Assembly (NCBI RefSeq): GCF_900129985.1
Contig: NZ_FQXN01000001.1
Location: 372,001-436,000, forward strand
Direction: 5' to 3'
Source of the DNA: Thermosipho atlanticus DSM 15807
GTDB lineage: Bacteria > Thermotogota > Thermotogae > Thermotogales > Fervidobacteriaceae
DNA: 64,000 nucleotides
A model generated the notes under the pieces. The model was not told where the DNA came from. It did not search any database and saw only the letters and a program-made list of their open reading frames with translations. This document shows, one piece after another, positions 1 through 64,000 of the stretch; the first letter of the stretch is position 1; each line of letters begins with the position of its first letter. The translations under genes and the position numbers were made by a program.

Positions 1-876
1 ATAGGGCATGGGCATTTAGCTGAAAGAGCCTTAAAAGCTGTTGCACCTTCTGAAGATGATTTTCCATATGTTATTAGGGTAGTTTCAGAGATATTAGAAT
101 CTAATGGTTCGTCATCAATGGCAACTGTTTGTTCTGGTTCTTTAGCTTTAATGGATGCTGGGGTTCCTATAAAAACGCATGTTGCGGGAGTCGCAATGGG
201 TCTTATAATTGAAGAAGGTCAAGCTGTAATTTTGACCGATATTCAAGGATTAGAAGATCATTGGGGAGATATGGATTTTAAAGTAGCTGGTACAAGGGAA
301 GGCATAACTGCTTTTCAAATGGACTGTAAAGTAGCAGGTGTAGGAGAAGATTTATTAAAGCAAGCTTTAGAACAGGCAAGAGTAGCAAGAATGAAAATTC
401 TTGATATTATGTTCGAAACTATAGAGAAACCAAGGGAAACTCTTTCACCTCACGCTCCATTAATTGTAAATATTCAGATTGATCCTTTAAAAGTTGGTGA
501 GTTAATAGGTCCGGGTGGAAAAGTGATAAAGTCTATAGTTAAAGACTATGATGTGGAAATTTCTATTGATGATAAAACGGGTAAAGTATCTGTATATGGT
601 AAAGACCAAGAAAAAGTAAATAATGCTGTCGAGTATATAAAAAGTATAACTAAGGACGTTGAAGTTGGAGAGTTTTATGATGGGAAAATTATAAGAATAG
701 AACCTTACGGTTTGTTTGTGGAAATTTTACCGGGAAAAATAGGCTTAGCACATGTAAGCAAATTAGGTAAAGACTCGAAAGTATTTACTAAAAAATATAA
801 AATAGGAGATAATATAAAAGTCGTTGTAGTAAATATTGATGAAAACGGAAGAATTCAATTAGGAAAGTCTGAATAA
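1..876 (+). CDS. pnp: Polyribonucleotide nucleotidyltransferase (PNPase), 3' part
   Basis: PNPase degrades RNA phosphorolytically from the 3' end in the cytoplasm. The reading frame is open from base 1, so the gene is cut by the window edge and only the C-terminal 291 residues are seen. The upstream part reads [16 protein letters not shown], the conserved motif of the second RNase PH domain, followed by [12 protein letters not shown] and the catalytic-region segment GIIxxGxx-like MGLIIEEG. Next come a KH domain ([12 protein letters not shown]) and a C-terminal S1 domain ([32 protein letters not shown]). The tail after the S1 domain is very short. A 31-bp gap with a Shine-Dalgarno separates it from the M16 peptidase gene, the usual bacterial neighbour of pnp. 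Confidence 0.95.
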
Positions 877-907
877 AAACAAGATAAATAGAGGAGAGGT
901 TTAATCT

Positions 908-2143
908 ATGAAATGTTACAAATTTAATGATGGAATAGAATTATATTTTTATCCTATGGAAAATATTAGATCTGTTACTATTGCATTTAATGTGGGTGTG
1001 GGGTCAGTATATGAATCAGAAGATGTATCAGGTATTTCACATTTTATTGAACATCTTTCATTTAGAGGAACTAAAAATTACCATATGAAAGAATTAAAGT
1101 TAAAAGTTGAATCGGTGGGAGGATTATTGAATGCTTGGACGGATAAAGAAAATACAGTTTATTATGCAAAAGTCCCATCGTTTCATGCATATGAAACTTT
1201 TAAGGTATTAAAAGATATTGTTTTTAACCCTCTATTTAAAGAAAAAGATTTAGAATTAGAAAGACAAATAATTTATCAGGAATATTTATCACATGTTGAA
1301 GATCCAGTAAGTAATGTGTTTGATTTGATGTATGAAAATGCAATAGACGGTCCACATTCTAAACCAGTAATTGGTCGCGAGGAAACAATTAAGAAGATTA
1401 AGTTGGAAGATGTAGAAAGTTTTCATAGAGAATATTATAATCCTTATAATATTAAAGTAATAATAGTTGGACACGTTGATGAAAATGATCTGGAAAAAAT
1501 AAAAGAGGAATTGAAAATTTCCAAAGGGTTTAAAACTACAAAACATAGTTCAAAAGTTAAAACGGGGATATTGAAAGGAAAAGTATTGAAAAACAGCCAG
1601 CAGATACATCTTCTTTATGTCAAGCCAGGTTTTTCACTTGAAAGTGAAGAAAGATTCCCAGCAATGATTTTAAATACGTTACTTAGTAGCGGTATGAGTT
1701 CTTTTTTGTTTGATGAAATAAGAGAAAAACGTGGGTTAGTTTATGATATTTATACAATGAATATATTTCAAAAAGATTGGGGAATATTTTTGTTGTATGC
1801 TGCTACTTCAACTGATAAACTGGATACTTTCCATTCAGAATTGTTTGATATTTTTTCTAATTTTAATTTGAGTGATCAATTATATGATTATGGCTTGAAA
1901 AGATTAATTGGAAAACTGGAACTTTCAACTGAAAGTACAGCAACATTAACAAACATGATTATTGATTATTTAACAAATGATGTTAAACCTTTAACACCGA
2001 TGGAAATAGTTCAAAAAATAAAAGATGTGAGTAAAAAAGAAGTACAGAAAGTGTATGAAAAGTTAATTAAAGGAGAATGTTCCCTCTTTTATGTTTCACC
2101 AACGGATGATAAATGGATTCCGAAAAACTGGGGAAATTCTTAA
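908..2143 (+). CDS. M16 family zinc peptidase (pitrilysin/processing-peptidase like)
   Basis: 411 residues, the usual size of the short bacterial M16B peptidases found next to pnp. The inverted zinc motif HxxEH is present as H45-F-I-E48-H49 in [16 protein letters not shown] distal glutamate ligand is likely in the helix [17 protein letters not shown] about 76 residues later. The C-terminal half carries the inactive M16_C-type domain with [15 protein letters not shown]. No signal peptide is visible, so a cytoplasmic location is inferred. The start has a good ribosome site (gaggagagg) nine bases upstream. The substrate is unknown. It is probably co-transcribed with pnp and with hslU, which starts 26 bp downstream. 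Confidence 0.9.
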
Positions 2144-2169
2144 GAAAATTATTAGTAGGAGGTAAAAAA

Positions 2170-3549
2170 ATGGTTGATTTTGATAAATTAACACCTCGAG
2201 AAATTGTTGAAGAGTTAAACAAGTATATAATTGGTCAAAATGAAGCCAAAAAAGCAGTTGCGGTTGCAGTAAGGAATAGAATTAGAAGACAGAAACTTCC
2301 CGAAAATTGGAAAAAAGAAATAACCCCTAAAAATATTCTGATGATTGGACCAACAGGAGTTGGAAAAACTGAAATTGCAAGAAGATTAGCTCAATTATCT
2401 GGTTCACCATTTTTGAAGGTTGAAGCAACACGTTTTACAGAAGTTGGTTATGTTGGCAAAAATGTTGATTCGATGATAAGAGAATTAGTAGAAATAGCTG
2501 TTAATATGGTAAAGCAACGCAAGATGAAAGAGGTAGAAGAAAAAGCAAAGTTAAATGTTGAAAATAGAATTTTAGAGGCACTAGTCCCCTCAAAAAGGCG
2601 AGCACAACAAATTCCTTTTGCAAATATTTTCGGTATTCAAGAAAAGCCACAAGAATATGAAGATAGTAGGCAGATCACTGAAAAAAGGGAAGAATTGAGA
2701 AGAAAACTCAGAGCAGGAGAGCTTGATAATGAAGAAATCGAAATAGAAATTGAATCTTCTGGTTCACCTATAGGTTTTATAGGTTTACCCGAAATGGAAG
2801 ATATGGGAATGGATTTATCGAATATGTTGGGAAATTTATTACCCAAGCAAAGGAAAAGAAGAAGAATGAAAATTTCGGAAGCTAAAAAAGTCTTACTTCC
2901 AATAGAAGAAGAAAAACTTGTTGATATGGACGAAGTAACACAGGAGGCGTTATCCTTAGCGCAGAATAGAGGAATAATCTTTATAGATGAGATGGATAAA
3001 ATTACTGGTAAAAATTCTGGGAGTGGGCCAGATGTTTCAAGGCAAGGAGTCCAAAGAGATTTGTTGCCTATTGTTGAAGGTACAACAATAACAACTAAAT
3101 ATGGCCCTGTGAAAACTGATTTCATTCTTTTTATAGCCGCTGGAGCATTTCATGTAGCTAAACCAACTGATTTAATTCCAGAACTTCAGGGAAGATTTCC
3201 TATAAGAGTTGAACTTGAACCTTTAGATAAGTCTGATTTTGTAAGGATCTTAACTGAACCTGAAAATGCACTTACAAAGCAATACCAAGCTTTGTTGTAT
3301 ACTGAAGGAGTGCAATTGGAATTTACAGAAGATGGAATTGAAGAAATTGCACAGATTGCATATAATTTAAATCAAAAACTTGAAAATATTGGTGCAAGGC
3401 GCTTGTATACAGTGCTCGAAAAAGTTTTAGAAGAAGTCATGTTTAAAGCACCTGAAGTTGAGGATAAGGTAATTGTCAACTCTCAATTTGTAAGAAATAG
3501 ATTAAAAGGTATAATTGAAGATGAAGATTTAAGTTCATATATCCTATAA
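2170..3549 (+). CDS. hslU: ATP-dependent protease ATPase subunit HslU (ClpY)
   Basis: HslU is the AAA+ unfoldase that feeds substrates to the HslV peptidase. I start it at ATG 2170, which has aggagg eight bases upstream; an in-frame ATG at 2113 lies inside the M16 gene and has no ribosome site. The resulting 459 residues begin with the family hallmark [21 protein letters not shown]. Walker A is GPTGVGKT (60-67), the pore-loop motif GYVG follows, the I domain spans roughly 110-240, and Walker B is IIFIDEMDK. The C-terminus ends in DLSSYIL, close to the canonical YIL-type tail that docks into HslV and activates it, so a functional HslV is expected elsewhere. No hslV gene is adjacent; an M16 peptidase takes that place. 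Confidence 0.95.
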
Positions 3550-3563
3550 AGGGGTGTGTAAGA

Positions 3564-4850
3564 ATGGTTGCATCAAAGAAGAGACAGCTCAAAGAAACTT
3601 TACTTGCATATTTATTTTTACTACCTTCACTAATTGTTCTTGGAATTTTTGTCTTTTGGCCCGTAGGTTTTTCGTTTGTCTTGAGCTTTTTTAAATGGGA
3701 TTTTAGAAATATGAAAACTCCTTATTTTAATGGGTTGGCTAATTATAAACAAATTTTTGAATTTAACTATCCACCCAAGTACTCATTTTTTGAGGGTTTT
3801 GTTTATTCATTGGGTTATGTTGCTTTAACTTTACTTATCGTAATAACTATTTATTCATTTATTACTTTTTTAAGAAAAGGAAATAAGTTGCTTTTTCTAA
3901 ACCTTTTTGCAATAGTATTTTACTTTTCGATTTTTAGTTTTTTGAATAGCATTACTTCATTGATCATAGCAGTAATACTATGGGCGCTTTTAATCTTCAA
4001 TTTTTATGAAAAAGGTCAAATGAAATATTTTAAATCTCATATTTGGATTAATATGGCTTTGATTTTAGTGATTTATGTACTTATTGAAACAGGTATGGCT
4101 GGTGATAAAAGTTTCTTTGCATTTTTTATAGATGCAAAGGACAAGAACTTATTTTTTAAAGCTTTATCTAATACATTTTATTATGTATTTTTATCTGTAC
4201 CTATAACTTTAATCTTGTCTTTGGGAGTAGCAGTGCTGCTAAATTCTAATATAAGATTTAAGATTTTCTTTAGAACCGCTTACTTTATTCCATTTGTTAC
4301 ATCTGTAGTTGCAGTATCTCTTGTTTGGAAATGGATATTTAACGATGAGTTTGGATTGTTAAATTATATACTTTCTTGGTTCAATGTAGCACCGATTAGA
4401 TGGTTAAAAGATGAAAAATGGACAATTCCTACCATTGCAATTGTTTCTATATGGAAGCAACTTGGATATAACTCAATAATATTCCTAGCAGGGTTGCAAA
4501 ATATAGATAAGTTCTATTATGAAGCAGCCGAAGTTGATGGAGCAAATTCATGGCATAAATTTTCAAAGATTACTTGGCCACTCCTTTCACCTACTACATT
4601 TTTCCTTTTGATTGTGTCGATAATAGGTGCGTTTAAAGTATTTGCACAAATTTATGTTCTTTATGATGGACTTCCAGGGCCTTACAACAACAGTGGTTTA
4701 ACAATGGTATATTATGTTTTCGATCTTTTCTATAGACAACAGAGAATGGGAATAGCGAGTGCTGCGGCATACTTGTTATTTGCTATTATTCTAATTTTTA
4801 CTGCTATTCAATTTAAAGTAGGAAGTAAAGTAGTAGAATACGTTTCGTGA
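3564..4850 (+). CDS. Sugar ABC transporter permease, MalF-like, with hydrophobic insertion
   Basis: Inner-membrane permease of the CUT1 (maltose/oligosaccharide) class. The N-terminus has a first membrane segment (AYLFLLPSLIVLGIFVFWPVGF), and the C-terminal half has the binding-protein-dependent transport domain with the EAA loop EAAEVDGANSWHKFSKITWPLL that contacts the ATPase. At 428 residues it is about 120-130 longer than common single-domain MalF/UgpA-type permeases. The extra part, roughly residues 85-200, is very hydrophobic and looks like about four added membrane helices. It is followed directly by the MalG-like partner. No binding protein or ATPase gene is nearby, so the sugar cannot be assigned. 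Confidence 0.88.
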   Translation: MVASKKRQLKETLLAYLFLLPSLIVLGIFVFWPVGFSFVLSFFKWDFRNMKTPYFNGLANYKQIFEFNYPPKYSFFEGFVYSLGYVALTLLIVITIYSFITFLRKGNKLLFLNLFAIVFYFSIFSFLNSITSLIIAVILWALLIFNFYEKGQMKYFKSHIWINMALILVIYVLIETGMAGDKSFFAFFIDAKDKNLFFKALSNTFYYVFLSVPITLILSLGVAVLLNSNIRFKIFFRTAYFIPFVTSVVAVSLVWKWIFNDEFGLLNYILSWFNVAPIRWLKDEKWTIPTIAIVSIWKQLGYNSIIFLAGLQNIDKFYYEAAEVDGANSWHKFSKITWPLLSPTTFFLLIVSIIGAFKVFAQIYVLYDGLPGPYNNSGLTMVYYVFDLFYRQQRMGIASAAAYLLFAIILIFTAIQFKVGSKVVEYVS

Positions 4851-4860
4851 GGTGATAGTG

Positions 4861-7014
4861 ATGAAAAAGTTGATTATATATTTATTACTTTCATTTGGTT
4901 TTGTGATTATGATTTTACCTTTTGCATGGATGTTAGTTACATCATTTAAATTACCTAGCGAAGTTCAAGAATGGCCTCCAAAGTGGCATTCAAAAAATTT
5001 CTTTACACATAGAGAAGTAAAAGTAAATGTTAAGCTTGGAGCTGTAAAAACAGTAAAAGGAATAAGTTTGAGTGAAGCATTGAGTTTTACTTCATCGACA
5101 AATGAAGTGAATAATGTTTTAAATATTGTGGTTGATGATGATCCATTTTATCGTGGAACATTGTTTATAGATACAAAGAATTTTGATTATATAGAGTTTG
5201 CTGATGTAAATGCTTTTAAAAATTGGCTAAATAATGTTGATAATTTTGCTAATTTTTCCACGGAAACTCCTGAGAAATTCTTCGAAGAAGTCTTTTTATA
5301 CTATAAAAGTGGGCCAACTCCTTATTTTCAGAGACTAAATTACTACAGTAATTTAGCAAAGAGAATTGATGGAGCTTTGCAGGGAATAAAGTTAATAGAG
5401 AGGTTTATAGATAGAAGAATAAAAGATGAAAATGAAAGGGAAAGATTCAGAGAGTTTTTGAAAATTAAAGGAGAAGAAATTCAAAATGTTAAAGAAGAAT
5501 TATCAAAATATAAATCTGGTAAATATTTGATTTTAACCGATGAAGAAATAGAAAACATTTATAAAACGTTGAATAAACTTAATTTAAATTATGATGGAGA
5601 AAATGAGTTATTGAATGTGTATAACTCAAAAGTAGTTAATGTTTTTGATGATGAGATAACAAAGGTGAAATTTTATTTAGATACAATTAATTACTTCAAA
5701 AACATTCAGACTAAAAAAATCGATAAACCTATAATTGCAAAATCTATCAGCAAAAGTGAAAAAATAAAGTTATTGAAAGAAGAATTAAAAAAATTTGAAG
5801 ATGTTCAACTTTTAAGTAAAGTAATCTCAGAATATGGCTATGAGAACTTACCGGAAAATTTTTCGAAAAGTATAGATACCTTTATAAAAGAAAAATATAA
5901 TATTTCAAGTTCACAGTTGATTGATTTGAAGAGTTTAACTGTTACATTTAAAAATGTTTTAATTAATAATAAAATCGATTATAAGCAAATATTATCCAAA
6001 GGAAGCCTGGATACGTTACTTGATTATGCAGATTTAAAGCTCTTATCCAGTAGTACATATAGAATTTTTAAATCGAAACTTGAGACGTATTCACACATTA
6101 ATAATTTACATGCTCTTGTAAAAGATCTAATTGTTTACAGTGATTATTTAGATCAAGTCAGAAGAGTTTACAATAATTCTTTAAACGCTTGGAAAATTGT
6201 CGAAGCTCCATCATTTGTGAAAGCAGTGAGAGTGAAAAACGGAGAAGTTATAGAAGTAGAACTTGAAGGTGTAAGTCCAATTTATTTAAGTGATAATAGT
6301 ATCAAGAAAGTAAGTCTGAGCTTCTCGTTTGGAGAAACACTTGCAAATATTTTTCAGAATTACGTTGATGCATGGAGATCAGCTCCTTTCGGTAGATACT
6401 ACTTTAATACGGTGTTAGTTGCCACTGTAACGACAATTTTAGAAATAATACTTGCTTCTATGGCTGCATATGCATTTTCTTGGATGAATTTCCCGGGAAG
6501 AAACTTTATCTTTGGACTATTCTTGGCTACAATGATGGTTCCAGGCGAAGTGTTGCTTGTTCCAAACTTTATTACTATATCCAAGTTTGGATGGATTGAT
6601 ACGTACTATGCATTAATTGTCCCATGGATTGTGAGTGTATTTGCAATATTCTTAATGAGACAACATTTCTTAGCTTTACCAAAGGAATTATTTGATGCCG
6701 CAAAAATTGACGGATGTTCCCATTGGAAATTTTTGTGGCAAATAGTTGTTCCTTTGAGTAAACCTGTAATTATAACTGGTGCATTGTTAAAATTTGTGGG
6801 AAGTTGGAATGCATTTCTCTGGGTGTTAATAGTAACTAACAGTGATAAATTCAGAACATTACCAGTCGGATTACAAAATTTCAGTTCGGATGTGGGAACT
6901 TTGTATAATCAATTAATGGCAGCGGCGACGTTCTCAATTTTACCGGTTATAATCTTGTTCTTATTAACTCAAAAATACTTTATTAGAGGTATTGCAAGGA
7001 CTGGTTTAAAATAA
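4861..7014 (+). CDS. Sugar ABC transporter permease, MalG-like, with about 450-residue insertion
   Basis: Partner permease of the MalF-like protein. I start it at ATG 4861, with gaggtgat just upstream; the alternative GTG 4852 lies within that ribosome site. Residues 1-30 are the first membrane helix and the typical MLVTSFK turn. About 450 mostly hydrophilic residues (roughly 35-485), Lys/Glu/Asn rich with helical segments, follow before the standard permease core resumes at [15 protein letters not shown]. The EAA loop is [25 protein letters not shown]. Ordinary MalG is about 280 residues. Comparable giant MalG proteins are known in Thermotoga, where the insertion is predicted to face outside. 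The role of the insertion is not known to me; a substrate-gathering or binding-protein docking role would be inference. Confidence 0.88.
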
Positions 7015-7031
7015 TAAAAGGAGGTGAATTT

Positions 7032-7682
7032 ATGAAAATATTTTTAGATACAGCAAACATTGAACAAATAAAAAAAGGTGTTGAATGGGGAATTGTTGAT
7101 GGGGTTACTACAAATCCTACATTAATTGCAAAAGAAGGAAAACCTTTTGAAGAAACGATTAAAGAAATTTGCCAAATAGTCCAAGGGCCTGTTTCAGCCG
7201 AAGTAATTTCTCTTGATTGGGAAGGAATGGTAAAAGAAGCGAGAAAACTTGCAAAAATAGATGAACATGTTGTTGTAAAAATTCCAATGACTCCTGATGG
7301 AATTAAAGCGGTAAAGATATTGTCATCTGAAGGGATAAAAACGAATGTTACGTTAGTTTTTAGTGCAAACCAAGCTCTTTTTGCTGCAAAAGCTGGAGCA
7401 ACTTATGTTAGTCCTTTTGTCGGAAGATTAGATGATATAGCTAATGATGGTGTAAAACTTTTAGAGGAAATCCTTAATATTTACGCAAATTATGGTTTTG
7501 AAACAGAAATAATTGCGGCAAGTATCAGACATCCTATGCATGTTTTAGAAGCTGCACTAATAGGTGTTGATATAGCTACCGTACCTTTTAATGTTTTAGA
7601 AAAAATGTTTGTTCATAGTCTAACTGATAGCGGCATAAAGAAGTTTTTAGAAGATTGGGAAAAATATAAAATGGGCAGGTGA
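7032..7682 (+). CDS. tal: Transaldolase (FSA/TalC-type, class I aldolase)
   Basis: 216 residues, the size of the small transaldolase / fructose-6-phosphate aldolase subfamily. It opens with [16 protein letters not shown] and contains [14 protein letters not shown]. The Schiff-base lysine is K83 in VVVKIPMT. Further family motifs are [19 protein letters not shown] and SPFVGRLDD. The enzyme moves a dihydroxyacetone unit between sugar phosphates in the non-oxidative pentose phosphate pathway; whether it is a true transaldolase or a fructose-6-phosphate aldolase cannot be decided from sequence by eye. It has a strong ribosome site (aaaggaggtg) and its stop overlaps the ribosome site of aspS, so the two are probably translated together. 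Confidence 0.93.
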
Positions 7683-7687
7683 AAAAG

Positions 7688-9421
7688 TTGTTTAGAACAC
7701 ACAATTGCAATGAATTGACCAAGAGTGATGTAGGAAAGGAAGTAGTTTTGGCTGGTTGGGTTGAAAGGATAAGAGATCTTGGCGGAATAAAATTTATAGT
7801 TTTAAGGGATAGATACGGTACAACTCAAGTTGTAGTTAATCCTTCATCTTCAGCTTATTCTATTGCTCAAGAAATTAGCAGGGAATATGTTGTTCAAATT
7901 AAAGGTGAGGTAAGAGAAAGGCCAGAAGAAACAAAGACTAATTCTCCAACAGGAGAAATAGAGGTTTATGCTTCTTCGATAAAGATATTATCTGAATCAA
8001 AATTACCCCCATTTTATCCTGGCGATAGTGTTTCAGAAGAATTAAGATTAAAATATAGGTATATCGATCTTCGTTCAGATAAAATGCAACAAAACATCAT
8101 TTTAAGACATAAAATGGCCCAAGCTGCCAGGGAGTTTTTAAACAAACACGGGTTTTTGGAAATCGAAACTCCTTATTTAACAAAAAGTACTCCTGAAGGT
8201 GCCAGAGATTTCTTGGTCCCTTCCAGACTTCAGAAAGGAAAATTTTATGCTTTACCACAGTCTCCCCAATTGTTTAAACAATTATTGATGATTTCTGGTT
8301 TTGATAAATATTATCAATTTGCACGATGTTTTAGAGATGAAGATTTAAGGGCCGATAGACAACCGGAATTTACCCAAATTGATATTGAAATGTCTTTTGT
8401 TACAGAAGAGGAGATTCTAAATATAATGGAAGAATTTGTTCGATTTGTTTATAAAAGTGTTGGAATAGTTTTGCCTGAAAAATTCGACAGATTAACTTAT
8501 GAAGAAGCAATGGAAAAATATGGAAGTGATAAACCAGATAGAAGATATGGAATGGAATTACATGATTTTACAGAAGACTTTAGAAATACAGGATTTAAAG
8601 TTATTGACAATGTAATAGAAAATGGTGGAACAGTAAAAGGATTTATAACAAATATACCCATGAGTAGAAAAATAGCGTCGGAATACGAGGCATATGTAAA
8701 GTCGTTTGGATTAGGTGGATTATTGTGGTTTAAAATTGATAACAATGAAATTATTTCTCCAACTGCCAAGTTTCTTGCTAAAAATTATGAAAAGTTGAGA
8801 ACAAAATACAAACTTAAAAATGGAGATGTGGTTTTACTTGCTGCTTTTAAGGAACGTGAAACTTTAAATATTGCTTTAGGTGCTTTGAGATTAAAAATAG
8901 GTAAAGAACATTTTGAAAACAAAACTAAAGTAATTGATGCTCTTTGGGTTATAGATTTTCCATTTTTGGAATGGAATCAAGACGAACAACGATACGTTGC
9001 GAAACATCATCCATTTACGTTACCAAAGAACATTGATGACGAACCACACAAAATTACAGCACATGCATATGATATGATATTAAATGGTAATGAACTTGGT
9101 GGAGGGAGTTTAAGAATATTTAGCAGAGAAATACAAGAGAAAGTATTTGATTTGATTGGATTAACTAAAGAAGAAGCAAATGAAAAATTTGGATTTTTCC
9201 TTGAAGCATTACAATATGGTGTTCCACCACATGGTGGAATAGCATTTGGGTTCGATAGAATGGTGGCAATTGCAGCAAATAGTGAAAGTATAAGGGATGT
9301 AATTGCATTTCCAAAGACAGCTAGTGGAGTATGTCAATTGACAGGTGCTCCTTCGGAAGTCACACAACAACAGTTAGAAGAATTGTCGATAAATGTTGTA
9401 AAAAATAAAGAAAAAATATAA
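7688..9421 (+). CDS. aspS: Aspartyl-tRNA synthetase
   Basis: Class II synthetase that charges tRNA-Asp. The order of domains is bacterial: an N-terminal OB-fold anticodon-binding domain (1-105), the catalytic core with motif 2 ([20 protein letters not shown]), a GAD insertion domain (about 290-400) and motif 3 ([16 protein letters not shown]). I choose TTG 7688 because aggtg lies six bases upstream and the protein then begins [10 protein letters not shown], as bacterial AspRS usually does. An in-frame GTG at 7679 would add three residues but overlaps that ribosome site and the transaldolase stop. Nothing in the sequence settles whether it is discriminating or also makes Asp-tRNA-Asn. Confidence 0.95.
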
Positions 9422-9435
9422 GATTAGGTGATACT

Positions 9436-10095
9436 ATGCCTTGTAGAATAGCTATAGATGGCCCAGCAGGTTCTGGAAAAACATCAGTAGCAAAATTATT
9501 AGCGAAAAAACTTGGATTTTATTATCTTGATACTGGAGCGATGTACAGAATTGTTGGACTTTACCTTAAAAACAAAAATATTGATGAAAAATCTCACGAA
9601 GAAATAGAAAAAGAGTTGAAAAAGTTAAATATTCAATTTAAAGAAGGACATTTTTTGGTCAATGGAAAGGAAGTTTCAGATGAGATAAGAACTCCTGAAG
9701 TTGGTATTTATGCTTCAAGATTTGCAAGCGTTCCTATAGTTAGAAAATATCTAACAGAACTTCAGAGAAAAATATCTTTAAATGAAAATATAGTTGTTGA
9801 AGGAAGAGATATAGGGACGGTAGTTATTCCAGATGCTGAAGTTAAAATATTTTTGACGGCTACCCAAGAAGCAAGAGCGAAAAGAAGGTATAAAGAACTG
9901 ACCAATAGAGGTGTAAAGGTGAATTTTGAAGATATTTTAAATGAAATAATTCTTCGTGATAAACAAGATAGTGAAAGAGAAATTGCCCCATTAATGAAAG
10001 CAAAAGATGCAATTGAAATTGATTCAACAGAATATTCTTTAGAAGAAGTAGTTGATATGATATATGAGGTGGTTAAAGAGAAATGCAAATTGTAG
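9436..10095 (+). CDS. cmk: Cytidylate kinase
   Basis: Phosphorylates CMP and dCMP with ATP. 219 residues with the P-loop IDGPAGSGKT, the DTGAMYR substrate motif, EGRDIGTVV, and the lid RYKELTNRG. The ribosome site aggtgat precedes ATG 9436. The gene overlaps ispH by 13 bases, which suggests translational coupling in the cmk-ispH-rpsA-der run. Confidence 0.95.
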   Translation: MPCRIAIDGPAGSGKTSVAKLLAKKLGFYYLDTGAMYRIVGLYLKNKNIDEKSHEEIEKELKKLNIQFKEGHFLVNGKEVSDEIRTPEVGIYASRFASVPIVRKYLTELQRKISLNENIVVEGRDIGTVVIPDAEVKIFLTATQEARAKRRYKELTNRGVKVNFEDILNEIILRDKQDSEREIAPLMKAKDAIEIDSTEYSLEEVVDMIYEVVKEKCKL

Positions 10096-10889
10096 TTGCT
10101 AGTAACATAGGATTTTGTTTTGGTGTAAAAGAAGCGGTAGAAAAATCTAAAGAATTATTAAAAGCAGGTTTTAAGGTTTTCACAGATGATGATATAGTTC
10201 ACAATAAGGTAGTTATGAATGAACTAAGAAAACTTGGCTTGTCTTTTAAAGATGGAGAAATTTTTTTGGTAAGAGCACACGGCTTGCCAAAAGAAAAAAT
10301 AGAAAAATTATCGACAAAATATAAAATAGAGGATTTGACGTGTAAAATTGTGTATAATTTATTTTGGTTAGCAGAAAAGTTTGAAAAACAAGGTTATCAA
10401 GTTGTTGTGTTTGGAAAACCAAATCATCCAGAAATGATAGCAATTAGAAGTTATGCAAAAAATGCAATAGTTTCGTTAGAACCAGTTGCAGTTGAAGCTG
10501 AAAAGATAGCTTTGTTAAGCCAAACAACTATGTCAGTTGAAGAATTTGAGGGATTTGCGAACAGTACCAAACAAATTTCGAAATTTTCAGAGTTTTTGAT
10601 AAAAAACACTATATGTAATGTTACTGTGTCTCGCGAAAATGAAACAAAAAGAATAGCAAGACAGGTAGATTTACTATTTGTAGTTGGTGGAAAACATAGT
10701 TCCAACACTAAAAAGCTTGCTAGGATAGCATCTCAATATACAAATGTAGTTCATGTTGAGACAGCAAAAGAAATACTTGAGACACCTTCAAATGTAAAAA
10801 GCGTAGGGATTGTAAGTGGTACGTCAACTCCAATTGAAGTTGTCAATAAAGTTGTTCATAGAATAAAAGATTTGGGAGGGGAACAGTAG
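10083..10889 (+). CDS. ispH: 4-hydroxy-3-methylbut-2-enyl diphosphate reductase
   Basis: Last enzyme of the MEP isoprenoid pathway; reduces HMBPP to IPP and DMAPP using a [4Fe-4S] cluster. The three cluster cysteines are C12 (NIGFCFGV), C87 (DLTCKIV) and C178 (TICNVTVSREN). The substrate-binding histidines are H40 (DIVHN), H66 (RAHGLP) and H115 (NHPE). 268 residues, a short form without the N-terminal extension. In many clostridia IspH is fused to ribosomal protein S1; here they are separate genes with one base between them, so they represent the unfused version of the same pairing. Confidence 0.95.
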   Translation: MQIVVASNIGFCFGVKEAVEKSKELLKAGFKVFTDDDIVHNKVVMNELRKLGLSFKDGEIFLVRAHGLPKEKIEKLSTKYKIEDLTCKIVYNLFWLAEKFEKQGYQVVVFGKPNHPEMIAIRSYAKNAIVSLEPVAVEAEKIALLSQTTMSVEEFEGFANSTKQISKFSEFLIKNTICNVTVSRENETKRIARQVDLLFVVGGKHSSNTKKLARIASQYTNVVHVETAKEILETPSNVKSVGIVSGTSTPIEVVNKVVHRIKDLGGEQ

Positions 10890-10890
10890 T

Positions 10891-12522
10891 ATGGAAAATA
10901 ACTTTGAAAAAATGCTGGAAAATTATCTTTTTAATGAGGTAAAAGTTGGAACGGTAGTAGAAGGTGTGGTTGTAAGGTCAACAGATACGGATGTTTTTGT
11001 TGATTTTGGTTGGAAAGGGGAAGGAGTGATACCAACAGATGAGTTAGTAAAAGAGCCTTCGGAGTATAAACCGGGTACAAAAATTAATTTATTGGTTTTG
11101 AGAATAAATGAAGAGGAAGGAACCGCTCTATTATCTGAACGGAGAGTATATTTAAGGAAAGCTAGAGAATTAATTAAAGAAAAGTTTGAAAATGGAGAAA
11201 AAGTAATAGGAAAAATCAAAGAAAGAGTAAAAGGAGGATATAAAGTTTTAATTGATAATGTAATTGAAGCATTTTTGCCTGGTAGAGAGTCGCTAATAAG
11301 AAGTGGCGATAAAATTCCAGAAGATTATTTAGAGTTCAAAATCATAAAATTTAACGCATCAAGGAAGAAATTAAATATTGTGGTATCGAGAAAGATAATT
11401 GTTGATGAGATGATAGATAGTTTTTATTCAAACAGAAAGCCTGGTGATGTGATTGAAGGTTTGGTAGAAAAGGTAGAAAAATTCGGAGCATTTATAAGAA
11501 TTGCTGAAGGAATTACAGGATTATTACCAAACTCGGAAGTTTCATATGATACTTCTTTGACTGTAGAAGATGTGTTGAGAGAAGGACAATCTGTAAAATT
11601 GCTAATAAAAGATATTGACAGAAATAAGAAGAGAATTATACTGAGTTTAAAAGCATTGATGCCAGATCCTTGGGAAAACATCGAGAAAAAGTATCCCATA
11701 GGGGAAGTTGTAAGTGGTATTGTAAAGAAAATTATGCCATTTGGATTCTTTGTGAATTTAGAACCCGGCATTGATGGTTTAGTGCATATTAGTGAAGTAT
11801 TTTGGGGTAGACAAGGTAGAATTCAAGATGTAGTTGAGGAAGGGGATGTAGTAAAAGTTATTGTAAAGGATGTTGATAAAGAAAACCGAAAGTTATCTTT
11901 GAGTTATAAAGAAGCAAAAGGTGATCCGTGGAAAAATATTGAAGAGAAGTATCCTGTAGGTAATGTTGTAACAGGTGTTGTAGGAGCAATTTTAAATTCA
12001 GGAGTTATAATTGACTTGGAAGAAGAAATAAGCGGTTTTTGTCCGATTTCAGAATTATCTTGGAAATATGTTGAAAAACCAGAGGAAGTTGTAACAATCA
12101 AGCAGAAAGTAAAAGCAGTTGTTACAAGTTTAGATAAAGATGCTCGAAAAATGAGACTGAGTATAAAAAGAGCTACTCAAAATCCATGGAAGCTGTTTGT
12201 GGAAAATTATAAAGAAGGAGATATAGTTACTGGAAAAATAGTCAAAAAGGTCAAAAAAGGATATATCGTTGAAATTGATGATATTGAAGCCTTTTTACCG
12301 GAAACACATGCGCTGGAAGAAAAAAATGTTGGAGATCAACTAACAGGAAGAATATTAAAGATTGTCGAAGACAAAGAAATATATAAAATTACGATAAGTG
12401 AAAAATTAAAAGAAGAAATTGAACAATTAAAAGAACTTAGTGAAAAAGCGAATGCAGAGAGGGTAGTTTCACTTGAGGGGAAGGTTAAAAATGCCAACAG
12501 TACTGATAGTAGGGAAGAGTAA
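10891..12522 (+). CDS. rpsA: 30S ribosomal protein S1 (six S1 domains)
   Basis: 543 residues with six consecutive S1 RNA-binding domains at roughly 16-85, 100-170, 182-255, 268-340, 353-425 and 438-505. Each begins with a G-x-V/I-x-G-x-V motif, for example KVGTVVEGVVV, PGDVIEGLVEKVEKFGAFI and IGEVVSGIVKKIMPFGFFV. The first two domains are the most diverged, as expected for the ribosome-docking end; domains 3 and 4 have the classic GAFI/GFFV RNA-binding face. It unwinds and delivers mRNA to the ribosome. It starts one base after ispH and its 3' end overlaps der by 32 bases. Confidence 0.9.
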   Translation: MENNFEKMLENYLFNEVKVGTVVEGVVVRSTDTDVFVDFGWKGEGVIPTDELVKEPSEYKPGTKINLLVLRINEEEGTALLSERRVYLRKARELIKEKFENGEKVIGKIKERVKGGYKVLIDNVIEAFLPGRESLIRSGDKIPEDYLEFKIIKFNASRKKLNIVVSRKIIVDEMIDSFYSNRKPGDVIEGLVEKVEKFGAFIRIAEGITGLLPNSEVSYDTSLTVEDVLREGQSVKLLIKDIDRNKKRIILSLKALMPDPWENIEKKYPIGEVVSGIVKKIMPFGFFVNLEPGIDGLVHISEVFWGRQGRIQDVVEEGDVVKVIVKDVDKENRKLSLSYKEAKGDPWKNIEEKYPVGNVVTGVVGAILNSGVIIDLEEEISGFCPISELSWKYVEKPEEVVTIKQKVKAVVTSLDKDARKMRLSIKRATQNPWKLFVENYKEGDIVTGKIVKKVKKGYIVEIDDIEAFLPETHALEEKNVGDQLTGRILKIVEDKEIYKITISEKLKEEIEQLKELSEKANAERVVSLEGKVKNANSTDSREE

Positions 12523-13807
12523 TGTAGGAAAATCAACTCTATTTAATAGGCTGATCGGAAGAAAAAAATCAATTGTAGATAATAAAGAAGGAGTTACAAG
12601 GGACGCGGTCTCTGACCGCGTCATATATAATGATAAAGAGTTTCAAATAGTTGATACTTGTGGAGTTTTTGAAAATCCTAATGATTTATTTAGTAAAAAG
12701 TCGAAAGAAAATACTTTAAACATGCTAAAAGAAGCTGAACTTATAATTTTTGTTGTTGATGGCAGAAACGGGATATCTTCTGAAGATCATTATTTAGCTG
12801 ATTTACTTAGAAAAAGCTCTGTAGATGTTATTTTTGTTGCTAATAAAGTTGAAAGTGAAAAAAAATTTATGGAAGTTTTGCCTGATTTGTATACTTTGGG
12901 ATTTGATGAACCTTTAAAAATCTCAGCGGAACATGGAAAAAATATAGATGTGTTAATTGAAAAAATAATTGCAAAGCTTGAAGAAAAAGGTTTCGACTTG
13001 AGAATAAAGGAGGATAGTAGAAAAGAAATAATAAGGGTAGCGTTGGTTGGAAGACCAAATGCTGGAAAATCTTCACTGTTTAATTCTATTCTTAATACTG
13101 AAAGGGCGTTAGTTACACCTATCCCAGGTACAACACGCGATTCTGTTGATGAATTGGTAGAATTGAATGGAAGAAAGTTTTTATTTATTGATACGGCGGG
13201 TTTAAGAAGAAAGAGTAAAGTAGAATATAAAAGCTTGGATATGTACAGTAATGTAAGATCAATTAGAAGTATTGAATTTGCAGATGTTGTTGTAATAGTT
13301 GTTGATGCAACTGAAGGAATTACTCACCAAGATCAGAGAATATCTGGTATAGCGGAAAAAAGAGGAAAAGCAACGGTGGTTGTATTTAATAAAATAGATC
13401 TTGTGAAAAATTTCAGGGAAAGAAAAGGGGAATTTTTGTATCAGTTTGAAGAGAAGTTATATTTTATAAATTACAGTCCGTTGGTCTTTACAAGTACAGT
13501 GGAGAAGAAAGGAATAGATGTCCTTATAAGAGCTATTGAAGAAGCGTATAAATCACTTCATCATAGAGTTTCAACTAGTGCGGTAAATGCCGCAATTCAG
13601 AGGATGATGATGTTTACACCACCTCCCAGGGGATTGAAAATTCTTTATGGAACACAAGTTGATATAAAGCCACCAACGTTTTTGTTTTTTACAAATGGTA
13701 AAAAAGTGCCAGACTCATATCAGAATTTAATTAGGAGGACAATTAGGGAGAATATTTATCATTTTTCTGGGGCTCCTTTGTTCCTCAAATTCAAATCAAG
13801 ACATTAG
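12491..13807 (+). CDS. der: Ribosome biogenesis GTPase Der (EngA)
   Basis: Tandem GTPase needed for 50S subunit maturation. Two G domains are seen: G1 motifs GKSNVGKST (about residue 8) and GRPNAGKSS (about 185), G3 motifs DTCG and DTAG, and G4 motifs NKVE and NKID. A C-terminal KH-like domain follows (VNAAIQRMMMFTPPPRGLKILYGTQ). I start at ATG 12491, giving MPTVLIVGKSNVGKST, with gaggggaagg upstream; an in-frame start at 12473 adds six residues but has no ribosome site. The gene starts inside rpsA, so its translation is probably coupled. An 9-bp perfect hairpin (12602-12622) lies in the first G domain coding region. Confidence 0.95.
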   Translation: MPTVLIVGKSNVGKSTLFNRLIGRKKSIVDNKEGVTRDAVSDRVIYNDKEFQIVDTCGVFENPNDLFSKKSKENTLNMLKEAELIIFVVDGRNGISSEDHYLADLLRKSSVDVIFVANKVESEKKFMEVLPDLYTLGFDEPLKISAEHGKNIDVLIEKIIAKLEEKGFDLRIKEDSRKEIIRVALVGRPNAGKSSLFNSILNTERALVTPIPGTTRDSVDELVELNGRKFLFIDTAGLRRKSKVEYKSLDMYSNVRSIRSIEFADVVVIVVDATEGITHQDQRISGIAEKRGKATVVVFNKIDLVKNFRERKGEFLYQFEEKLYFINYSPLVFTSTVEKKGIDVLIRAIEEAYKSLHHRVSTSAVNAAIQRMMMFTPPPRGLKILYGTQVDIKPPTFLFFTNGKKVPDSYQNLIRRTIRENIYHFSGAPLFLKFKSRH

Positions 13808-13819
13808 GAGGGGTTATAT

Positions 13820-14893
13820 ATGAAAAAGCTTTTTGTTGTAGTATTACTAGGAGTGTTTTTCATTAGTATTTTTGGTTTTAAAGTTATCATGGTAACTGAT
13901 GTTGGTGGCTTAGGCGATGGTTCTTTTATGGATGGAACATGGTCTGGAATTGTTAAAGCATGTAAAGAGCTTGGGATAGAATACGATGTAATTCAATCAA
14001 AAGAACAGAGTGATTACATACCGAATTTAAGTAAAGCTGCAGAAATTGCAGATGTTGTGTTTGCCGTAGGATTTTTAATGTCCGATTCATTTTATAAAGT
14101 AGCCGAGCAATATCCTGGTACATATTTTGTAGGAATTGATTTTACAAGTGAGAATAATTTGCCAAACGTTATGACTTTTACATTTAAAGAACAAGAGGGA
14201 AGTTTTTTAACAGGATATTTAGCTGCGGGAATGACAAAAACAGGAAAAGTTGCAATCATTGGAGGAATTCCTATTCCGCCAGTTCAAAGATATGCTATAG
14301 GCTTCTTAGCAGGTGTTAAAGCTTATAACCAACTTCATGGTACAAATGTTGAAGGAAAATTGGTTTACGCCAATACATTTATAGATCCTAAAAAAGGTAA
14401 AGAGTTGACACAGGCATTGATGAGTGAAGGTGTAGATATAATCCAACAAGCATGTGGCGGTACTGCTTTGGGAATAATAGAAGCTATAAAAGAAGAAAAT
14501 AATAAGTGTTCAAATGCAAAGAATTTGAGTGAGTTACTTGATTATTTATATGATAATAATGGATATTTCATGTTAGGTGGAGATGTTGAACAAGAATGGC
14601 AAGCTCCAGGTCATATTTTAGCAAGTGCTATAAAAAGGGTAGATGTTGCAAGTTATTTAGGAGTTGTGAAAGCCTTCAACGGTGAATGGACTTCGGGTAA
14701 TGTTGAACTTGGTATAAAGGAAGATGGTGAAGGAATTAGTAGAATGCCATTTACAAAAGGATTAGTTCCTAACAGACTTCTTGCGGAAATAGAATATTTG
14801 ATAAAGTTAGTTAAGGAAGGACAGTTAGTAATTCCATCTACTGAAGATGAATTAAATGCTTTTAGAGTTAAAAAAATAGAATTTCCTTTTTAA
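13820..14893 (+). CDS. BMP/PnrA-family substrate-binding protein
   Basis: Secreted binding protein of the basic membrane protein family, which in characterised members binds purine nucleosides for an ABC importer. The N-terminus is a signal peptide (MKKLFVVVLLGVFFISIFG) without a lipobox cysteine, so it is probably soluble in the periplasmic space. The mature part begins with KVIMVTDVGGLGDGSFMDG, the family hallmark, and has GFLAGVKAYNQ and GGTALGIIEAIKE. A roughly 25-residue insertion (EENNKCSNAKNLSELL region, about 218-242) sits before the strand FMLGGDVEQEWQAPG. No permease or ATPase genes adjoin it, so it is an orphan component here. It lies 12 bp after der and 12 bp before the flavodiiron gene. 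Confidence 0.85.
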   Translation: MKKLFVVVLLGVFFISIFGFKVIMVTDVGGLGDGSFMDGTWSGIVKACKELGIEYDVIQSKEQSDYIPNLSKAAEIADVVFAVGFLMSDSFYKVAEQYPGTYFVGIDFTSENNLPNVMTFTFKEQEGSFLTGYLAAGMTKTGKVAIIGGIPIPPVQRYAIGFLAGVKAYNQLHGTNVEGKLVYANTFIDPKKGKELTQALMSEGVDIIQQACGGTALGIIEAIKEENNKCSNAKNLSELLDYLYDNNGYFMLGGDVEQEWQAPGHILASAIKRVDVASYLGVVKAFNGEWTSGNVELGIKEDGEGISRMPFTKGLVPNRLLAEIEYLIKLVKEGQLVIPSTEDELNAFRVKKIEFPF

Positions 14894-14905
14894 AGGAGGG
14901 AGATA

Positions 14906-16093
14906 GTGGAACGAGTAATAAATATAACAGATGACATTTTTTATGTTGGAGTAAACGATAGAGAAACATATTTATTTGAAGGCCTTTGGCCTCTTCCAAA
15001 AGGTGTCAGTTATAATTCATATCTAATTAAAGATAAGAAAAATGTTTTGATTGATACTGTAAAAGTAAGTAAATCAGATTTATTTATACAGAAAATAAAA
15101 GATATTATTAATGGAAATTCACTAGATTACTTAATCATAAATCATATGGAACCTGATCATTCTGGTTCGATACTTGCGATTTTAAATGCGTTTCCTAATA
15201 TAAAGATTGTTGGAAATAAAAAAACATTTGAATTTTTGAAAGCATTATATGGGATTGATGAGAATTTGCTTGAAGTTAAGGATGGTGATGAGTTAGTTCT
15301 TGGAAAGCATAAATTGAAGTTTTTTTTGACCCCAATGATTCATTGGCCTGAAACAATGATTACATATGAGGTTACTGAAAAAATCGCATTTACAGGAGAT
15401 GCATTCGGGGGTTTTGGTACTTTAGATGGAGGAATCTTTGATGATGAAGTAGATATTGAATATTATAAAAATGAAATTAGAAGATATTATTCAAATATTG
15501 TTGGGAAATTTGGACCTATGGTTCAAAAAGCTTTAAAAAGATTATCTGGAATCGATATAAAGATTATTGCTTCAACTCATGGTCCAGTATGGAGGAACAA
15601 TCCTCAAGTCATAGTTGATTTGTACGATAAATGGAGCAAATATGAAGCTGAAGATGGTGTTGTGATAGTATATGGTTCTATGTACGGGAATACAGAGAAA
15701 ATGGCCGATTATATTGCAAATGTTCTTGCAAAGAAAGGGATTAAAAATATTAGAGTTATGAATGCCTCCAAAGTTCATGAATCATACATAATAAATGAAA
15801 TTTGGAGGTTTAAAGGAGTTATTATTGGAACATGTACTTACAATAACGGCATATTTCCGCCAGTAGAAAATCTTTTAATTAATTTAAGTCATAAAGGATT
15901 GAAAAATCGTATATTTGGCGTATTTGGAACGTATGGTTGGAGTGGTGGAGGAGTTAAAGGAGTCGTCGAATACCTACAGAAGAACAATTGGGAGTTAGTA
16001 TGTGAACCAATTGAAGTGCAATTTAGTCCAAGTTCGGAAGATTTGGAGAACTTGGAAAAATTAGCGGAATGTTTCGTAGATAGAATGAACTAA
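14906..16093 (+). CDS. Flavodiiron protein (FprA-type oxygen/NO reductase)
   Basis: Cytoplasmic detoxification enzyme that reduces O2 to water or NO to N2O in anaerobes. The N-terminal metallo-beta-lactamase-like domain carries the di-iron ligands H80, E82, D84 (NHMEPDHSGS), a further histidine in IHWPETM, GDAFGGFG and the last ligand in STHGPVW. The C-terminal flavodoxin domain (about 253-395) has the FMN loop VYGSMYGNTEKMA and GTYGWSGGGVKGV. 395 residues is the normal core length, with no rubredoxin or flavin reductase fusion. Start GTG 14906 follows aaaggaggg at good spacing. A strong terminator follows it, closing the upstream operon. Confidence 0.93.
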   Translation: MERVINITDDIFYVGVNDRETYLFEGLWPLPKGVSYNSYLIKDKKNVLIDTVKVSKSDLFIQKIKDIINGNSLDYLIINHMEPDHSGSILAILNAFPNIKIVGNKKTFEFLKALYGIDENLLEVKDGDELVLGKHKLKFFLTPMIHWPETMITYEVTEKIAFTGDAFGGFGTLDGGIFDDEVDIEYYKNEIRRYYSNIVGKFGPMVQKALKRLSGIDIKIIASTHGPVWRNNPQVIVDLYDKWSKYEAEDGVVIVYGSMYGNTEKMADYIANVLAKKGIKNIRVMNASKVHESYIINEIWRFKGVIIGTCTYNNGIFPPVENLLINLSHKGLKNRIFGVFGTYGWSGGGVKGVVEYLQKNNWELVCEPIEVQFSPSSEDLENLEKLAECFVDRMN

Positions 16094-16100
16094 TTTTTTA

Positions 16101-16134
16101 GGGCTCCCTTTTAGTAGGGAGCTTTTGTTTTTTT
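16101..16134 (+). terminator. Intrinsic terminator after the flavodiiron gene
   Basis: A perfect 6-bp GC-rich stem (gctccc 16103-16108 with gggagc 16117-16122) with an 8-base loop is followed by a run of T from 16123 (ttttgttttttt). It lies eight bases past the stop codon. Confidence 0.9.
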
Positions 16135-16181
16135 AAAATTCGAAAAAATATGTTAAAATTTTTTAGAGGTGAAAATAAATT

Positions 16182-17117
16182 ATGATTAATTTAAAGCAAT
16201 ATTTAGTGTTTTTTTTGCTTTTAGCTATTATTGCTATTTTGTTTGTTTATTGGTATTTTTATTTAAGTAATAGAGTTGGTTTTTTGTATTCAACCAAAAA
16301 TATTTCGTATAATTTTTTGAAGGATTATCATGGAGAATTACATTTAATTGAATATAATGAAGAAGGTAGACATGAAAAGATAATTAGATCGCTTAAAAGT
16401 AAGGGAATTAATATAATAATTGGTCCGATGTTTAGTGAGGATGGAAAAAAATTATTACCATTTTTGGAAAAATATGATTTAGTGGCTTTTTCACCAACAA
16501 TTACCTCAAAACGATTGTTGGCAAGCACTAATAGAATTTTTTCGCTTGTACCAGATAATGACTATTTGATTGATACAATTGAGAATTTTTTAAGGAGTAA
16601 AAATGTTAAAAATGTTTTAATCATTCTTGACCCGAGGAACAAAGCTTATTCAAATGAATTTGTAAAAATAATTGAGAATTTTAAAGGTGATTATTGGTAT
16701 TATTACGGTTTAAACACTTTGTTTTCACATAGCAAAGACTGGAATAAATATGATGCTATAGTAATTACAACTACATCAAAAGAAGCAATTGACATCATTA
16801 TACAGATAAGTTCAATTTATAAAGGTTTATTTGTTTTAACTGATAGTGCATTGGATATGGAATTAACAAAATACAATGGGCCTAAAGAAAAAATTTATTT
16901 GATTTCGTTTACTGATAATCCTTTTAATTATGTTGCTGATCTTATTGAAGAAGCTATTGATTTAGTTGCTTCTCACAAATTTTTGAGTGCAAATCAAGTT
17001 ATAAGTTTTTATTTGCAAAATAATTTTGTTGATGGTAAAAGATTTAATTATATTGGCACATTACAAAGAAAAATAAAGGTACTTAATTTTTCTGAGATAA
17101 AGGTGGGAAATGAATAG
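16182..17117 (+). CDS. Membrane-anchored periplasmic-binding-like protein
   Basis: 311 residues. One membrane helix (about 7-26) is followed by an extracytoplasmic domain resembling type I periplasmic binding proteins of the Leu/Ile/Val class: GINIIIGPMFSEDGKKLLPFLEKYDLVAFSPTITS matches the usual GxxAIIGPxxSxxxxAxxP region, and NVLIILDPRNKAYSNEF the second-domain strand. It is not attached to any ABC transporter. It overlaps the start of the HD-GYP gene by eight bases, so the pair may form a sensor and output unit; that is inference. The function is otherwise unknown to me. Confidence 0.65.
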   Translation: MINLKQYLVFFLLLAIIAILFVYWYFYLSNRVGFLYSTKNISYNFLKDYHGELHLIEYNEEGRHEKIIRSLKSKGINIIIGPMFSEDGKKLLPFLEKYDLVAFSPTITSKRLLASTNRIFSLVPDNDYLIDTIENFLRSKNVKNVLIILDPRNKAYSNEFVKIIENFKGDYWYYYGLNTLFSHSKDWNKYDAIVITTTSKEAIDIIIQISSIYKGLFVLTDSALDMELTKYNGPKEKIYLISFTDNPFNYVADLIEEAIDLVASHKFLSANQVISFYLQNNFVDGKRFNYIGTLQRKIKVLNFSEIKVGNE

Positions 17118-18525
17118 AATAAAAAAAAGGTTTGTATTTGTTATTTTTATGTTATTGGTGATATTACAATTGTTCTTTTTTTATATGTTTTTACAAAGCC
17201 ATTTAACCTCTGGGGTTAAAGTTTTTGCTGCGTTTATAAATAATTTATTTAGTACTGACAATTTTATCGTATCAAAGTTAGATTTGAATTTTTTTGATAA
17301 AAAATTGAATCAGAATTTATCTGGTATTTTGAACGAAGGTCCGAATTCTTACATTGAAGGTATATACTATTCGAATATGAGTTTGAAATATGTAAAAAAA
17401 GTAAAAGATGGATATTTACTTTATGAAATTCCTGAACGAGTAATTAAAATGCCACAAGCTGAAGAAGAAGAGTTTTTGATTCTTTTTAAAAATGAAGTAG
17501 TTTATTCCAACAATTACGAATTAATAGGTTCAAAATTAGAGACAAAGGGCTTATTTTCAAAATCTGAGGTAACTGACTATGGATTTGAAGTAGTTATAAG
17601 ATATGATCTAAAAAAAGTTTTAAAATATTCTGTTTACTTTTTACTACCTTTGCTCTTTTTGTATATGCTTTTGTTGTATGTTATCAAATTCTACAGTGAA
17701 AAAGATGAAAAAGTTTGTAATTCAATCAACAATATAGTTAGTGAACTAAAAAATTCATATGAAAAACTCAAAAAAAGAGAAACAGTTCAGTGTCATTGTT
17801 TAGATACGGATGTTCCAGAGTTGGAGAATTTACAGAATACTTTGAAATTAATTTTTGATGAATTTTCTGGAATAATTAAAGAATATAAGGTTACTTCATC
17901 CTCTTTTAAGAAAACTATTAAAGAACTTGAGGAAACACACAAGTTGGTTAATGAAAGGGATTTACAATTAATTACTGCCTTGGCTGAAGCTGTTGAATTA
18001 AAGGATACTGTTACTGGGAATCATTCGAAAAAAGTAGTAGATTTATCCGTTGAAATTGCTAATCTATTGGGTATTAGTGATCCTGAAGAAATTGAAGCAA
18101 TAAAATACGGTGCCATTTTGCACGATATTGGAAAGATTGGAATTCCAGAGTCAATTTTAAATAAACCATCAAAATTGACAGCCGAAGAATTTGAAATAAT
18201 GAAGAAACATACAATTTATGGTGAAAAAATAATAAAATCAATTCCTGGTTGGGATTTAGTTGCAGAAATAATTAGACATCATCATGAAAATTGGGATGGA
18301 AGTGGATATCCAGATGGCTTGAAAGGCGATGAGATATCTTTAAGAGCGCAAATAATATCAATTGCAGATGTTTTTACAGCATTGACTGAAGATAGACCAT
18401 ATAGAAAAGCTTTGAGTGAGGAGGAAGCTTTGGAAATAATAAGAAATATGGTTGGTCAGAAATTTTCTGAAAAGATTTATACTGTTTTTCTAGAAGCATT
18501 AAGAAGATTTAAGAAACGTGGTTGA
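17110..18525 (+). CDS. Membrane HD-GYP domain protein (putative cyclic-di-GMP phosphodiesterase)
   Basis: 471 residues. Two membrane helices (about 7-29 and 173-193) flank a roughly 145-residue extracytoplasmic domain without a recognised name. A coiled-coil linker with two cysteines (CHC, 228-230) leads to a C-terminal HD-GYP domain. Its metal site residues are visible: H338-D339 in AILHDIGKIG, the HHHE stretch at 390-393, and GYP at 399-401 in DGSGYPDGLKG, then SIADVFTALTEDRPYR. All key residues of active enzymes are kept. HD-GYP proteins hydrolyse cyclic-di-GMP to pGpG or GMP. It starts inside the preceding binding-protein-like gene. The promoter of rpmH overlaps its stop codon. Confidence 0.88.
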   Translation: MNRIKKRFVFVIFMLLVILQLFFFYMFLQSHLTSGVKVFAAFINNLFSTDNFIVSKLDLNFFDKKLNQNLSGILNEGPNSYIEGIYYSNMSLKYVKKVKDGYLLYEIPERVIKMPQAEEEEFLILFKNEVVYSNNYELIGSKLETKGLFSKSEVTDYGFEVVIRYDLKKVLKYSVYFLLPLLFLYMLLLYVIKFYSEKDEKVCNSINNIVSELKNSYEKLKKRETVQCHCLDTDVPELENLQNTLKLIFDEFSGIIKEYKVTSSSFKKTIKELEETHKLVNERDLQLITALAEAVELKDTVTGNHSKKVVDLSVEIANLLGISDPEEIEAIKYGAILHDIGKIGIPESILNKPSKLTAEEFEIMKKHTIYGEKIIKSIPGWDLVAEIIRHHHENWDGSGYPDGLKGDEISLRAQIISIADVFTALTEDRPYRKALSEEEALEIIRNMVGQKFSEKIYTVFLEALRRFKKRG

Positions 18526-18550
18526 TTAAAATTTAAATTTATGTTAATAT
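18522..18550 (+). promoter_or_regulatory. Promoter of the rpmH operon
   Basis: TTGATT (18522-18527) and TAATAT (18545-18550) are spaced by 17 bases, and a TG dinucleotide one base before the -10 makes it an extended -10 promoter. The -35 box overlaps the stop codon of the HD-GYP gene. Confidence 0.75.
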
Positions 18551-18588
18551 AAATTAGGAAAATACAATAAGAAAAGGAGGAAAGGATT

Positions 18589-18723
18589 ATGAAAAGAACA
18601 TATCAACCATCAAGAATTAAAAGAAAAAGGACACATGGATTTTTAGCAAGGAAAAGAACAGCATCAGGTAGAAAAGTATTAAAGAATCGTAGAAGAAAAG
18701 GAAGATGGAGATTAGCAGTTTAA
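18589..18723 (+). CDS. rpmH: 50S ribosomal protein L34
   Basis: 44-residue basic protein starting [20 protein letters not shown] and ending GRWRLAV, an unmistakable L34. The ribosome site aaaaggagg lies about nine bases upstream of ATG 18589. The gene overlaps rnpA by 19 bases. Confidence 0.97.
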
Positions 18724-19088
18724 AAACGAATACTTTTAGGAAATATGAACGCTTGAAGCTCAGGAAAGATATTTTGAATGTAATAAGAAATGGAAAAGGA
18801 ATTCAGAATGATTGGTTTGTAGTATTATATATTAGGAATGGACTAGATTACAGTAGATATGCATTTTCAGTTAAAAAGAAATTTGGAAAAGCAGTAAAAA
18901 GAAATAAATTAAAAAGATGGTTGCGTGAAAGTATTAGGAATAACAAGAGTACAATTCCAAAAGGATACGATTATTTAATAATTGCAAGGAAAAAGCTTTC
19001 AGATCAATTTGAAAATATCACTTATAAAGAATTTTTAAGCGAATTTCTTGCGATGTTTGAGAGGGTAAGCAATGAAAAAAATAGTTAA
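18705..19088 (+). CDS. rnpA: Ribonuclease P protein component
   Basis: Protein subunit of RNase P, which matures the 5' ends of tRNAs. 127 residues, with the N-terminal [21 protein letters not shown] motif and the RNR-like signature [23 protein letters not shown] 18705 lies inside the end of rpmH, and the upstream gaaaaggaag of the L34 coding sequence doubles as its ribosome site. The start is about ten residues earlier than in Thermotoga RnpA, so an internal start is possible but no better candidate is seen. Overlap with yidD is 17 bases. Confidence 0.93.
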
Positions 19089-19317
19089 AATAATGATAAG
19101 ATTCTATCAAAAGGTAATTTCACCTTTAAAACCACCTACCTGTATTTATACTCCGACTTGTTCGGAATATACTTTGCAAGCTGTTGAAAAGTTTGGAGTA
19201 ATCAAAGGATTATTCCTGGGCTTCAAGCGCATTTTGAAATGTAATCCTATGCATGAGGGTGGGGAGGATCCTGTACCTGATGAATTTTACATATTTACAA
19301 GGAGGCGGTCTCATTGA
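19072..19317 (+). CDS. yidD: Membrane protein insertion efficiency factor YidD
   Basis: 81 residues with the family core [22 protein letters not shown] and the [13 protein letters not shown] segment, including the three conserved cysteines. It has an amphipathic N-terminus and acts at the inner membrane with YidC. The start is inside rnpA (ribosome site gagggtaag) and its stop overlaps the TTG start of yidC by four bases. Confidence 0.93.
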
Positions 19318-20618
19318 AAAAGGTACTAACCGTCGTGTTTTTTTTATTAGCAGTTTTCACAGTATTAAACGCTGGAACTATTACTGTTGAAGAAAGAACA
19401 GATGGTATTTATGTGATTACTAGATTTATGGAATATCGTTTTGATTATATGGGAAACATCCAAGAAATTTACAGTATTTTGGAAAGAAGAACGAGAGTGT
19501 TCTTATATTCTAATGACGGTTTTGATGTCTTAGATGCGGGAACACCAACTTTTTCTTGGCAGGGTTTAAAAGATGGTGATAAATATTCGGAAGTAACATT
19601 GAAGTTTGCATATGATGGTGTTGAAAAGATTTTTGATTTTAAAGAAGGTCCAAATTATACTTTCAATGTCCTTGTCAACGCTTCAAAAGATGTAACTGTA
19701 AGTATTCCCAGAGTTGGATTTGAGCAGGATGATAGAGTTAGAGGAAATATATTTGTGTCTGGGTATGCAAAATCGAAAATTGTTTCTATAGTCAAGTTCA
19801 ATGAAAAATCTATTGGAGGAAATTTAGTTGCAGGAAATCAGCTAAGATTTTTGGCATACATTGGCCCTTATAAAAAAACGTTAATAAAAGATGCATTTCC
19901 AGAAGATTATGACGTCATATCCGAAATGTTAAATTCTATTTCTGGACTTAATGGTTGGTTTGATTATATAAAATATCCTCTCGTCAATTTCTTTGGTTGG
20001 ATAAATGATTTTACGAAAAACTTTGGTTTAACAATAATAATATTTACTATTATTGTTAGGTTTATTTTTTATCCTCTTTACCATGCGCAAACTAAATCTA
20101 TGATAAAAATGAGAAAAATACAACCTCTAGTTGAACAGGTAAAGAAAAAATACAAAGATCCTCAAAAGCAACAAGAAGAGTTACTAAAAATATATAGGGA
20201 AAATAAAATTAATCCTGCAAGTGGATGTTTAATGGCGTTAATTCAATTACCGGTATTTATTGTACTTTATCAAGTAATCAGGTATTATCAAGAGGAATTT
20301 GCTTTTAATGGTTCATTCTTTATATGGAAAGATTTAGCTGCAGGTGGCCTTTCTGAAAATTGGTCTTTCTTGATCATCCAAATTCTTGCAGGCTATTACC
20401 TTGCTTTAATTACAAGTCAAGATACTAAAACGGCGTGGCAAAGTATATTAATGACGTTTATATTTCCGTTTTTGTTTATAGGACTTCCGAGTGGTGTATT
20501 TCTCTATTATACAGCTAATACTTTAATTCAACTTGGAACAACATATTATATTTATAAGAAATATAAAATTAAAGGAATTACTCAACGTGAATTATGGGGT
20601 TTACCAAATAAGGGGTGA
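19314..20618 (+). CDS. yidC: Membrane protein insertase YidC
   Basis: Inserts and folds inner membrane proteins. 434 residues. A cleavable or anchor hydrophobic N-terminus ([19 protein letters not shown]) precedes a periplasmic domain (about 20-205) that is smaller than in proteobacteria. The insertase core follows, with the first core helix [20 protein letters not shown], the cytoplasmic hairpin [32 protein letters not shown], the conserved arginine region, and later helices ending in [18 protein letters not shown]. The start is TTG 19314 with ggagg eight bases upstream. The order rpmH-rnpA-yidD-yidC-jag is the standard bacterial one, but dnaA is not upstream here. Confidence 0.95.
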
Positions 20619-20623
20619 AGTAT

Positions 20624-21298
20624 TTGAAGAGGTTAACAATCACAGGAAGATCAGTAGAAGAAATTTTATCAGTTTTTGAAGAGGATTATGATATAAAAAA
20701 AGGTGAATATGATTATAATGTTGTTGATAAAGGTTCTGTTGGATTTTTAGGTATTTTTGCAAGAGATGCAGTGGTAGAAATTACTATTAAGAAGCAATAT
20801 TATGAAAGAAAACTTCAAGAGTTTGTTAAAAAAATTGTATCTCATTTTGATCCTGATATATCTGTAAAAGTTTATTCGAAAAATCCGAGAGTTTTTATTG
20901 CAAAGATAAATGGTGAAGGTATTGGAAAGATAATCGGAAAACATGGCAAGGGTCTCGGAGCACTTCAGCATCTTTCAACTATTTTCTTAAATAGGTTATC
21001 AGATACAAAAGTAACAGTTCTTATTGATGCAGGAGATTACAGAGAAAAGAGAAAAGAACTTATAGAAAGAATAGTAAAAAATGCATTGGAAAAGTTGAAA
21101 AAAGATGGTGTCAAGAAAGTGGAATTAGATCCTATGTTTGCTTTTGAGCGAATGTTAGTCCATGAAATATTAAAAAATTTCAAGGATGTTGTTTCGTACT
21201 CTGTTGGAGTTGAACCATATAGATATGTTGTAATTGAAAGGAGAGAGAAAGATGCTAGTTTCAAAGCCAGAAAAAGTAGAACCTATAATAATAGATGA
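20624..21298 (+). CDS. jag: RNA-binding protein Jag/KhpB (EloR)
   Basis: Cytoplasmic RNA-binding protein tied to cell elongation control. Domains in order: an N-terminal Jag_N domain (GRSVEEILSVFEEDYDIKKGEYDYNVVDKGSVGFLGI), a KH domain with GEGIGKIIGKHGKGLGALQHL, and a C-terminal R3H domain (ERMLVHEILKNF). I start at TTG 20624, which has aggggtg six bases upstream; an in-frame GTG at 20615 lies inside that ribosome site. It follows yidC without a real gap. The cupin gene begins within its last 47 bases. Confidence 0.9.
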   Translation: MKRLTITGRSVEEILSVFEEDYDIKKGEYDYNVVDKGSVGFLGIFARDAVVEITIKKQYYERKLQEFVKKIVSHFDPDISVKVYSKNPRVFIAKINGEGIGKIIGKHGKGLGALQHLSTIFLNRLSDTKVTVLIDAGDYREKRKELIERIVKNALEKLKKDGVKKVELDPMFAFERMLVHEILKNFKDVVSYSVGVEPYRYVVIERREKDASFKARKSRTYNNR

Positions 21299-21593
21299 AG
21301 GTAAAATTGAAAAAAGGATATTGATAGGTTCAAAAGATGGTGCAAGAAATTTTGTTATGAGGTTGTTTAAATTAAAACCTGGTGCAAATACACCTTATCA
21401 TACGCATGATTGGGAGCATGAAATTTTTGTTGTTAAAGGAAAGATTCAGGCTGTTTCCAAAGATAAAAAATACGAAGCTGAAGAGGGATCGTTTATTTAT
21501 GTCCCCGCAAATGAAGAGCATCAATTTGTTAATATTGGTGAAAATGATGCGGAATTTATTTGCGTAATTCCGTATATTCCTGGAAATGAGTAA
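21252..21593 (+). CDS. Small cupin-domain protein
   Basis: 113 residues forming a single cupin barrel. Motif 1 reads YHTHDWEHEIFVVKG with the metal ligands His, His and Glu, and motif 2 reads YVPANEEHQFVN with the last histidine. ATG 21252 is preferred (aaaggagagag upstream); an in-frame TTG at 21234 is the alternative. No specific reaction can be assigned. It overlaps jag at its start and the potassium channel gene by eight bases at its end. Confidence 0.8.
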   Translation: MLVSKPEKVEPIIIDEGKIEKRILIGSKDGARNFVMRLFKLKPGANTPYHTHDWEHEIFVVKGKIQAVSKDKKYEAEEGSFIYVPANEEHQFVNIGENDAEFICVIPYIPGNE

Positions 21594-22614
21594 AAATAAT
21601 TTATTGGGAAAAGTTATAGTTAAACAGATAGTAATTCTGACAGTACTTGTAATATTAATTCTCGTATTAGGCATCAGCTATTATCATTTTTTCGAAGGTT
21701 TATCGATAGTTGATGCCTTCTTTTTTACTACTATTACTATATCAACTGTAGGATATAATTTACCAGATAACTTATCAACTATTGGAAAAATTGTTACTTC
21801 AATAATGATTTTCAGTGGTATAAGTGTTGTGTTGTATGGAGTTACAACAATTACCGCAATAATTGTCGAAGGAAAGTTACGGGATTTTTTAAAAAGGAGG
21901 AAAATTGAAAAAATGATTGAAAAATTAAAAGATCATGTGATTGTTGTTGGTGCGGGGAAAACAGGGGAATATGTGATTGGGGAGTTAATAAACGAAAGAG
22001 AAAAATTTGTTATTATAGATAATGATGAAGAGAGGATTAATAAGGTTTTGAATATATACAAGGATACCACTATTCCCTTTGTGTTGGGGGATGCAACAGA
22101 AGAGGAAACATTAATTAATGCTGGTGTCAAGAAAGCAAAAGCATTAATTACGACTCTTCCTGAAGATTCTGTAAATGTTTTTGTCGTTTTAAGCGCAAGA
22201 ACTTTAAATTCTGATTTAACAATTATTTCAAAGGTAACTGATACTAGTTCAATACAAAAATTAAAATATGCAGGTGCTACAACGGTAGTGGCGGCAGATC
22301 AAATTGCCGGGACGAGAATGGCGAGGTTGACAACCAGACCCCATGCAGTTAATTTTCTTGATATTGTTGCTTTTGGTAACGAATCATATAGAATAGAGGA
22401 ATTGGAAGTTGTTCGAGAAAGTTACATTGTTGATAAAACAATAGGAGAACTTAATTTAGCCAAAAATTTTAATATAATGGTTCTTGGTATAAATAGAGAA
22501 GGAAGCATTTTGTTTGCACCAACTGGGGACAGTATAATTAGAGCTAATGATAAATTAATAATATTGGGTAGTCAAGAAAGTATTGAACAATTTAGGGAAT
22601 TTGCAAAATTATAG
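21586..22614 (+). CDS. Two-helix potassium channel with RCK domains (unusual GYN filter)
   Basis: 342 residues with the plan of MthK-type channels: helix 1 (about 12-35), pore helix, filter, helix 2 (about 65-92), then an RCK_N Rossmann domain with VIVVGAGKTGEYVIGEL (about 115-135) and an RCK_C (TrkA_C) domain (about 255-340). The selectivity filter is T54-V-G-Y-N58, where nearly all K+ channels have TVGYG. Transport of K+ is therefore likely but selectivity could be altered. The nucleotide-binding glycines are intact. The 3' end overlaps the WD40 gene on the other strand by 23 bases, with no terminator between them. Confidence 0.88.
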   Translation: MSKNNLLGKVIVKQIVILTVLVILILVLGISYYHFFEGLSIVDAFFFTTITISTVGYNLPDNLSTIGKIVTSIMIFSGISVVLYGVTTITAIIVEGKLRDFLKRRKIEKMIEKLKDHVIVVGAGKTGEYVIGELINEREKFVIIDNDEERINKVLNIYKDTTIPFVLGDATEEETLINAGVKKAKALITTLPEDSVNVFVVLSARTLNSDLTIISKVTDTSSIQKLKYAGATTVVAADQIAGTRMARLTTRPHAVNFLDIVAFGNESYRIEELEVVRESYIVDKTIGELNLAKNFNIMVLGINREGSILFAPTGDSIIRANDKLIILGSQESIEQFREFAKL

Positions 22615-25066
22615 GATCTTTTCCTGAAGAAGTAATAATATAATTTCTAGCAGGATCTATAGCAACTGCTAAGACAGATAATGAAAAATCCTTAATTATT
22701 CCTTTTAAATTTCCTTCGAAATCAAAAATTTTAATTGTATTATCACTGCTGGCAGTTATTATTTTATTCTGCCATAATTTTACGTTGAAAATTGTAGTTC
22801 GATGTGCCTGAAATTTTCTTATTAATTTGTTATTTTCAAGATTAATTAAATAACAGAATCCTTTTTCATCACCAACTCCAAGGATATTGTTAAATATATC
22901 AAAGTTCCATATGATACTTTTGGTAGAAAAAAACTTCTCGATAGAAAGATTGGTTAAGTTTAGCTTGATAATATCGCCATTGATGAATGAAATAATGAGG
23001 CTATTTTTGTAAATTTTTAAGTGTGTTATAGGCTGTTTAAATGTTTTGCTGAAAATTACCTTCATTTTATTTAAATTGTAAGCAAACAATTTATTATCCC
23101 AACCACCACTGTATAAAACGCCATCTTTATATTCTAAACTCCACACATATCCTGTATGATATGAAAGTGTTTTTAACAATCTTCCATTAAAATTCCAAAT
23201 TTTTACAGTATTATCACTTGAACCAGAGATTATAAATTTTTGATCTACAATTTTAATTGTTCTAATCCAATCGTTATGTCCAGTAAATGTTTTGATGAGA
23301 ATTAATTTTCCATTTTCAATTTTCCATATTTTTATTTTTTTATCTGCACCGCCTGTGACTATGTACTTTCCATTACTACTTATATCAACAGTTACAATTT
23401 TGGCTTCGTTTTCGGCTAGTTTTCCATATTCGTTAAAATTAGAGTCAAAAACCATTATATCTCCATTGGAAAGAGAAGCATACAAAAACTCGTTGGATTG
23501 TAATGAAACTATTGGAAAACTAATTTCAAATTTTGAAAAGCTATGTGTAATTGTGTTGAAAATAATCAATTCTTTGTTTGTACCTAAGATAAGATCTTTA
23601 TTATACATTGTTGTATCAAAGATGTTAGTCTCAAATGTAAAAATCAAATTGTCGTTTTCAAAAATTTCACCGTTAAAAGTTACTATGTAATTGTTTAATA
23701 TTTTGATTATTGGATTGTTTGAAATTTTGTGTATTTTTACAGAAAAATCATTTAATGAATATTCAATAATTTTACCAGTATTTGTTCCTATTTTTACTGT
23801 TTTTGCATTTATCTGAAAAGAAATTGGCCATTCGTTATCGAGTTCGATATAGTCTATAAGTAAATCATTATCAAAAATATATATAAAACCATATGTGCCA
23901 ATAAACACGTAATTATCGATTTTAAATAAAAGTGAAATATCATTTTCAGATTCAAAAATAACATTTTTTTGTGAATCGTATACTTTATATTCATTATATT
24001 CGTTTGATGAATAGTATATTTGATCGTTATTAATGAAAAAGTTGCTAATATTTGTTTGGTTTATAATGTTTCGGTATGCTTCACCAGTTTTCGTATTATA
24101 GGAAATTAAAGAACCGGTATTTTTTAAAACATAAAGTTGATTTTTGTATAAAATAGTTTTTTTGATTAGAGAGAAATTATTTAAAAATGAAGTTATGGAA
24201 TTTTCAAGTAGATTATATTGTAAAATTTTGCCACTGGAAGTACCAATAAATACGTTGTTTGAAGATGATGTAATGCTTATTATAGGATCTATGGCAATTT
24301 TTATGTAGTTTATAGTTTGAAAATTGTGATCTAAAATGTATAATTCACCAATATTTGTCCCAATGTATATATGATTTTCATCAGCATATGCTGTTGTAAT
24401 ATTTTCAATTTTGAATACTTCGTTTTCTTTTTCGATGTCGTAGATAATCCCGAAAGAACTAACTGCGTATACTTTATTTTCAATTGTGAGTAATTTTATG
24501 ATTCTTCCCTTAAAGGTTTTCTCAAAGTCAAATTTAAGATTATTAATATCGTAAAATATTACTTTTCCATCATCACCACAACTTATTAATTGGTTATTGA
24601 TAATAACCAAATCTCTAATCCATCTTTCATGGAAGGCGTGGATTGTTAAAAGTTTTAGAGATTTTTTGTCAATTATATATACTTTGTTATCTGAACCACC
24701 GAAGACTATATAATTTGAATTAGTGTAAATTGTAAAAATTGAACCTTTAGATGAAAAAGATTTAACGAATTTTCCAGAAACTTTATCATAGATCTTCAGA
24801 TTACCATCAGGTTTGTACCCACCTACGATGATATATTTATCATCAACAGCCAAGGCTCTGGCCCAAGAATTGTGAGAATAAATAGACAGTAAAAGAGTTT
24901 TTGATCTGATATTCCAGATGTTTACAATACCATCGGAAGCGGAAGAGTACAAGAGATTTTTATCAACTTGTAATTGCCATATAGCACCATGGTGTCCGAA
25001 AAGGCTGAATGAAAAAGAAAACAAAAATACAGAAACACTTAGAAAAAAAATAACTAGGATTTTCAT
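22592..25066 (-). CDS. Secreted WD40-repeat (beta-propeller) protein
   Basis: 824 residues from ATG 25066, with ggaggg upstream; an in-frame start nine codons earlier lacks a ribosome site. The N-terminus is a signal peptide (MKILVIFFLSVSVFLFSFSFS). The rest is a chain of WD40-like repeats. The clearest are GHHGAIWQLQ...SDGIVNIWNI near the start and GHNDWIRTIKI...SSDNTVKIWNF, then SGGWDNKLFAYNL and SSDNTIKIFDF near the end. Middle repeats are degenerate. The size fits two propellers. No enzyme domain is seen; such proteins usually act as extracytoplasmic scaffolds. It converges on and overlaps the potassium channel gene. Function unknown. Confidence 0.82.
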   Translation of the reverse strand: MKILVIFFLSVSVFLFSFSFSLFGHHGAIWQLQVDKNLLYSSASDGIVNIWNIRSKTLLLSIYSHNSWARALAVDDKYIIVGGYKPDGNLKIYDKVSGKFVKSFSSKGSIFTIYTNSNYIVFGGSDNKVYIIDKKSLKLLTIHAFHERWIRDLVIINNQLISCGDDGKVIFYDINNLKFDFEKTFKGRIIKLLTIENKVYAVSSFGIIYDIEKENEVFKIENITTAYADENHIYIGTNIGELYILDHNFQTINYIKIAIDPIISITSSSNNVFIGTSSGKILQYNLLENSITSFLNNFSLIKKTILYKNQLYVLKNTGSLISYNTKTGEAYRNIINQTNISNFFINNDQIYYSSNEYNEYKVYDSQKNVIFESENDISLLFKIDNYVFIGTYGFIYIFDNDLLIDYIELDNEWPISFQINAKTVKIGTNTGKIIEYSLNDFSVKIHKISNNPIIKILNNYIVTFNGEIFENDNLIFTFETNIFDTTMYNKDLILGTNKELIIFNTITHSFSKFEISFPIVSLQSNEFLYASLSNGDIMVFDSNFNEYGKLAENEAKIVTVDISSNGKYIVTGGADKKIKIWKIENGKLILIKTFTGHNDWIRTIKIVDQKFIISGSSDNTVKIWNFNGRLLKTLSYHTGYVWSLEYKDGVLYSGGWDNKLFAYNLNKMKVIFSKTFKQPITHLKIYKNSLIISFINGDIIKLNLTNLSIEKFFSTKSIIWNFDIFNNILGVGDEKGFCYLINLENNKLIRKFQAHRTTIFNVKLWQNKIITASSDNTIKIFDFEGNLKGIIKDFSLSVLAVAIDPARNYIITSSGKDPIILQIP

Positions 25067-25229
25067 GTTTTCCCTCCAATTTAAATATAGCATAAAAATG
25101 AAAGAAAAAGATAATCAAAGAAATAAAGTTTAAAGTTAACAATTTGAGAGATAAAAATGCATAAATAAGATTGATATATTACTTTTGTGATGATAGACTA
25201 TAGTGTGAAAAAAATTGTGGAGGTGTGTT

Positions 25230-26600
25230 ATGGAAATAAAAGAGATTTTGGATTTGGTAAAAAGTGAAAAAATTAATTTTATTGATTTAAAAGTAGTTGA
25301 TCTCTGGGGCCGATGGAGACATGTAACTTTAGCAAGAACAAGTTTTTCTGAGAAAACTTTTACCGATGGAGTAGGGTTCGATGCTTCAAATCTTGGTTAT
25401 GCGAAAGTTACTAATAGCGATATGATTTTAATTCCTGATCCAAGTACTGCGTTTATAGAATATATTGGTGAAGATAAAGTTTTATCTATAATTTGTGATG
25501 TGTACGATTCTGTTACAGGAAAGCCTTCACTTCAAGATCCAAGAAGTATTATGAAAAGAACATTGGAACTAATTTCCGATATTGCCGATGAAGTGTATCT
25601 TGGCCCTGAGTATGAATTTCATATTTTTGAAGATGTCAAGTACAACATTTCAAATAACGATATTAGCGTTAAAATTGATAGTGGCGAAGGTTTCTGGAAT
25701 GCTCAAAATAGAGGAGAGTATTTTATAGGAAAAAAGAGAGGTTATCATAGAATACCACCATTTGATACATTGATGGAAGTAAGGAATAAAATAGTTAATA
25801 GACTACTTAGCTATGGAGTACCGGTGAAATATCATCATCATGAAGTTGGGAGTTGTCAAGTAGAGATTGAGCTAGGCTTTTTGGATGCTTTAAAGGCTGC
25901 CGATTATACATTGTTAGTTAAATATGTTGCAAGGCAAATAGCAAAAGAATATGGTTTAGTTGTAACATTTATGCCTAAACCTTTGTATGATGAGGCAGGC
26001 AATGGGATGCATATACACCAGTATTTGGTAAAAAATAGTAAAAATATATTTAATGGGGATAAAATATATAATCTTTCAAATTATGCTTTGTCGTATATAG
26101 CAGGTTTATTGAAACATGCGAAATCTGTTATGGCATTTACTAATCCATCTACAAATTCGTACAGAAGACTTGTGCCAGGGTTTGAAGCACCAACTAATGC
26201 GGTATTTGCTCTTGCAAATAGAACAGCAGCAATTAGAATCCCCGCATATGTGAAAAATCCAGAGAAAAGAAGAATCGAATTTAGAACAATAGATTCAACT
26301 GGAAATCCATACCTTGCTTTTTCAGCAATGATTCTAGCAGGTATTGATGGTATAAAACAAAACTTAGATCCAACTGCTGAAGGATTTGGGCCATTTGAAG
26401 GAGATGCGTACAAAGAAAAGGTGAAACCTCTTGCATCGAGTTTGAGTGAAGCGTGTTATGCACTCAAGCAGGATAATGAATATTTAGAAACTTTTCCTAA
26501 AGAACTTATTAAGCATTGGGTAAAGGAAAAATTAAAGGAGGAGATTGAAATAAACGCGGTTCCACATCCCAAAGAATTTGAAAACTATTTTGACGTATAA
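25230..26600 (+). CDS. glnA: Glutamine synthetase, type I
   Basis: Makes glutamine from glutamate, ammonia and ATP. 456 residues from ATG 25230 (ggaggtg upstream). The N-terminal beta-grasp domain includes the DLWGRWRHVTL strand. The catalytic domain has YEFHIF (metal-binding Glu), HHHEVGSCQVEIEL, GNGMHIHQYL and NRTAAIRIPAYV with the active-site region, and RRIEFRTIDSTGNPYLAFSAM. It is of the shorter GSI-alpha size; no clear adenylylation-site tyrosine motif is visible, so control is probably by feedback. A strong terminator follows. It is probably monocistronic. Confidence 0.94.
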   Translation: MEIKEILDLVKSEKINFIDLKVVDLWGRWRHVTLARTSFSEKTFTDGVGFDASNLGYAKVTNSDMILIPDPSTAFIEYIGEDKVLSIICDVYDSVTGKPSLQDPRSIMKRTLELISDIADEVYLGPEYEFHIFEDVKYNISNNDISVKIDSGEGFWNAQNRGEYFIGKKRGYHRIPPFDTLMEVRNKIVNRLLSYGVPVKYHHHEVGSCQVEIELGFLDALKAADYTLLVKYVARQIAKEYGLVVTFMPKPLYDEAGNGMHIHQYLVKNSKNIFNGDKIYNLSNYALSYIAGLLKHAKSVMAFTNPSTNSYRRLVPGFEAPTNAVFALANRTAAIRIPAYVKNPEKRRIEFRTIDSTGNPYLAFSAMILAGIDGIKQNLDPTAEGFGPFEGDAYKEKVKPLASSLSEACYALKQDNEYLETFPKELIKHWVKEKLKEEIEINAVPHPKEFENYFDV

Positions 26601-26605
26601 ACATT

Positions 26606-26637
26606 ATAACCCCTCGGTTTTCGAGGGGTTATGTTTT
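26606..26637 (+). terminator. Intrinsic terminator after glnA
   Basis: A perfect 11-bp stem (ataacccctcg 26606-26616 with cgaggggttat 26622-26632) and a 5-base loop, followed by gttttt. Confidence 0.92.
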
Positions 26638-26789
26638 TAAAATATTCTTTTCAATATTTTTTAAATAGTGCAATATAATTCTTTATTATGTATTTTTGCA
26701 TGAAGGAGATATTTACTTCAAGCTTTCTAAATTATGTTGAACATATGTGATAAAATAAATATGAAGAGAATAAAAAGAGGTGATTTTTT

Positions 26790-27962
26790 GTGGAAATCAT
26801 TTATTTTATCATACTTGCTATATTTACTTTTGTGATCGGGATTTTTGTTGGTTATAAATTAGGATATAGTTTTGGGAAAAAGGATAAGGAAACTGAACAA
26901 TTTGCAAATCAACTTGCTAATATAAATAATTTATCAATTCAGATCGCAGAATTAAAAGCTAAATATGAAGAGATTGAAAGATCAAGACAAGAAGCTGAGA
27001 AACAGAAAGAAAAGTTGAACGAAGAAAGAGAAAAAAGATTTAATGAATTTATAGAAAACATTCATAAACTATTTTCCGAATTAAGTGAAAAAACAATAAA
27101 AATAGACGAACAAAAAGATAAAAGAATAGCTGAACTTGTTGAACAAATGAAGAATTTCTTTGAAGAACAAAAGAAAAATACTGAAAAATTTTTACTTGAG
27201 CAGGGGAAATCAAGGGAAGAAATTGAAAAAAGAAGAGATGCACAAATTGAAGACATGAAACGAATGATATCTGTTTTTACTAAGACAGTTTCCGGGACAA
27301 AAACGCGTGGCATGACAGGAGAAATATTATTAAAGGATGCAATTAAAGAATCTATTAAAGTTGGGTTAGTAAAAACAAATCTTAAGACTGAAAATGGGGA
27401 AGTTGAGTTTGCGTGGGATTTAGGTGACGGAAAATTTATTCCAATTGATTCAAAACTTCCAGATGTGTTTAAATTGTTAGAGAAATACAATAGTACTGAA
27501 GATATGAACGAACGAGAAAAATTGAAAAAGGAAGTAATAAATAAAGTGAAAAAAGAAATTCAAAGAGTTCAAAAATATCAAAATCTTGCAAATACAGTAG
27601 ATAGTTGTATTCTAGTAGTTCCAGAAGCAGTTTTGGATATAGCACCGGAGCTTGTGAATATAGGAAGAGAAAACAAAGTATTTGTATGTAGTTATAAAGA
27701 TGTATTTGTTATAGCTCATACGTTACAGGATAGGTATATTAGATTAAAGGAAGAAGGGGATATTGGTAGATACAAACAAATTGTTGACACGCTAATGCAA
27801 TTACTTGAAAGTATAAGCAAGAAAACCGATACAATTGAAAGAGCTTTAACAACGATTAAGAACGCTAATGAAGGTATCAGAAACAGTACAATAAAAGGCA
27901 AGAGGATTACTATAGACACTGAGAACGAAATAAAAACTTTATCTGAAAAGGGTGAAGATTAA
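26790..27962 (+). CDS. rmuC: DNA recombination protein RmuC
   Basis: 390 residues: an N-terminal membrane helix (about 2-24), a long charged coiled coil (about 35-160) and the RmuC nuclease-like domain starting near TRGMTGEILLKDAIKES, with FIPIDSKLPDVFKLLEKYN and DSCILVVPEAVLDIAPEL. RmuC limits inversions at short repeats in E. coli. The start is GTG 26790 with agaggtgat upstream. An extended -10 (tgataaaat, 26748-26756) lies about 35 bases before it, with a poor -35. It precedes ldh by 19 bp and the two are likely co-transcribed. Confidence 0.88.
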   Translation: MEIIYFIILAIFTFVIGIFVGYKLGYSFGKKDKETEQFANQLANINNLSIQIAELKAKYEEIERSRQEAEKQKEKLNEEREKRFNEFIENIHKLFSELSEKTIKIDEQKDKRIAELVEQMKNFFEEQKKNTEKFLLEQGKSREEIEKRRDAQIEDMKRMISVFTKTVSGTKTRGMTGEILLKDAIKESIKVGLVKTNLKTENGEVEFAWDLGDGKFIPIDSKLPDVFKLLEKYNSTEDMNEREKLKKEVINKVKKEIQRVQKYQNLANTVDSCILVVPEAVLDIAPELVNIGRENKVFVCSYKDVFVIAHTLQDRYIRLKEEGDIGRYKQIVDTLMQLLESISKKTDTIERALTTIKNANEGIRNSTIKGKRITIDTENEIKTLSEKGED

Positions 27963-27981
27963 TTAAAGAGGGGGGAAAGTT

Positions 27982-28893
27982 ATGAAAGTATCTATAATAG
28001 GTGCCGGACGTGTTGGGGTAAGTATTGCTTTTTCATTATTACATAAAGAGATAGTAGATGAAATGGTGATAATTGATAAAAATTTTCAAAGAGCTGAAGG
28101 AGAAGCTTTAGATTTGTATCACAGTACTCCTATGTTTAAAAGAAGTAATATTTACGCTGGAGATTTTGAAAAAATGAAAGGTAGTGATTTCGTAGTTATA
28201 ACTGCAGGCGCTTCACAGAATCCTGGTGAAACAAGATTGGATCTAACAAAAAGAAATGCTGGAATTATTAAAAGCATAGCAAGAGAAATCTCTAAATATG
28301 CAAGAAATAGTATTATAATTAACGTAACTAATCCGGTCGATGTATTAACGTATATTTTGTGGAAAGAAACCGGTATATCGCATGAAAGAGTAATAGGAAG
28401 TGGAACAATATTAGATACTTCAAGATTTCGTTCACTAGTATCAAGACAATGTAGAGTGTCGCCAACAAGTATCCATGCCTATATTATCGGCGAACATGGA
28501 GACAGCGAGTTGATGGTTTGGAGTAGCGCAACAATAGGAGGTGTAAATATAAAAGAATTTTGTAAAAGATGTACAATAAGAAGTTGCACACCTTTGGAGA
28601 ATTTGTTTGTAGAGACGAAAAACGCAGCGTATACAATTATTGAAAAAAAAGGAGCAACTAACCTAGCTATAGGAGCAGTTACTGCTACTTTTATTGAAAG
28701 TATGTATAAAGATGAAAAAAGAGTTTGGACACCGTCTATTCTTATAGATGACTTATATATAGGCTTTCCGGCCATAGTTGGAAGAAATGGCGTTGAACGA
28801 ATTGTTAATATACAACTTGATGAACAAGAGAAGGAACTTTTTGAAAAATCAAAAAGTATAATAAAAAAATATTTAACTGAAGTTATTGGATAG
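27982..28893 (+). CDS. ldh: L-lactate dehydrogenase
   Basis: Reduces pyruvate to L-lactate with NADH, a fermentation end step. 303 residues. The NAD-binding motif is IIGAGRVG (5-12). The substrate loop is ASQNPGETRLDL with Gln at Q79, which marks a lactate rather than malate enzyme (malate dehydrogenases have Arg), and the catalytic R85. Further active-site residues are D145 and R148 in LDTSRFR and the proton donor H172 in IGEHGDSE. A cysteine-rich stretch (CKRCTIRSC) near residue 195 is unusual for the family. Strong ribosome site (gaggggggaa). Confidence 0.93.
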   Translation: MKVSIIGAGRVGVSIAFSLLHKEIVDEMVIIDKNFQRAEGEALDLYHSTPMFKRSNIYAGDFEKMKGSDFVVITAGASQNPGETRLDLTKRNAGIIKSIAREISKYARNSIIINVTNPVDVLTYILWKETGISHERVIGSGTILDTSRFRSLVSRQCRVSPTSIHAYIIGEHGDSELMVWSSATIGGVNIKEFCKRCTIRSCTPLENLFVETKNAAYTIIEKKGATNLAIGAVTATFIESMYKDEKRVWTPSILIDDLYIGFPAIVGRNGVERIVNIQLDEQEKELFEKSKSIIKKYLTEVIG

Positions 28894-28953
28894 TAGAGTA
28901 GTTTGTTAAATCAAAATGAATTTTTTGAAAATTGATGGAAATGAGGAAAAAGT

Positions 28954-29706
28954 GTGAAAAAAACAGATATTTTATATCATAAAGACTTTCCATTATCGAA
29001 CAAATATGACTCTAAATGGATTTTAGATAATTCTATGGGGCCAAATGTTTTGTGGCTGACTGAATGGCTCTGTGAAAAAGTAGAGTTGAAACCTGGAATG
29101 AAAGTTCTTGATTTGGGGTGTGGAAAGGCAATTTCAAGTATATTTCTTGCCAAGGAATTTAACGTAAAGGTATGGGCTTACGATCTTTGGATAGACCCAA
29201 CGGAGAATTGGAATAGGGTAAAAGAAAAAGGAGTAGAAGATAAAGTATTTCCGATTCGTGGAGATGCAAGAAATATGCCATTTGCAGAAAAATTTTTTGA
29301 TGCAATTATTTGTATTGATTCATATATTTATTTTGGTACTGATGATTTGTATCTGAATTATTTACAAAAGTTTGTTAGACCTGGTGGGATAATAGGTATA
29401 GTTGTGCCAGGTTTGATGAAAGAATTTGAAAAAGATATTCCAGAACACTTAAAAGATTTTTGGGGTCAAGACTGTTGGAGTTGGCATACAGTTGATTGGT
29501 GGAAAAAGTTGTGGGATAGAACAGGGTTAGTTGAAATAAAGGTTGCAGATACTTTATCGAATGGATGTAATTTATACATTAAATGGAAAGAGGCTCAAGA
29601 CACAATTGGGAAAAATCCATGGCCAGATGACTTAATTGCTTTGAGAAAAGATGCAGGTGAATATGTAGGATTTATTAGGCTTGTTGCGAACAAAGTAATG
29701 ATTTAA
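28954..29706 (+). CDS. SAM-dependent class I methyltransferase
   Basis: 250 residues with the SAM-binding motif VLDLGCGKA (51-59), motif II acidic residue in VWAYDLW, RGDARNMPFAEKFFDAIICID and the post-motif LQKFVRPGGIIGIVVPG. The C-terminal part has a Trp-rich segment (FWGQDCWSWHTVDWWKKLW) that probably shapes the substrate pocket. Start GTG 28954 with gaggaaa upstream. The substrate is not known. A two-way terminator lies 20 bases beyond its stop. Confidence 0.82.
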   Translation: MKKTDILYHKDFPLSNKYDSKWILDNSMGPNVLWLTEWLCEKVELKPGMKVLDLGCGKAISSIFLAKEFNVKVWAYDLWIDPTENWNRVKEKGVEDKVFPIRGDARNMPFAEKFFDAIICIDSYIYFGTDDLYLNYLQKFVRPGGIIGIVVPGLMKEFEKDIPEHLKDFWGQDCWSWHTVDWWKKLWDRTGLVEIKVADTLSNGCNLYIKWKEAQDTIGKNPWPDDLIALRKDAGEYVGFIRLVANKVMI

Positions 29707-29725
29707 TATGAATTTAATGCCATAC

Positions 29726-29751
29726 TAAAAGGCCCCTTAAGGGGCCTTTTA
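29726..29751. terminator. Bidirectional terminator between methyltransferase and ahcY
   Basis: An 11-bp perfect stem (taaaaggcccc with ggggcctttta) and a ttaa loop, with A and T runs on both sides. It can end transcripts from both the plus-strand methyltransferase gene and the minus-strand ahcY operon. Confidence 0.9.
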
Positions 29752-29778
29752 ATGTATTTTGTGTTTGTCATATTGGTT

Positions 29779-30978
29779 TTAAAATTTCTTCAGATATTCT
29801 ATTTGTTCTTGTGTGAGGTGATCGATCTTTATACCTAAGGTTTTGAGTTTCATATAAGCAACTTTTTCATCAAGCTCTTTTGGATAATCGTAAACTTTAT
29901 TATCAAGTTTTTGATAATTTTCTGATAGATACATCAAAGATAAAGACTGTAAAGCAAATGAAAGATCCATTATTTCTATTGGATGTCCATCTGCAGCAGC
30001 CAAGTTTACTAATCTTCCTTCACCAATTACGAATATAGTTTTTCCATTTATTTTATATCCAGTTACATTTGTTCGGGCTTCAAATTTTTCTTCTGCCATT
30101 TCTTCGATTTTTTCCATTGGTATTTCTACGTTAAAATGACCAGCGTTGGCTAGGATTATACCGTTTTTCATTTTTAAGATATGTTCTTCTTTTATTATAT
30201 CTCTATTTCCCGTTGATGTTACAATTATATCTGCAATTTCCACTGCATTATCCATATTTAATACTTCAAATCCGTCCATCAAAGCCTCTATTGCTTTTAT
30301 CGGATCAACTTCCGTAACAATAACATGGGCTCCTAATCCTTTTGCTCTCAATGCTATTCCTCTACCACACCAACCGTATCCTGCAACAACTACTTTTTTA
30401 CCAGCTATTAGTGAGTTTGTATTTCTCATGATAGAATCCCATGTTGATTGTCCTGTTCCGTATCTATTATCAAATAAGTGTTTCATTCGCGCATTATTTA
30501 CCGCTATTACCGGAACTTTTAATTTTCCTTCATTTTGTAGAATTTTTATTCTTCTTACTCCTGTTGTTGTTTCTTCAGATATTCCTTTAAGATTTTCCAA
30601 GACTTCTTTTCTTTCAGTATGGGCGATTACTGTCATATCAGCGCCATCATCTAATATTAAATCGGGCTTATGATCTAACACTTTGTGAACAGTTTTTAAA
30701 TATTCATTCTCATCATGTGTTCTTTTGGCATAAACTGTAATTCCCATTTCAGCTAATGCTTGTGCCACATCATCTTGAGTAGATAATGGATTACAACCTG
30801 TTGCAATTACTTCGGCTCCTAGTTTGTGTAAAGTTATAGCAAGATATGCTGTTTTTGCTTCCATGTGGATTGCCATTCCTATTTTCCAATTTTTAAGTGG
30901 TTGTCCCATTTTACTTATTTCGTTAAGAAGGGGCATATAGTTTGCTACCCATTCTATTTTCTTTTTACCTGTACTCAT
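29779..30978 (-). CDS. ahcY: S-adenosylhomocysteine hydrolase
   Basis: Splits S-adenosylhomocysteine into homocysteine and adenosine, pulling SAM-dependent methylations forward and feeding homocysteine to the genes upstream in the operon. 399 residues, the short form also found in other thermophiles. Seen motifs include MAIHMEAKTAYL, ILDDGADMTVIAH, SEETTTGVRRI, the NAD-binding VVAGYGWCGRGIAL and GRLVNLAAADGHPIEIMD. The ribosome site is gggaggaaa. It lies 22 bp after the operon methyltransferase gene. Confidence 0.95.
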   Translation of the reverse strand: MSTGKKKIEWVANYMPLLNEISKMGQPLKNWKIGMAIHMEAKTAYLAITLHKLGAEVIATGCNPLSTQDDVAQALAEMGITVYAKRTHDENEYLKTVHKVLDHKPDLILDDGADMTVIAHTERKEVLENLKGISEETTTGVRRIKILQNEGKLKVPVIAVNNARMKHLFDNRYGTGQSTWDSIMRNTNSLIAGKKVVVAGYGWCGRGIALRAKGLGAHVIVTEVDPIKAIEALMDGFEVLNMDNAVEIADIIVTSTGNRDIIKEEHILKMKNGIILANAGHFNVEIPMEKIEEMAEEKFEARTNVTGYKINGKTIFVIGEGRLVNLAAADGHPIEIMDLSFALQSLSLMYLSENYQKLDNKVYDYPKELDEKVAYMKLKTLGIKIDHLTQEQIEYLKKF

Positions 30979-31000
30979 ACTTTTTCCTCCCTTTTAAATT

Positions 31001-31732
31001 TTATTTGAAAATTGCTTTGTAAAGATTTATTATCTTTCCATCAACTTTACAATAGGCTTTCATTGGTTCAACCTTCACGTCTTCGAACAATTTTATCCCC
31101 ATGTTTTTAATTTCTTCACATGAAAATCCAAGGTGTGTATCTTTAAGTGTTTCAGCAAGTTCTTTGTAACTATGTTTTAAAACATCAACTATAATAATTT
31201 TACCTCTTTTTTTCAGGACTTTTTTCATGCTGGTTAGAACTTCTTCGGGTTCTAAGAAATGATGAAAAGCTAAAGTGGTAAAAATAGCATCAAATTCTTC
31301 AGGTATTTTTGTTTTGTAATACTCATTAAAAATTTTGATAGAATCTTTAATTTTTTCAGCTACTCCCCAGACAATTGAAATACCATTTTGTTGAAGGTTT
31401 TTTAGCATACCTGGTGTTATATCTAAAGCAAAAAGATGAATTTTTATTTTGTTTTTTTCCAATTTCTTTTTAACTTTTTCTGTAAAAAATCCTGAACCAG
31501 CTGCGACATCCAAAACCGTTAGTTCATTTTTGTTAAGTGCTGATAATTCATTAGTAATTTCATCAATAATTGCTTCAATACATTCTTCATCAAGATAACC
31601 TCTTACAATGTTGTCTCTTATCTCTGCTTCACTTTCAAAATAGTTAATTTGTTCTATAAATTCGTTTATGAAAGTTTCGTCAAAAGAGAGTTTTTTTAAA
31701 AATTTTTTAATTTCGTTTGTTGTAACGGTCAT
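31001..31732 (-). CDS. SAM-dependent methyltransferase in the transsulfuration operon
   Basis: 243 residues. An N-terminal helical part (about 1-70) precedes a class I methyltransferase fold with VLDVAAGSGFF (73-83), LFALDITPGML, the FDAIFTTLAFHHFLEPEEVL region and KRGKIIIVDVLKHS. It overlaps the gamma-lyase gene by four bases (ATGA), so translation is coupled. Placed between cysteine-making enzymes and ahcY, it probably generates the S-adenosylhomocysteine that enters the pathway, but its acceptor is unknown. Resembles UbiE-like enzymes only in the general fold. Confidence 0.8.
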   Translation of the reverse strand: MTVTTNEIKKFLKKLSFDETFINEFIEQINYFESEAEIRDNIVRGYLDEECIEAIIDEITNELSALNKNELTVLDVAAGSGFFTEKVKKKLEKNKIKIHLFALDITPGMLKNLQQNGISIVWGVAEKIKDSIKIFNEYYKTKIPEEFDAIFTTLAFHHFLEPEEVLTSMKKVLKKRGKIIIVDVLKHSYKELAETLKDTHLGFSCEEIKNMGIKLFEDVKVEPMKAYCKVDGKIINLYKAIFK

Positions 31733-32886
31733 GCTTTCACCGCCGTAAAACCTCGTTCTAAATCATCAATTAAGTCTTCCACATCTTCTATACCAACAGA
31801 TACTCTTATTAATGAATCACTAATTCCAACTTTTATTCGTTCTTCCCTTGGGACTGATGAATGAGTCATTAAAGCAGGTAATTCAATCAATGATTCAACA
31901 CCACCTAAACTTTCAGCTAAAAAGAAAAGCTTGAGGTTTTCAACAAACTTTATTGCCATATTTATATCGCCTTTGAGTTCAAAAGAAAGAATACCACTAA
32001 ATCCTTTCATTTGTTTTTTTGCAAGTTCATATTGTGGATGTGAGGGTAGTCCTGGATAATGTACTCTTTTTACTAAAGGGTGATTTTCTAAATATTTGGC
32101 AATTGTTTGTGCGTTTTTTTCATGTTTTTCCATTCTTACTGAAAGTGTTTTAATCCCTCTCATTGCAAGCCAGGAACTAAATGGATCCAATATTGCTCCA
32201 ACTGCGTTCTGATGGAATTTTAATTTTTCGAATATTGCCTCGTTATTAAGCATTATGGCTCCTCCAACAACGTCGGAATGTCCGCTTATATATTTTGTAA
32301 TGCTATGTAAGACAATATCGGCACCTAAATCGAGTGGATTTTGAAAATATGGGCTTGCAAAAGTATTATCAACGACCACAATTATTCCTTTACTTTTTGC
32401 TATTCTTGAGATTTCTTTTATATCAGCAAGTTTTAAAAGAGGATTGGTAGGACTTTCAATCCATATTATTTTTGTATTTGGTTTTATTTCTTTTTCAATG
32501 TTTTCTAAAATTCTGAAATCTACGTAACTAAATTCTATGCCAAAACGTTTCATAACTTGTTTAAAGAGTCTTTTTGTTCCACCATATAAATCATCAAAAG
32601 CAATGACATGATCACCCTCTTTAAGTAAAGATAGTAAGATGGTAGTTTCCGCAGCTAATCCGGATGAAAACGCTAAAGCGTATTTAGCATTTTCAAGTGC
32701 TGCAAGCTTTTTTTCTAAGTTATCTCTTGTAGGGTTTCCGCTTCTTGAGTAAACGTATTCTTCATCAATTTGCTTTATACTAGTTTTTGCAAAAGTTGTA
32801 GCAAAATGAACTGGGGAAACAGCGTCACCATATTGAAGTTTTTTGGGATCTTCGCCTATATGAATTGCTTTAGTTGAAAAATTCAT
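31729..32886 (-). CDS. Cystathionine gamma-lyase/synthase-family PLP enzyme
   Basis: 385 residues of the Cys/Met metabolism PLP family. The PLP lysine is K198 in HSITKYISGHSD. Other motifs are YSRSGNPTRDNLEKKLAALE, FSSGLAAETTILL, the stacking tyrosine in FDDLYGGTKRLF, and VVDNTFASPY. Gamma-lyase and gamma-synthase cannot be told apart safely by eye; next to a cystathionine beta-synthase and ahcY, the lyase role (cystathionine to cysteine, 2-oxobutyrate and ammonia) is the natural reading. It overlaps the upstream and downstream genes by four bases each. Confidence 0.88.
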   Translation of the reverse strand: MNFSTKAIHIGEDPKKLQYGDAVSPVHFATTFAKTSIKQIDEEYVYSRSGNPTRDNLEKKLAALENAKYALAFSSGLAAETTILLSLLKEGDHVIAFDDLYGGTKRLFKQVMKRFGIEFSYVDFRILENIEKEIKPNTKIIWIESPTNPLLKLADIKEISRIAKSKGIIVVVDNTFASPYFQNPLDLGADIVLHSITKYISGHSDVVGGAIMLNNEAIFEKLKFHQNAVGAILDPFSSWLAMRGIKTLSVRMEKHEKNAQTIAKYLENHPLVKRVHYPGLPSHPQYELAKKQMKGFSGILSFELKGDINMAIKFVENLKLFFLAESLGGVESLIELPALMTHSSVPREERIKVGISDSLIRVSVGIEDVEDLIDDLERGFTAVKA

Positions 32887-34034
32887 TTTAACACCTCCAA
32901 AATTTTTTTGTCATCAATTTCTAAATTATGTTTTAGAAGCCATTCATCGTCATATACTTTTGTGAGATAATTTCTTCCAGTATCTGGAAAAATTAGGACA
33001 ACTTTTTTATTCCTAATATTTTTTTCTTTAAGGTATTTTAATGTTCCAAATAAAACTGAACCTGATGAACCTCCGGCTAAAATTCCCTCTTTTTTTGCTA
33101 AAAAGCGTGTCATTGAAAATGATTCTTGATCATTAACAACAACAATATCATCTATTAAATCCAAATTTACTGTAGCTGGAATTATATCTTCTCCTATTCC
33201 TTCTACTAAATAGGTTCGTGCATGTTTTACCGCCTCTTTCACTGACATTCCATGTTTTACGAGGTTGTATATTGAACCAATTGGATCAATCCCAATTATT
33301 TTGGTGTTACTTACTTTTTTAAGGTACATTGCTATTCCAGTAATTGTTCCACCTGTACCTATACCAGCGAATACATAATCAATTTCACCATTAAACTGTT
33401 CCCAAAGCTCTTGTGCGGTTGTTTCATAGTGTGTGATAGGATTGTATTTGTTGTTGTATTGATTGGGAATATATGCATAAATAGAATCTTCAATTTTTTC
33501 ATTCAAAATATTTTGAAGTTCATCTAATTTTTCTTCGTTTACAAGCGATTGAACAAATGAAACAATTTCTGAAAGTTCTTCATCATTTAAGAATCTTTGT
33601 TTTTTTGTGATCAAAATTTTAACAACTTCAGCAACTTTATAGTATGAATTTGGGGCATCAGGGGCTACCTCTGTTGGTGCTCTAATAATGAAGGCTCCAA
33701 GTGCTTTTAACAAAATTTCCTTTTCTAAACTTACTTTTGTCGGCATTGTAAAAACCATTTTGTATCCTTTGTTTATAGCTGTTAAGGCCAATCCAACGCC
33801 AGTATTTCCTGATGTTGGCTCAATAATAACTGTTCCTTCAGTAATTTTCCCTTCATTTTTTGCCTTTTCGAGAATAAATTTTCCAATTCTATCTTTTATA
33901 CTTCCACCTGGGTTCAAAAATTCTGCTTTTATATAAATTTCATTATTAACATTGAAGTAATTTTCTATTTTATTTAATCTGATTATTGGTGTTTTTCCAA
34001 TAATGTTAGTTATGCTGTCATAAACGTTTTCCAT
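32883..34034 (-). CDS. Cystathionine beta-synthase (cysteine synthase family) with an insertion
   Basis: 383 residues from ATG 34034, which has ggaggtgt upstream; the longer in-frame reading up to 34106 has no ribosome site. PLP lysine K47 lies in NPGGSIKDRI, and EPTSGNTGVGLAL and AGGSSGSVLFG are the phosphate-binding loops. The segment PDAPNSYYKVAE followed later by YIPNQYNNKYNPITHYETTAQELW is typical of cystathionine beta-synthase rather than CysK. These two parts are separated by about 45 extra residues (roughly 139-186, helical, charged) not found in ordinary members. No CBS or heme domains are present. It condenses homocysteine with serine. It is the first gene of a four-gene reverse transsulfuration operon with a long regulated leader. 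Confidence 0.85.
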   Translation of the reverse strand: MENVYDSITNIIGKTPIIRLNKIENYFNVNNEIYIKAEFLNPGGSIKDRIGKFILEKAKNEGKITEGTVIIEPTSGNTGVGLALTAINKGYKMVFTMPTKVSLEKEILLKALGAFIIRAPTEVAPDAPNSYYKVAEVVKILITKKQRFLNDEELSEIVSFVQSLVNEEKLDELQNILNEKIEDSIYAYIPNQYNNKYNPITHYETTAQELWEQFNGEIDYVFAGIGTGGTITGIAMYLKKVSNTKIIGIDPIGSIYNLVKHGMSVKEAVKHARTYLVEGIGEDIIPATVNLDLIDDIVVVNDQESFSMTRFLAKKEGILAGGSSGSVLFGTLKYLKEKNIRNKKVVLIFPDTGRNYLTKVYDDEWLLKHNLEIDDKKILEVLK

Positions 34035-34088
34035 GTTCTTACACCTCCATGTATAAAGTATTAGTGTTTTGCATTGATAGGAAAAATT

Positions 34089-34106
34089 CAACAACAACAA
34101 CAACAA
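34089..34106. repeat. (CAA)6 trinucleotide repeat in the cysteine operon leader
   Basis: Six perfect CAA units on the plus strand, which read as (TTG)6 in the operon mRNA, about 55 bases before the start of the beta-synthase gene. In one frame this gives the five-Cys tract. Confidence 0.9.
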
Positions 34107-34242
34107 TAGAAGGGTTTAAACGTTAAATGGCATTTGGTGTTAAAATGTTTGAAAGGGTGTAAAATGGGGATCACAAAAGGGAAAAATCCTTTTCCGGAAG
34201 GAATTTGTGAAAGGATTTGAAGTTTTTTAATTTTTAAGTTAC

Positions 34243-34281
34243 TTAAAGTTTTTTTATAGCTATTGAAAAAACGCACCCCAT
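34243..34281 (-). CDS. 12-codon leader ORF of the cysteine operon
   Basis: ATG 34281 stands nine bases after a near-perfect Shine-Dalgarno (aggaggtgg, 34290-34298 region), the best ribosome site in the neighbourhood, about 30 bases after the predicted transcription start. It reads MGCVFSIAIKKL and stops at 34243. It has one Cys at position 3. A run of seven A's near its end matches the A-AAA-AAA slippery form and lies five bases before the stop; a -1 slip there would enter the five-Cys frame. Leader peptide function is inferred from position and ribosome site. Confidence 0.5.
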   Translation of the reverse strand: MGCVFSIAIKKL

Positions 34282-34315
34282 AGAAATCCACCTCCTGATT
34301 AGTCTTACCTAATTA

Positions 34316-34344
34316 AAGATATCATAACTTAGCTAAGTTGTCAA
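34316..34344 (-). promoter_or_regulatory. Promoter of the cysteine operon with operator-like palindrome
   Basis: On the minus strand TTGACA (34344-34339) and TATCTT (34321-34316) are 17 bases apart, with TGA before the -10 (extended -10). The spacer contains the perfect 14-bp palindrome AACTTAGCTAAGTT (34326-34339), overlapping one base of the -35. Its position is ideal for a repressor that blocks RNA polymerase. Confidence 0.75.
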
Positions 34345-34552
34345 GTATAATTATTTTATTTTGTCCTTTTTATGAGAAAATTAAAGTTAAAGATGATTTG
34401 AAATAGTTTGAATTTTCAAGATTTATTAGTACAATTAGCTGATGAAAATGACTTTATTTTATAAATTAAGATTTAATTGTGTAAAAAAAGTCATATTTGT
34501 ATATAAGAATTCGTTTATAATATTTTTGAAAAGTAGAAAGGAAGGATTTTGT

Positions 34553-35393
34553 ATGTCACAAGAATTTATTGAATGTATTAAAAATTCAATAAATTATATA
34601 GAACAAAATCTTTTTGAAAATATACATCTTGAAGATGTTGCAAAAAGTGCTCATATGTCTGTTTCGTTGTATTCGAAAATATTCAAAAATTTATTTAATA
34701 TTACCGTCAAAGAATACATTATCAAAAGGCGTATGTCGTTTGCTGCAAAAGATTTAATATTTACAAAAGATAGTATTTTAAAAATAGCTTTAAAATATGG
34801 TTACTCAGGGTATGAGCAGTTTTCTCGAGCTTTTAAAAAGTTATATAATGTTTCACCATCTGAATTTAGAAAAAACGGTATATATGTTAATGTTTTTCCA
34901 AGAATAACCTTAAAAATTAATACTAGTTGTGGAGGTGAAGTTATGAAAGAAATGGAAAATGAACATGTATCAAGGTTGTTGAAAGATGTTAAAGGGGGCT
35001 GGATACTTGATATTGATATTGATCATTTTGCAGATATTAATAATGTTTTTGGTAGAAAAATTGGTGATCTTGTATTGATAGAAATTTCAAAAAGAATAAA
35101 AAAAGTACTTAAAGAAGGTTCGATTGAAACAGACGTAATTAGAATTGCTGCTGACGAGTTTATAGTGGTTATGAAAGGAAAAAATGCAGATTTTGTAAAA
35201 AAAAATATCTCAAGATATATTAAAACAAGTAGAAAAACCATTTGAATTTGAGGGAGTAAATTTAAAAGTAACAGTATCAATCGGAATTGCAGAGTTTACA
35301 ACAGAGGTTGGGGAGGAAAAAATAATCAAAAATGTTAGAAATGCCATGCTATTAGCAAAAAAAGATGGTAGGAATAAGTTTAAAATTAACTAA
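34553..35393 (+). pseudogene. AraC-type HTH fused to a degenerate GGDEF domain, frameshifted at A9
   Basis: ATG 34553 (aaaggaagg upstream) begins an AraC-family DNA-binding domain (about 1-110) with the two HTH motifs LEDVAKSAHMSVSLYSKIFK and ILKIALKYGYSGYEQFSRAFKKLYNVSPSEFRK. A diverged GGDEF domain follows (LDIDIDHFADINNVFGRKIGDLVL), where GGDEF reads AADEF. The frame stops at 35245, but the domain continues in the +1 frame (VEKPFEFEGVNLKVTVSIGIAEF to KFKIN, stop 35391-35393). Reading eight instead of nine A's at 35197-35205 restores one 279-residue protein. It may be a real mutation, a sequencing error or a slippage-rescued gene. The degenerate motif suggests no cyclase activity. It is divergent from the cysteine operon and could be its regulator. 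Confidence 0.75.
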
Positions 35394-35416
35394 AAATCCC
35401 CCGGAAGGGGGATTTT
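35393..35416. terminator. Bidirectional terminator between the AraC-GGDEF gene and the ABC exporter
   Basis: A 10-bp perfect stem (aaaatccccc with gggggatttt) closed by a ggaa tetraloop. A and T runs on both sides let it serve both converging genes. It overlaps the restored stop of the plus-strand gene. Confidence 0.9.
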
Positions 35417-35417
35417 G

Positions 35418-37211
35418 TTATGACCCAATTTCTCCCAAAAGTTGTTTGCCTTTTTCTTCAACAAATTGTTTCATATATAAGCTATAATAATGTTTTCTTT
35501 TTCTCATAAGTTGATTATGACTTCCATCTTCAATTATTTTTCCATTTTGTATAACCAAAATTCTGTCTGCCTTTCTTATTGTTGAAAGTCTGTGGGCGAT
35601 TACAAAACTTGTTCTTCCATTTAGTACTTTCATTATTGCATCTTGAATTAAATGTTCAGTATATGCATCGACAGAGGAAGTTGCTTCGTCGAGTATAAAT
35701 ATTTTGGGATCGGCTATCACGGCTCTTGCGAGTGATATCAGTTGTCTCTGGCCAGTTGAGAGTTTAGAACCACCTTCACCGACGTCGGTGTCGTATTCGT
35801 TTTCAAGATTTATTATAAAATCATGAGCATTAACAAGTTTTGCTGCCACTATAATTTCATGCATTGTTGCATACAATTTCCCGTATCTGATGTTTTCAGA
35901 TATTGTGCCACTGAATAAATGTGGAGTTTGCAGCACATATCCAAGACTCGAACGAAGTTTTTTTAGCGGTATTTTTCTATAATCCATTCCGTCGATGTAA
36001 ATAACTCCATTCGTTGGTTCGTAAAATCTACTTACTAGATTAACTATAGTAGATTTGCCCGAGCCTGTTTCACCAACTAAAGCAATTATTTCACCTTTTT
36101 TTACTTTAAGGTTAAAATTTTGCAAAACGTAATCTCCGTTTTTATACTTAAATGATACATTTTTAAATACAATTTCTCCTTTAATGCTAAAATCGGGGTT
36201 TACAGATTTATTTTCTGTTATGTCGGATTTGGTATTAAGAAGATCAAGTACTCTTTCTGCAGCAGCCTGTGCAGAAACCAAATCTGCAATAATCCTTGCT
36301 ATTTCCCTAATTGGTTCAAAAAACTGTATTGAATAGTTAATAAAAGCTACCAAAGTTCCAAAGGATATGAAGCCTGTATATACCCAGTTCCCTCCAAAAT
36401 ATATGATAAAGGCAGTAGTTATGCTTCCAATACTCATAACAATCGGAGTATAAATAGAAGACAAAACGGTAGCTTTTATCGAAACTTTTTTCATACTTTC
36501 AGTTTGTTCTTTTAAGTCGTTTAAATGTTGGTCTTCTGTGGCTAAAATTTTAGTTGTTTTAGCTCCAATAATTCCTTCATTGAACATACTTGTGATTTCT
36601 GAGTTAAGTTTTCTCACCTTTCGATATTGTTTAAGGATTTTGTTTTGAAAATATAAGCTTATTAAGAATAAAAATGGAATTGAAAGAATAATAAAAAACC
36701 CTAGCTTCCAATTAAGAACTAAAAGATAAAAAAAGATAAAAAGCATTGATGAAAAACCCCAAACAAAATCGGTTAAGCCCCAGGCAAGGATGCTAGTAAC
36801 TTTTCTAATATCTGACATCAATCTTGCCATCAAAAAACCTGTTTGTGTTGTATCATAAAATGACAAAGATAGCTCTTGTAATTTTTCAAATCCAGCTTTT
36901 CTTATGTCATGTGCAAGATGGGTTTCTATTTTTCCTGCGAAGTAGATTAATAAGAAAACATTTAGAGTTTGTACTACAATTATTGAAGAGAATATAATTA
37001 TAAATTTGTAAAAACACTGCATGTATTTTGGTATGACATAGCGATCGATGGCATATTTTGTTAAGAATGGAAAAGTAGCGTCAATAGCACCGACTATAAG
37101 CATAACAATTATTAACCCTAACATGTAATATTTATATGGATTTATAAACGAGATAAACTTCTTCCAAAGCTTAAAATTTATTTTCGATTTAAATTCCTTT
37201 TCTTGTATCAT
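35418..37211 (-). CDS. ABC exporter half-transporter, TM288-like (catalytic subunit)
   Basis: 597 residues: six membrane helices (about 25-320) and a C-terminal ATPase domain. Walker A is VGETGSGKST, the signature is LSTGQRQ and Walker B is IFILDEATSSVD, with the catalytic glutamate kept and the H-loop in VIAHRLSTI. The partner gene 27 bp upstream lacks this glutamate. Together they match the heterodimeric multidrug exporters of the TM287/288 and BmrCD type, where one of the two ATP sites is degenerate. Here the non-consensus signature (LSTGQ for LSGGQ) would sit at the degenerate site, as expected. Probable role: drug or peptide efflux across the inner membrane. Confidence 0.9.
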   Translation of the reverse strand: MIQEKEFKSKINFKLWKKFISFINPYKYYMLGLIIVMLIVGAIDATFPFLTKYAIDRYVIPKYMQCFYKFIIIFSSIIVVQTLNVFLLIYFAGKIETHLAHDIRKAGFEKLQELSLSFYDTTQTGFLMARLMSDIRKVTSILAWGLTDFVWGFSSMLFIFFYLLVLNWKLGFFIILSIPFLFLISLYFQNKILKQYRKVRKLNSEITSMFNEGIIGAKTTKILATEDQHLNDLKEQTESMKKVSIKATVLSSIYTPIVMSIGSITTAFIIYFGGNWVYTGFISFGTLVAFINYSIQFFEPIREIARIIADLVSAQAAAERVLDLLNTKSDITENKSVNPDFSIKGEIVFKNVSFKYKNGDYVLQNFNLKVKKGEIIALVGETGSGKSTIVNLVSRFYEPTNGVIYIDGMDYRKIPLKKLRSSLGYVLQTPHLFSGTISENIRYGKLYATMHEIIVAAKLVNAHDFIINLENEYDTDVGEGGSKLSTGQRQLISLARAVIADPKIFILDEATSSVDAYTEHLIQDAIMKVLNGRTSFVIAHRLSTIRKADRILVIQNGKIIEDGSHNQLMRKRKHYYSLYMKQFVEEKGKQLLGEIGS

Positions 37212-37238
37212 ATTTTTTCACCCCGCAAAGTTAAAACC

Positions 37239-39026
37239 TTATTCTGTTTCGTTCTTAACTATTGATTGAATTTCCCAAACCTTTTTATACAAACCTTTCT
37301 GTCGGATTAGTTCTTCATGAGTTCCAATATTTGTAACCATCCCTTTATCAAGAACCACTATTAAATCTGCATCTTTCACACTGGAGATTCTGTGTGAAAT
37401 TAGTATTGTAGTCCTATTTTTACTTTTCTTTTTAATTTCATTCCTTATTTTTTCTTCTGTTTCAGTATCAACAGCGCTTAATGAGTCGTCAAAAATTAAA
37501 ATTGGATATTCTTTTATTATAGTTCTTGCAATTGTTAGTCGTTGCCTTTGCCCACCAGATAAAGTAACCCCTTTTTCTCCGACGATGGTCTCATATTTTT
37601 GTTCGAAATTCATAATATCATCATGTACTGCTGCTGTTTTTGCTGACTCAACTACTTCTTCGTTTGTTGCTTTTATTTTCGTTATTTTTATGTTTTCTTG
37701 AATGTTTTTAGAAAACAAAAATGATTCTTGGGGTACGACCCCAATATTTTCTCTTAATGTTTTTTTAGAAATGTTTTTTAGTTCAATACCGTCAATAGTA
37801 ATTAAACCTAAGTTATAATCGTATAATCTTAATAATAACGAAATAATGGTACTTTTGCCTGAACCGGTAGAACCAAAAAAGGCTACTGTTTGACCATTTT
37901 TTATTTCAAAAGATATCCCTTTTAAAATTGGTTTTTCTTTTTTATAGCCGAACCAGACATCTTTAAAAACTATGTTTCCTTCTAATTTGATATCTTTTAT
38001 ACCCTTTTCTATATCTTCTTTTTCTTCGCTTAAAATTTCATTGATCCTTTTTAGTGAAACTTTAGTTTTTCCAAGATCTGAAAAAATTCTTCCAAGTTGT
38101 CTAATTGGCCACAGTAGCATTCCTATATAACTTGAAAATGCTACCAAAGTTCCAATTGTAATTTCCTGCTTGATTGCAAAATATGAACCAATTACTATGA
38201 CCATTAGAGTTTGAGTTAAACTTATGAAATCAGAAAGTGACCAAAACTTGGCAAATGTTAGTACTAAATTAAAGTCCAAATCTCTATATTTGTGATTTTT
38301 AATGTTAAATTTTTCTTTTTCGTAATCTTCCCTGGCAAATGCCTTTACCACTCGTATTCCTGTGATATTTTCTTGAAGAACAGTTGAAAGTTCTGCTTCT
38401 GCTTCATCTGCAAGTCTGAATTGTTTTTCAACTTTCTTAAAAAAAGAGTATGTTATTAAAAATGATACAGGTATGAAAATTGTTGAAATAAAAGCCATTT
38501 TTAGACTGATACTAAACATAATATATGCGATCATTCCGGCTAAAAATATAGTTCTTCCTATTTCAACAAATTGATTGACTACAAACTTTCTTACAGTTTC
38601 AACGTCGGATGTACATCTTTGTATAATGTCTCCAGATTGATATTTTGAATAAAAATGATAATCTGATTTTAAGATAGTAGAATATAAATCATCTTTAAGA
38701 CGTTTTGCAAGTGTTTCAGAAGCTTCACTTGCAAATCTACCTCTAATATACATAAATAATCCAGTTAAGATGCTTAGGGCAATTATAATTAATGCGGCAA
38801 TGAGTAGTTTTCCGGAAACTGTATTTTGAAACAATGACATTGTAAACAAATAATTTAACCATTTTGATTGAATTGGACTATTTCCAATTATAGAATCAAC
38901 GGTAATTTTTATAACAAGTGGTGAAATTACTGTAAATATCGAAGAGATTATAGTTGCAAAAATTGCAAAAAAATAAATTAATCTTTTTCCTTTCATATAT
39001 TTGTTTACCAATTGGAAATTATTCAT
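37239..39026 (-). CDS. ABC exporter half-transporter, TM287-like (degenerate-site subunit)
   Basis: 595 residues from ATG 39026, with aggggag upstream; an in-frame start ten codons earlier lies in the terminator region and has no ribosome site. Six membrane helices precede the ATPase domain. Walker A is FGSTGSGKST and the signature LSGGQRQ is canonical, but Walker B reads ILIFDDSLSAVD with Asp in place of the catalytic Glu. This asymmetry is diagnostic of heterodimeric exporters. The gene starts 16 bases after the T-run of an intrinsic terminator, so expression requires read-through of the attenuator described separately. Confidence 0.9.
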   Translation of the reverse strand: MNNFQLVNKYMKGKRLIYFFAIFATIISSIFTVISPLVIKITVDSIIGNSPIQSKWLNYLFTMSLFQNTVSGKLLIAALIIIALSILTGLFMYIRGRFASEASETLAKRLKDDLYSTILKSDYHFYSKYQSGDIIQRCTSDVETVRKFVVNQFVEIGRTIFLAGMIAYIMFSISLKMAFISTIFIPVSFLITYSFFKKVEKQFRLADEAEAELSTVLQENITGIRVVKAFAREDYEKEKFNIKNHKYRDLDFNLVLTFAKFWSLSDFISLTQTLMVIVIGSYFAIKQEITIGTLVAFSSYIGMLLWPIRQLGRIFSDLGKTKVSLKRINEILSEEKEDIEKGIKDIKLEGNIVFKDVWFGYKKEKPILKGISFEIKNGQTVAFFGSTGSGKSTIISLLLRLYDYNLGLITIDGIELKNISKKTLRENIGVVPQESFLFSKNIQENIKITKIKATNEEVVESAKTAAVHDDIMNFEQKYETIVGEKGVTLSGGQRQRLTIARTIIKEYPILIFDDSLSAVDTETEEKIRNEIKKKSKNRTTILISHRISSVKDADLIVVLDKGMVTNIGTHEELIRQKGLYKKVWEIQSIVKNETE

Positions 39027-39041
39027 GATTTCTCCCCTTTT

Positions 39042-39074
39042 AAAAAAAAATTCCACGGTTTGGACAACCGTGGA
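39042..39074 (-). terminator. Attenuator terminator in the ABC exporter leader
   Basis: On the minus strand a 9-bp stem (TCCACGGTT with AACCGTGGA; plus coordinates 39074-39066 and 39060-39052) with a 5-base loop is followed by nine T's (39050-39042). It lies between the leader ORF and the exporter gene. Its 5' arm plus loop (GGTTGTCCAA) is exactly complementary to ten bases inside the leader ORF. Confidence 0.88.
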
Positions 39075-39103
39075 GTTAATATTTCGAAAACAGATTATCG
39101 TTG

Positions 39104-39199
39104 TTATTGACTACAAACGTATCTTTTATTAGATGGTTGTCCAATTAGAACATCTAAGATATTTACATCATTTGAGCTTATTGCTACTCGTCTTCTCAT
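39104..39199 (-). CDS. 31-codon leader peptide of the ABC exporter operon
   Basis: ATG 39199 has gggagg eight bases upstream. The peptide starts MRRRVAISSND and ends KRYVCSQ, stop at 39104. It is basic at the start and has no membrane segment or signal. It lies between a strong promoter and an intrinsic terminator, in front of a heterodimeric ABC exporter. Codons 15-17 form one arm of a hairpin, and codons 19-22 contain the ten-base antiterminator. The arrangement matches leader peptides that sense ribosome stalling, such as BmrB before BmrCD in Bacillus. It might instead be an exported peptide, but the RNA elements favour the leader role. Confidence 0.7.
   Translation of the reverse strand: MRRRVAISSNDVNILDVLIGQPSNKRYVCSQ
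39129..39157 (-). promoter_or_regulatory. Hairpin and antiterminator segment inside the leader ORF
   Basis: TTAGATG (39157-39151) pairs with CATCTAA (39135-39129) to form a hairpin whose loop and 3' side hold TTGGACAACC (39144-39135). That ten-base segment can alternatively pair with GGTTGTCCAA of the terminator (39069-39060), which would prevent termination. The two pairings exclude each other. Confidence 0.75.
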
Positions 39200-39235
39200 T
39201 GGGCAAACCTCCCTTTGTTGTTTTTTTATGATTTT

Positions 39236-39264
39236 ATGATAACATTAGTTTACAAGTAAGTCAA
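39236..39264 (-). promoter_or_regulatory. Promoter of the ABC exporter leader
   Basis: Minus strand TTGACT (39264-39259) and TATCAT (39241-39236) with 17-base spacing and a TGT extended -10. The leader ORF starts about 37 bases downstream. Confidence 0.78.
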
Positions 39265-39337
39265 CAAAAAATAAAAATGTAAATATTGAGTAAAATAATC
39301 TTAAAAAGAGAAAATTACATAGAACTTCAATTTTGTC

Positions 39338-39366
39338 TTGACACAAAAATTGTATTATAATATATA
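39338..39366 (+). promoter_or_regulatory. Promoter of the copper ATPase gene
   Basis: TTGACA (39338-39343) and TATATA (39361-39366) with 17-base spacing. A second candidate (TTGTTT 39483, TATAAT 39505-39510, spacing 16) lies nearer the gene. Between them is a 9-bp inverted repeat, ttgtgaaat/atttcacaa (39449-39471), a possible operator or RNA hairpin in an unusually long leader of about 175 bases. Confidence 0.6.
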
Positions 39367-39549
39367 TAGATATGTTTCGTTTTAAAAAATTATTTGTGCG
39401 GTTGTATTTGTGCATCGTTCGAAAAAACATTGGAAATTACGAATTTAATTGTGAAATTTTTAATTTCACAAGCAAATTTTGGTTGTTTTCTGTTTCCTTG
39501 AATATATAATATATAAGCAATACAAAATATACAAAAAGGGGGGATATAC

Positions 39550-41715
39550 ATGGAAGATAAGAAGAAGAATCTTCACCATGAAGAGCATCAACACACCAAA
39601 GAACACGAAGGGCATGGGCATAGTATGAAACACGAACACTCAGAACATGAAAATCAACATGAATCTCATAAAAGTCATGAACACATGGAACATGCAGAAC
39701 ATGCAAAGCATACAGAACATACAGAACATACAGGACATGCTGAAGATGGGCATCATAATCATCATAGTCATCATGCCCATATGGTGGCTGATTTTAGAAA
39801 ACGTTTTTGGGTTTCTTTAATCCTTACTGTTCCTGTCTTAATTTTGTCACCGTTAATTCAAAAGTTATTTGGATTAGAAAAAGTTTTAACCTTTCCTGGT
39901 GATTTGTATGTGCTTTTCGGCATTTCAACATTAATTTTCTTTTACGGTGGTTATCCATTTTTGAAAGGTTTTTATGAAGAGCTTAAAAATAAAAAACCTG
40001 GTATGATGACACTAATTGCAGTTGCAATAAGTACTGCTTATGTGTATAGTAGTGTAGTTGTTTTTGGGCTAGAAGGTGAGATGTTTTTCTGGGAATTAGC
40101 AACATTAATTGACATTATGTTATTTGGTCACTGGATTGAAATGAAGTCCGTAATGGGAGCTTCACGAGCTTTAGAGGAACTTGCAAAATTGATGCCATCA
40201 GATGCACACAAATTGATGCCTGATGGCTCATTAGTTGATGTGCCTCTTGAAGAATTAAAACCTGGGGATATCGTTTTAGTAAAGCCTGGTGAAAAAGTTC
40301 CTGCAGATGGAATTATAATTGACGGCGAAAGTTCATTAAATGAATCAATGTTGACAGGTGAGAGTAAGCCAGTACATAAAAAGAAAAATGATATTGTAAT
40401 CGGTGGTTCGATAAATGGTGAAGGTTCACTTAAAATCGAAGTAAAGAAGACAGGGAAAGATTCATATCTTTCTCAAGTGATAGAACTTGTGAAAGAGGCG
40501 CAGGAAAGTAAATCAAAAACACAAGATCTTGCTAATAGGGCTGCTGTATGGCTAACTGGTATAGCATTATCCACAGGTGCATTGACTTTCTTTGTATGGA
40601 CTTTGGTGATGGGTAAAAGTTTTGTTTTTGCCCTTGAAAGGACTGTAACAGTTATGGTTATTGCATGTCCTCATGCTCTTGGTTTAGCTGTTCCACTTGT
40701 AGTAGCTGTTTCAACTGCTATATCTGCAAAAAATGGTTTGCTGATTAGAGATCGTGTGGCTTTTGAAAAAGCTAGAAATATTCAAGCTATCGTGTTTGAT
40801 AAAACTGGTACTCTGACAATGGGGAAATTTGGTGTAACAGATGTTGTAAAACTTTCAGACGATATAACTGAAGATGAAATATTGAGTTATGCAGCATCAG
40901 TTGAATTACATTCGGAACATCCTATAGCAAAAGCAATCGCTCAAGCCGGTAAAAATCGCATGAATGTAGACGATTTTAAAGCTATTCCTGGAAAAGGTGC
41001 AGAAGGTATTGTTGATGGGAAACATGTTATGGTAGTCAGCCCTGGCTATTTAAGAGAAAAAGGAATCAAGATTGAAAATGAAAAAATTAATGAAATGTTA
41101 TCTGCTGGAAAAACAGTAGTTTACTTACTAATAGATGATGAATTAAAAGGAGCAATAGGGCTTGCTGATATAATAAGACCTGAATCAAAAGAAGCAATTG
41201 CTAGATTGAAAAAAATGGGAATTAAATGTATGATGTTGACAGGTGATAATGAACAAGTTGCAAAATGGGTAGCTAAAGAACTGAATCTTGACGAATATTT
41301 TGCAGAGGTTTTACCACATGAAAAATCTCAAAAGATAAAAGAAATCCAATCACGTAATTTAGTTGTTGCTATGACTGGAGATGGTGTAAACGATGCTCCT
41401 GCATTAGTTCAAGCAGATGTTGGTATTGCAATTGGTGCGGGGACAGATGTAGCTGTAGAATCTGCTGACATCATTCTTGTAAGAAGTGATCCAAGAGACG
41501 TTGTTGCGATAATTGAACTTGCTAAAAAAACGTACAAAAAAATGGTACAAAATTTATTATGGGCAACAGGTTACAATGCTATTGCAATACCATTGGCAGC
41601 TGGTGTTTTATATAAATTTGGAATACTTTTAAGTCCAGCTATTGGTGCAGTATTTATGTCTTTGAGTACAGTTATAGTGGCTATAAATGCTAAATTATTG
41701 AAATTAGAACGTTAA
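39550..41715 (+). CDS. copB: CopB-type copper-exporting P1B ATPase with His-rich N-terminus
   Basis: 721 residues. The first 78 residues contain 27 histidines in HxxH and HH patterns, a metal-binding tail in place of CxxC domains. The P-type core has the actuator loop LTGES, the phosphorylation motif DKTGTLTMG, SEHPIAKAIAQ and GDGVNDAPAL. The transmembrane metal site is CPHALGL, which marks the P1B-3/CopB class (Cu2+ or Cu+ efflux) rather than the CPC of CopA. Eight membrane helices are expected. A strong ribosome site (aaggggggat) precedes the start. The gene is apparently monocistronic, with its own promoter and terminator. Confidence 0.92.
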   Translation: MEDKKKNLHHEEHQHTKEHEGHGHSMKHEHSEHENQHESHKSHEHMEHAEHAKHTEHTEHTGHAEDGHHNHHSHHAHMVADFRKRFWVSLILTVPVLILSPLIQKLFGLEKVLTFPGDLYVLFGISTLIFFYGGYPFLKGFYEELKNKKPGMMTLIAVAISTAYVYSSVVVFGLEGEMFFWELATLIDIMLFGHWIEMKSVMGASRALEELAKLMPSDAHKLMPDGSLVDVPLEELKPGDIVLVKPGEKVPADGIIIDGESSLNESMLTGESKPVHKKKNDIVIGGSINGEGSLKIEVKKTGKDSYLSQVIELVKEAQESKSKTQDLANRAAVWLTGIALSTGALTFFVWTLVMGKSFVFALERTVTVMVIACPHALGLAVPLVVAVSTAISAKNGLLIRDRVAFEKARNIQAIVFDKTGTLTMGKFGVTDVVKLSDDITEDEILSYAASVELHSEHPIAKAIAQAGKNRMNVDDFKAIPGKGAEGIVDGKHVMVVSPGYLREKGIKIENEKINEMLSAGKTVVYLLIDDELKGAIGLADIIRPESKEAIARLKKMGIKCMMLTGDNEQVAKWVAKELNLDEYFAEVLPHEKSQKIKEIQSRNLVVAMTGDGVNDAPALVQADVGIAIGAGTDVAVESADIILVRSDPRDVVAIIELAKKTYKKMVQNLLWATGYNAIAIPLAAGVLYKFGILLSPAIGAVFMSLSTVIVAINAKLLKLER

Positions 41716-41757
41716 AACATTAACAATAATGAACGAGATAATAGAAAAAGATATTAG

Positions 41758-41783
41758 CGAGGGGTTTTTACCCCTCGTTTGTA
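41758..41783 (+). terminator. Intrinsic terminator after the copper ATPase
   Basis: An 8-bp perfect stem (cgaggggt 41758-41765 with acccctcg 41770-41777) and a four-T loop, followed by tttgtatttt. Confidence 0.9.
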
Positions 41784-42639
41784 TTTTAACTAATTTGTAA
41801 CTTCTCCAATTTTTTCTGAATTTTTCTGTTTCCAAAATTGTGAATGATTTTGGTCTTTTTTTATTGATAAGGATTGAAAAGCCTTGTAAAGCATTTAATT
41901 TATACTTGTATACAGTATCGCTTCATTGGTGCGAAGGTGTATAATTTTTTTAGTTTTCTCCTTTTTGTTTCCTTGTGTGATGAAGTTTTTTATTTGTTAT
42001 CTTACTAATAATTTTGAAATTATATTCCTTTTAGGAATTATTAGCTATTGTTATATTTCACATATTCAAAACTTTTTTCTAATTTTGTTTTAAACTTTCT
42101 AAAAATTTTTTCGTTATTTAAGTATTAGAAATTTCTGTAATTTGTTTAGCAGTATTGTCTTTCCTTCAATCCATTAAAAACCTCCCTTTTTTCTGCAAAT
42201 TAAAAATTTACTTTTAAGTTTTATTTTGCTACTTCAAAAAAATGAATATTTAATTCAAAATTTTTAAAACTTCTAGTTAATATAATATTTGAGTTTGCAT
42301 TTTTACAAATGTTTAAAATTGAAAAAAACCATTTATTTAAAGGGTAGATAAACCTTATTCAGAAATAAAAGAGTAATATGAATAAAAGAAAGAGAGAGAA
42401 AGAGAAAGATAATAATAAATGTCAAATACTATAATTGACAACTTGATGAAATATTTTTAACATAAGATTGTAACAGAAAAAATTTGATGTTAATATGTGT
42501 TAACAAAGAAAATGTTATGGTCAAAACTGAGATGATGGTTTTTTCAGAGCGGGTTGTAAATATTAAATAGAAAAAAGTAGCTAATTAACTTTGAAAAGTA
42601 AAAAAATAATAAGGAGACATTTTAAAATTATTTTTTAAT

Positions 42640-42846
42640 ATGAGGCAGTAAGAACTTAATAAGAAGTATTTATCTTCTTTCATAATCATTCTTTTTACAT
42701 TTACTGTTGTGGTAATTTACAGTATTTTAATCTACAAAATCTCTATTATTTTCATCTCCGTATTTGGAATGGTTTTAGTTGTCAACTTTGCGTTTAACGT
42801 AAGCAAATTATTCAAAAGAATATCGTTTTGCGAAATTCGTGTATAG
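42640..42846 (+). pseudogene. Small two-helix membrane protein remnant
   Basis: ATG AGG CAG is followed at once by TAA, then 64 open codons reading ELNKKYLSSFIIILFTFTVV and two hydrophobic segments (about codons 11-30 and 33-52), with a basic tail. The hydrophobic pattern and length suggest a real small membrane protein that lost its start or gained a stop. Its place before an ABC exporter gene suggests an accessory or immunity-type protein, but that is a guess. Confidence 0.35.
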
Positions 42847-42917
42847 ATATTTTTTGTATTGAAGACAAAGATTAATCTCTTTGATTTATCAGCACCGAGG
42901 TTTTTATATAAATAAAG

Positions 42918-43007
42918 ATGACTTTTAAGGAAATAGAATATGTTTTTTTAATGAGTGAAAAAATTATCAATTTAGGTATAGGAGTTTCTAGTGCTTGGTG
43001 GTCTTAA
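42918..43007 (+). CDS. Possible small peptide (29 residues) upstream of a broken ABC exporter
   Basis: ATG 42918 opens a frame beginning MTFKEIEYVF and ending INLGIGVSSAWWS; an internal ATG at 42951 would give 18 residues. The ribosome site is weak (gagg about 19 bases upstream). The glycine/serine then double-Trp end is unusual for random AT-rich sequence. It lies 80 bp before an ABC exporter gene and could be an exported peptide. Low confidence. Confidence 0.25.
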   Translation: MTFKEIEYVFLMSEKIINLGIGVSSAWWS

Positions 43008-43086
43008 ACAAGAGTATTAAAGAATGCTAATAAATCTTTGCAATTATTGTTATTAAATTAAAGAGTTTATATAGAGGAGGGGTTTC

Positions 43087-44591
43087 ATGAAAACATATTG
43101 GGAATTTTTAAAAACAAAAAGATTTGAATTTGTCTTACTTCTTATTTTTTCAAGTGTTCTAAGTTTCTTTGAAGGCTTAATTCAACCATTAATGGTAAAA
43201 TGGTTATTTGATGAGGCTGTATTAAAGTTGAACTTTCGAAAATTTGTACTTTTAAGTATAGTATACCTTGCACTTGGATTAATATTTGTGCTACTTTTTT
43301 ATATAAACAGTCTTTGGAAAAAAAGGTATGAAAATAAAGTAGTATTAAATCTTGAATCTGAACTTCTAAAAAAAAACTTTTAATTATGATTTAAAAGAAT
43401 TTACCAAAAAAGGGGCGGGGTATTTTATAAATTCCATTCACAAAGATGTTAATGAAGGCGTTGTTCCAATGATTAGAATGACGATAAATCTAGTTTCAAT
43501 GATTGTATCGGAAATTGCGTTACTACTTGCGATGTTTTTTATTTCATGGAGAGCATCTTTGGTGTTATTTGTGGTTATTCCGCCATTACTGTATTTTTCA
43601 AATGTTATAAGCCAAAAAGTTAAAAAGAAAACATCACTTGAAAGAGAAAAGGAAGGAATTTATACAAGTTTTCTAGCAAGTGTTCTTAAATCATTTAAAA
43701 TTATGAGAACTTTTAGTTTTATATTTGATTTTGTAACATTAAAGCACAGGGAAATTTTAGAAGAGTATTTAAACAGTAGGTTTGAAAGTTTTAAGGCTGT
43801 TAAATCAAGTCAAATGTTAGGTGACATTATTCGAAACACAGCAGATACTCTTTCACTTATAGTCTCTGGATATTTTGTTTTAATTGGAAAGTTAAGTTTT
43901 GGTGGGTTTGTAGCGATAATAAACACATTCTGGAGGGCAGTTTCTTCTCTTTTTGGAATTGTTCAGGCTATTCCAGAATTTCACAGGTATTCACAAATAC
44001 TTGAAAGAATAAAAAGTTTATTAAATACTAAACAGAAAGAGCACTTTGAATTGGATGATAAAGTAATTTTAAAAGATGTAAAACTTTCTTATGATGGAAA
44101 TAAAGTAATCGATATAAATAATATAGAAATAAAACCTGGGAATAAGGTGTTAATTTCAGGTGAAAATGGTACAGGAAAGACAACACTTTTAAATATAATA
44201 TCTGGATATTTGTCGCCAGATAGTGGAAAAGTAATAAGGCCAAAAAAAAGTCGTATCAATAACTGCACCAGTTGAACTTCCAGAAATTCCCATAAAAGAA
44301 CTTATAAAGGATGAAAAATTGATTGAAAGTCTTGGTTTAGAAAAATTAAAGGAAAAGACACCATCCAACCTTTCTGCAGGAGAAAAACAAAAGGTTGCTA
44401 TTGGTATAGCGCTTGAAAAAGATGCAGATTTATATATATTTGATGAACCACTTGCAAATATAGATGAGCAAAGTAAAGAAAAGATAATAAAGTTAATATT
44501 TGAAAAATTAAATTCTAAAACGTTAATAATGGTACTTCATGGAGAAAAAGAATTTCACAGCTTATTTGATACAAAGATTAAGTTATTATAA
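43087..44591 (+). pseudogene. ABC exporter gene (TMD-NBD) with two poly(A) frameshifts
   Basis: Three consecutive frames together encode one ABC exporter of about 500 residues. Frame one (43087-43383, strong ribosome site gaggagggg) has the first membrane helices. It breaks at nine A's (43368-43376 region); with eight A's it continues as KTFNYDLKEFTKKGAGYFINS in the frame of 43469-44275, which holds the other helices and Walker A SGENGTGKTTLL. That frame breaks at eight A's near 44242-44249; with seven it continues as VVSITAPVELPEIPIKEL into 44319-44591, with signature NLSAGEKQ and Walker B YIFDEPLANID. All ABC motifs are otherwise intact, so decay is recent, or the A-runs are sequencing errors or sites of transcript slippage. 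Confidence 0.8.
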
Positions 44592-44594
44592 ATA

Positions 44595-44614
44595 ACTTTT
44601 ATAGTTATAAAAGT
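44595..44614. repeat. Perfect 9-bp inverted repeat
   Basis: ACTTTTATA-GT-TATAAAAGT just after the broken ABC gene. It has no GC-rich stem, so a poor terminator or a protein-binding site is possible. Confidence 0.6.
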
Positions 44615-44715
44615 CTGATAAATTGAATAAATACCTGTGAAAAAATTAAAGCGGTGTTCAAGTTATCACAACTTTGGAATAATCAATAAAAAGATTATAA
44701 ATTAAACAAAGATTA

Positions 44716-44745
44716 TTGCAAGTTTATTCAAAAACTTGTTAAAAT
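44716..44745 (+). promoter_or_regulatory. Promoter of the first S41 peptidase gene
   Basis: TTGCAA (44716-44721) and TAAAAT (44740-44745), 18 bases apart, with TGT before the -10 (extended -10), about 70 bases before the start codon. Confidence 0.55.
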
Positions 44746-44814
44746 ATCTATTGTCTTATACTCATATATCCCTGAAAAGTGGGAAAAATTCTGTTTCAGA
44801 GGTGAAGATAATAT

Positions 44815-46131
44815 ATGAGAAATATACAAAAATGGATTTCAATCTTATTATTACTATTTGCTATGACAAGTTTTAATCAACAATTATTTTCTCCTGAAGA
44901 ATTACAAAAAGATTTTGAAATTTATATAAACTACATACTAAAAGCAGGGATTGATCCATTTGAATTTGTATCTCAGGAAAAGTTTTATTCAGAAGTTAAC
45001 AGAATAAAGGGACAACTTAACAAGCCTATGACAAAAGGCGAGTTTTTTAAAACTATTGCTCCTATAATACATATTTTTAGCGATGGACATTATGGGGTAT
45101 TTTTCAATATTACACCAGATACATTAGTAATGCCATTTGAACCAGTGGTAGTAGGCAATAGATTATTTGTTAAAAACTCGCTTGTGAATGAGTTAGAAAA
45201 CAAGGCAGAGATTTTGAAAATTGATGATAGAAATGTAGAGGAAATAATTAATGATTTGAAACAGTTTTTACCGAAAATTCGCTCTCAAGCAATTTATCCG
45301 TTGGTATCCTTTTTAATTTCATATTTTCCAGTAATAGAAAATAAAAGCACCTTCAAATTATTGTTAATGGTAGATAATACTAAAAAATTAGTGAAAATAA
45401 CTGCAATAAAGTATAATGAAAAACTCAAAAGAACCAAACAACTATATACAGATTATGATAAAGAAATTTCATTTGAAAGAAGGGAAAACATTGGAGTATT
45501 GAAAATAAAAACATTTAATTATCAATCCCAAACATATTACAAAAAATTTTTAGAAAGAACATTCAGTGAAAATAAAGATTTATCAGATCTAATAATAGAT
45601 TTGAGAGGAAATCTTGGGGGGCCTTTAGACAATGTATGGGAACTTTTTAAATATCTTATAGATAAAGTTCAAAAACTTTGGGGATTCTACTATGTTTATA
45701 CAACTGTCAATGGGAACAAAGAAAAAAGGTTAAAACTAAAGTATACATTAAACACTAATATAGTACCAGCAAAAGATAATTTTAAAGGCAAAGTATGGCT
45801 TTTAACAGACAAACAAATGGCATCATCAGCAATTATCGCAACATATTTATTCAAAAAATTTGGGTTAGGGAAAATAATAGGAGAAGAGCCTCAAGAACCG
45901 GTAAATGCATTAGCAGTAGGAAAACAACTATATATTCTTCCCAATACGCAGTTGGTAGTTGTGATTCCAAATGTATCTTATTGGTTCGAAAAAGAACCAA
46001 AAATAGTAATAGACTATGAAAGAAAAATGACGGAAAATGAAAGGATAGAATGGCTACTGGGCAATAAAGATGTAATGTTGGATTATGTTTTTGAAATTAT
46101 AAATAAAAATAGAGAAGAAAGTGAAGAATAG
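44815..46131 (+). CDS. Secreted S41-family peptidase (tricorn/IRBP-like), copy 1
   Basis: 438 residues with an N-terminal hydrophobic export signal (WISILLLLFAMTSF). The N-terminal helical domain has LNKPMTKGEFFKTIAPIIHIFSDGHYGVFF, where the DGH motif resembles the catalytic-histidine motif of the tricorn branch. The S41 core carries DLIIDLRGNLGG and the nucleophile loop TDKQMASSAIIATYLFKK...GKIIGEEP. The lysine of the CtpA branch is replaced (Pro at the aligned place), so a Ser-His type is more likely. No PDZ domain is obvious. A paralogue lies at 48593-49936. Between two ABC exporters, it may process an exported or imported peptide; this is inference. Confidence 0.78.
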   Translation: MRNIQKWISILLLLFAMTSFNQQLFSPEELQKDFEIYINYILKAGIDPFEFVSQEKFYSEVNRIKGQLNKPMTKGEFFKTIAPIIHIFSDGHYGVFFNITPDTLVMPFEPVVVGNRLFVKNSLVNELENKAEILKIDDRNVEEIINDLKQFLPKIRSQAIYPLVSFLISYFPVIENKSTFKLLLMVDNTKKLVKITAIKYNEKLKRTKQLYTDYDKEISFERRENIGVLKIKTFNYQSQTYYKKFLERTFSENKDLSDLIIDLRGNLGGPLDNVWELFKYLIDKVQKLWGFYYVYTTVNGNKEKRLKLKYTLNTNIVPAKDNFKGKVWLLTDKQMASSAIIATYLFKKFGLGKIIGEEPQEPVNALAVGKQLYILPNTQLVVVIPNVSYWFEKEPKIVIDYERKMTENERIEWLLGNKDVMLDYVFEIINKNREESEE

Positions 46132-46318
46132 TGAAAATAAAGATATTAAACTCCAATAATGTTACCAAAAAAATTAAAAACAACGGATAATTGCAATGTT
46201 TCCCATAAAGTATGACTTATAACTATGTTATATTATATTTTACTAGTGAAAGATTCTTTACAAATAAATACTATATTTTATTCTTGTTTAGCATACATGA
46301 TAGTCAATTTTTTTGAAT

Positions 46319-47935
46319 TTATGAAAATTCCACGATATTATCACATAAATCTTCCAAGAAATCCTTGGAGTGTGAGATTATCAAGATTATTGATTTACTT
46401 GCCTTTTTGCGTATCAACTCTTTTAAGGATTTGATTTTTACTCCATCCAGATAAGTTGTGGGTTCGTCCAAGAGATACATATCTTTATTATTTTGTACAA
46501 ATGTCCTTGCTATTGCAATTCTCTGGCGCTCCCCTCCAGAAAGGTTGTGCCCCCCTTCATCTATTTGTTTTTCAAGTGAAAGATCATCTAAAAATTCTAT
46601 TAAGTCCTTATCTAATTCTTTATCATCACCAAGAAGTATATTCTCTCTAACTGTTCCTTTAAAAAAAACTGAATATTGGGGAAGGTAAGCAACTTTCTGA
46701 TAATATGAATTTATCTCGATTTTACTAAGTGGTATGTTATTGATGAAAACGTAGTTGTTTTCCACACTTAAAAGTCCCAGAATGATTTTTATTACAGTAC
46801 TTTTACCTATTCCACTTTTTCCAAAAAGTCCTATGATTTTTCCTGTTTGTACATCCAGCTTAAAATTTTCAAGTAATGGAGCAGCATCTTCGTAAGAAAA
46901 GTTTGGTATATGTACTTTTAAAGATTTAATCTTTTCGTCTAAACGGTATAGCTTGGAAGTAGCGTTGCATTTTTTTGAAAACGGTAGTTCTAAAATCTCA
47001 GAAAGTCTTTTTTGCACAACTTTTATTTCCTGGCAATGTATGTTGAAATCCCAAAAGTTTTTTGCAGATTCATAGATGTAATCTATTATCATAAGCACTG
47101 CTACCAATCCACCTGCTTGTATAGTACCTATTTTCATTTGATAAACTCCAACAATGATTGCTATAATGTAACCGCTATTGAATAATAATGCAAGTGGAAT
47201 GTTGAATAGAACAATTGAGTTTATCCTTTTGATATCATTTTTTGTATAATCTTCATTGAATTCTTTAAACTTTGCTATTGAAAATTTTTCTTTCAAAAAT
47301 ACCCGAAACATTTCCATACCCTGAATGTATTCTTCCAGCCTGCTTATAAATTCCGTTTGCGATTCAAGTGCTTTATGTGTTAGATTTTTAATCTTTGAAT
47401 TAACAAAACGTGCTAAAACAAAGAAAAGCAGTAGAGGAAGAACTGATATTGTAATTGCCAGGGGATTCATAAAAAGCCCTATGGTTAAGGCAAAAATCAA
47501 TATAAGTAAGTCTTTCATAAAAAATATAAGAGTAGGATAAAAGAAATTTTGAATTCTCTCTGTATCCGTACTAATGTAAGTAAATAACCTGCCAGAATCA
47601 AAGGAAGAAATCTGGTTGAAGTTATTTTGAGCCACTTCAAATATTTTTTTTCTAAGTGATGCGGTGAAAAGTCTTATCCTGTTTTCAAAGATGTAATATG
47701 AGCCGTACATTAGAAGTTCTTTTGATAGACTTATCAACAAAAGTAACATTAGCTGAATTTTGAACAAACTAGCTGCGGTATTATTAATCAATATAAAATT
47801 TATGATATTTCTTGAAAATAAAGGAATAGAAATTGTCATTCCTGTTGCACAAATTAGCAGAAAAAATGCAAAAAATAAATGAAAGAGATGTTTTTTAAGT
47901 AATTTAACTATTTGTTTTTTAGTCATGTTTTTCAT
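46319..47935 (-). CDS. ABC exporter (TMD-NBD), single gene
   Basis: 538 residues, slightly short for the family. Six membrane helices (about 15-300) are followed by an ATPase domain with Walker A GKSGIGKST, Q-loop YLPQYS, signature NLSGGERQRIAIAR, Walker B MYLLDEPTT and an H-loop at ISHSKDF. All catalytic residues are present, so it can work as a homodimer or pair with a neighbouring subunit. ATG 47935 follows gggtgaaag. It is the only gene of the island on the minus strand and converges on the first S41 gene. Likely a peptide or drug exporter. Confidence 0.85.
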   Translation of the reverse strand: MKNMTKKQIVKLLKKHLFHLFFAFFLLICATGMTISIPLFSRNIINFILINNTAASLFKIQLMLLLLISLSKELLMYGSYYIFENRIRLFTASLRKKIFEVAQNNFNQISSFDSGRLFTYISTDTERIQNFFYPTLIFFMKDLLILIFALTIGLFMNPLAITISVLPLLLFFVLARFVNSKIKNLTHKALESQTEFISRLEEYIQGMEMFRVFLKEKFSIAKFKEFNEDYTKNDIKRINSIVLFNIPLALLFNSGYIIAIIVGVYQMKIGTIQAGGLVAVLMIIDYIYESAKNFWDFNIHCQEIKVVQKRLSEILELPFSKKCNATSKLYRLDEKIKSLKVHIPNFSYEDAAPLLENFKLDVQTGKIIGLFGKSGIGKSTVIKIILGLLSVENNYVFINNIPLSKIEINSYYQKVAYLPQYSVFFKGTVRENILLGDDKELDKDLIEFLDDLSLEKQIDEGGHNLSGGERQRIAIARTFVQNNKDMYLLDEPTTYLDGVKIKSLKELIRKKASKSIILIISHSKDFLEDLCDNIVEFS

Positions 47936-48592
47936 ATTCTTTCACCCACTTAAATACATTATCGGAAAGAAAATATTTACATTGTATACATCTGTAACGG
48001 TAATATAATATTTTCTTATCAACATACTGATTAAATGAATGATCTTAATATTTCAAAATTTTACTTTTGGTTACGATGCTTGCTATTTTTTAGCATAAAA
48101 AATAAAACTAGAAATTTTTATGCTGCTATTGTGTACTTAAGAATATTTCCTTGATTAAATTCAAAATGCATGCAATATACAGTTTACATAAATATATGAC
48201 AATATAAGAAAAATTTTATTATAGCGTTTTGAAAAGGATTATTCACAGGATTATTTGTGTTTTAAAATGTTGCTAATTTGTTATTTGTATGTTAATATAT
48301 TACAATGTGTTAGATTGTCATCCTAAAGTCAAATATTCTTTTATAAAATATTATAAACAAATTATTGAATATTTTGCAATATACTATATAGAGTATAATG
48401 TATTAACTTATGAACAGTCAATTAGTAATATTTCAAAACACAAATTATTTTATGAATGATTTTTCTTAAGTGAAAAAACTGAAAAATGAATTTTTTTTGG
48501 ATATTGTACGAGCAAATTTGTAAATTGTATAATGCACTGTGTATATAGCATAGCTATCTTAAAATGTTATTAAACCCAAAGGGGGGAATTGT
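47936..48592. other. AT-rich divergent intergenic region (657 bp)
   Basis: Separates the minus-strand ABC exporter from the second S41 gene. I see no credible gene. Short repeated AT motifs and several -10-like TATAAT sites are present; the best promoter is the one for the S41 gene at 48504-48533. Confidence 0.6.
48504..48533 (+). promoter_or_regulatory. Promoter of the second S41 peptidase gene
   Basis: TTGTAC (48504-48509) and a consensus TATAAT (48528-48533), 18 bases apart, about 60 bases before the start codon. Confidence 0.6.
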
Positions 48593-49936
48593 ATGGGGAA
48601 AACTTTAAAAATTTCAGTAATCCTTTTTTTAATAAGTTTTATTTTTTCTTCTTTGATTTTTGCAACCAAAATTGAACCAGAAAAACTTCAAAGAGATTTT
48701 GAATTTATTATTACCCTTCTAAAAGAAGCATACATTGATCCAAATGGACTGGTTAAAAACCCAGAATTTACAGAACTCGTTGATGATGTAAGAAGAAAAC
48801 TTAACAAACCTATGGATAGTTTTGAATTTTTTAAAGCGGTTTCTCCTATTTTCCATTACCTGAATGATTACCATTGTAGTATTGAACTTCCCATTTCGAA
48901 TGATTCTCAAATCTTTCCAATGACTCTTTATGTTATAGATAATAATATCTACGTTGTTTTTTCATTAGTCGAAGATGTGCCAATAAAATCAAAAGTTTTG
49001 GCGATTGATGGCATCCCATCAGCACAAATAATAAAGGAGTTTGAGCAGTACACCATTACAAAAGATAATTCTTCTCGGAAAGAACATGAAATTTCCCGAT
49101 ACATCAACTTGATACCAACTTTTTGGAATAAAAAAAGTGTGGAAATAGAATTTGAATATAACGGCTCTATAAAAAGAAAAAATATAAAAGCTATAACAAT
49201 GAAAGAATATAGAAGAAAAGTTCAGGAATCGAAGAAATCAAAATTACCCTACGAATTTGAAAGAAAAGGAAACATAGGGATATTAAGAATAGGGAGTTTT
49301 GAAATCAAAGGGAATTTATTCGTCGATTTCAGAGAATTTCTGAATAAAGTTTTTAGAGAAAATAAAGACATGACAGATCTGGTTGTAGATATAAGAAGAA
49401 ACTTCGGTGGTAAACCACAAAGCGTAATTGAAGTATTAGGCCATTTCGTAAATAAAGAACTTTCTGTGAAACGTAGAGTTAAAGTTAAAAACTCCAAGTA
49501 CAACATACAAGCTTTGGCAGGAATAGGGGTTCGTTATGATACAAACACCGAAGGAAAAGTAATCGAAGCGACTTATTCGTGGGTTATACCCCCCAGAAGT
49601 CCTGTATTTAATGGAAGAGTATGGGTACTTATCGATAACGGCATAGCTTCAGCTGCAATAACTTTTGTAGACATTGTTCAAAGTCATGGAATAGGAAGAA
49701 TAATAGGAGAAAGACCAATTTATTCCTCACATTTTACAATGGGTGGTATTAATCATTATTTGCCAAATGCGAAAATTTATGTTTACATTCCAGCTGCAAT
49801 CACATCTTACTCCTCACCTAACAGAATAGTACCAGATTACGAACTTACAATAACAACGGAAGAGAGACTTGAGCGGTTGACAGGAGTTTCTGATCCTGTT
49901 CTTGAAAAGGTAATAAAAATAATTAAGAATAAATAA
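48593..49936 (+). CDS. Secreted S41-family peptidase (tricorn/IRBP-like), copy 2
   Basis: 447 residues, clearly related to the copy at 44815 along its whole length (shared EPEKLQRDFE-type start, LNKPMDSFEFFKAVSPIFHYL, DIRRNFGG). An N-terminal signal (ILFLISFIFSSLIFA) sends it out of the cytoplasm. The DGH motif of copy 1 is here NDYHCSIEL, so the His is kept. The nucleophile loop is DNGIASAAITFVDIVQ...GRIIGERP with Ser followed by Ala-Ala. As in copy 1 the CtpA-type lysine is absent. The strong ribosome site is aaaggggggaa. It has its own promoter. Confidence 0.78.
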   Translation: MGKTLKISVILFLISFIFSSLIFATKIEPEKLQRDFEFIITLLKEAYIDPNGLVKNPEFTELVDDVRRKLNKPMDSFEFFKAVSPIFHYLNDYHCSIELPISNDSQIFPMTLYVIDNNIYVVFSLVEDVPIKSKVLAIDGIPSAQIIKEFEQYTITKDNSSRKEHEISRYINLIPTFWNKKSVEIEFEYNGSIKRKNIKAITMKEYRRKVQESKKSKLPYEFERKGNIGILRIGSFEIKGNLFVDFREFLNKVFRENKDMTDLVVDIRRNFGGKPQSVIEVLGHFVNKELSVKRRVKVKNSKYNIQALAGIGVRYDTNTEGKVIEATYSWVIPPRSPVFNGRVWVLIDNGIASAAITFVDIVQSHGIGRIIGERPIYSSHFTMGGINHYLPNAKIYVYIPAAITSYSSPNRIVPDYELTITTEERLERLTGVSDPVLEKVIKIIKNK

Positions 49937-50234
49937 GATTTTGAATAATCATTCTGTTTTGTAGTAATTATCTATCGTAAAGCATTCAAAACTTTTGCAA
50001 AATTTCTCAAGCGTTGGTTTTAATAATATATCTTATCATAGTTTAAAATGGCTGTATGTTACGAGTGTTTCCTGGTTTTTTATTTACTTCTTTTTGTTAA
50101 TATTTTTTTGGAGTATTACAAAATGAATTTATAAAAACTCTTTGATATATTTATAACCTCAACCATACTCAAATCTCTTCTTTACTTTGCTAATTGTTTA
50201 TTTTTCTAATTTTTTGAACATGTTCCATAGCTGC

Positions 50235-50263
50235 TTGACGCTGTTTAGTTTATATGTTACAAT
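50235..50263 (+). promoter_or_regulatory. Strong promoter of a structured leader RNA
   Basis: TTGACG (50235-50240) and TACAAT (50258-50263) with 17-base spacing and TGT before the -10. It is one of the best promoters in the window and drives about 235 nt of leader before a terminator. Confidence 0.75.
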
Positions 50264-50307
50264 TTCACGCAGTTGTTATATTTCTTCATAGTTAAGGGGG
50301 AAAGAGT

Positions 50308-50343
50308 ATGAGAAAGAGTAAGTTTGTTTTCGGGACAATTTAA
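50308..50343 (+). CDS. 11-codon leader ORF of the split ABC exporter operon
   Basis: ATG 50308 follows a strong Shine-Dalgarno (aaggggga) and reads MRKSKFVFGTI then stop. It is basic and very short. The stop lies 12 bases before the CGGCAACC segment that can pair with the terminator. In a different frame the following sequence is open to 50400 (NNAATKVGTKILALLIG end), so a longer frameshifted peptide cannot be excluded. Confidence 0.45.
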   Translation: MRKSKFVFGTI

Positions 50344-50479
50344 TACAAAATAATGCGGCAACCAAAGTTGGGACAAAGATACTTGCACTTTTAATCGGAT
50401 AAAAGTGTAAAGGTTGTGTATATAGGATTTTTGCACTTAATTTAGTGCAGATTTTGTATTAACAAATAGTCAATTTTAA

Positions 50480-50507
50480 AAAGCTCCGGGTTGCCGGAGC
50501 TTTTTTG
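50480..50507 (+). terminator. Intrinsic terminator in front of the split ABC exporter
   Basis: A 10-bp perfect stem (aaagctccgg 50480-50489 with ccggagcttt 50494-50503), a gttg loop and a T-run. It is 30 bases before the exporter start, so it must be read through, or a further promoter used, for the operon to be expressed. Confidence 0.9.
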
Positions 50508-50537
50508 TTGCAAATTTTAAAAAATGGAGGGATTTAT

Positions 50538-51491
50538 GTGAAGGAATTTTACAAATATTTTTTCCTATTTCATAAAGTTCTTTCAAAGATGCTTTTTTTG
50601 AAAAAATTTTTTATTGATATTATTTATGTTTCGACAATGCTTTTATCATTTGTGCTCCCGATCTTTCTTGGAAGGATAGTGGATAACTTTAGAAACAAAG
50701 AAGCATTAGATGCGTTTTATGTATATGCGTTAATTTATATTGTAGTTTTCACGTTGCAACAGATAACTCAAATTATGCGAAGAGCCTTTTCTCTGGTAGA
50801 GGGGCCTCGATTTTTGTTTGAAAGATCAATATCAAATGTAATAAAAAGAAGAAACGAAAATTTTGTGCCGGAAAAAGAAATGGATAAAATTTTTAGTTTT
50901 GAACATATTTTCGAATTCTTTTATGGTACGTTTTCAATGTATGTTTTTATCCTGCCAGTTATGATGATACTTACTGTTGGAATGATAATTTTAAATAGTT
51001 GGAAAGTTGGGGTTATAGCTTTAACAGGTTTTCTTTTAGCAGGTGTATCGAGTGATAAAAAAATGCACAAAGAAGAAAAAATTGCTGATCAAATGAATAA
51101 AGCAGAATATAAGGTCTCAGAAGTATTTTCAGATCTATATTCCGGGTATGAGGATATCAAGGCATATGAAACTTTTCCTTTAACCTTTAAATGGCTTTCA
51201 ACTGCGTTGGATCGTTTAAAGAAGGCGTACGACTTATTTGGAAAAGTTGAAATTCAATTCGGTTTATCATACGAGATTGGAGTAATCTTAATAATGCCTC
51301 TTGTTATATTTTTATTGGGCCTCCAGGTTTTTTCTGGAAATCTTTCTGTAGGAAGAGCTATTATGCTTGTTATTTACATTGAAAGATTACAAAGTTATTC
51401 TAAAGTGTACATAGAAGATACAGATTATATTTCTTGGGTTATTGCAAGAGCGAAAATAGCATATGAAAAATATTTAAAGGAGGACGCATAA
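50538..51491 (+). CDS. ABC exporter transmembrane subunit 1 (no ATPase domain)
   Basis: 317 residues from GTG 50538, which has ggaggga upstream; a longer reading from TTG 50505 starts inside the terminator. Several membrane helices typical of an ABC exporter membrane domain are seen (SFVLPIFLGRIVDNF, ILPVMMILTVGMIIL, IGVILIMPLVIFLLGLQVF). It ends at the point where other exporters continue into the linker, and the ATPase domain is encoded by the next gene, two bases downstream. It is a split version of the usual fused design. Confidence 0.8.
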   Translation: MKEFYKYFFLFHKVLSKMLFLKKFFIDIIYVSTMLLSFVLPIFLGRIVDNFRNKEALDAFYVYALIYIVVFTLQQITQIMRRAFSLVEGPRFLFERSISNVIKRRNENFVPEKEMDKIFSFEHIFEFFYGTFSMYVFILPVMMILTVGMIILNSWKVGVIALTGFLLAGVSSDKKMHKEEKIADQMNKAEYKVSEVFSDLYSGYEDIKAYETFPLTFKWLSTALDRLKKAYDLFGKVEIQFGLSYEIGVILIMPLVIFLLGLQVFSGNLSVGRAIMLVIYIERLQSYSKVYIEDTDYISWVIARAKIAYEKYLKEDA

Positions 51492-51492
51492 T

Positions 51493-52236
51493 ATGTTTGA
51501 AAAATTAGAATTTATAGATGTTTCTTTTGAATATGAAGGGAGAAAAATATTAGACAATTTTAATCTTGAAATAACGCGTGGTGAAAAAGTGGCTATTGTA
51601 GGTTCAAGTGGAGAAGGGAAAACAACTTTTATAAAGCTTGTTTTAAAGTATATATCACCACATAAAGGAAAGATTTTAGTTAATGGAAAACCTTTATCCG
51701 AGTTTGAGGAATGGTATAAAATCCTTGGAGTTTTAAGTCAGAGAGCACATATTTTTAATAGAACACTCAGAGACAATCTTCTTATTGCAAATCCAAATGC
51801 AACAGAAAAAGAAATGTATAGAGCTCTTGAATTAGCCGGCTTGAAAAAGTTTATGCAAAATAGAGATCTTGACACAGTACTTGGTAGTGATGGAGGTAAT
51901 ATTTCTGGTGGTGAGAGAACAAGAATAGCACTTGCAAGATTATTACTCAGAGAACCAGAAATTGTTATTCTTGATGAGCCACTTGAGGGTGTTGATAAAC
52001 TTGTTGAAAAAGAAGTTATAAATAATATCAGAGATTTTGTAAAGGACAAAACTTTGATTTTGATTTCACACAGGTTTAGTATTCTTTCATTGACAGATGA
52101 ATTTGCTGTACTTGAAAATGGGAAAATTGTTGAAAGAGGAAAATATCATGAACATTCACAAGATAGTCTTTTAAAACGATTTTTTAAAGCTGAGCAAGAG
52201 TTGACTGAGAAATTTAGAAAGGGTGATAGTATATGA
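51493..52236 (+). CDS. ABC exporter ATPase subunit
   Basis: 247 residues: Walker A GSSGEGKTTF, Q-loop LSQRAH, signature NISGGERTRIALARLLL, Walker B IVILDEPLEGVD and H-loop ISHRFS. It is the exporter type of ATPase domain (close spacing to DPDR-like loops, RALELAGLKKFM). It is the only ATPase in this three-gene operon and would serve both membrane subunits. It overlaps the second membrane subunit gene by four bases (ATGA). Confidence 0.87.
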   Translation: MFEKLEFIDVSFEYEGRKILDNFNLEITRGEKVAIVGSSGEGKTTFIKLVLKYISPHKGKILVNGKPLSEFEEWYKILGVLSQRAHIFNRTLRDNLLIANPNATEKEMYRALELAGLKKFMQNRDLDTVLGSDGGNISGGERTRIALARLLLREPEIVILDEPLEGVDKLVEKEVINNIRDFVKDKTLILISHRFSILSLTDEFAVLENGKIVERGKYHEHSQDSLLKRFFKAEQELTEKFRKGDSI

Positions 52237-53165
52237 GAGAATTAATAAGATGGTTCTTTAAAATCCCTAAAAAATTAATGTTCATGATACTTTTGATGAA
52301 TTTATTTGGGATTATATCGGGACTTATAGTCTCATATACTGCTATTTTAAGCAAAGACGTCATAAATTATGCTGTTTCCCAAAGTAATAACTTTTTTTTA
52401 AAAAGTTTGTTGCTAATAATAGCAGTTTTGATAAGTCATATATTAATTATTCTTGGTAAAGCTTTTGTTTCCTTCAATAAAGGAAGAGGGTTTAAGTACC
52501 TTGGTGAGTATTGTTATAAAAGAATAATGAACAAAGATTTTACGGAGTTTTCTAAGAAAGCACCTGCGTTTTACTCAGAAGTTTCATTGAGAACTATTGA
52601 AAATTTGTTGGACCCTTTTTCTAATTATGCTGATTTAGGTGGAATTGTTTTTATATTTAAAGTAATCTTTTATATGGTAACAATTTATACTTTAGATCGT
52701 ATTTCAGGTTTGTTTATGATATTTTTTGGTATTTTGATTCTTCTTTCTTTATGGATAGCAAACATTTATTATTACAAGCGCTCCAAAATAGTTGAAGATA
52801 ATTTTTTAGAAATCAAATCATATGTAGCAGATATGTTCAAGGGTATAGAGGAAATACAATTGTTTGAAGCATATAACTTTGAAATGAGTCTTTATAAAAA
52901 AGTGACTGATTCATTTTGGAAATATAAAAAAAGATTGTATTTTAACGATTTTATTCTTAGTTTTATGATTCGTGATTTGATCTCAATGGCATTTTATCTT
53001 TTTGTTATATATCGCGGGGTAGTATTAAGTGATCCAGGAACATTTTATGCTCTTTTTAATTTATTTACATTAATAAGATATCAATTATTTACACTAATGG
53101 GTGTATGGGACATTGTTCGCACAGGAATTACTGCTGCAAGGCAGCTTGAAGAAGTTGTTGGTTAA
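52233..53165 (+). CDS. ABC exporter transmembrane subunit 2 (no ATPase domain)
   Basis: 310 residues with about six membrane helices and the exporter coupling region GIEEIQLFEAYNFEM. It ends at ARQLEEVVG, exactly where the linker to an ATPase domain normally begins, so the gene is either natively ATPase-free or has lost its 3' half. No ATPase remnant is seen downstream. With the two genes before it, it would form a transporter of two membrane subunits and one kind of ATPase. Confidence 0.78.
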   Translation: MRELIRWFFKIPKKLMFMILLMNLFGIISGLIVSYTAILSKDVINYAVSQSNNFFLKSLLLIIAVLISHILIILGKAFVSFNKGRGFKYLGEYCYKRIMNKDFTEFSKKAPAFYSEVSLRTIENLLDPFSNYADLGGIVFIFKVIFYMVTIYTLDRISGLFMIFFGILILLSLWIANIYYYKRSKIVEDNFLEIKSYVADMFKGIEEIQLFEAYNFEMSLYKKVTDSFWKYKKRLYFNDFILSFMIRDLISMAFYLFVIYRGVVLSDPGTFYALFNLFTLIRYQLFTLMGVWDIVRTGITAARQLEEVVG

Positions 53166-53456
53166 TTGAATTGAAAAATAGCTAAAAAACGAAACTCAAG
53201 AAAGCAAGGAAAGAGTAAGAACTTTCGACTATGCTCAGGATAATAATACTGGCGAGGCTAAAAATTTTGCAGTGTTAGTGCTTTTTATTGTTTTGGATAC
53301 AATTTTTCTCTCTGTCATTCTGAGGAACGAAGAGACAAATAGTCTTATTTTTTACCAATCATTTAACCTCGCCAACATTTTCCAATACTTACTTTTTAAA
53401 ATTCTTATATTTTAAACAGTGTAAAATATAAAAAATACAAATATATAATTTGAGAA
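53166..53456. repeat. Intergenic region with inverted dispersed-repeat copies
   Basis: GTCATTCTGAGGAACGAAG (53314-53332) belongs to the widespread GTCATTCTGAG...GAAG intergenic repeat type. A related sequence in opposite orientation (CTTTCGACTATGCTCAGGAT, from 53222) lies 90 bp before it. Around them is an inverted repeat TGGCGAGGCTAAA (53250-53262) and TTTAACCTCGCCA (53362-53374). The whole could be a small non-coding mobile element. No gene is seen. Confidence 0.55.
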
Positions 53457-54737
53457 TTATTTACCAGTGTGATTTTCTAACAGTTTATAAGGACTTAATT
53501 TTTTAAAAAGAAGTATACATAAAAATGTTCCGATGCCTGAAAGAAGACCTGCTGATATGAAAACATAAGAATAATTGCCAGTTGCGTCATATATCCAAGA
53601 ACCTATTGTCGGTGATATTGCCCCCACACCAAAAGCTGTAAATATTAAACCATAATTGACTCCTAAATTTTTCGTTCCAAAATATTCTGCTGTTAAAACA
53701 GGAAAAAGTGCTAAGGTCACTGCAAACCCCCATCCTGTTATTGCAGCTGCAATGCATAAAGTGATAAAGTTTACAACAAAAATAGGAAATAAAAGCAATA
53801 TTACTACCTGGATTATATAAGTTACTATCATTACTTTTAAAACACCGAACTTATCGCTTAAGAATCCTGCCAGTGGCCTGCCAAGACCATTAAAACCTGA
53901 GAAAATAGCGATAGCCCAGGCAGCTTCCATAGAGGAGAGTCCAAGAATGAGCTCTCCATATGGGGGTATAAGTTTCATGCTTAATAATCCTCCAGTTATA
54001 ACCAGGGCAAAAATCAACCACATTGTGTAAAATATAGGCATTTTTAAAAGAGCGTTTGGTGTGATATCTTTTATAATAACGTTCCTTTGTTTTGACTTTT
54101 TAATATTTTTTTCAACTGGTAATTCCCAATTTTCTGGTGGATTTTTAATTAAAATAACTGCAATCGACAGTACTATAAAGGTAGTTATACCAATTATAAT
54201 AAAAGTACCTTCTATTCCATATTTTGGAATTAAATATCCAGCCTTAAGAGGAGCAAATACAAGAGCTGCTAGCCCAAATCCCATAACTGCAAAAGATACA
54301 GCAACTCCTGGCTTATCTGGAAAAAATTTTCTTGCAGGTGGAGCAACACATGCATAAGTCAATCCACAAGATATACCTCCTAAAATTCCGTATGTTATTA
54401 CTAACCACCAGCTATATGGAAATTTTCCTACAAAAGATGCAGAAATATAGGCTATGAAAAATAATATTGTACCAATAGCAGAAACTTTCTTTGGACCCCA
54501 TATATCTTGTAATTTGCCAGCTGGGACCATTGTTAAAGCAAAAATTACCATGAAAACAGTGAATGGTAAAGTAGCTTCTGTTGTAGTCCATCCAAATTTT
54601 TCAACTAAAGGTACAATGAATACTCCCCAAGCGTAAGATAGACCACCCATCAAGGCTAACAAAAACCCTGCTAAAGGTATTTGCCAGCGTGTTTTAAAAT
54701 ATTTTTGGTTTAAAGTTTTGTCAACTAACTTTTCCAA
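53457..54737 (-). CDS. MFS carrier, oxalate/formate antiporter (OFA) family
   Basis: 426 residues with twelve predicted membrane helices. The N-terminus (WQIPLAGFLLALMGGLSYAWGVFIVPLVEKFGWTTTEA) and AGKLQDIWGPKKV loop between helices 2 and 3 are typical of the OFA group, which moves small carboxylates. The second-half loop is LAGFLSDKFGVLKVM. Start TTG 54737 with ggaggag six bases upstream. It is divergent from the RpiR regulator and the sugar-acid genes, so a role in uptake or exchange of an organic acid from that pathway is likely but inferred. A good extended -10 (TGCTATAAT, minus strand, 54791-54786) lies upstream. Confidence 0.85.
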   Translation of the reverse strand: MEKLVDKTLNQKYFKTRWQIPLAGFLLALMGGLSYAWGVFIVPLVEKFGWTTTEATLPFTVFMVIFALTMVPAGKLQDIWGPKKVSAIGTILFFIAYISASFVGKFPYSWWLVITYGILGGISCGLTYACVAPPARKFFPDKPGVAVSFAVMGFGLAALVFAPLKAGYLIPKYGIEGTFIIIGITTFIVLSIAVILIKNPPENWELPVEKNIKKSKQRNVIIKDITPNALLKMPIFYTMWLIFALVITGGLLSMKLIPPYGELILGLSSMEAAWAIAIFSGFNGLGRPLAGFLSDKFGVLKVMIVTYIIQVVILLLFPIFVVNFITLCIAAAITGWGFAVTLALFPVLTAEYFGTKNLGVNYGLIFTAFGVGAISPTIGSWIYDATGNYSYVFISAGLLSGIGTFLCILLFKKLSPYKLLENHTGK

Positions 54738-54820
54738 AACTTCTCCTCCTTTTTTATAAGCGCCGTTGTAATATCCGACAGTTACATTATAGCATGAATT
54801 GTGTTAAAAAAGAACATTTT

Positions 54821-54916
54821 CACGTGAACATATTTTTTAAAAGTTATGCTGTATTAATGTGATTTTTTCGGAAATTAGCTGTTTTATTTTTTTACAAATT
54901 ATCTTATTTTCACGTG
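54821..54916. promoter_or_regulatory. Two TTTTCACGTG sites in the divergent regulatory region
   Basis: TTTTCACGTG occurs at 54817-54826 and again at 54907-54916, each with the CACGTG palindrome. The first lies about 30 bp upstream of the -10 of the MFS gene. They are candidate operators for the RpiR-family regulator encoded next door or another factor. Confidence 0.45.
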
Positions 54917-55191
54917 CTTTTTATTTTATTGATATTGTCTAAATAATGCGATTTAACAGTTTTTAAAAATATTTACAATATAAATTTTGTCAAGGTATTT
55001 GAGAAAAAATTTTTTTAATTTTGTATTCTGAAGCAATATTTGAAATATTATACGTTTTATTAAAACTGGACGATAATGAGGAGTAATTGTAAATAATAAC
55101 ACATAATAGCTGAAAACCAGATTAGGTTTTTAATGGTCAGATAAGTTATACTTTTTTCAAAACAAAAAAATTTTTTCTCAGGAGGGACAGT

Positions 55192-56046
55192 ATGAACAAA
55201 GGTCAATTAACAACTTTTGAAAAAATTAAAGCAAATTACAATAGTCTGAGTAAAGCTGGGAAGAAACTTGCAGATTTTGTATTAAAAAATCCAGAAAAAG
55301 TGATTAGAATGTCAATTTCAGAATTAGCAAGAATTGTTGGTTTAAAAAGTGAATCTACAGTTGTTAAATTCTATCGAAATATTGGATTTTCTGGTTATCA
55401 CGATTTTAAAGTTTCACTTGCCGGTGATTTAGCTGGAAAATCAATCTTGCATTCTTATAAAGATATTTATATTAACGACTCTGTAGATAATGTGAAGAAA
55501 AAATTTTTTAGTAGTACTATTCGTGCTTTTCACGATCATTTGGAAAAATTTACTGACAAATTATTAGAAGAAGGAGCAAAAATCTTATCATCTTCTAATA
55601 GAATAATTTGTTTAGGTTACGGAGCTTCTGCAGCAATTGCTAAATATGCTGCGTTTAGATTTTCTGTATTTGATAAAGAAATATTTTTTTCTGAAGATTC
55701 TCATTTTAATGCTTTAATTTTGAGGAAGTTAAAGGAAAATGATTGTATAATTGCAATTTCCTATTCTGGAGAAACGAAAGATGTTATTATTCCTCTCGAA
55801 CACCGACGGGGTGCCAAATTAATTGCTATTACAGGTAATAAGGAATCATCATTAGGAAAAATTTCAGATTTAGTTTTTGAGGTTAAAATTGAGGAAATTA
55901 GTATGCGCACAGATGCTTTAATTTCACGGTATATTCAAATGGCTATTATTGATATTCTTTTTACTATTTTAGTTATTAATGGTGGAGAAAAAGTTTTAAA
56001 TGAATTAACTGCTGCGAGAAAAAGTTTTTCGCATTTGAAATTCTAA
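55192..56046 (+). CDS. RpiR-family transcriptional regulator (HTH plus SIS)
   Basis: 284 residues. The N-terminal HTH_6 domain (about 1-78) has ISELARIVGLKSESTVVKFYRNIGFSGYHDFK. The C-terminal SIS domain (about 115-255) has IICLGYGASAAIAKYAAFRF and CIIAISYSGETKDVI, which bind phosphosugars. It is first in the aldolase-kinase-TTT transporter gene set and faces the MFS gene, so it probably controls both in response to a sugar-acid phosphate. Ribosome site aggaggg. Confidence 0.9.
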   Translation: MNKGQLTTFEKIKANYNSLSKAGKKLADFVLKNPEKVIRMSISELARIVGLKSESTVVKFYRNIGFSGYHDFKVSLAGDLAGKSILHSYKDIYINDSVDNVKKKFFSSTIRAFHDHLEKFTDKLLEEGAKILSSSNRIICLGYGASAAIAKYAAFRFSVFDKEIFFSEDSHFNALILRKLKENDCIIAISYSGETKDVIIPLEHRRGAKLIAITGNKESSLGKISDLVFEVKIEEISMRTDALISRYIQMAIIDILFTILVINGGEKVLNELTAARKSFSHLKF

Positions 56047-56058
56047 GGAGGTGTGTTC

Positions 56059-56946
56059 ATGAATTTTAATGATATTAGGGGGGTAATTCCAGCAATAATT
56101 ACAGTATTTGATGAAGAAGGAAAAATTGATGAAACAAAGTTTAGAAATTTTATTGAGTATTTGACTAATAAAGTTCATGGTTTATTTGTTTGTGGAACTT
56201 ATGGAAGTGGTCCAATAATGACATTGAAAGAGAGAAAAAAAACTCTTGAGATAGTTGTTGAACAGGTGAATGGCAGAATTCCAGTTATTGTTCATGTTGG
56301 GGCAACTTCTCCTGAGGATATCTTTGAATTAACTGTACATGCAAAAGCTGTAGGTGCTACTGCTGTAGCCTCTGTTTCACCATTTTATTACAAATACAAA
56401 CAAGAGAATATAATTAGATTTTTTAATGAATTTGTTTCTAAAGTAGATATTCCTGTGTTTATATACAATAACCCAAAAACTACGGGTATTGAAATAGAAA
56501 TAGAAACAGTTAAAAAGTTAAAGGAAATAGGTTTAGTCGGGATTAAAGATAGCACGTTTGATCTTTCTTATTTTTATCGTATGAAATCGGAAGTTGGGTT
56601 TGATGATTTTATTTATGTTTCTGGTTCGGAAGCTTTTATTATTCCAACAATTTCACTTGGAGCTTCGGCAATTATTAGTGGACTTGCGAATGTTTTTCCG
56701 GAGATTGTTGTTGAACTTTATGAAGCTACAATTAATAAAGATTATGAAAAAGCTTTTAAACTCCTAGAGAAGGTAAATGTTTTAAGACAAATTCAACATT
56801 TTACAGATAGTATTCCTGGAATTCATGCCATGCTTGAACTAAGAGGAATAGATTCTGGATTTCCAAAAAAACCTTTTACAAAAGCATCAGATGAAGTAGT
56901 AAAGAAAATAAAATTTGCACTTGAAAACTTAGACGTTAAATTATGA
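56059..56946 (+). CDS. DapA/NanA-family aldolase (probably a 2-keto-3-deoxy sugar acid aldolase)
   Basis: 295 residues of the class I lyase family that includes dihydrodipicolinate synthase, N-acetylneuraminate lyase and KDG aldolase. Start ATG 56059 after aaggaggtg. The Schiff-base lysine is K163 in GIKDSTFDLS, the general base tyrosine Y136 in FIYNNPKTTG, and the carboxylate-binding loop is GTYGSGP in place of GTTGE. The latter and the neighbours (PfkB kinase, TTT transporter, RpiR) argue against lysine synthesis and for splitting a 2-keto-3-deoxy acid to pyruvate and an aldehyde. The exact sugar is unknown. Confidence 0.85.
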   Translation: MNFNDIRGVIPAIITVFDEEGKIDETKFRNFIEYLTNKVHGLFVCGTYGSGPIMTLKERKKTLEIVVEQVNGRIPVIVHVGATSPEDIFELTVHAKAVGATAVASVSPFYYKYKQENIIRFFNEFVSKVDIPVFIYNNPKTTGIEIEIETVKKLKEIGLVGIKDSTFDLSYFYRMKSEVGFDDFIYVSGSEAFIIPTISLGASAIISGLANVFPEIVVELYEATINKDYEKAFKLLEKVNVLRQIQHFTDSIPGIHAMLELRGIDSGFPKKPFTKASDEVVKKIKFALENLDVKL

Positions 56947-56963
56947 AATTATGAGGTGATCGT

Positions 56964-57941
56964 ATGAAAAAAGTTGTGGGTATGGGAGAAATTATGATTC
57001 AAATGAATCCTACAGAAAAAGGTCCTATGAGGTACCAACATTTATTTGAACAGCATGTTGCAGGTTCTGAAGGAAATGTAATAATCCAGATGCAGAGATT
57101 GGGAATACAAACAAGTTTTATTACTGCCGTTGGTTTGGATCCATTTGGGGAAATGATTATTTCAACTTTAAAGTCTGAGGGTGTTGATACAAGTTTTGTA
57201 AAAGTTGATCCTAAACATCCTACAGGGATATATTTCGTACAAAGAAGTTATCCAATTCCAGGAAAGACAAAAGTTTTTTATTATAGAAAAAATTCAGCGG
57301 CAAGTTTTATTTCCGAAAAAGATATTGATGCAAAGATTTTTGATGATGTAGATTTGTTTTTTTTAAGTGGAATAACACCAGCTTTAAGTAAAAGATGTAG
57401 AAAGGCAGCTTTGAAGGCAATTGAGATATGTGTCAAAAAGAAAATTAAGGTTGTTTTCGACACAAATATTAGAGTAAATCTTTTAAAAACGAAAAACAAA
57501 GCATTTGAAATTTTAAAACCTTTTATTGAAAGTGCGGAAGTGCTTTTTACGGGGGTTGGAGATTTAACGTTTCTTTTTGGCAAAAATTTAAGAAATAGTA
57601 TAAGCGAATTACGAAAGATTGCAAAAAATGCTGAGTTAATTATTGTAAAAAAAGGGAAAGAGGGTTCAATATGTTTTGATGTAAATTCAAATACATATAT
57701 TGAATATAGTTCATTTCCAGTAGAAGTAGAAGATGAACTAGGAGCTGGTGATTCCTTTGATGGAACCTTTTTATCTGCTATGTTGAGAGGGTATTCTTTT
57801 GAAAAGTGCCTTAGATATGCAAATGCATCTGGAGCAATGGCGGTCTCGTTGAAGGGTGATATAGAACCTCTTCCTACTTGGAAGGATTTAGATCTTTTTT
57901 TGGAAGTGTACGAAAAAAGTGAGGAGAAACTTTTAAGATGA
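56964..57941 (+). CDS. kdgK: PfkB-family sugar kinase (2-keto-3-deoxygluconate kinase-like)
   Basis: 325 residues, ribokinase fold. The N-terminal motif is GSEGNVIIQMQRLGIQTSFITAVGLDPFGEMI and the C-terminal signature is ELGAGDSFDGTFLSAMLRG with catalytic base D263. FDTNIRVNLL is the usual KDG kinase-type DxNxR strand. Together with the aldolase gene it fits a branched Entner-Doudoroff-like route in which a keto-deoxy acid is phosphorylated or split. The start ATG has gaggtgat upstream and is 17 bp from the aldolase gene. Confidence 0.85.
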   Translation: MKKVVGMGEIMIQMNPTEKGPMRYQHLFEQHVAGSEGNVIIQMQRLGIQTSFITAVGLDPFGEMIISTLKSEGVDTSFVKVDPKHPTGIYFVQRSYPIPGKTKVFYYRKNSAASFISEKDIDAKIFDDVDLFFLSGITPALSKRCRKAALKAIEICVKKKIKVVFDTNIRVNLLKTKNKAFEILKPFIESAEVLFTGVGDLTFLFGKNLRNSISELRKIAKNAELIIVKKGKEGSICFDVNSNTYIEYSSFPVEVEDELGAGDSFDGTFLSAMLRGYSFEKCLRYANASGAMAVSLKGDIEPLPTWKDLDLFLEVYEKSEEKLLR

Positions 57942-58024
57942 TTCTTACACGTTTTCGAAACATAAACAATCAGTAAAAGAAAAAAAGTTATGGAGCTATA
58001 CCTTAAAATAGGAGGTGTTTTAAA

Positions 58025-58978
58025 ATGAAAAAGTTTCTATTGATCGTTTTATTAGTAGTGTTTACTTTTGGGGGATTAGCAGCAAAATATCCAAGCAAAC
58101 CTGTAACTATTATTTGTCCATGGGGTGCAGGCGGTGGAACTGATAGGTTAGCAAGATTTCTTGCAGATCAGTTATCAAAAGAGTTTGGAGTACCATTTGT
58201 AGTAGTGAATAAGACAGGTGGTGGGGGCGCAGTTGGCCATTCTGCAGGTGCTTATGCAAAACCTGATGGATATACTTTAACACTTGTTACTCTAGAACTT
58301 GCTACAATGCATTGGTTAGGTTTAACAAATTTGACTTATGAGAATTTTGATTATGTTGCTCAACTTAATACTGATCCTGCAGGTGTTATTGTAAAAGCAG
58401 ATGCTCCTTGGAACAGTGTTACAGAATTGCTAGTTGATATTGCAATGAATAAAGGAAAATATTTATTTTCAGGTTCAGGAGCGGGTTCTGTTTGGGATTT
58501 ATCAAGAATCGGCATGTTGAATGCTGTTAATATTTCACCCGATTATGTTACATGGGTTCCAACAACAGGAGCAGCCCCTTCAATAGTTGAGCTTCTTGGT
58601 GGGCATGTTGATGTTATTACTTGTAGTCTTCCTGAAGCGTGGCCACAAATTTCCTCGGGGCAATTGAAAGCATTGGCAATTATGGCAGATTCACGTGATC
58701 CAAGGTTTCCTGATATACCAACCTTAAAGGAACAAGGTATAAATTGGTCTTCAGGAACATGGAGAGGGGTAGCTGTACCGAAAGGTACTCCTAAGGATAT
58801 TATTCAAACTTTAGAAAAAGCTATAAAGAAAATTTATGAGTCAGATGAATTTAAAGAATTCATGAACAAAAATGGATTTGGTATGACATGGAGAGGTTCA
58901 GAAGAATTTTATAACTTTGTAAAAGAGCAGGATCAAGTTTGGAAAGAAGTTCTTAAAATAGGAGGTTATATCAAGTAA
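58025..58978 (+). CDS. TTT transporter binding protein (TctC/Bug family)
   Basis: Extracytoplasmic solute receptor of the tripartite tricarboxylate transporter family. 317 residues with a signal peptide (KKFLLIVLLVVFTFGGLAA). The mature start YPSKPVTIICPWGAGGGTDRLARFLA is the family hallmark, and GGGAVGHSAGAYAKPDGYTL and LGGHVDVITCSLPEAWP form the ligand site. The ligand is a small carboxylate, here probably a sugar acid. The ribosome site is aaaataggagg. A GC-rich hairpin separates it from the membrane genes. Confidence 0.92.
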   Translation: MKKFLLIVLLVVFTFGGLAAKYPSKPVTIICPWGAGGGTDRLARFLADQLSKEFGVPFVVVNKTGGGGAVGHSAGAYAKPDGYTLTLVTLELATMHWLGLTNLTYENFDYVAQLNTDPAGVIVKADAPWNSVTELLVDIAMNKGKYLFSGSGAGSVWDLSRIGMLNAVNISPDYVTWVPTTGAAPSIVELLGGHVDVITCSLPEAWPQISSGQLKALAIMADSRDPRFPDIPTLKEQGINWSSGTWRGVAVPKGTPKDIIQTLEKAIKKIYESDEFKEFMNKNGFGMTWRGSEEFYNFVKEQDQVWKEVLKIGGYIK

Positions 58979-58984
58979 TTAATT

Positions 58985-59008
58985 CCCCCCCTTTATTTAA
59001 AGGGGGGG
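58985..59008 (+). other. GC-rich intercistronic hairpin between tctC- and tctB-like genes
   Basis: CCCCCCCTTT, loop ATTT, AAAGGGGGGG: a 10-bp perfect stem with seven GC pairs, six bases after the stop codon. No T-run follows, so it is more likely a mRNA-stabilising or partial-attenuation element that keeps the binding protein in excess over the membrane subunits. Confidence 0.75.
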
Positions 59009-59024
59009 ACTTGGGAGGGTTGTT

Positions 59025-59492
59025 ATGAAAGTAAAAAATCTAAGTTATGGTGTAGTACTTGTGTGTATAAGTATATTTGTATTTATCTATGGTTCAAATT
59101 TTCCGGATTTTATTGTAAGAGGTAATAAACTTCCTGGGCCGAAATTTTTTCCTTTTTTGATTTCATATTTGTTGTTGGTAGTTGGTCTATATTTTATTAT
59201 TCATTCGATAATTAATTGGAAGAAAACTAAAACAGATTCTGCAAGATATATTACAAAAAAAGGTTTATTAAGAGTTGTTTCTGTGATTATAGGTGTTGGA
59301 ACGTATGTCCCATTAATTAATCTGGTTGGCTTTAAAATTGGAACATTTGCTTTTGCCACGGTTATGATGTCAATATTTGGAGTTAAGATTTTAAAATCTA
59401 TGCTTTATTCGTTAATTTTAACTGCTATTATTGTATTGATTTTTGAAAAAGTTTTTTTAATACCATTTCCTCAAAAGTTTTTCCCATTTTGA
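59025..59492 (+). CDS. TTT transporter small membrane subunit (TctB family)
   Basis: 155 residues with four membrane helices (about 7-25, 40-62, 80-98 and 105-145), the standard TctB plan. The sequence is poorly conserved in this family; identification rests on size, helix pattern and its place between TctC- and TctA-like genes. Confidence 0.85.
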   Translation: MKVKNLSYGVVLVCISIFVFIYGSNFPDFIVRGNKLPGPKFFPFLISYLLLVVGLYFIIHSIINWKKTKTDSARYITKKGLLRVVSVIIGVGTYVPLINLVGFKIGTFAFATVMMSIFGVKILKSMLYSLILTAIIVLIFEKVFLIPFPQKFFPF

Positions 59493-59512
59493 TGAAAAAG
59501 AGGTGACGGGTA

Positions 59513-60988
59513 ATGAACTATATATTAGCAGCACTTCAACCTAATGTGTTGTTGCCACTTTTGATATCGATGTTTTTTGGAATATTTGTTGGTGGAATGC
59601 CTGGGTTAACGGCTACGATGGCAGTGGCGTTGATCATTCCTATTACTTATTATATGCCACCATTAGCAGCTCTGGCAATGATTTTAGGTGCTTCTTTTTC
59701 TTCGATTTTTGCTGGGGATATTCCAGCAACATTTCTTCGGATACCAGGAACACCCGCTTCAGGTGCAGCTGTTCTAGATGGTTTTGAAATGTCTAAAAAA
59801 GGGAAAGGTGCATTGGCATTATCACTTGATTTAATATGCTCTGCTACTGGTGGGGTTATAGGGGTTTTATTACTGATTTTGGTTGCTCCCCCTCTTGCAA
59901 AATTTGCACTTAAATTTACTAATTATGAATACTTCTGGCTAGGTATATTTGGTTTAAGTATGAGTGCTGTATTGAGTAGAGGAAATTTGATAAAAGGGTT
60001 ATCATCTGCATTATTAGGGTTGTTAATTGCAACTATTGGGATAGATGTTACGACTGGTTATCCACGCTTTACTTTTGGAAGTATTGAACTAATGGATGGA
60101 ATAGGTTTTATACCTGCAATGATTGGGTTGTTTGGGATTTCAGAAGTTTTAAAAAGAATTCAGGGTAGTGAAAAAGATTTGGAATTGCCAGCAATAAATG
60201 AAAAGATCAAGCCTTCGCTTTTAGCAGCTTTCAAAATTATGATAAAAAAGTTTTTTATAGTAATAAAGTCAGCAATTATTGGGACGTTTGTGGGAGCATT
60301 GCCTGGGGCTGGTGCAGATATTGCCGCATGGGTGGCCTACGGAGTTGAAAAGAAAACATCAAAGAAAAGTGAAGAATTTGGAACGGGAATTGTTGAAGGA
60401 GTTATTGCACCTACAAGTGCTAATAATGCAGCACTTGGGGGTACTTGGATACCAGCCTTAGTTTTTGGAATACCTGGTGATACAATTACAGCAATTGTAT
60501 TAGGTGCAATGTTAATGTATGGGTTAAGGCCTGGGCCTTTGATTTTTCAGGAAAACGGAGAGCTTATTAAAGGTTTATTTTTCATTGCTATACTTATTCA
60601 ATTTTTGTTGATTGTTGTTGGTTATTTTGGAATCAGAGTTTATACCTATTTTTTAAAAATGAAAACTTCAGTTGTTCTAACGGCGGTTATTATGTTCTCA
60701 ATGATTGGTTCTTATGCAATAAGGAACAGCTATTTTGATATTTACATAATGTTGATTTTTGGAATAATTGGATATCTGTTTGAAAAAATAGATGTGCCGT
60801 TAGCACCGATGATTTTGGGTATAATTCTTGGCCCAATGATTGAAGATAATTTAAGAGTAGGGCTTACTAAAACAGGTGGTAATTGGATGCCTTTTTTTAC
60901 TAGACCAATTTCAATTGCTTTTATTGTATTGATATTTTTTGTCTTTTTTGGAACGTATATTGTTAAATTATTAAAAAAGTTCTTATGA
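59513..60988 (+). CDS. TTT transporter large membrane subunit (TctA family)
   Basis: 491 residues with about twelve helices. The conserved TctA motifs are visible: GIFVGGMPGLTATMAVALIIPITYYMPPLAALAMI near the start, IPGTPASGAAVLDGFEMSKKGKGALAL, and in the second half GALPGAGADIAAWVAYGVEKKTSK and EGVIAPTSANNAALGGTWIPALVFGIPGD. It forms the translocation channel, powered by an ion gradient. Ribosome site aggtgac. Confidence 0.93.
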   Translation: MNYILAALQPNVLLPLLISMFFGIFVGGMPGLTATMAVALIIPITYYMPPLAALAMILGASFSSIFAGDIPATFLRIPGTPASGAAVLDGFEMSKKGKGALALSLDLICSATGGVIGVLLLILVAPPLAKFALKFTNYEYFWLGIFGLSMSAVLSRGNLIKGLSSALLGLLIATIGIDVTTGYPRFTFGSIELMDGIGFIPAMIGLFGISEVLKRIQGSEKDLELPAINEKIKPSLLAAFKIMIKKFFIVIKSAIIGTFVGALPGAGADIAAWVAYGVEKKTSKKSEEFGTGIVEGVIAPTSANNAALGGTWIPALVFGIPGDTITAIVLGAMLMYGLRPGPLIFQENGELIKGLFFIAILIQFLLIVVGYFGIRVYTYFLKMKTSVVLTAVIMFSMIGSYAIRNSYFDIYIMLIFGIIGYLFEKIDVPLAPMILGIILGPMIEDNLRVGLTKTGGNWMPFFTRPISIAFIVLIFFVFFGTYIVKLLKKFL

Positions 60989-61000
60989 GGTGATGTAAAT

Positions 61001-61372
61001 ATGAATGAAGTGAGAATTTACAAAAATATCTTCGAAGATTTTTTAAATGAAGAGTTGAACATCACGTTAGAAAATTATCTAAAAGTTTCGGAATTGGTTA
61101 ATTTTAGTGGAGAACCTGAGAAGCATTTGAATTTTACTGATGTTTATATAGTTTTAGATGGAAATGCGGTTCTTTATTTTGGAAAAGAACTAGAATTAGA
61201 AGTCGAAGTTTCAGAAGGTGAATATAGAGGAAAAGCCATTAAAAATCCTCAAAAAATAGAGTTAGAAAAAAATACAGTGGTGATAATACCTGCAAATAAT
61301 GCTCATAAATTGGATGTGCCAGATAAACTTAGATTGATTGTGTTGAAGCTAAAAATAAAGAATAATCTTTAA
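61001..61372 (+). CDS. Small cupin-like protein in the sugar-acid operon
   Basis: 123 residues. The central part reads FTDVYIVLDGNAVLYFG and the end reads VVIIPANNAHKLDVPDKLRLIVLKLKI, a cupin-like beta-barrel with a likely metal or ligand histidine. It resembles small lyase or isomerase-type proteins that accompany sugar-acid operons, but no reaction can be assigned. It is 12 bp after the TctA-like gene, with gaggtgatg as ribosome site, and is the last gene of the unit. Confidence 0.65.
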   Translation: MNEVRIYKNIFEDFLNEELNITLENYLKVSELVNFSGEPEKHLNFTDVYIVLDGNAVLYFGKELELEVEVSEGEYRGKAIKNPQKIELEKNTVVIIPANNAHKLDVPDKLRLIVLKLKIKNNL

Positions 61373-61396
61373 ATATATTATAATCATTTATAATAT

Positions 61397-61450
61397 AAAA
61401 CACCCCAATTACTTAATTGTTCTCTATTTTTCATGGGGTGTTTTTTTTAT
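61397..61450 (+). terminator. Intrinsic terminator of the sugar-acid operon
   Basis: An 11-bp stem (aaaacacccca 61397-61407 with tggggtgtttt from 61434) with a loop of about 26 bases, followed by a run of eight T's. Confidence 0.82.
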
Positions 61451-62058
61451 TATATATTTATACAAACAACAAAAACAACTCAACTGGAAGTGCAATTATG
61501 TTATCTCTTTTAAACACAGTGTTTTTTGTTACCAGTATTCTTATATGCAAGTCAAAATATATAGATTCTTTATTTTTCCACCATGGATTTTGCCTATATA
61601 CAGACGAAAAATCTATGTTCTTCGTCTCCTGAATTAAGCATATAGTTATTCTATTAACTAAATTGGGCCATACTTAGTCAAAAGACTGACCAAATTAGTA
61701 CTGATTTAGTCATTTTAACAAAGGAAATGATACGAAGGCCCTTCGTATATGTTTAGAATAATAATAAAATATAACGCTTAATTTAACATTCCACTTCTTG
61801 CCAAAAACTTACAAAAAATTGTATCAAAAAACTAATAAAAAATAGTATAATAATATTAAAAGGATACAAAAAAAATTAAAACAATTAAGAAAAGAAAATA
61901 TATATTAACAAAAAATTGAAAATATATTTGCAAGAAAACAACAAAAGAAACAAAAAAAAAACACTTTGTAAGTACCTGTCAAATTATACTTTTGAAAAAC
62001 GTAATAAATAGTAAACATGAAGATTTTGAAAATAATTTAGGATGAAAGGTGTGAAGGG
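61451..62058. other. AT-rich intergenic region before the AlbA_2 protein gene
   Basis: About 600 bp. It holds a 19-base inverted repeat ATACGAAGG-C-CCTTCGTAT (61730-61748) and repeated TTAGTC/GACTGA words near 61674-61715. The 3' half is extremely A-rich. No convincing gene is seen; a 71-codon open frame at 61417 starts within the terminator and is not credible. Confidence 0.6.
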
Positions 62059-63384
62059 ATGGAAACACACAATATAGAATATAAAGAGTCATTTGGTGAT
62101 TCCGTACTAAAAGCAATATGTGAAATGGCAAATGCGAACGGTGGAGTCGTGATTGTTGGAATCTCAGATAATGGTACAGTTAAAGGACTAAAAATAACAA
62201 ACAGAGATCTTGAGAAAATCACAGAAAAAATTGTCAGCAAACTGGGTATTCATCCCGAAATTGAACTGAAAGAGGAAAATGCAAAAACTATTTTGGTAAT
62301 AAAAGTTTCTAAATCCAATGTCCCTATCTCTTTTAACGGTAGATATTATGAAAGAGTGGGAAACACAACAAGAGAAATGAAACCTGAGAAATTAAGATCA
62401 TTTCTTCTCAGAGGTACAAACTGGGATTCTATTATAAATGAGAATGCGGAGTTTAACGAAATTGATGAAGAGACAGTAAGAATGTTTTTGAGAATGGCAA
62501 AAGCAAAGGGAAGACTCACCATATTTGATGAAAATGTGGATATAAAAACTCTTTTTGAACATTTGAAATTGACAGTAAATGGTAGATTGACAAATGGAGC
62601 AATAATACTATTTGGAAAAGACCCGCAAAAATATTTCATAAACGCTGTGTTGAGAGTTATAAGGTTGAAAAACGAGATAACACCTATTGGCGATAGATTT
62701 ATTGATGGGAATCTTTTTAAACAGGTTGTAATGGGGGAAGAAGTAATTAAAAATTTCATAAATGTGAAATATGAGATTAAAAAACTTGTGAGAAAGGAAA
62801 TATGGGATTATCCTTTAGAGGCGATAAGAGAGGCTCTACTTAATGCCTTGATTCACAGAGATTATTTTAGATGGAATGTTCAGACGCAGATAAAGATTTT
62901 TGACGATTATATATGGTTTTATAACATCGGTGGGTTACCGGAAGGTATTACACTCGAACAGTTAAAAGGACCTCATTCTTCTGTTCCAAGAAATCCTTTA
63001 ATCGTACATATCTTTTATCTTGCTGGTTTTATAGAAGAAATGGGTTCAGGAACAGGAAGGATAATAGAAAGTATGAAATCAGCAGGACTTCCAGTACCTG
63101 AATTTAAAGAGGAAATGGGTGGATTTTCTGTTTATTTCAGAAAAGACATTTACACAGAGGAGTATTTGAAAGAACTTGGCCTAAATGAGAGGCAGATAAA
63201 AGCTGTTATGTATGTGAAAGAAAAAGGAAGAATAACGAATAGGGAATATCAGAAGTTAACAGGGATATCTCGACAGATGGTAACCATAGATTTAAAGCAG
63301 CTTGTAGAAAACGGAGTGTTTGTGAAGATTGGAAAAGCTGGTGCAGGTGTTGCCTACGAATTGACTAAATTGACTAAGGATTGA
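62059..63384 (+). CDS. AlbA_2 (Schlafen-type) domain transcriptional regulator-like protein
   Basis: 441 residues of the widespread COG2865 type. The N-terminal AlbA_2/AAA_4 domain (about 1-115) has IEYKESFGDSVLKAICEMANANGGVVIVGISDNG and YYERVGNTTREM. A central ATP-binding GHKL-like domain (HATPase_c_4) has REALLNALIHRDYF and GSGTGRIIESMKSAGLP. The C-terminus is a winged helix (LKELGLNERQIKAVMYVKEKGRITNREYQKLTGISRQMV). Such proteins are often near mobile elements or defence genes; a decayed IS256 transposase lies just downstream. Cellular role unknown. Confidence 0.8.
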   Translation: METHNIEYKESFGDSVLKAICEMANANGGVVIVGISDNGTVKGLKITNRDLEKITEKIVSKLGIHPEIELKEENAKTILVIKVSKSNVPISFNGRYYERVGNTTREMKPEKLRSFLLRGTNWDSIINENAEFNEIDEETVRMFLRMAKAKGRLTIFDENVDIKTLFEHLKLTVNGRLTNGAIILFGKDPQKYFINAVLRVIRLKNEITPIGDRFIDGNLFKQVVMGEEVIKNFINVKYEIKKLVRKEIWDYPLEAIREALLNALIHRDYFRWNVQTQIKIFDDYIWFYNIGGLPEGITLEQLKGPHSSVPRNPLIVHIFYLAGFIEEMGSGTGRIIESMKSAGLPVPEFKEEMGGFSVYFRKDIYTEEYLKELGLNERQIKAVMYVKEKGRITNREYQKLTGISRQMVTIDLKQLVENGVFVKIGKAGAGVAYELTKLTKD

Positions 63385-63751
63385 CCAATAATTGACCAAT
63401 AGATTGGTGAGGTGGTAATAAGGAAAACCTCCCAAAAAAGAATATAAAAATAAAGAATCTCTTCTATATCTTTCAGCCAAATATTTGAGAAAGTAGGAAG
63501 AAGCATTAGAATTTTATCCAAATAAAGCCGGATATGTTGTAAACTATTGACATTTTAATATTATGGTTTGGGGCAAATGAAGGGGAATATTTAAGGGGAT
63601 AAAAGGATTACTGGCAGTGTAAAATAAAATTTTTAAACACAGTTATGGTTACAGAAAAAGAAGCTTGAACATAAGATTAGGAAAATTGGAATTGAAAAAG
63701 TCACAATGATAGCCGACGTTGAAGATGAACTCTTTTGGGGAAACTACGAAT
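63385..63751. other. Degraded coding remnants after the AlbA_2 gene
   Basis: Short open segments broken by stops, for example EYKNKESLLYLSAKYLRK and EEALEFYPNKAGYVVNY in one frame after 63438. Direct repeats attgaccaat occur at 63382-63402. It looks like decayed mobile or accessory DNA, but I cannot name the parent gene. Confidence 0.45.
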
Positions 63752-63907
63752 ATGTTGGGACGAATAAACAAAGATCTAAAAAAACGTACTAAAGCAGTAG
63801 GAGCTTTTCCAAATGATGGGGCATTTTTAAGGTTAACTGTAGCAATTTTGCTTGATATTAGGAAAGAATGGTTACTTTAAAGGAGATACTTGGATATGGA
63901 TTATTAA
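63752..63907 (+). mobile_element. IS256-family transposase remnant (C-terminal end)
   Basis: The frame from 63752 reads GRINKDLKKRTKAVGAFPND followed by a segment ending LLDIRKEW, the conserved C-terminal signature of IS256/Mutator-type transposases (usually ERLNKE-K-RTKVVGAFPNE). A stop at 63878-63880 is followed in frame by RYLDMDY, the usual end. Sequence just upstream (NYEYVGTNK in a shifted frame) matches the expected YTTN region, so small indels have broken the gene. The rest of the transposase is missing. Confidence 0.75.
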
Positions 63908-64000
63908 TCTGTTTTAGAGTACAAAGTTATTTTTACAGAAATTTCTTAACAGAACCTTTTGTCTTACTGTTTAAGTGTTGCTGTAAATTTATGGTGTTTG

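Follow-up and report, generated by a model that had tools for sequence, protein, structure and literature searches.

A candidate cysteine-gated -1 frameshift cassette in the leader of a cystathionine beta-synthase-like operon and at cysE in Thermotogota

In the hungry-codon frameshifting described in E. coli by Gallant and others, an empty A site promotes slips of the P-site tRNA, a slow A site generally mattering more for +1 than for -1 shifts (PMC5009743). This is an error process, and the sections of that 2016 recoding review devoted to it know of no functional use of it in starvation (PMC5009743). By the account of prfB (release factor 2) in the same source, a conserved cassette with an upstream Shine-Dalgarno sequence (SD) undergoes a +1 shift at a stop codon, driven by a scarce A-site reader and needed for a protein of the same circuit, and in the ermC leader telithromycin brings about a frame change within a short open reading frame (ORF) that sends ribosomes into the spacer and on to the next gene, the signal being the drug and the response an unfolding of RNA (PMC5009743, section 28). 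Poly-Cys short ORFs of mycobacteria, as portrayed in the part of PMC4633059 that concerns them, have Cys codons clustered at their ends before sulfur genes, are leaderless and involve no frameshift. In our search of the open-licence full-text literature, we found neither frameshifting at cysE nor frameshifting upon cysteine starvation described. Work by Canestrari et al. in 2020 reportedly concerned the poly-Cys leaderless short ORFs of mycobacteria.

We analysed a stretch of 64,000 nucleotides from Thermosipho atlanticus DSM 15807, the whole of which is called the window here. On its minus strand lies an operon that begins with a PLP enzyme of the cystathionine beta-synthase / cysteine synthase group (32883-34034; best profile TIGR01137 with 381.6 bits, under its cut-off of 510), hereafter CBS-like, and continues with a gene of the cystathionine gamma-synthase/gamma-lyase family for which no equivalog cut-off was reached (31729-32886). 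The operon also includes a SAM-dependent methyltransferase with a weak match (31001-31732; best BioC, 55 bits) and an adenosylhomocysteinase with a profile match over cut-off (29779-30978). A gene at 34442-35395 is presumably composed of an AraC-type helix-turn-helix start and diguanylate-cyclase-like sequence; its frame stops at 35245, the matching sequence seems to go on in another frame, and the gene may be frameshifted.

The leader of the operon was laid out along the minus strand and compared with the leader of the CBS-like gene of G019, a genome of another genus (L005, treated below). A consensus scan placed a sigma-70-type promoter-like site at 34316-34344 (TTGACA-17-TATCTT, with TG before the second hexamer); with 7 sites found against 6.0 expected the scan is weak evidence taken alone, and the promoter-like region is kept in L005. 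A perfect palindrome, AACTTAGCTAAGTT (34339-34326), has the final base of the first hexamer as its own first base and takes up most of the spacer between the -35 and -10 hexamers; L005 retains it in part only. Between the -10 hexamer and the SD we found the dyad ATTAG-N6-CTAAT (34298-34313), a probable repressor operator, which recurs before cysE in the same genome (L002), before sufC of G001 (L003) and, with one arm imperfect, in L005. Two Rrf2-family proteins over cut-off are encoded in the window's genome, and the dyad may be the site for a regulator of the Rrf2 type. Its presence at the CBS operon, cysE and sufC (G001) suggests that one repressor could act on cysteine and Fe-S genes, and an operator common to cysE and sufC suggests a transcriptional layer besides the frameshift proposed here.

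Downstream of the dyad, the SD AGGAGGTG (34289-34296) is followed by a frame-0 leader ORF of 12 codons, MGCVFSIAIKKL (34243-34281; AUG at 34281-34279, stop at 34245-34243), whose single Cys is at codon 3, and it is this ORF that the strong ribosome site drives, as the original prediction had stated. Its first three codons, AUG GGG UGC (34273-34281), form an element that was recognised by its recurrence at cysE starts and in CBS leaders: the P-site GGG (34278-34276) is re-pairable one base back on GGG (34279-34277), and the A-site UGC would be the sensing Cys codon. After such a slip the -1 frame is open for 62 codons plus stop (34088-34276), beginning GTG CGT and ending TTC TAT (TGT)5 TGA, that is, YCCCCC before a stop at 34090-34088. 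The five consecutive TGT codons directly before a stop, from which the original prediction had started, are thus present (34105-34091). The ORF list opens this frame at a GTG within the SD (34291), so that the 67 aa given there are an upper bound. A mini-ORF, ATG GAG GTG TAA (34039-34050), overlaps the SD of the CBS-like gene.

To find the same leader in relatives, we searched the proteins of 103 Thermotogota genomes for homologues of the first operon gene (E <= 1e-60), which yielded close homologues of the CBS-like protein in 6 genomes, the window's own counted. The protein of G019 is 80% identical to the window's, and its leader, L005, has an SD, AUG GGG UGC, a 12-codon MGC ORF, MGCIFLIDHKRF, and a -1 frame of 63 codons that ends in Trp-Tyr-Cys3-stop (YCCC). 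The distance from start codon to start codon is 247 nt in both leaders and that from the stop of the -1 frame to the CBS-like gene is 53 nt in the window (ATG at 34034) and 50 nt in L005, so that the architecture is kept while most of the intervening leader has strongly diverged. The comparison originally proposed, between a retained Cys-run frame and a mere repeat, therefore comes out in favour of a frame kept in a related genus. Variation in repeat length, which had been put forward as evidence against it, has no weight, since the repeat unit has three bases and a change in length cannot alter the frame; the weight of the conservation rests on the diverged part of the leader. With dinucleotide shuffling, the 56 codons from slip site to Cys run stayed open in 222 of 5000 shuffles (4.4%) of the window leader and the equivalent 59 codons in 74 of 5000 (1.5%) of L005, which makes either open frame an uncommon chance event; the two results are not independent because the leaders are homologous. 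Neither such a leader nor a poly-Cys leader precedes the CBS orthologues of genus g32, which account for 4 of the 6 homologue genomes (L038-L041), and a scan of genome contigs with the CBS protein gave a sole close homologue, L034, whose contig ends before its leader. L034, a contig of 4.3 kb assigned to a Thermococcaceae MAG, is likely mis-binned or transferred; its CBS-like gene has 70% identity to that of the window. Within the otherwise diverged middle, TTCCTTCCGnnAAAGGA is common to L005 and the window (about 34180-34205) and is possibly a small hairpin.

Searching the genome with the leader gave as second place the cysE-cysK locus (L002; 83% identity over 59 bases, from operator to slip site), where a CysE of 191 aa is encoded in the -1 frame relative to an AUG GGG UGC ORF, and a pattern search with direct inspection found the same arrangement at cysE in other genomes of the window's family. 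We then located cysE in 77 of the 103 genomes (84 places) and ran a strict test on 83 places, requiring an SD, an ATG, optionally two codons, and a frame-0 NNG GGR TGY, and that cysE be read in the -1 frame. The strict element was found at 41 of the 83 places across Thermotogota (by family: f1 18/19, f2 5/6, f3 8/8, f5 1/1, f8 8/8, f10 1/19, f9 0/18, f11 0/3, f6 0/1). It is thus at every cysE place of f1, f3, f5 and f8, one paralogue excepted, and since all places of f3, f5 and f8 pass and all but one each in f1 and f2, the requirement for G-GGR-TGY selected no minority there. The other 42 places are without the strict element, 40 of them without any form found here, and the element is therefore not essential. 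The frame-0 ORFs at cysE have 5 to 24 codons (e.g. MGCVIL, MLVGCVNL, MVSGCGCCSERL..., MKLGCLNT).

Two leader forms were found beyond the strict test. In G052, the frame-0 ORF is MKPGCKEK and a 44-codon -1 frame ends overlapping the cysE GTG. In G100, the frame-0 ORF is MGCCGKLR and the -1 frame ends ...TCRCMCTF, with its stop 85 nt before cysE and a mixed Cys cluster near its end (TGT AGA TGC ATG TGT), so that in G100, as in the CBS leader, the slip site is coupled to a Cys cluster, which in G100 is no simple repeat. When Cys-cluster frames were sought upstream of other cysE genes, most of those obtained were unconnected. L080 (G102) has a TGT TGT TGT stretch before cysE with no clear start codon, and was left out of the evidence.

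We examined the anatomy of the element in the 41 strict cases. The Gly codon is GGG in 31 and GGA in 10, always with a G before it, so that Gly-tRNA can re-pair on GGG one base back; in the two-codon forms the codon before Gly varies (GTG, CTG, TCG, and CCG in G052) and its last base is always G. The codon after Gly is Cys in 41/41 (TGC 38, TGT 3). An A-site TGY is unable to re-pair on the shifted GTG/ATG (RTG), which excludes a tandem slip and requires an empty A site; the canonical tandem slippery heptamer X XXY YYZ is absent from the element, which allows a P-site slip only. As far as sequence can tell, the GGR-TGY arrangement is built as one would expect for a -1 slip when the A site stands empty at a "hungry" cysteine codon. 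As in programmed -1 frameshifting, the frames overlap, with the product in the -1 frame (41/83 cysE places, and the CBS leaders of 2 genomes), and the re-pairable slip site is conserved (GGR to GGG in 41/41). Among family f1, eight bases, ATGGGGTG, are identical in 20/20 elements (18 cysE starts and 2 CBS leaders), the ninth base of the slip block is the same in 19/20 (one TGT), and most flanking columns vary. That ribosomes enter the poly-Cys frame by slipping back one base within the strongly initiated short ORF, as originally suggested, is likely, but not at the site then named: the A-AAA-AAA run is in the window and not in L005, whereas GGGG-TGC is in both. The conserved slip site is G-GGG-TGC at codons 2-3, which also occurs at cysE of the window's genome and of many relatives.

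The specificity of the pattern was assessed by several searches. In one, over 103 genomes, 13/14 matches were cysE starts; further searches placed 14/18 matches at cysE, 10/16 at cysE (8) or CBS leaders (2), and 12/17 at cysE starts (10), a CBS leader (1) or a cysE leader (1). The -1-configured matches outside cysE and CBS were L128, L145 and L149, each inside a gene whose frame is the -1 frame, and L148, at the start of a gene that we take to be polC-like, with an SD spaced for the -1 ATG. All remaining outside matches were in other frames. A looser SD pattern applied to family f1 gave 14 further places, all inside other genes or without a long -1 frame beginning there. When the slip arrangement was sought with any A-site codon in 337 ORF regions (window and loci), 31 cases were obtained, 30 at cysE and one at L128, a count which, the loci having been picked largely for cysE, only shows that other genes there are without the arrangement.

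From these data we consider it probable that a -1 ribosomal frameshift cassette gated by cysteine, the same as at cysE, is present in the leader and that shortage of Cys-tRNA drives its slip. Translation would begin at the AUG that the strong SD serves, the first codons being AUG GGG UGC. With Cys-tRNA plentiful, the Cys codon would be read and translation would stop after 12 codons; with Cys-tRNA scarce, the A site would stand empty at UGC, Gly-tRNA would slip from GGG to GGG and the -1 frame would be read. At cysE, the slip itself would turn on the enzyme for the first step of cysteine synthesis, serine acetyltransferase. Ahead of the CBS operon, it would open the leader frame of about 62 codons, whose Cys run lies some 50 nt from the first gene; a ribosome that translates this poly-Cys leader and then pauses in it probably shields the operon mRNA or makes it accessible. 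How this happens is the weakest step, and our guess is that ribosomes cover the mRNA against Rho or decay and that the Cys run serves as a second pause. Sequence itself shows that the cassette exists and recurs, and gives its frames, SD spacing and conservation; we infer that the slip occurs, that Cys shortage is its driver and in what way the leader frame would raise expression of the operon.

The genes might also be reached without any change of frame, if cysE and the leader frame started at a GTG or ATG overlapping GGR TGY and the upstream ATG ORF were a decoy that lowers initiation. A GTG or ATG is rightly placed in the -1 frame of every element, and where no extra codons intervene (f1, f8) this start is 11-17 nt from the SD, so that weak direct initiation at GTG may occur there; G005 has an in-frame ATG (ATG ATG AAT GGG GTG). 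The SD register spacing is, however, 6-11 to the frame-0 ATG (mode 8; 20/27 genes of the window lie at 6-9) against 11-21 to the -1 start, and in the two-codon forms (f2, f3, f5, G073) the SD is 17-20 nt from the -1 start, which makes direct initiation of cysE implausible there. An overlapping start also leaves unexplained the invariable GGR preceded by G and the invariable frame-0 Cys codon, and we hold it to be rather unlikely. Still less likely, in our judgement, is a constitutive programmed -1 frameshift that keeps CysE low by its fixed rate and does not use the Cys codon as a sensor. An upstream SD stimulates -1 shifts elsewhere, on the account of dnaX given in Atkins et al. 2016, but every strict element has a Cys codon in the A site, the genes it precedes belong to cysteine metabolism, and a UGY codon cannot join a tandem slip.

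The Cys run alone could instead sense Cys-tRNA, as in attenuation of the mycobacterial poly-Cys type, with frame entry incidental. The leader does have a Cys-codon cluster in an ORF before a sulfur operon, the run is kept in L005, the G100 leader has its own Cys cluster, and Cys-rich uORFs are described in mycobacteria (PMC4633059, in part). Yet the slip element is the only initiation route to the poly-Cys frame, the 41 cysE elements are without a Cys-run leader, and neither an RNA switch nor a terminator was found in the window leader: there were 0 terminator-like hairpins in 33900-34700, no intrinsic terminator/antiterminator of the kind used in transcription attenuation by leader peptides was seen in the leader, whole-leader folding was no better than shuffles (z 0.65), and folding with ribosome placements gave no consistent change in the pairing of the operon SD and no SD-sequestering switch. 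We regard this explanation as unlikely, though with a real chance of being correct. Cys-tRNA is still the likely signal, as the original prediction held, while attenuation itself found no counterpart in a terminator, an Rfam family or an SD switch, and that prediction as a whole is partly supported. Lastly, (TTG)n may be a simple repeat or unstructured spacer with a frame open by chance: (TTG)nA automatically yields Cys codons followed by TGA, and 4.4% and 1.5% of shuffles stay open. The frame register, the 247-nt length and the MGC start are nevertheless kept in L005 despite divergence of the leader, and an independent, non-repeat Cys cluster occurs in G100, so that this has very little probability.

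Other candidate mechanisms were rejected. Rfam gave no riboswitch or T-box family at gathering score (five weak matches were to unrelated families). In a coarser fold, placing a ribosome at the frame-0 stop had made the SD less accessible, an effect that vanished with a narrower footprint and at other positions, leaving the switch unproved. For Rho-dependent termination, the C-over-G bias is strong in the window leader only (22.6% C, 6.5% G) and not in L005 (18.6/15.8), and no conserved site was shown.

Set beside the described systems, the proposed cysteine-gated switch would work most like the autoregulation of release factor 2, and its leader form like telithromycin-induced ermC frameshifting, as far as the cited sections of the review allow the comparison. 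With prfB it shares the upstream SD, the conserved cassette and a scarce A-site reader; prfB shifts +1 at a stop codon and senses release factor, whereas the Thermotogota cassette would shift -1 at a Cys codon and sense aminoacyl-tRNA, with its slip at codons 2-5 of the message, unlike prfB. The ermC leader answers a drug by RNA unfolding, while for the CBS leader the proposed signal is Cys-tRNA and no RNA switch was found. The likeness to hungry-codon frameshifting is the P-site slip next to an A site left empty at a codon short of aminoacyl-tRNA; in contrast to that error process, the site in Thermotogota has been conserved and lies at genes for biosynthesis. Compared with the mycobacterial poly-Cys ORFs, which are leaderless, the CBS leader has an SD-driven ORF and would be entered by a -1 shift. 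The frameshift mechanics would thus be known in kind, and gating by an amino acid would be new.

On balance we favour, somewhat less firmly than the cassette itself, the view that this is a natural cis-element, widespread in one phylum, which holds an enzyme out of frame behind the codon of its own end product, starvation itself causing the -1 shift, and that a second operon later acquired it, the shifted frame there being a poly-Cys leader that can sense the same amino acid once more. Confirmation would make it a natural gene switch in which a change of reading frame reports the shortage of an amino acid, and the conserved cysE cassette in many Thermotogota would be a functional use of starved-codon frameshifting. 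No sensor could be simpler, since it would consist of the ribosome, a single Cys codon and a few consecutive Gs. As a compact genetic part, the cassette would be directly testable in E. coli, and the CysE start sites predicted in these genomes would probably be wrong.

Follow-up and report, generated by a model that had tools for sequence, protein, structure and literature searches.

Ribosome-controlled leaders of resistance genes

Several attenuators that respond to the state of a ribosome on a short upstream open reading frame (uORF) are already known in Bacillota. In Bacillus subtilis, the bmrB leader of bmrCD is induced by lincomycin, erythromycin, and chloramphenicol, and its translation is required for this (PMC4191407). 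The predicted bmrB structures do not use the Shine-Dalgarno (SD) sequence of the leader, since they lie within nucleotides 60-162 of bmrB, and the role of the predicted anti-antiterminator was left unclear in that study (PMC4191407). In the case of the B. subtilis vmlR leader, an arrested uORF ribosome blocks the anti-antiterminator, the antiterminator forms, and transcription reads through (PMC9226507); Rli53-lmo0919 of Listeria (Dar 2016, as summarized in the review PMC8079631) is described as acting alike, with an arrested uORF ribosome blocking the anti-antiterminator and giving read-through. A further Listeria leader, Rli59-lmo1652, contains a uORF in front of an ABC transporter and shows terminator read-through with several translation inhibitors, with the details of its regulation missing according to the same review (PMC8079631). 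Finally, the ABC-leaders of Naville and Gautheret are predicted attenuators in front of ABC-transporter genes, among them that of a lactobacillar multidrug exporter; the available text of that paper was not found to describe a ribosome-start mechanism, and Thermotog- appears nowhere in it (PMC2965389). No description of such a switch in Thermotogota was found in the open-licence literature.

Leader architecture in the window

The window, that is, the whole 64,000-nucleotide stretch of DNA analyzed here, contains on its minus strand a leader in front of two exporter genes. Its parts are as follows, with the SD sequence taken from direct reading.

39236-39264, minus strand: promoter, with -35 TTGACT at 39264-39259, a 17-nt spacer, and an extended -10 TGTTATCAT ending at 39236
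39208-39213, minus strand: leader-ORF SD sequence, GGGAGG
39199-39209, minus strand: s1, GGTTTGCCCAA, the anti-antiterminator segment between SD and start codon, degenerate in the window, placed by comparison and by covariation with s2
39104-39199, minus strand: leader ORF of 31 codons (31 aa, MRRRVAISSNDVNILDVLIGQPSNKRYVCSQ), peptide sequence not conserved
39129-39157, minus strand: hairpin enclosing s2 (TTAGATG at 39157-39151, CATCTAA at 39135-39129), not conserved
39135-39144, minus strand: s2, the antiterminator segment TTGGACAACC, spanning +55 to +64 when counted from the A of the leader start codon
39060-39069, minus strand: s3, GGTTGTCCAA, complementary to s2 and covering the terminator loop and the upper part of the 5' arm
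39042-39074, minus strand: intrinsic terminator TCCACGGTTGTCCAAACCGTGGA, with the stem-loop at 39074-39052 followed by nine T at 39050-39042
37239-39026, minus strand: first exporter subunit, ABC permease/ATPase of 595 aa
35418-37211, minus strand: second exporter subunit, ABC permease/ATPase of 597 aa

Direct reading of the minus strand bore out the promoter, leader ORF, ten complementary bases, nine-T terminator, and exporter start listed in the first-pass annotation: the ten bases TTGGACAACC (39144-39135) are the exact complement of GGTTGTCCAA (39069-39060), and the ATG of the first exporter gene lies at 39026, downstream of the terminator. Of 2000 dinucleotide-shuffled leaders, only 5 contained 9 nt or more complementary to the tested stretch of terminator 5' arm and loop, so that the terminator/antiterminator part stands above chance. 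A 7-bp hairpin of the TTAGATG/CATCTAA kind, by comparison, was carried by 168 of 2000 shuffled ORFs (8.4%), and the first hairpin alone is therefore not above chance. A search of Rfam at the gathering score returned no match in the window; for the leader, no hit came near threshold, and nothing convincing appeared at permissive thresholds. Such escape from family searches would follow if the logic of these leaders is conserved while their sequences diverge.

The layout has a short ORF, a terminator, an antiterminator, a predicted anti-antiterminator, and a heterodimeric multidrug ABC exporter in common with bmrB-bmrCD (PMC4191407). Compared by description, the two differ in that bmrB has 53 codons and its terminator inside the ORF, whereas the terminator in the window follows the ORF and s1 is the segment from SD to ATG (PMC4191407). 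The Rli53 (as reviewed in PMC8079631) and vmlR (PMC9226507) leaders share with the thermotogal ones an anti-antiterminator that overlaps the uORF; however, their uORFs have three codons and their targets are ABC-F resistance proteins, whereas the thermotogal leaders carry ORFs of 16-39 codons before a membrane exporter (PMC8079631, PMC9226507). The likeness to Rli59-lmo1652, drawn from the description in the review only, is that of a uORF-containing leader of an ABC transporter (PMC8079631), and that to the ABC-leaders of Naville and Gautheret, as far as the available text of the paper describes them, is that of attenuators predicted upstream of ABC transporters (PMC2965389).

Conservation among relatives

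An orthologue of the first exporter gene occurs in nine of the 103 Thermotogota genomes, all of the family of the window, with the placement of the relatives in Fervidobacteriaceae and Thermotogota made by kinship. The upstream region was readable at eight of the nine orthologous loci (L004-L011), the ninth (L012) ending at a contig edge. In all eight, promoter, SD, short ORF, s1, s2, terminator with s3, and exporter follow in the same order: the promoter pattern TTGAC[AT]-16/18-TA...T precedes the leader in 8/8, a leader ORF of 16-39 codons with an SD is likewise present in 8/8, and an intrinsic terminator stands between promoter and structural gene, those of L010 and L011 having interrupted U-tracts and being found by eye. 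Between SD and ATG, s1 reads GGTTGTCC or GGTTGCCC in most relatives and GGTTGCTC in L011, with the window's own s1, GGTTTGCCC, being degenerate; s2 reads GGACAACC or GGGCAACC, and GGACAGCC in L008. In L006-L009, TGGAG follows s2 after 4-6 nt and can lengthen the pairing to CTCCA of the terminator; the window leader is without this extension. The stop codon shifts and the leader peptide diverges (starting with MRIR, MRIS, MDKQ, MINS, MKMT, MVGT, or MVGI in relatives), with the distance from start codon to s2 remaining roughly constant and s2 beginning at +44 to +57 in the thermotogal loci. The comparison of upstream regions that had been proposed as a check retrieved the short ORF and terminator in all eight loci, but not the hairpin of codons 15-24 that had been expected with them.

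In L010 and L011, the leader ORF ends after only 16 codons with its stop codon immediately ahead of s2, and a terminating ribosome would thereby cover s2 itself.

The leader was also sought at other genes and in more distant homologues. Among 103 genomes of the phylum, the exact s1-ORF-s2 pattern had three matches, all at the orthologue, and the terminator pattern five, each at the orthologue and none at other genes. Several clostridial homologues show the same order with different segment sequences, for example GGTCGTG/CACGACC and GGTTGTAC/GTACAACC, and in several cases none or almost none of the shuffles matched the joint energy of their s1:s2 and s2:s3 duplexes. In many other exporter homologues, such a leader was not found by the joint-duplex shuffle scan, which makes the association of leader and exporter widespread but not universal. 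A search for exact w/rc(w)/w repeats did not detect several genuine leaders, in which G-U pairs and bulges break the exact match.

Two tandem terminators were seen between leader ORF and exporter in the clostridial homologues L043, L046, L051, L053, and L060, the second of which may provide another layer of control.

Covariation of the alternative helices

Each segment was placed in its best-complementing register, and both helices covary strongly, also with the clostridial homologues included. For s1:s2 (15 sequences), 94.8% of cells are paired and two-sided changes occur at 7 of 9 pairs; the covariation score is 0.648 against 0.260 when shuffled and at most 0.148 when slid, the slid control favoring structure because the s2 registers were chosen by their fit to s1. 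For s2:s3 (10 sequences), 94.4% are paired, with two-sided changes at 6 of 9 pairs and a score of 0.506 against 0.231 when shuffled, in a set that leaves out loci with a bulge or weaker fit, an omission that favors structure. Shuffles of the linker, in which complements are searched anew each time and which thus carry less register bias than the slid control, reached the observed joint duplex energy in 0 of 100 in each of the seven thermotogal leaders scored. Overall, the family has mutually exclusive anti-antiterminator, antiterminator, and terminator helices, weakly so for the window's own s1. This conservation and covariation support what the first-pass annotation had recognized, namely a terminator/antiterminator under translational control that precedes a heterodimeric ABC exporter and follows the same broad logic as bmrB-bmrCD; the conserved partner of s2, however, is the SD-ATG segment s1, not the hairpin named there.

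Folding with a ribosome footprint

Transcripts ending just before the 3' arm of the terminator were folded with a footprint of -14 to +15 around the P-site codon, or of -16 to +15 at the start codon where free and covered leaders were compared. Without a ribosome, s1:s2 has a probability of 0.96-1.00 in L005-L010; with the start codon covered, s2:s3 reaches 0.32-0.68. Scanned codon by codon, s2:s3 in the family is OFF without a ribosome, ON at codons 1-5, and mostly OFF thereafter apart from a lower second maximum around codons 12-16; it falls to zero once the ribosome covers s2. A short ORF with a ribosome site (an SD in 8/8 loci) is present, the occupancy of which selects the structure in the footprint model. 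L011 and the window leader deviate from the clean pattern. For ribosome-free L045 and L053, the prediction is ON as long as the terminator 3' arm has yet to be transcribed, and the same holds for L043 at 37 °C. In equilibrium folds of the full-length leader, the terminator is favored in every case but L007 and L053, and the choice between terminator and antiterminator must hence be kinetic and co-transcriptional.

The window copy is among the weakest, as its own s1 is degenerate: its s1:s2 duplex has -10.8 kcal/mol versus about -20 in relatives. In its free nascent leader, s2:s3 forms at 16% at 37 °C and at 55% at 65 °C, the temperature to which the energy parameters were extrapolated, and the codon scan gives ON at codons 1-2, 5-8, and 12-14. 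This copy may be leaky, partly reliant on the local hairpin, or decaying.

Proposed mechanism

Because s1:s2 and s2:s3 covary and footprint folds are ON mainly at codons 1-5, the leader is most likely a ribosome-mediated transcription attenuator that acts on a heterodimeric ABC exporter and senses ribosomes arrested at or near leader initiation, in the way set out above for Rli53 and vmlR. Three rival segments would be involved: s1 at SD-ATG of the leader ORF, s2 some 45-60 nt farther along, either within that ORF or shortly behind it, and s3 in the 5' arm and loop of the terminator. With no ribosome present, or once the pioneer ribosome has gone, s1 would pair with s2, s3 would enter the terminator, and transcription would stop at a leader transcript about 185 nt long; a ribosome seated on s2 would likewise leave the terminator free to form. 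Arrest at the start codon, or before the ribosome has moved beyond about codon five, as would be expected from inhibitors of initiation or early elongation, would mask s1, s2 would pair with s3 before the 3' arm of the terminator is made, and RNA polymerase would enter the exporter genes. In the window copy, s1:s2 is weakened, and the local hairpin may help to shield s2. Translation of the leader, arrest of its ribosome by drugs, and induction of the exporter by antibiotics are presumed steps of this scheme. If they hold, antibiotic-responsive uORF attenuation would reach a deep-branching thermophilic phylum, by a mechanism that differs from the one first noted, and the rule that mainly ribosomes at codons 1-5 switch the leader ON would predict which translation inhibitors should induce the pump.

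A wider form of this reading, to which somewhat less than even weight is given, is that exporters of this family in Bacillota and Thermotogota share a family-wide sensor of start-codon occupancy. Its leaders would diverge rapidly, with the SD/start segment serving as the anti-antiterminator; it would report only ribosomes trapped while initiating or within codons 1-5, independently of the peptide, and would have come to Thermotogota with the exporter by horizontal transfer.

Alternative readings

The first-pass annotation had the local hairpin in codons 15-24 shield the ten bases until it is opened by ribosome stalling at codons 15-17. That hairpin is present in the window, where at 37 °C it forms with a probability of about 0.5 in the nascent leader when no ribosome is bound, and another protector would make sense there because s1 is degenerate; it is possibly a lineage-specific protector of s2. 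It is missing, however, in the same-genus relative L005 and in the other relatives, and hairpins of its kind arise at the chance level given above. The stall site fares no better: with a ribosome at codon 15, which covers the 5' end of s2, s2:s3 in the window leader drops to 17%, and at codons 16-17, where nearly all of s2 is covered, to 0%, so that only stalls near codons 12-14 would fit, as against codons 1-5 in the family. This reading is accordingly judged improbable.

The diverging leader peptide bears on two further readings. As no drug- or amino-acid-specific arrest sequence is visible in it, the same RNA logic might serve as a general sensor of translation rate (starvation, cold, or slow early elongation) rather than of drugs, and slow early elongation would act alike on a start-segment switch; we consider this rather unlikely, though the strongest of the competing readings, given that the controlled genes encode a multidrug-type exporter and that antibiotics acting on the ribosome elicit a response from related ABC-transporter leaders in Bacillus and Listeria (PMC4191407, PMC8079631). 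Attenuation specific to an amino acid, via the arginine codons AGA AGA CGA at codons 2-4 of the window leader, would place the ribosome inside the ON range of the family, but the peptides of relatives hold no conserved amino acid run, and this candidate was rejected on their divergence as very improbable. Equally hard to credit is a constitutive weak terminator with chance complementarity and no switch, against which stand eight conserved loci in three genera with both alternative helices covarying. An attenuator responding to arrest at the leader start is thus preferred.

Identity and history of the exporter

The exporter had been called TM287/288-like, a label that fits only if taken broadly, as meaning any heterodimeric ABC exporter. 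Orthology to TM287/288 was ruled out, as another pair in the same genome is closer to TM_0288: the second gene of that pair (G000:C2:266311-269849) matches it with 562 bits, versus 363 bits for the second gene of the window. The true orthologous pair (L117:1400-1812, G000:C2) lies directly behind a MarR-family gene, with no attenuator seen before it; since it follows the MarR gene, the two exporters of one genome are apparently under different control.

Relatives of the window exporter with 40-50% identity are found mainly in Bacillota, in a scan that omits records near the window's genome. In a midpoint-rooted tree with poorly supported deep forks, the thermotogal proteins sit among Bacillota relatives, separated by long branches from thermotogal paralogues, which suggests that the exporter was gained horizontally.

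Neighboring features

A perfect inverted repeat, TTGTGAAATT-TTT-AATTTCACAA, lies at 39450-39472, about 80 bases before a divergent P-type ATPase gene (39550-41715) with a His-rich N-terminus. It is operator-like in appearance; exact copies are absent from the rest of the genome, where just two copies with three mismatches occur. Farther along, at 43087-44591, three successive ORFs of 98, 268, and 90 aa on the plus strand look like a broken gene, the second and third matching parts of an ABC transporter.
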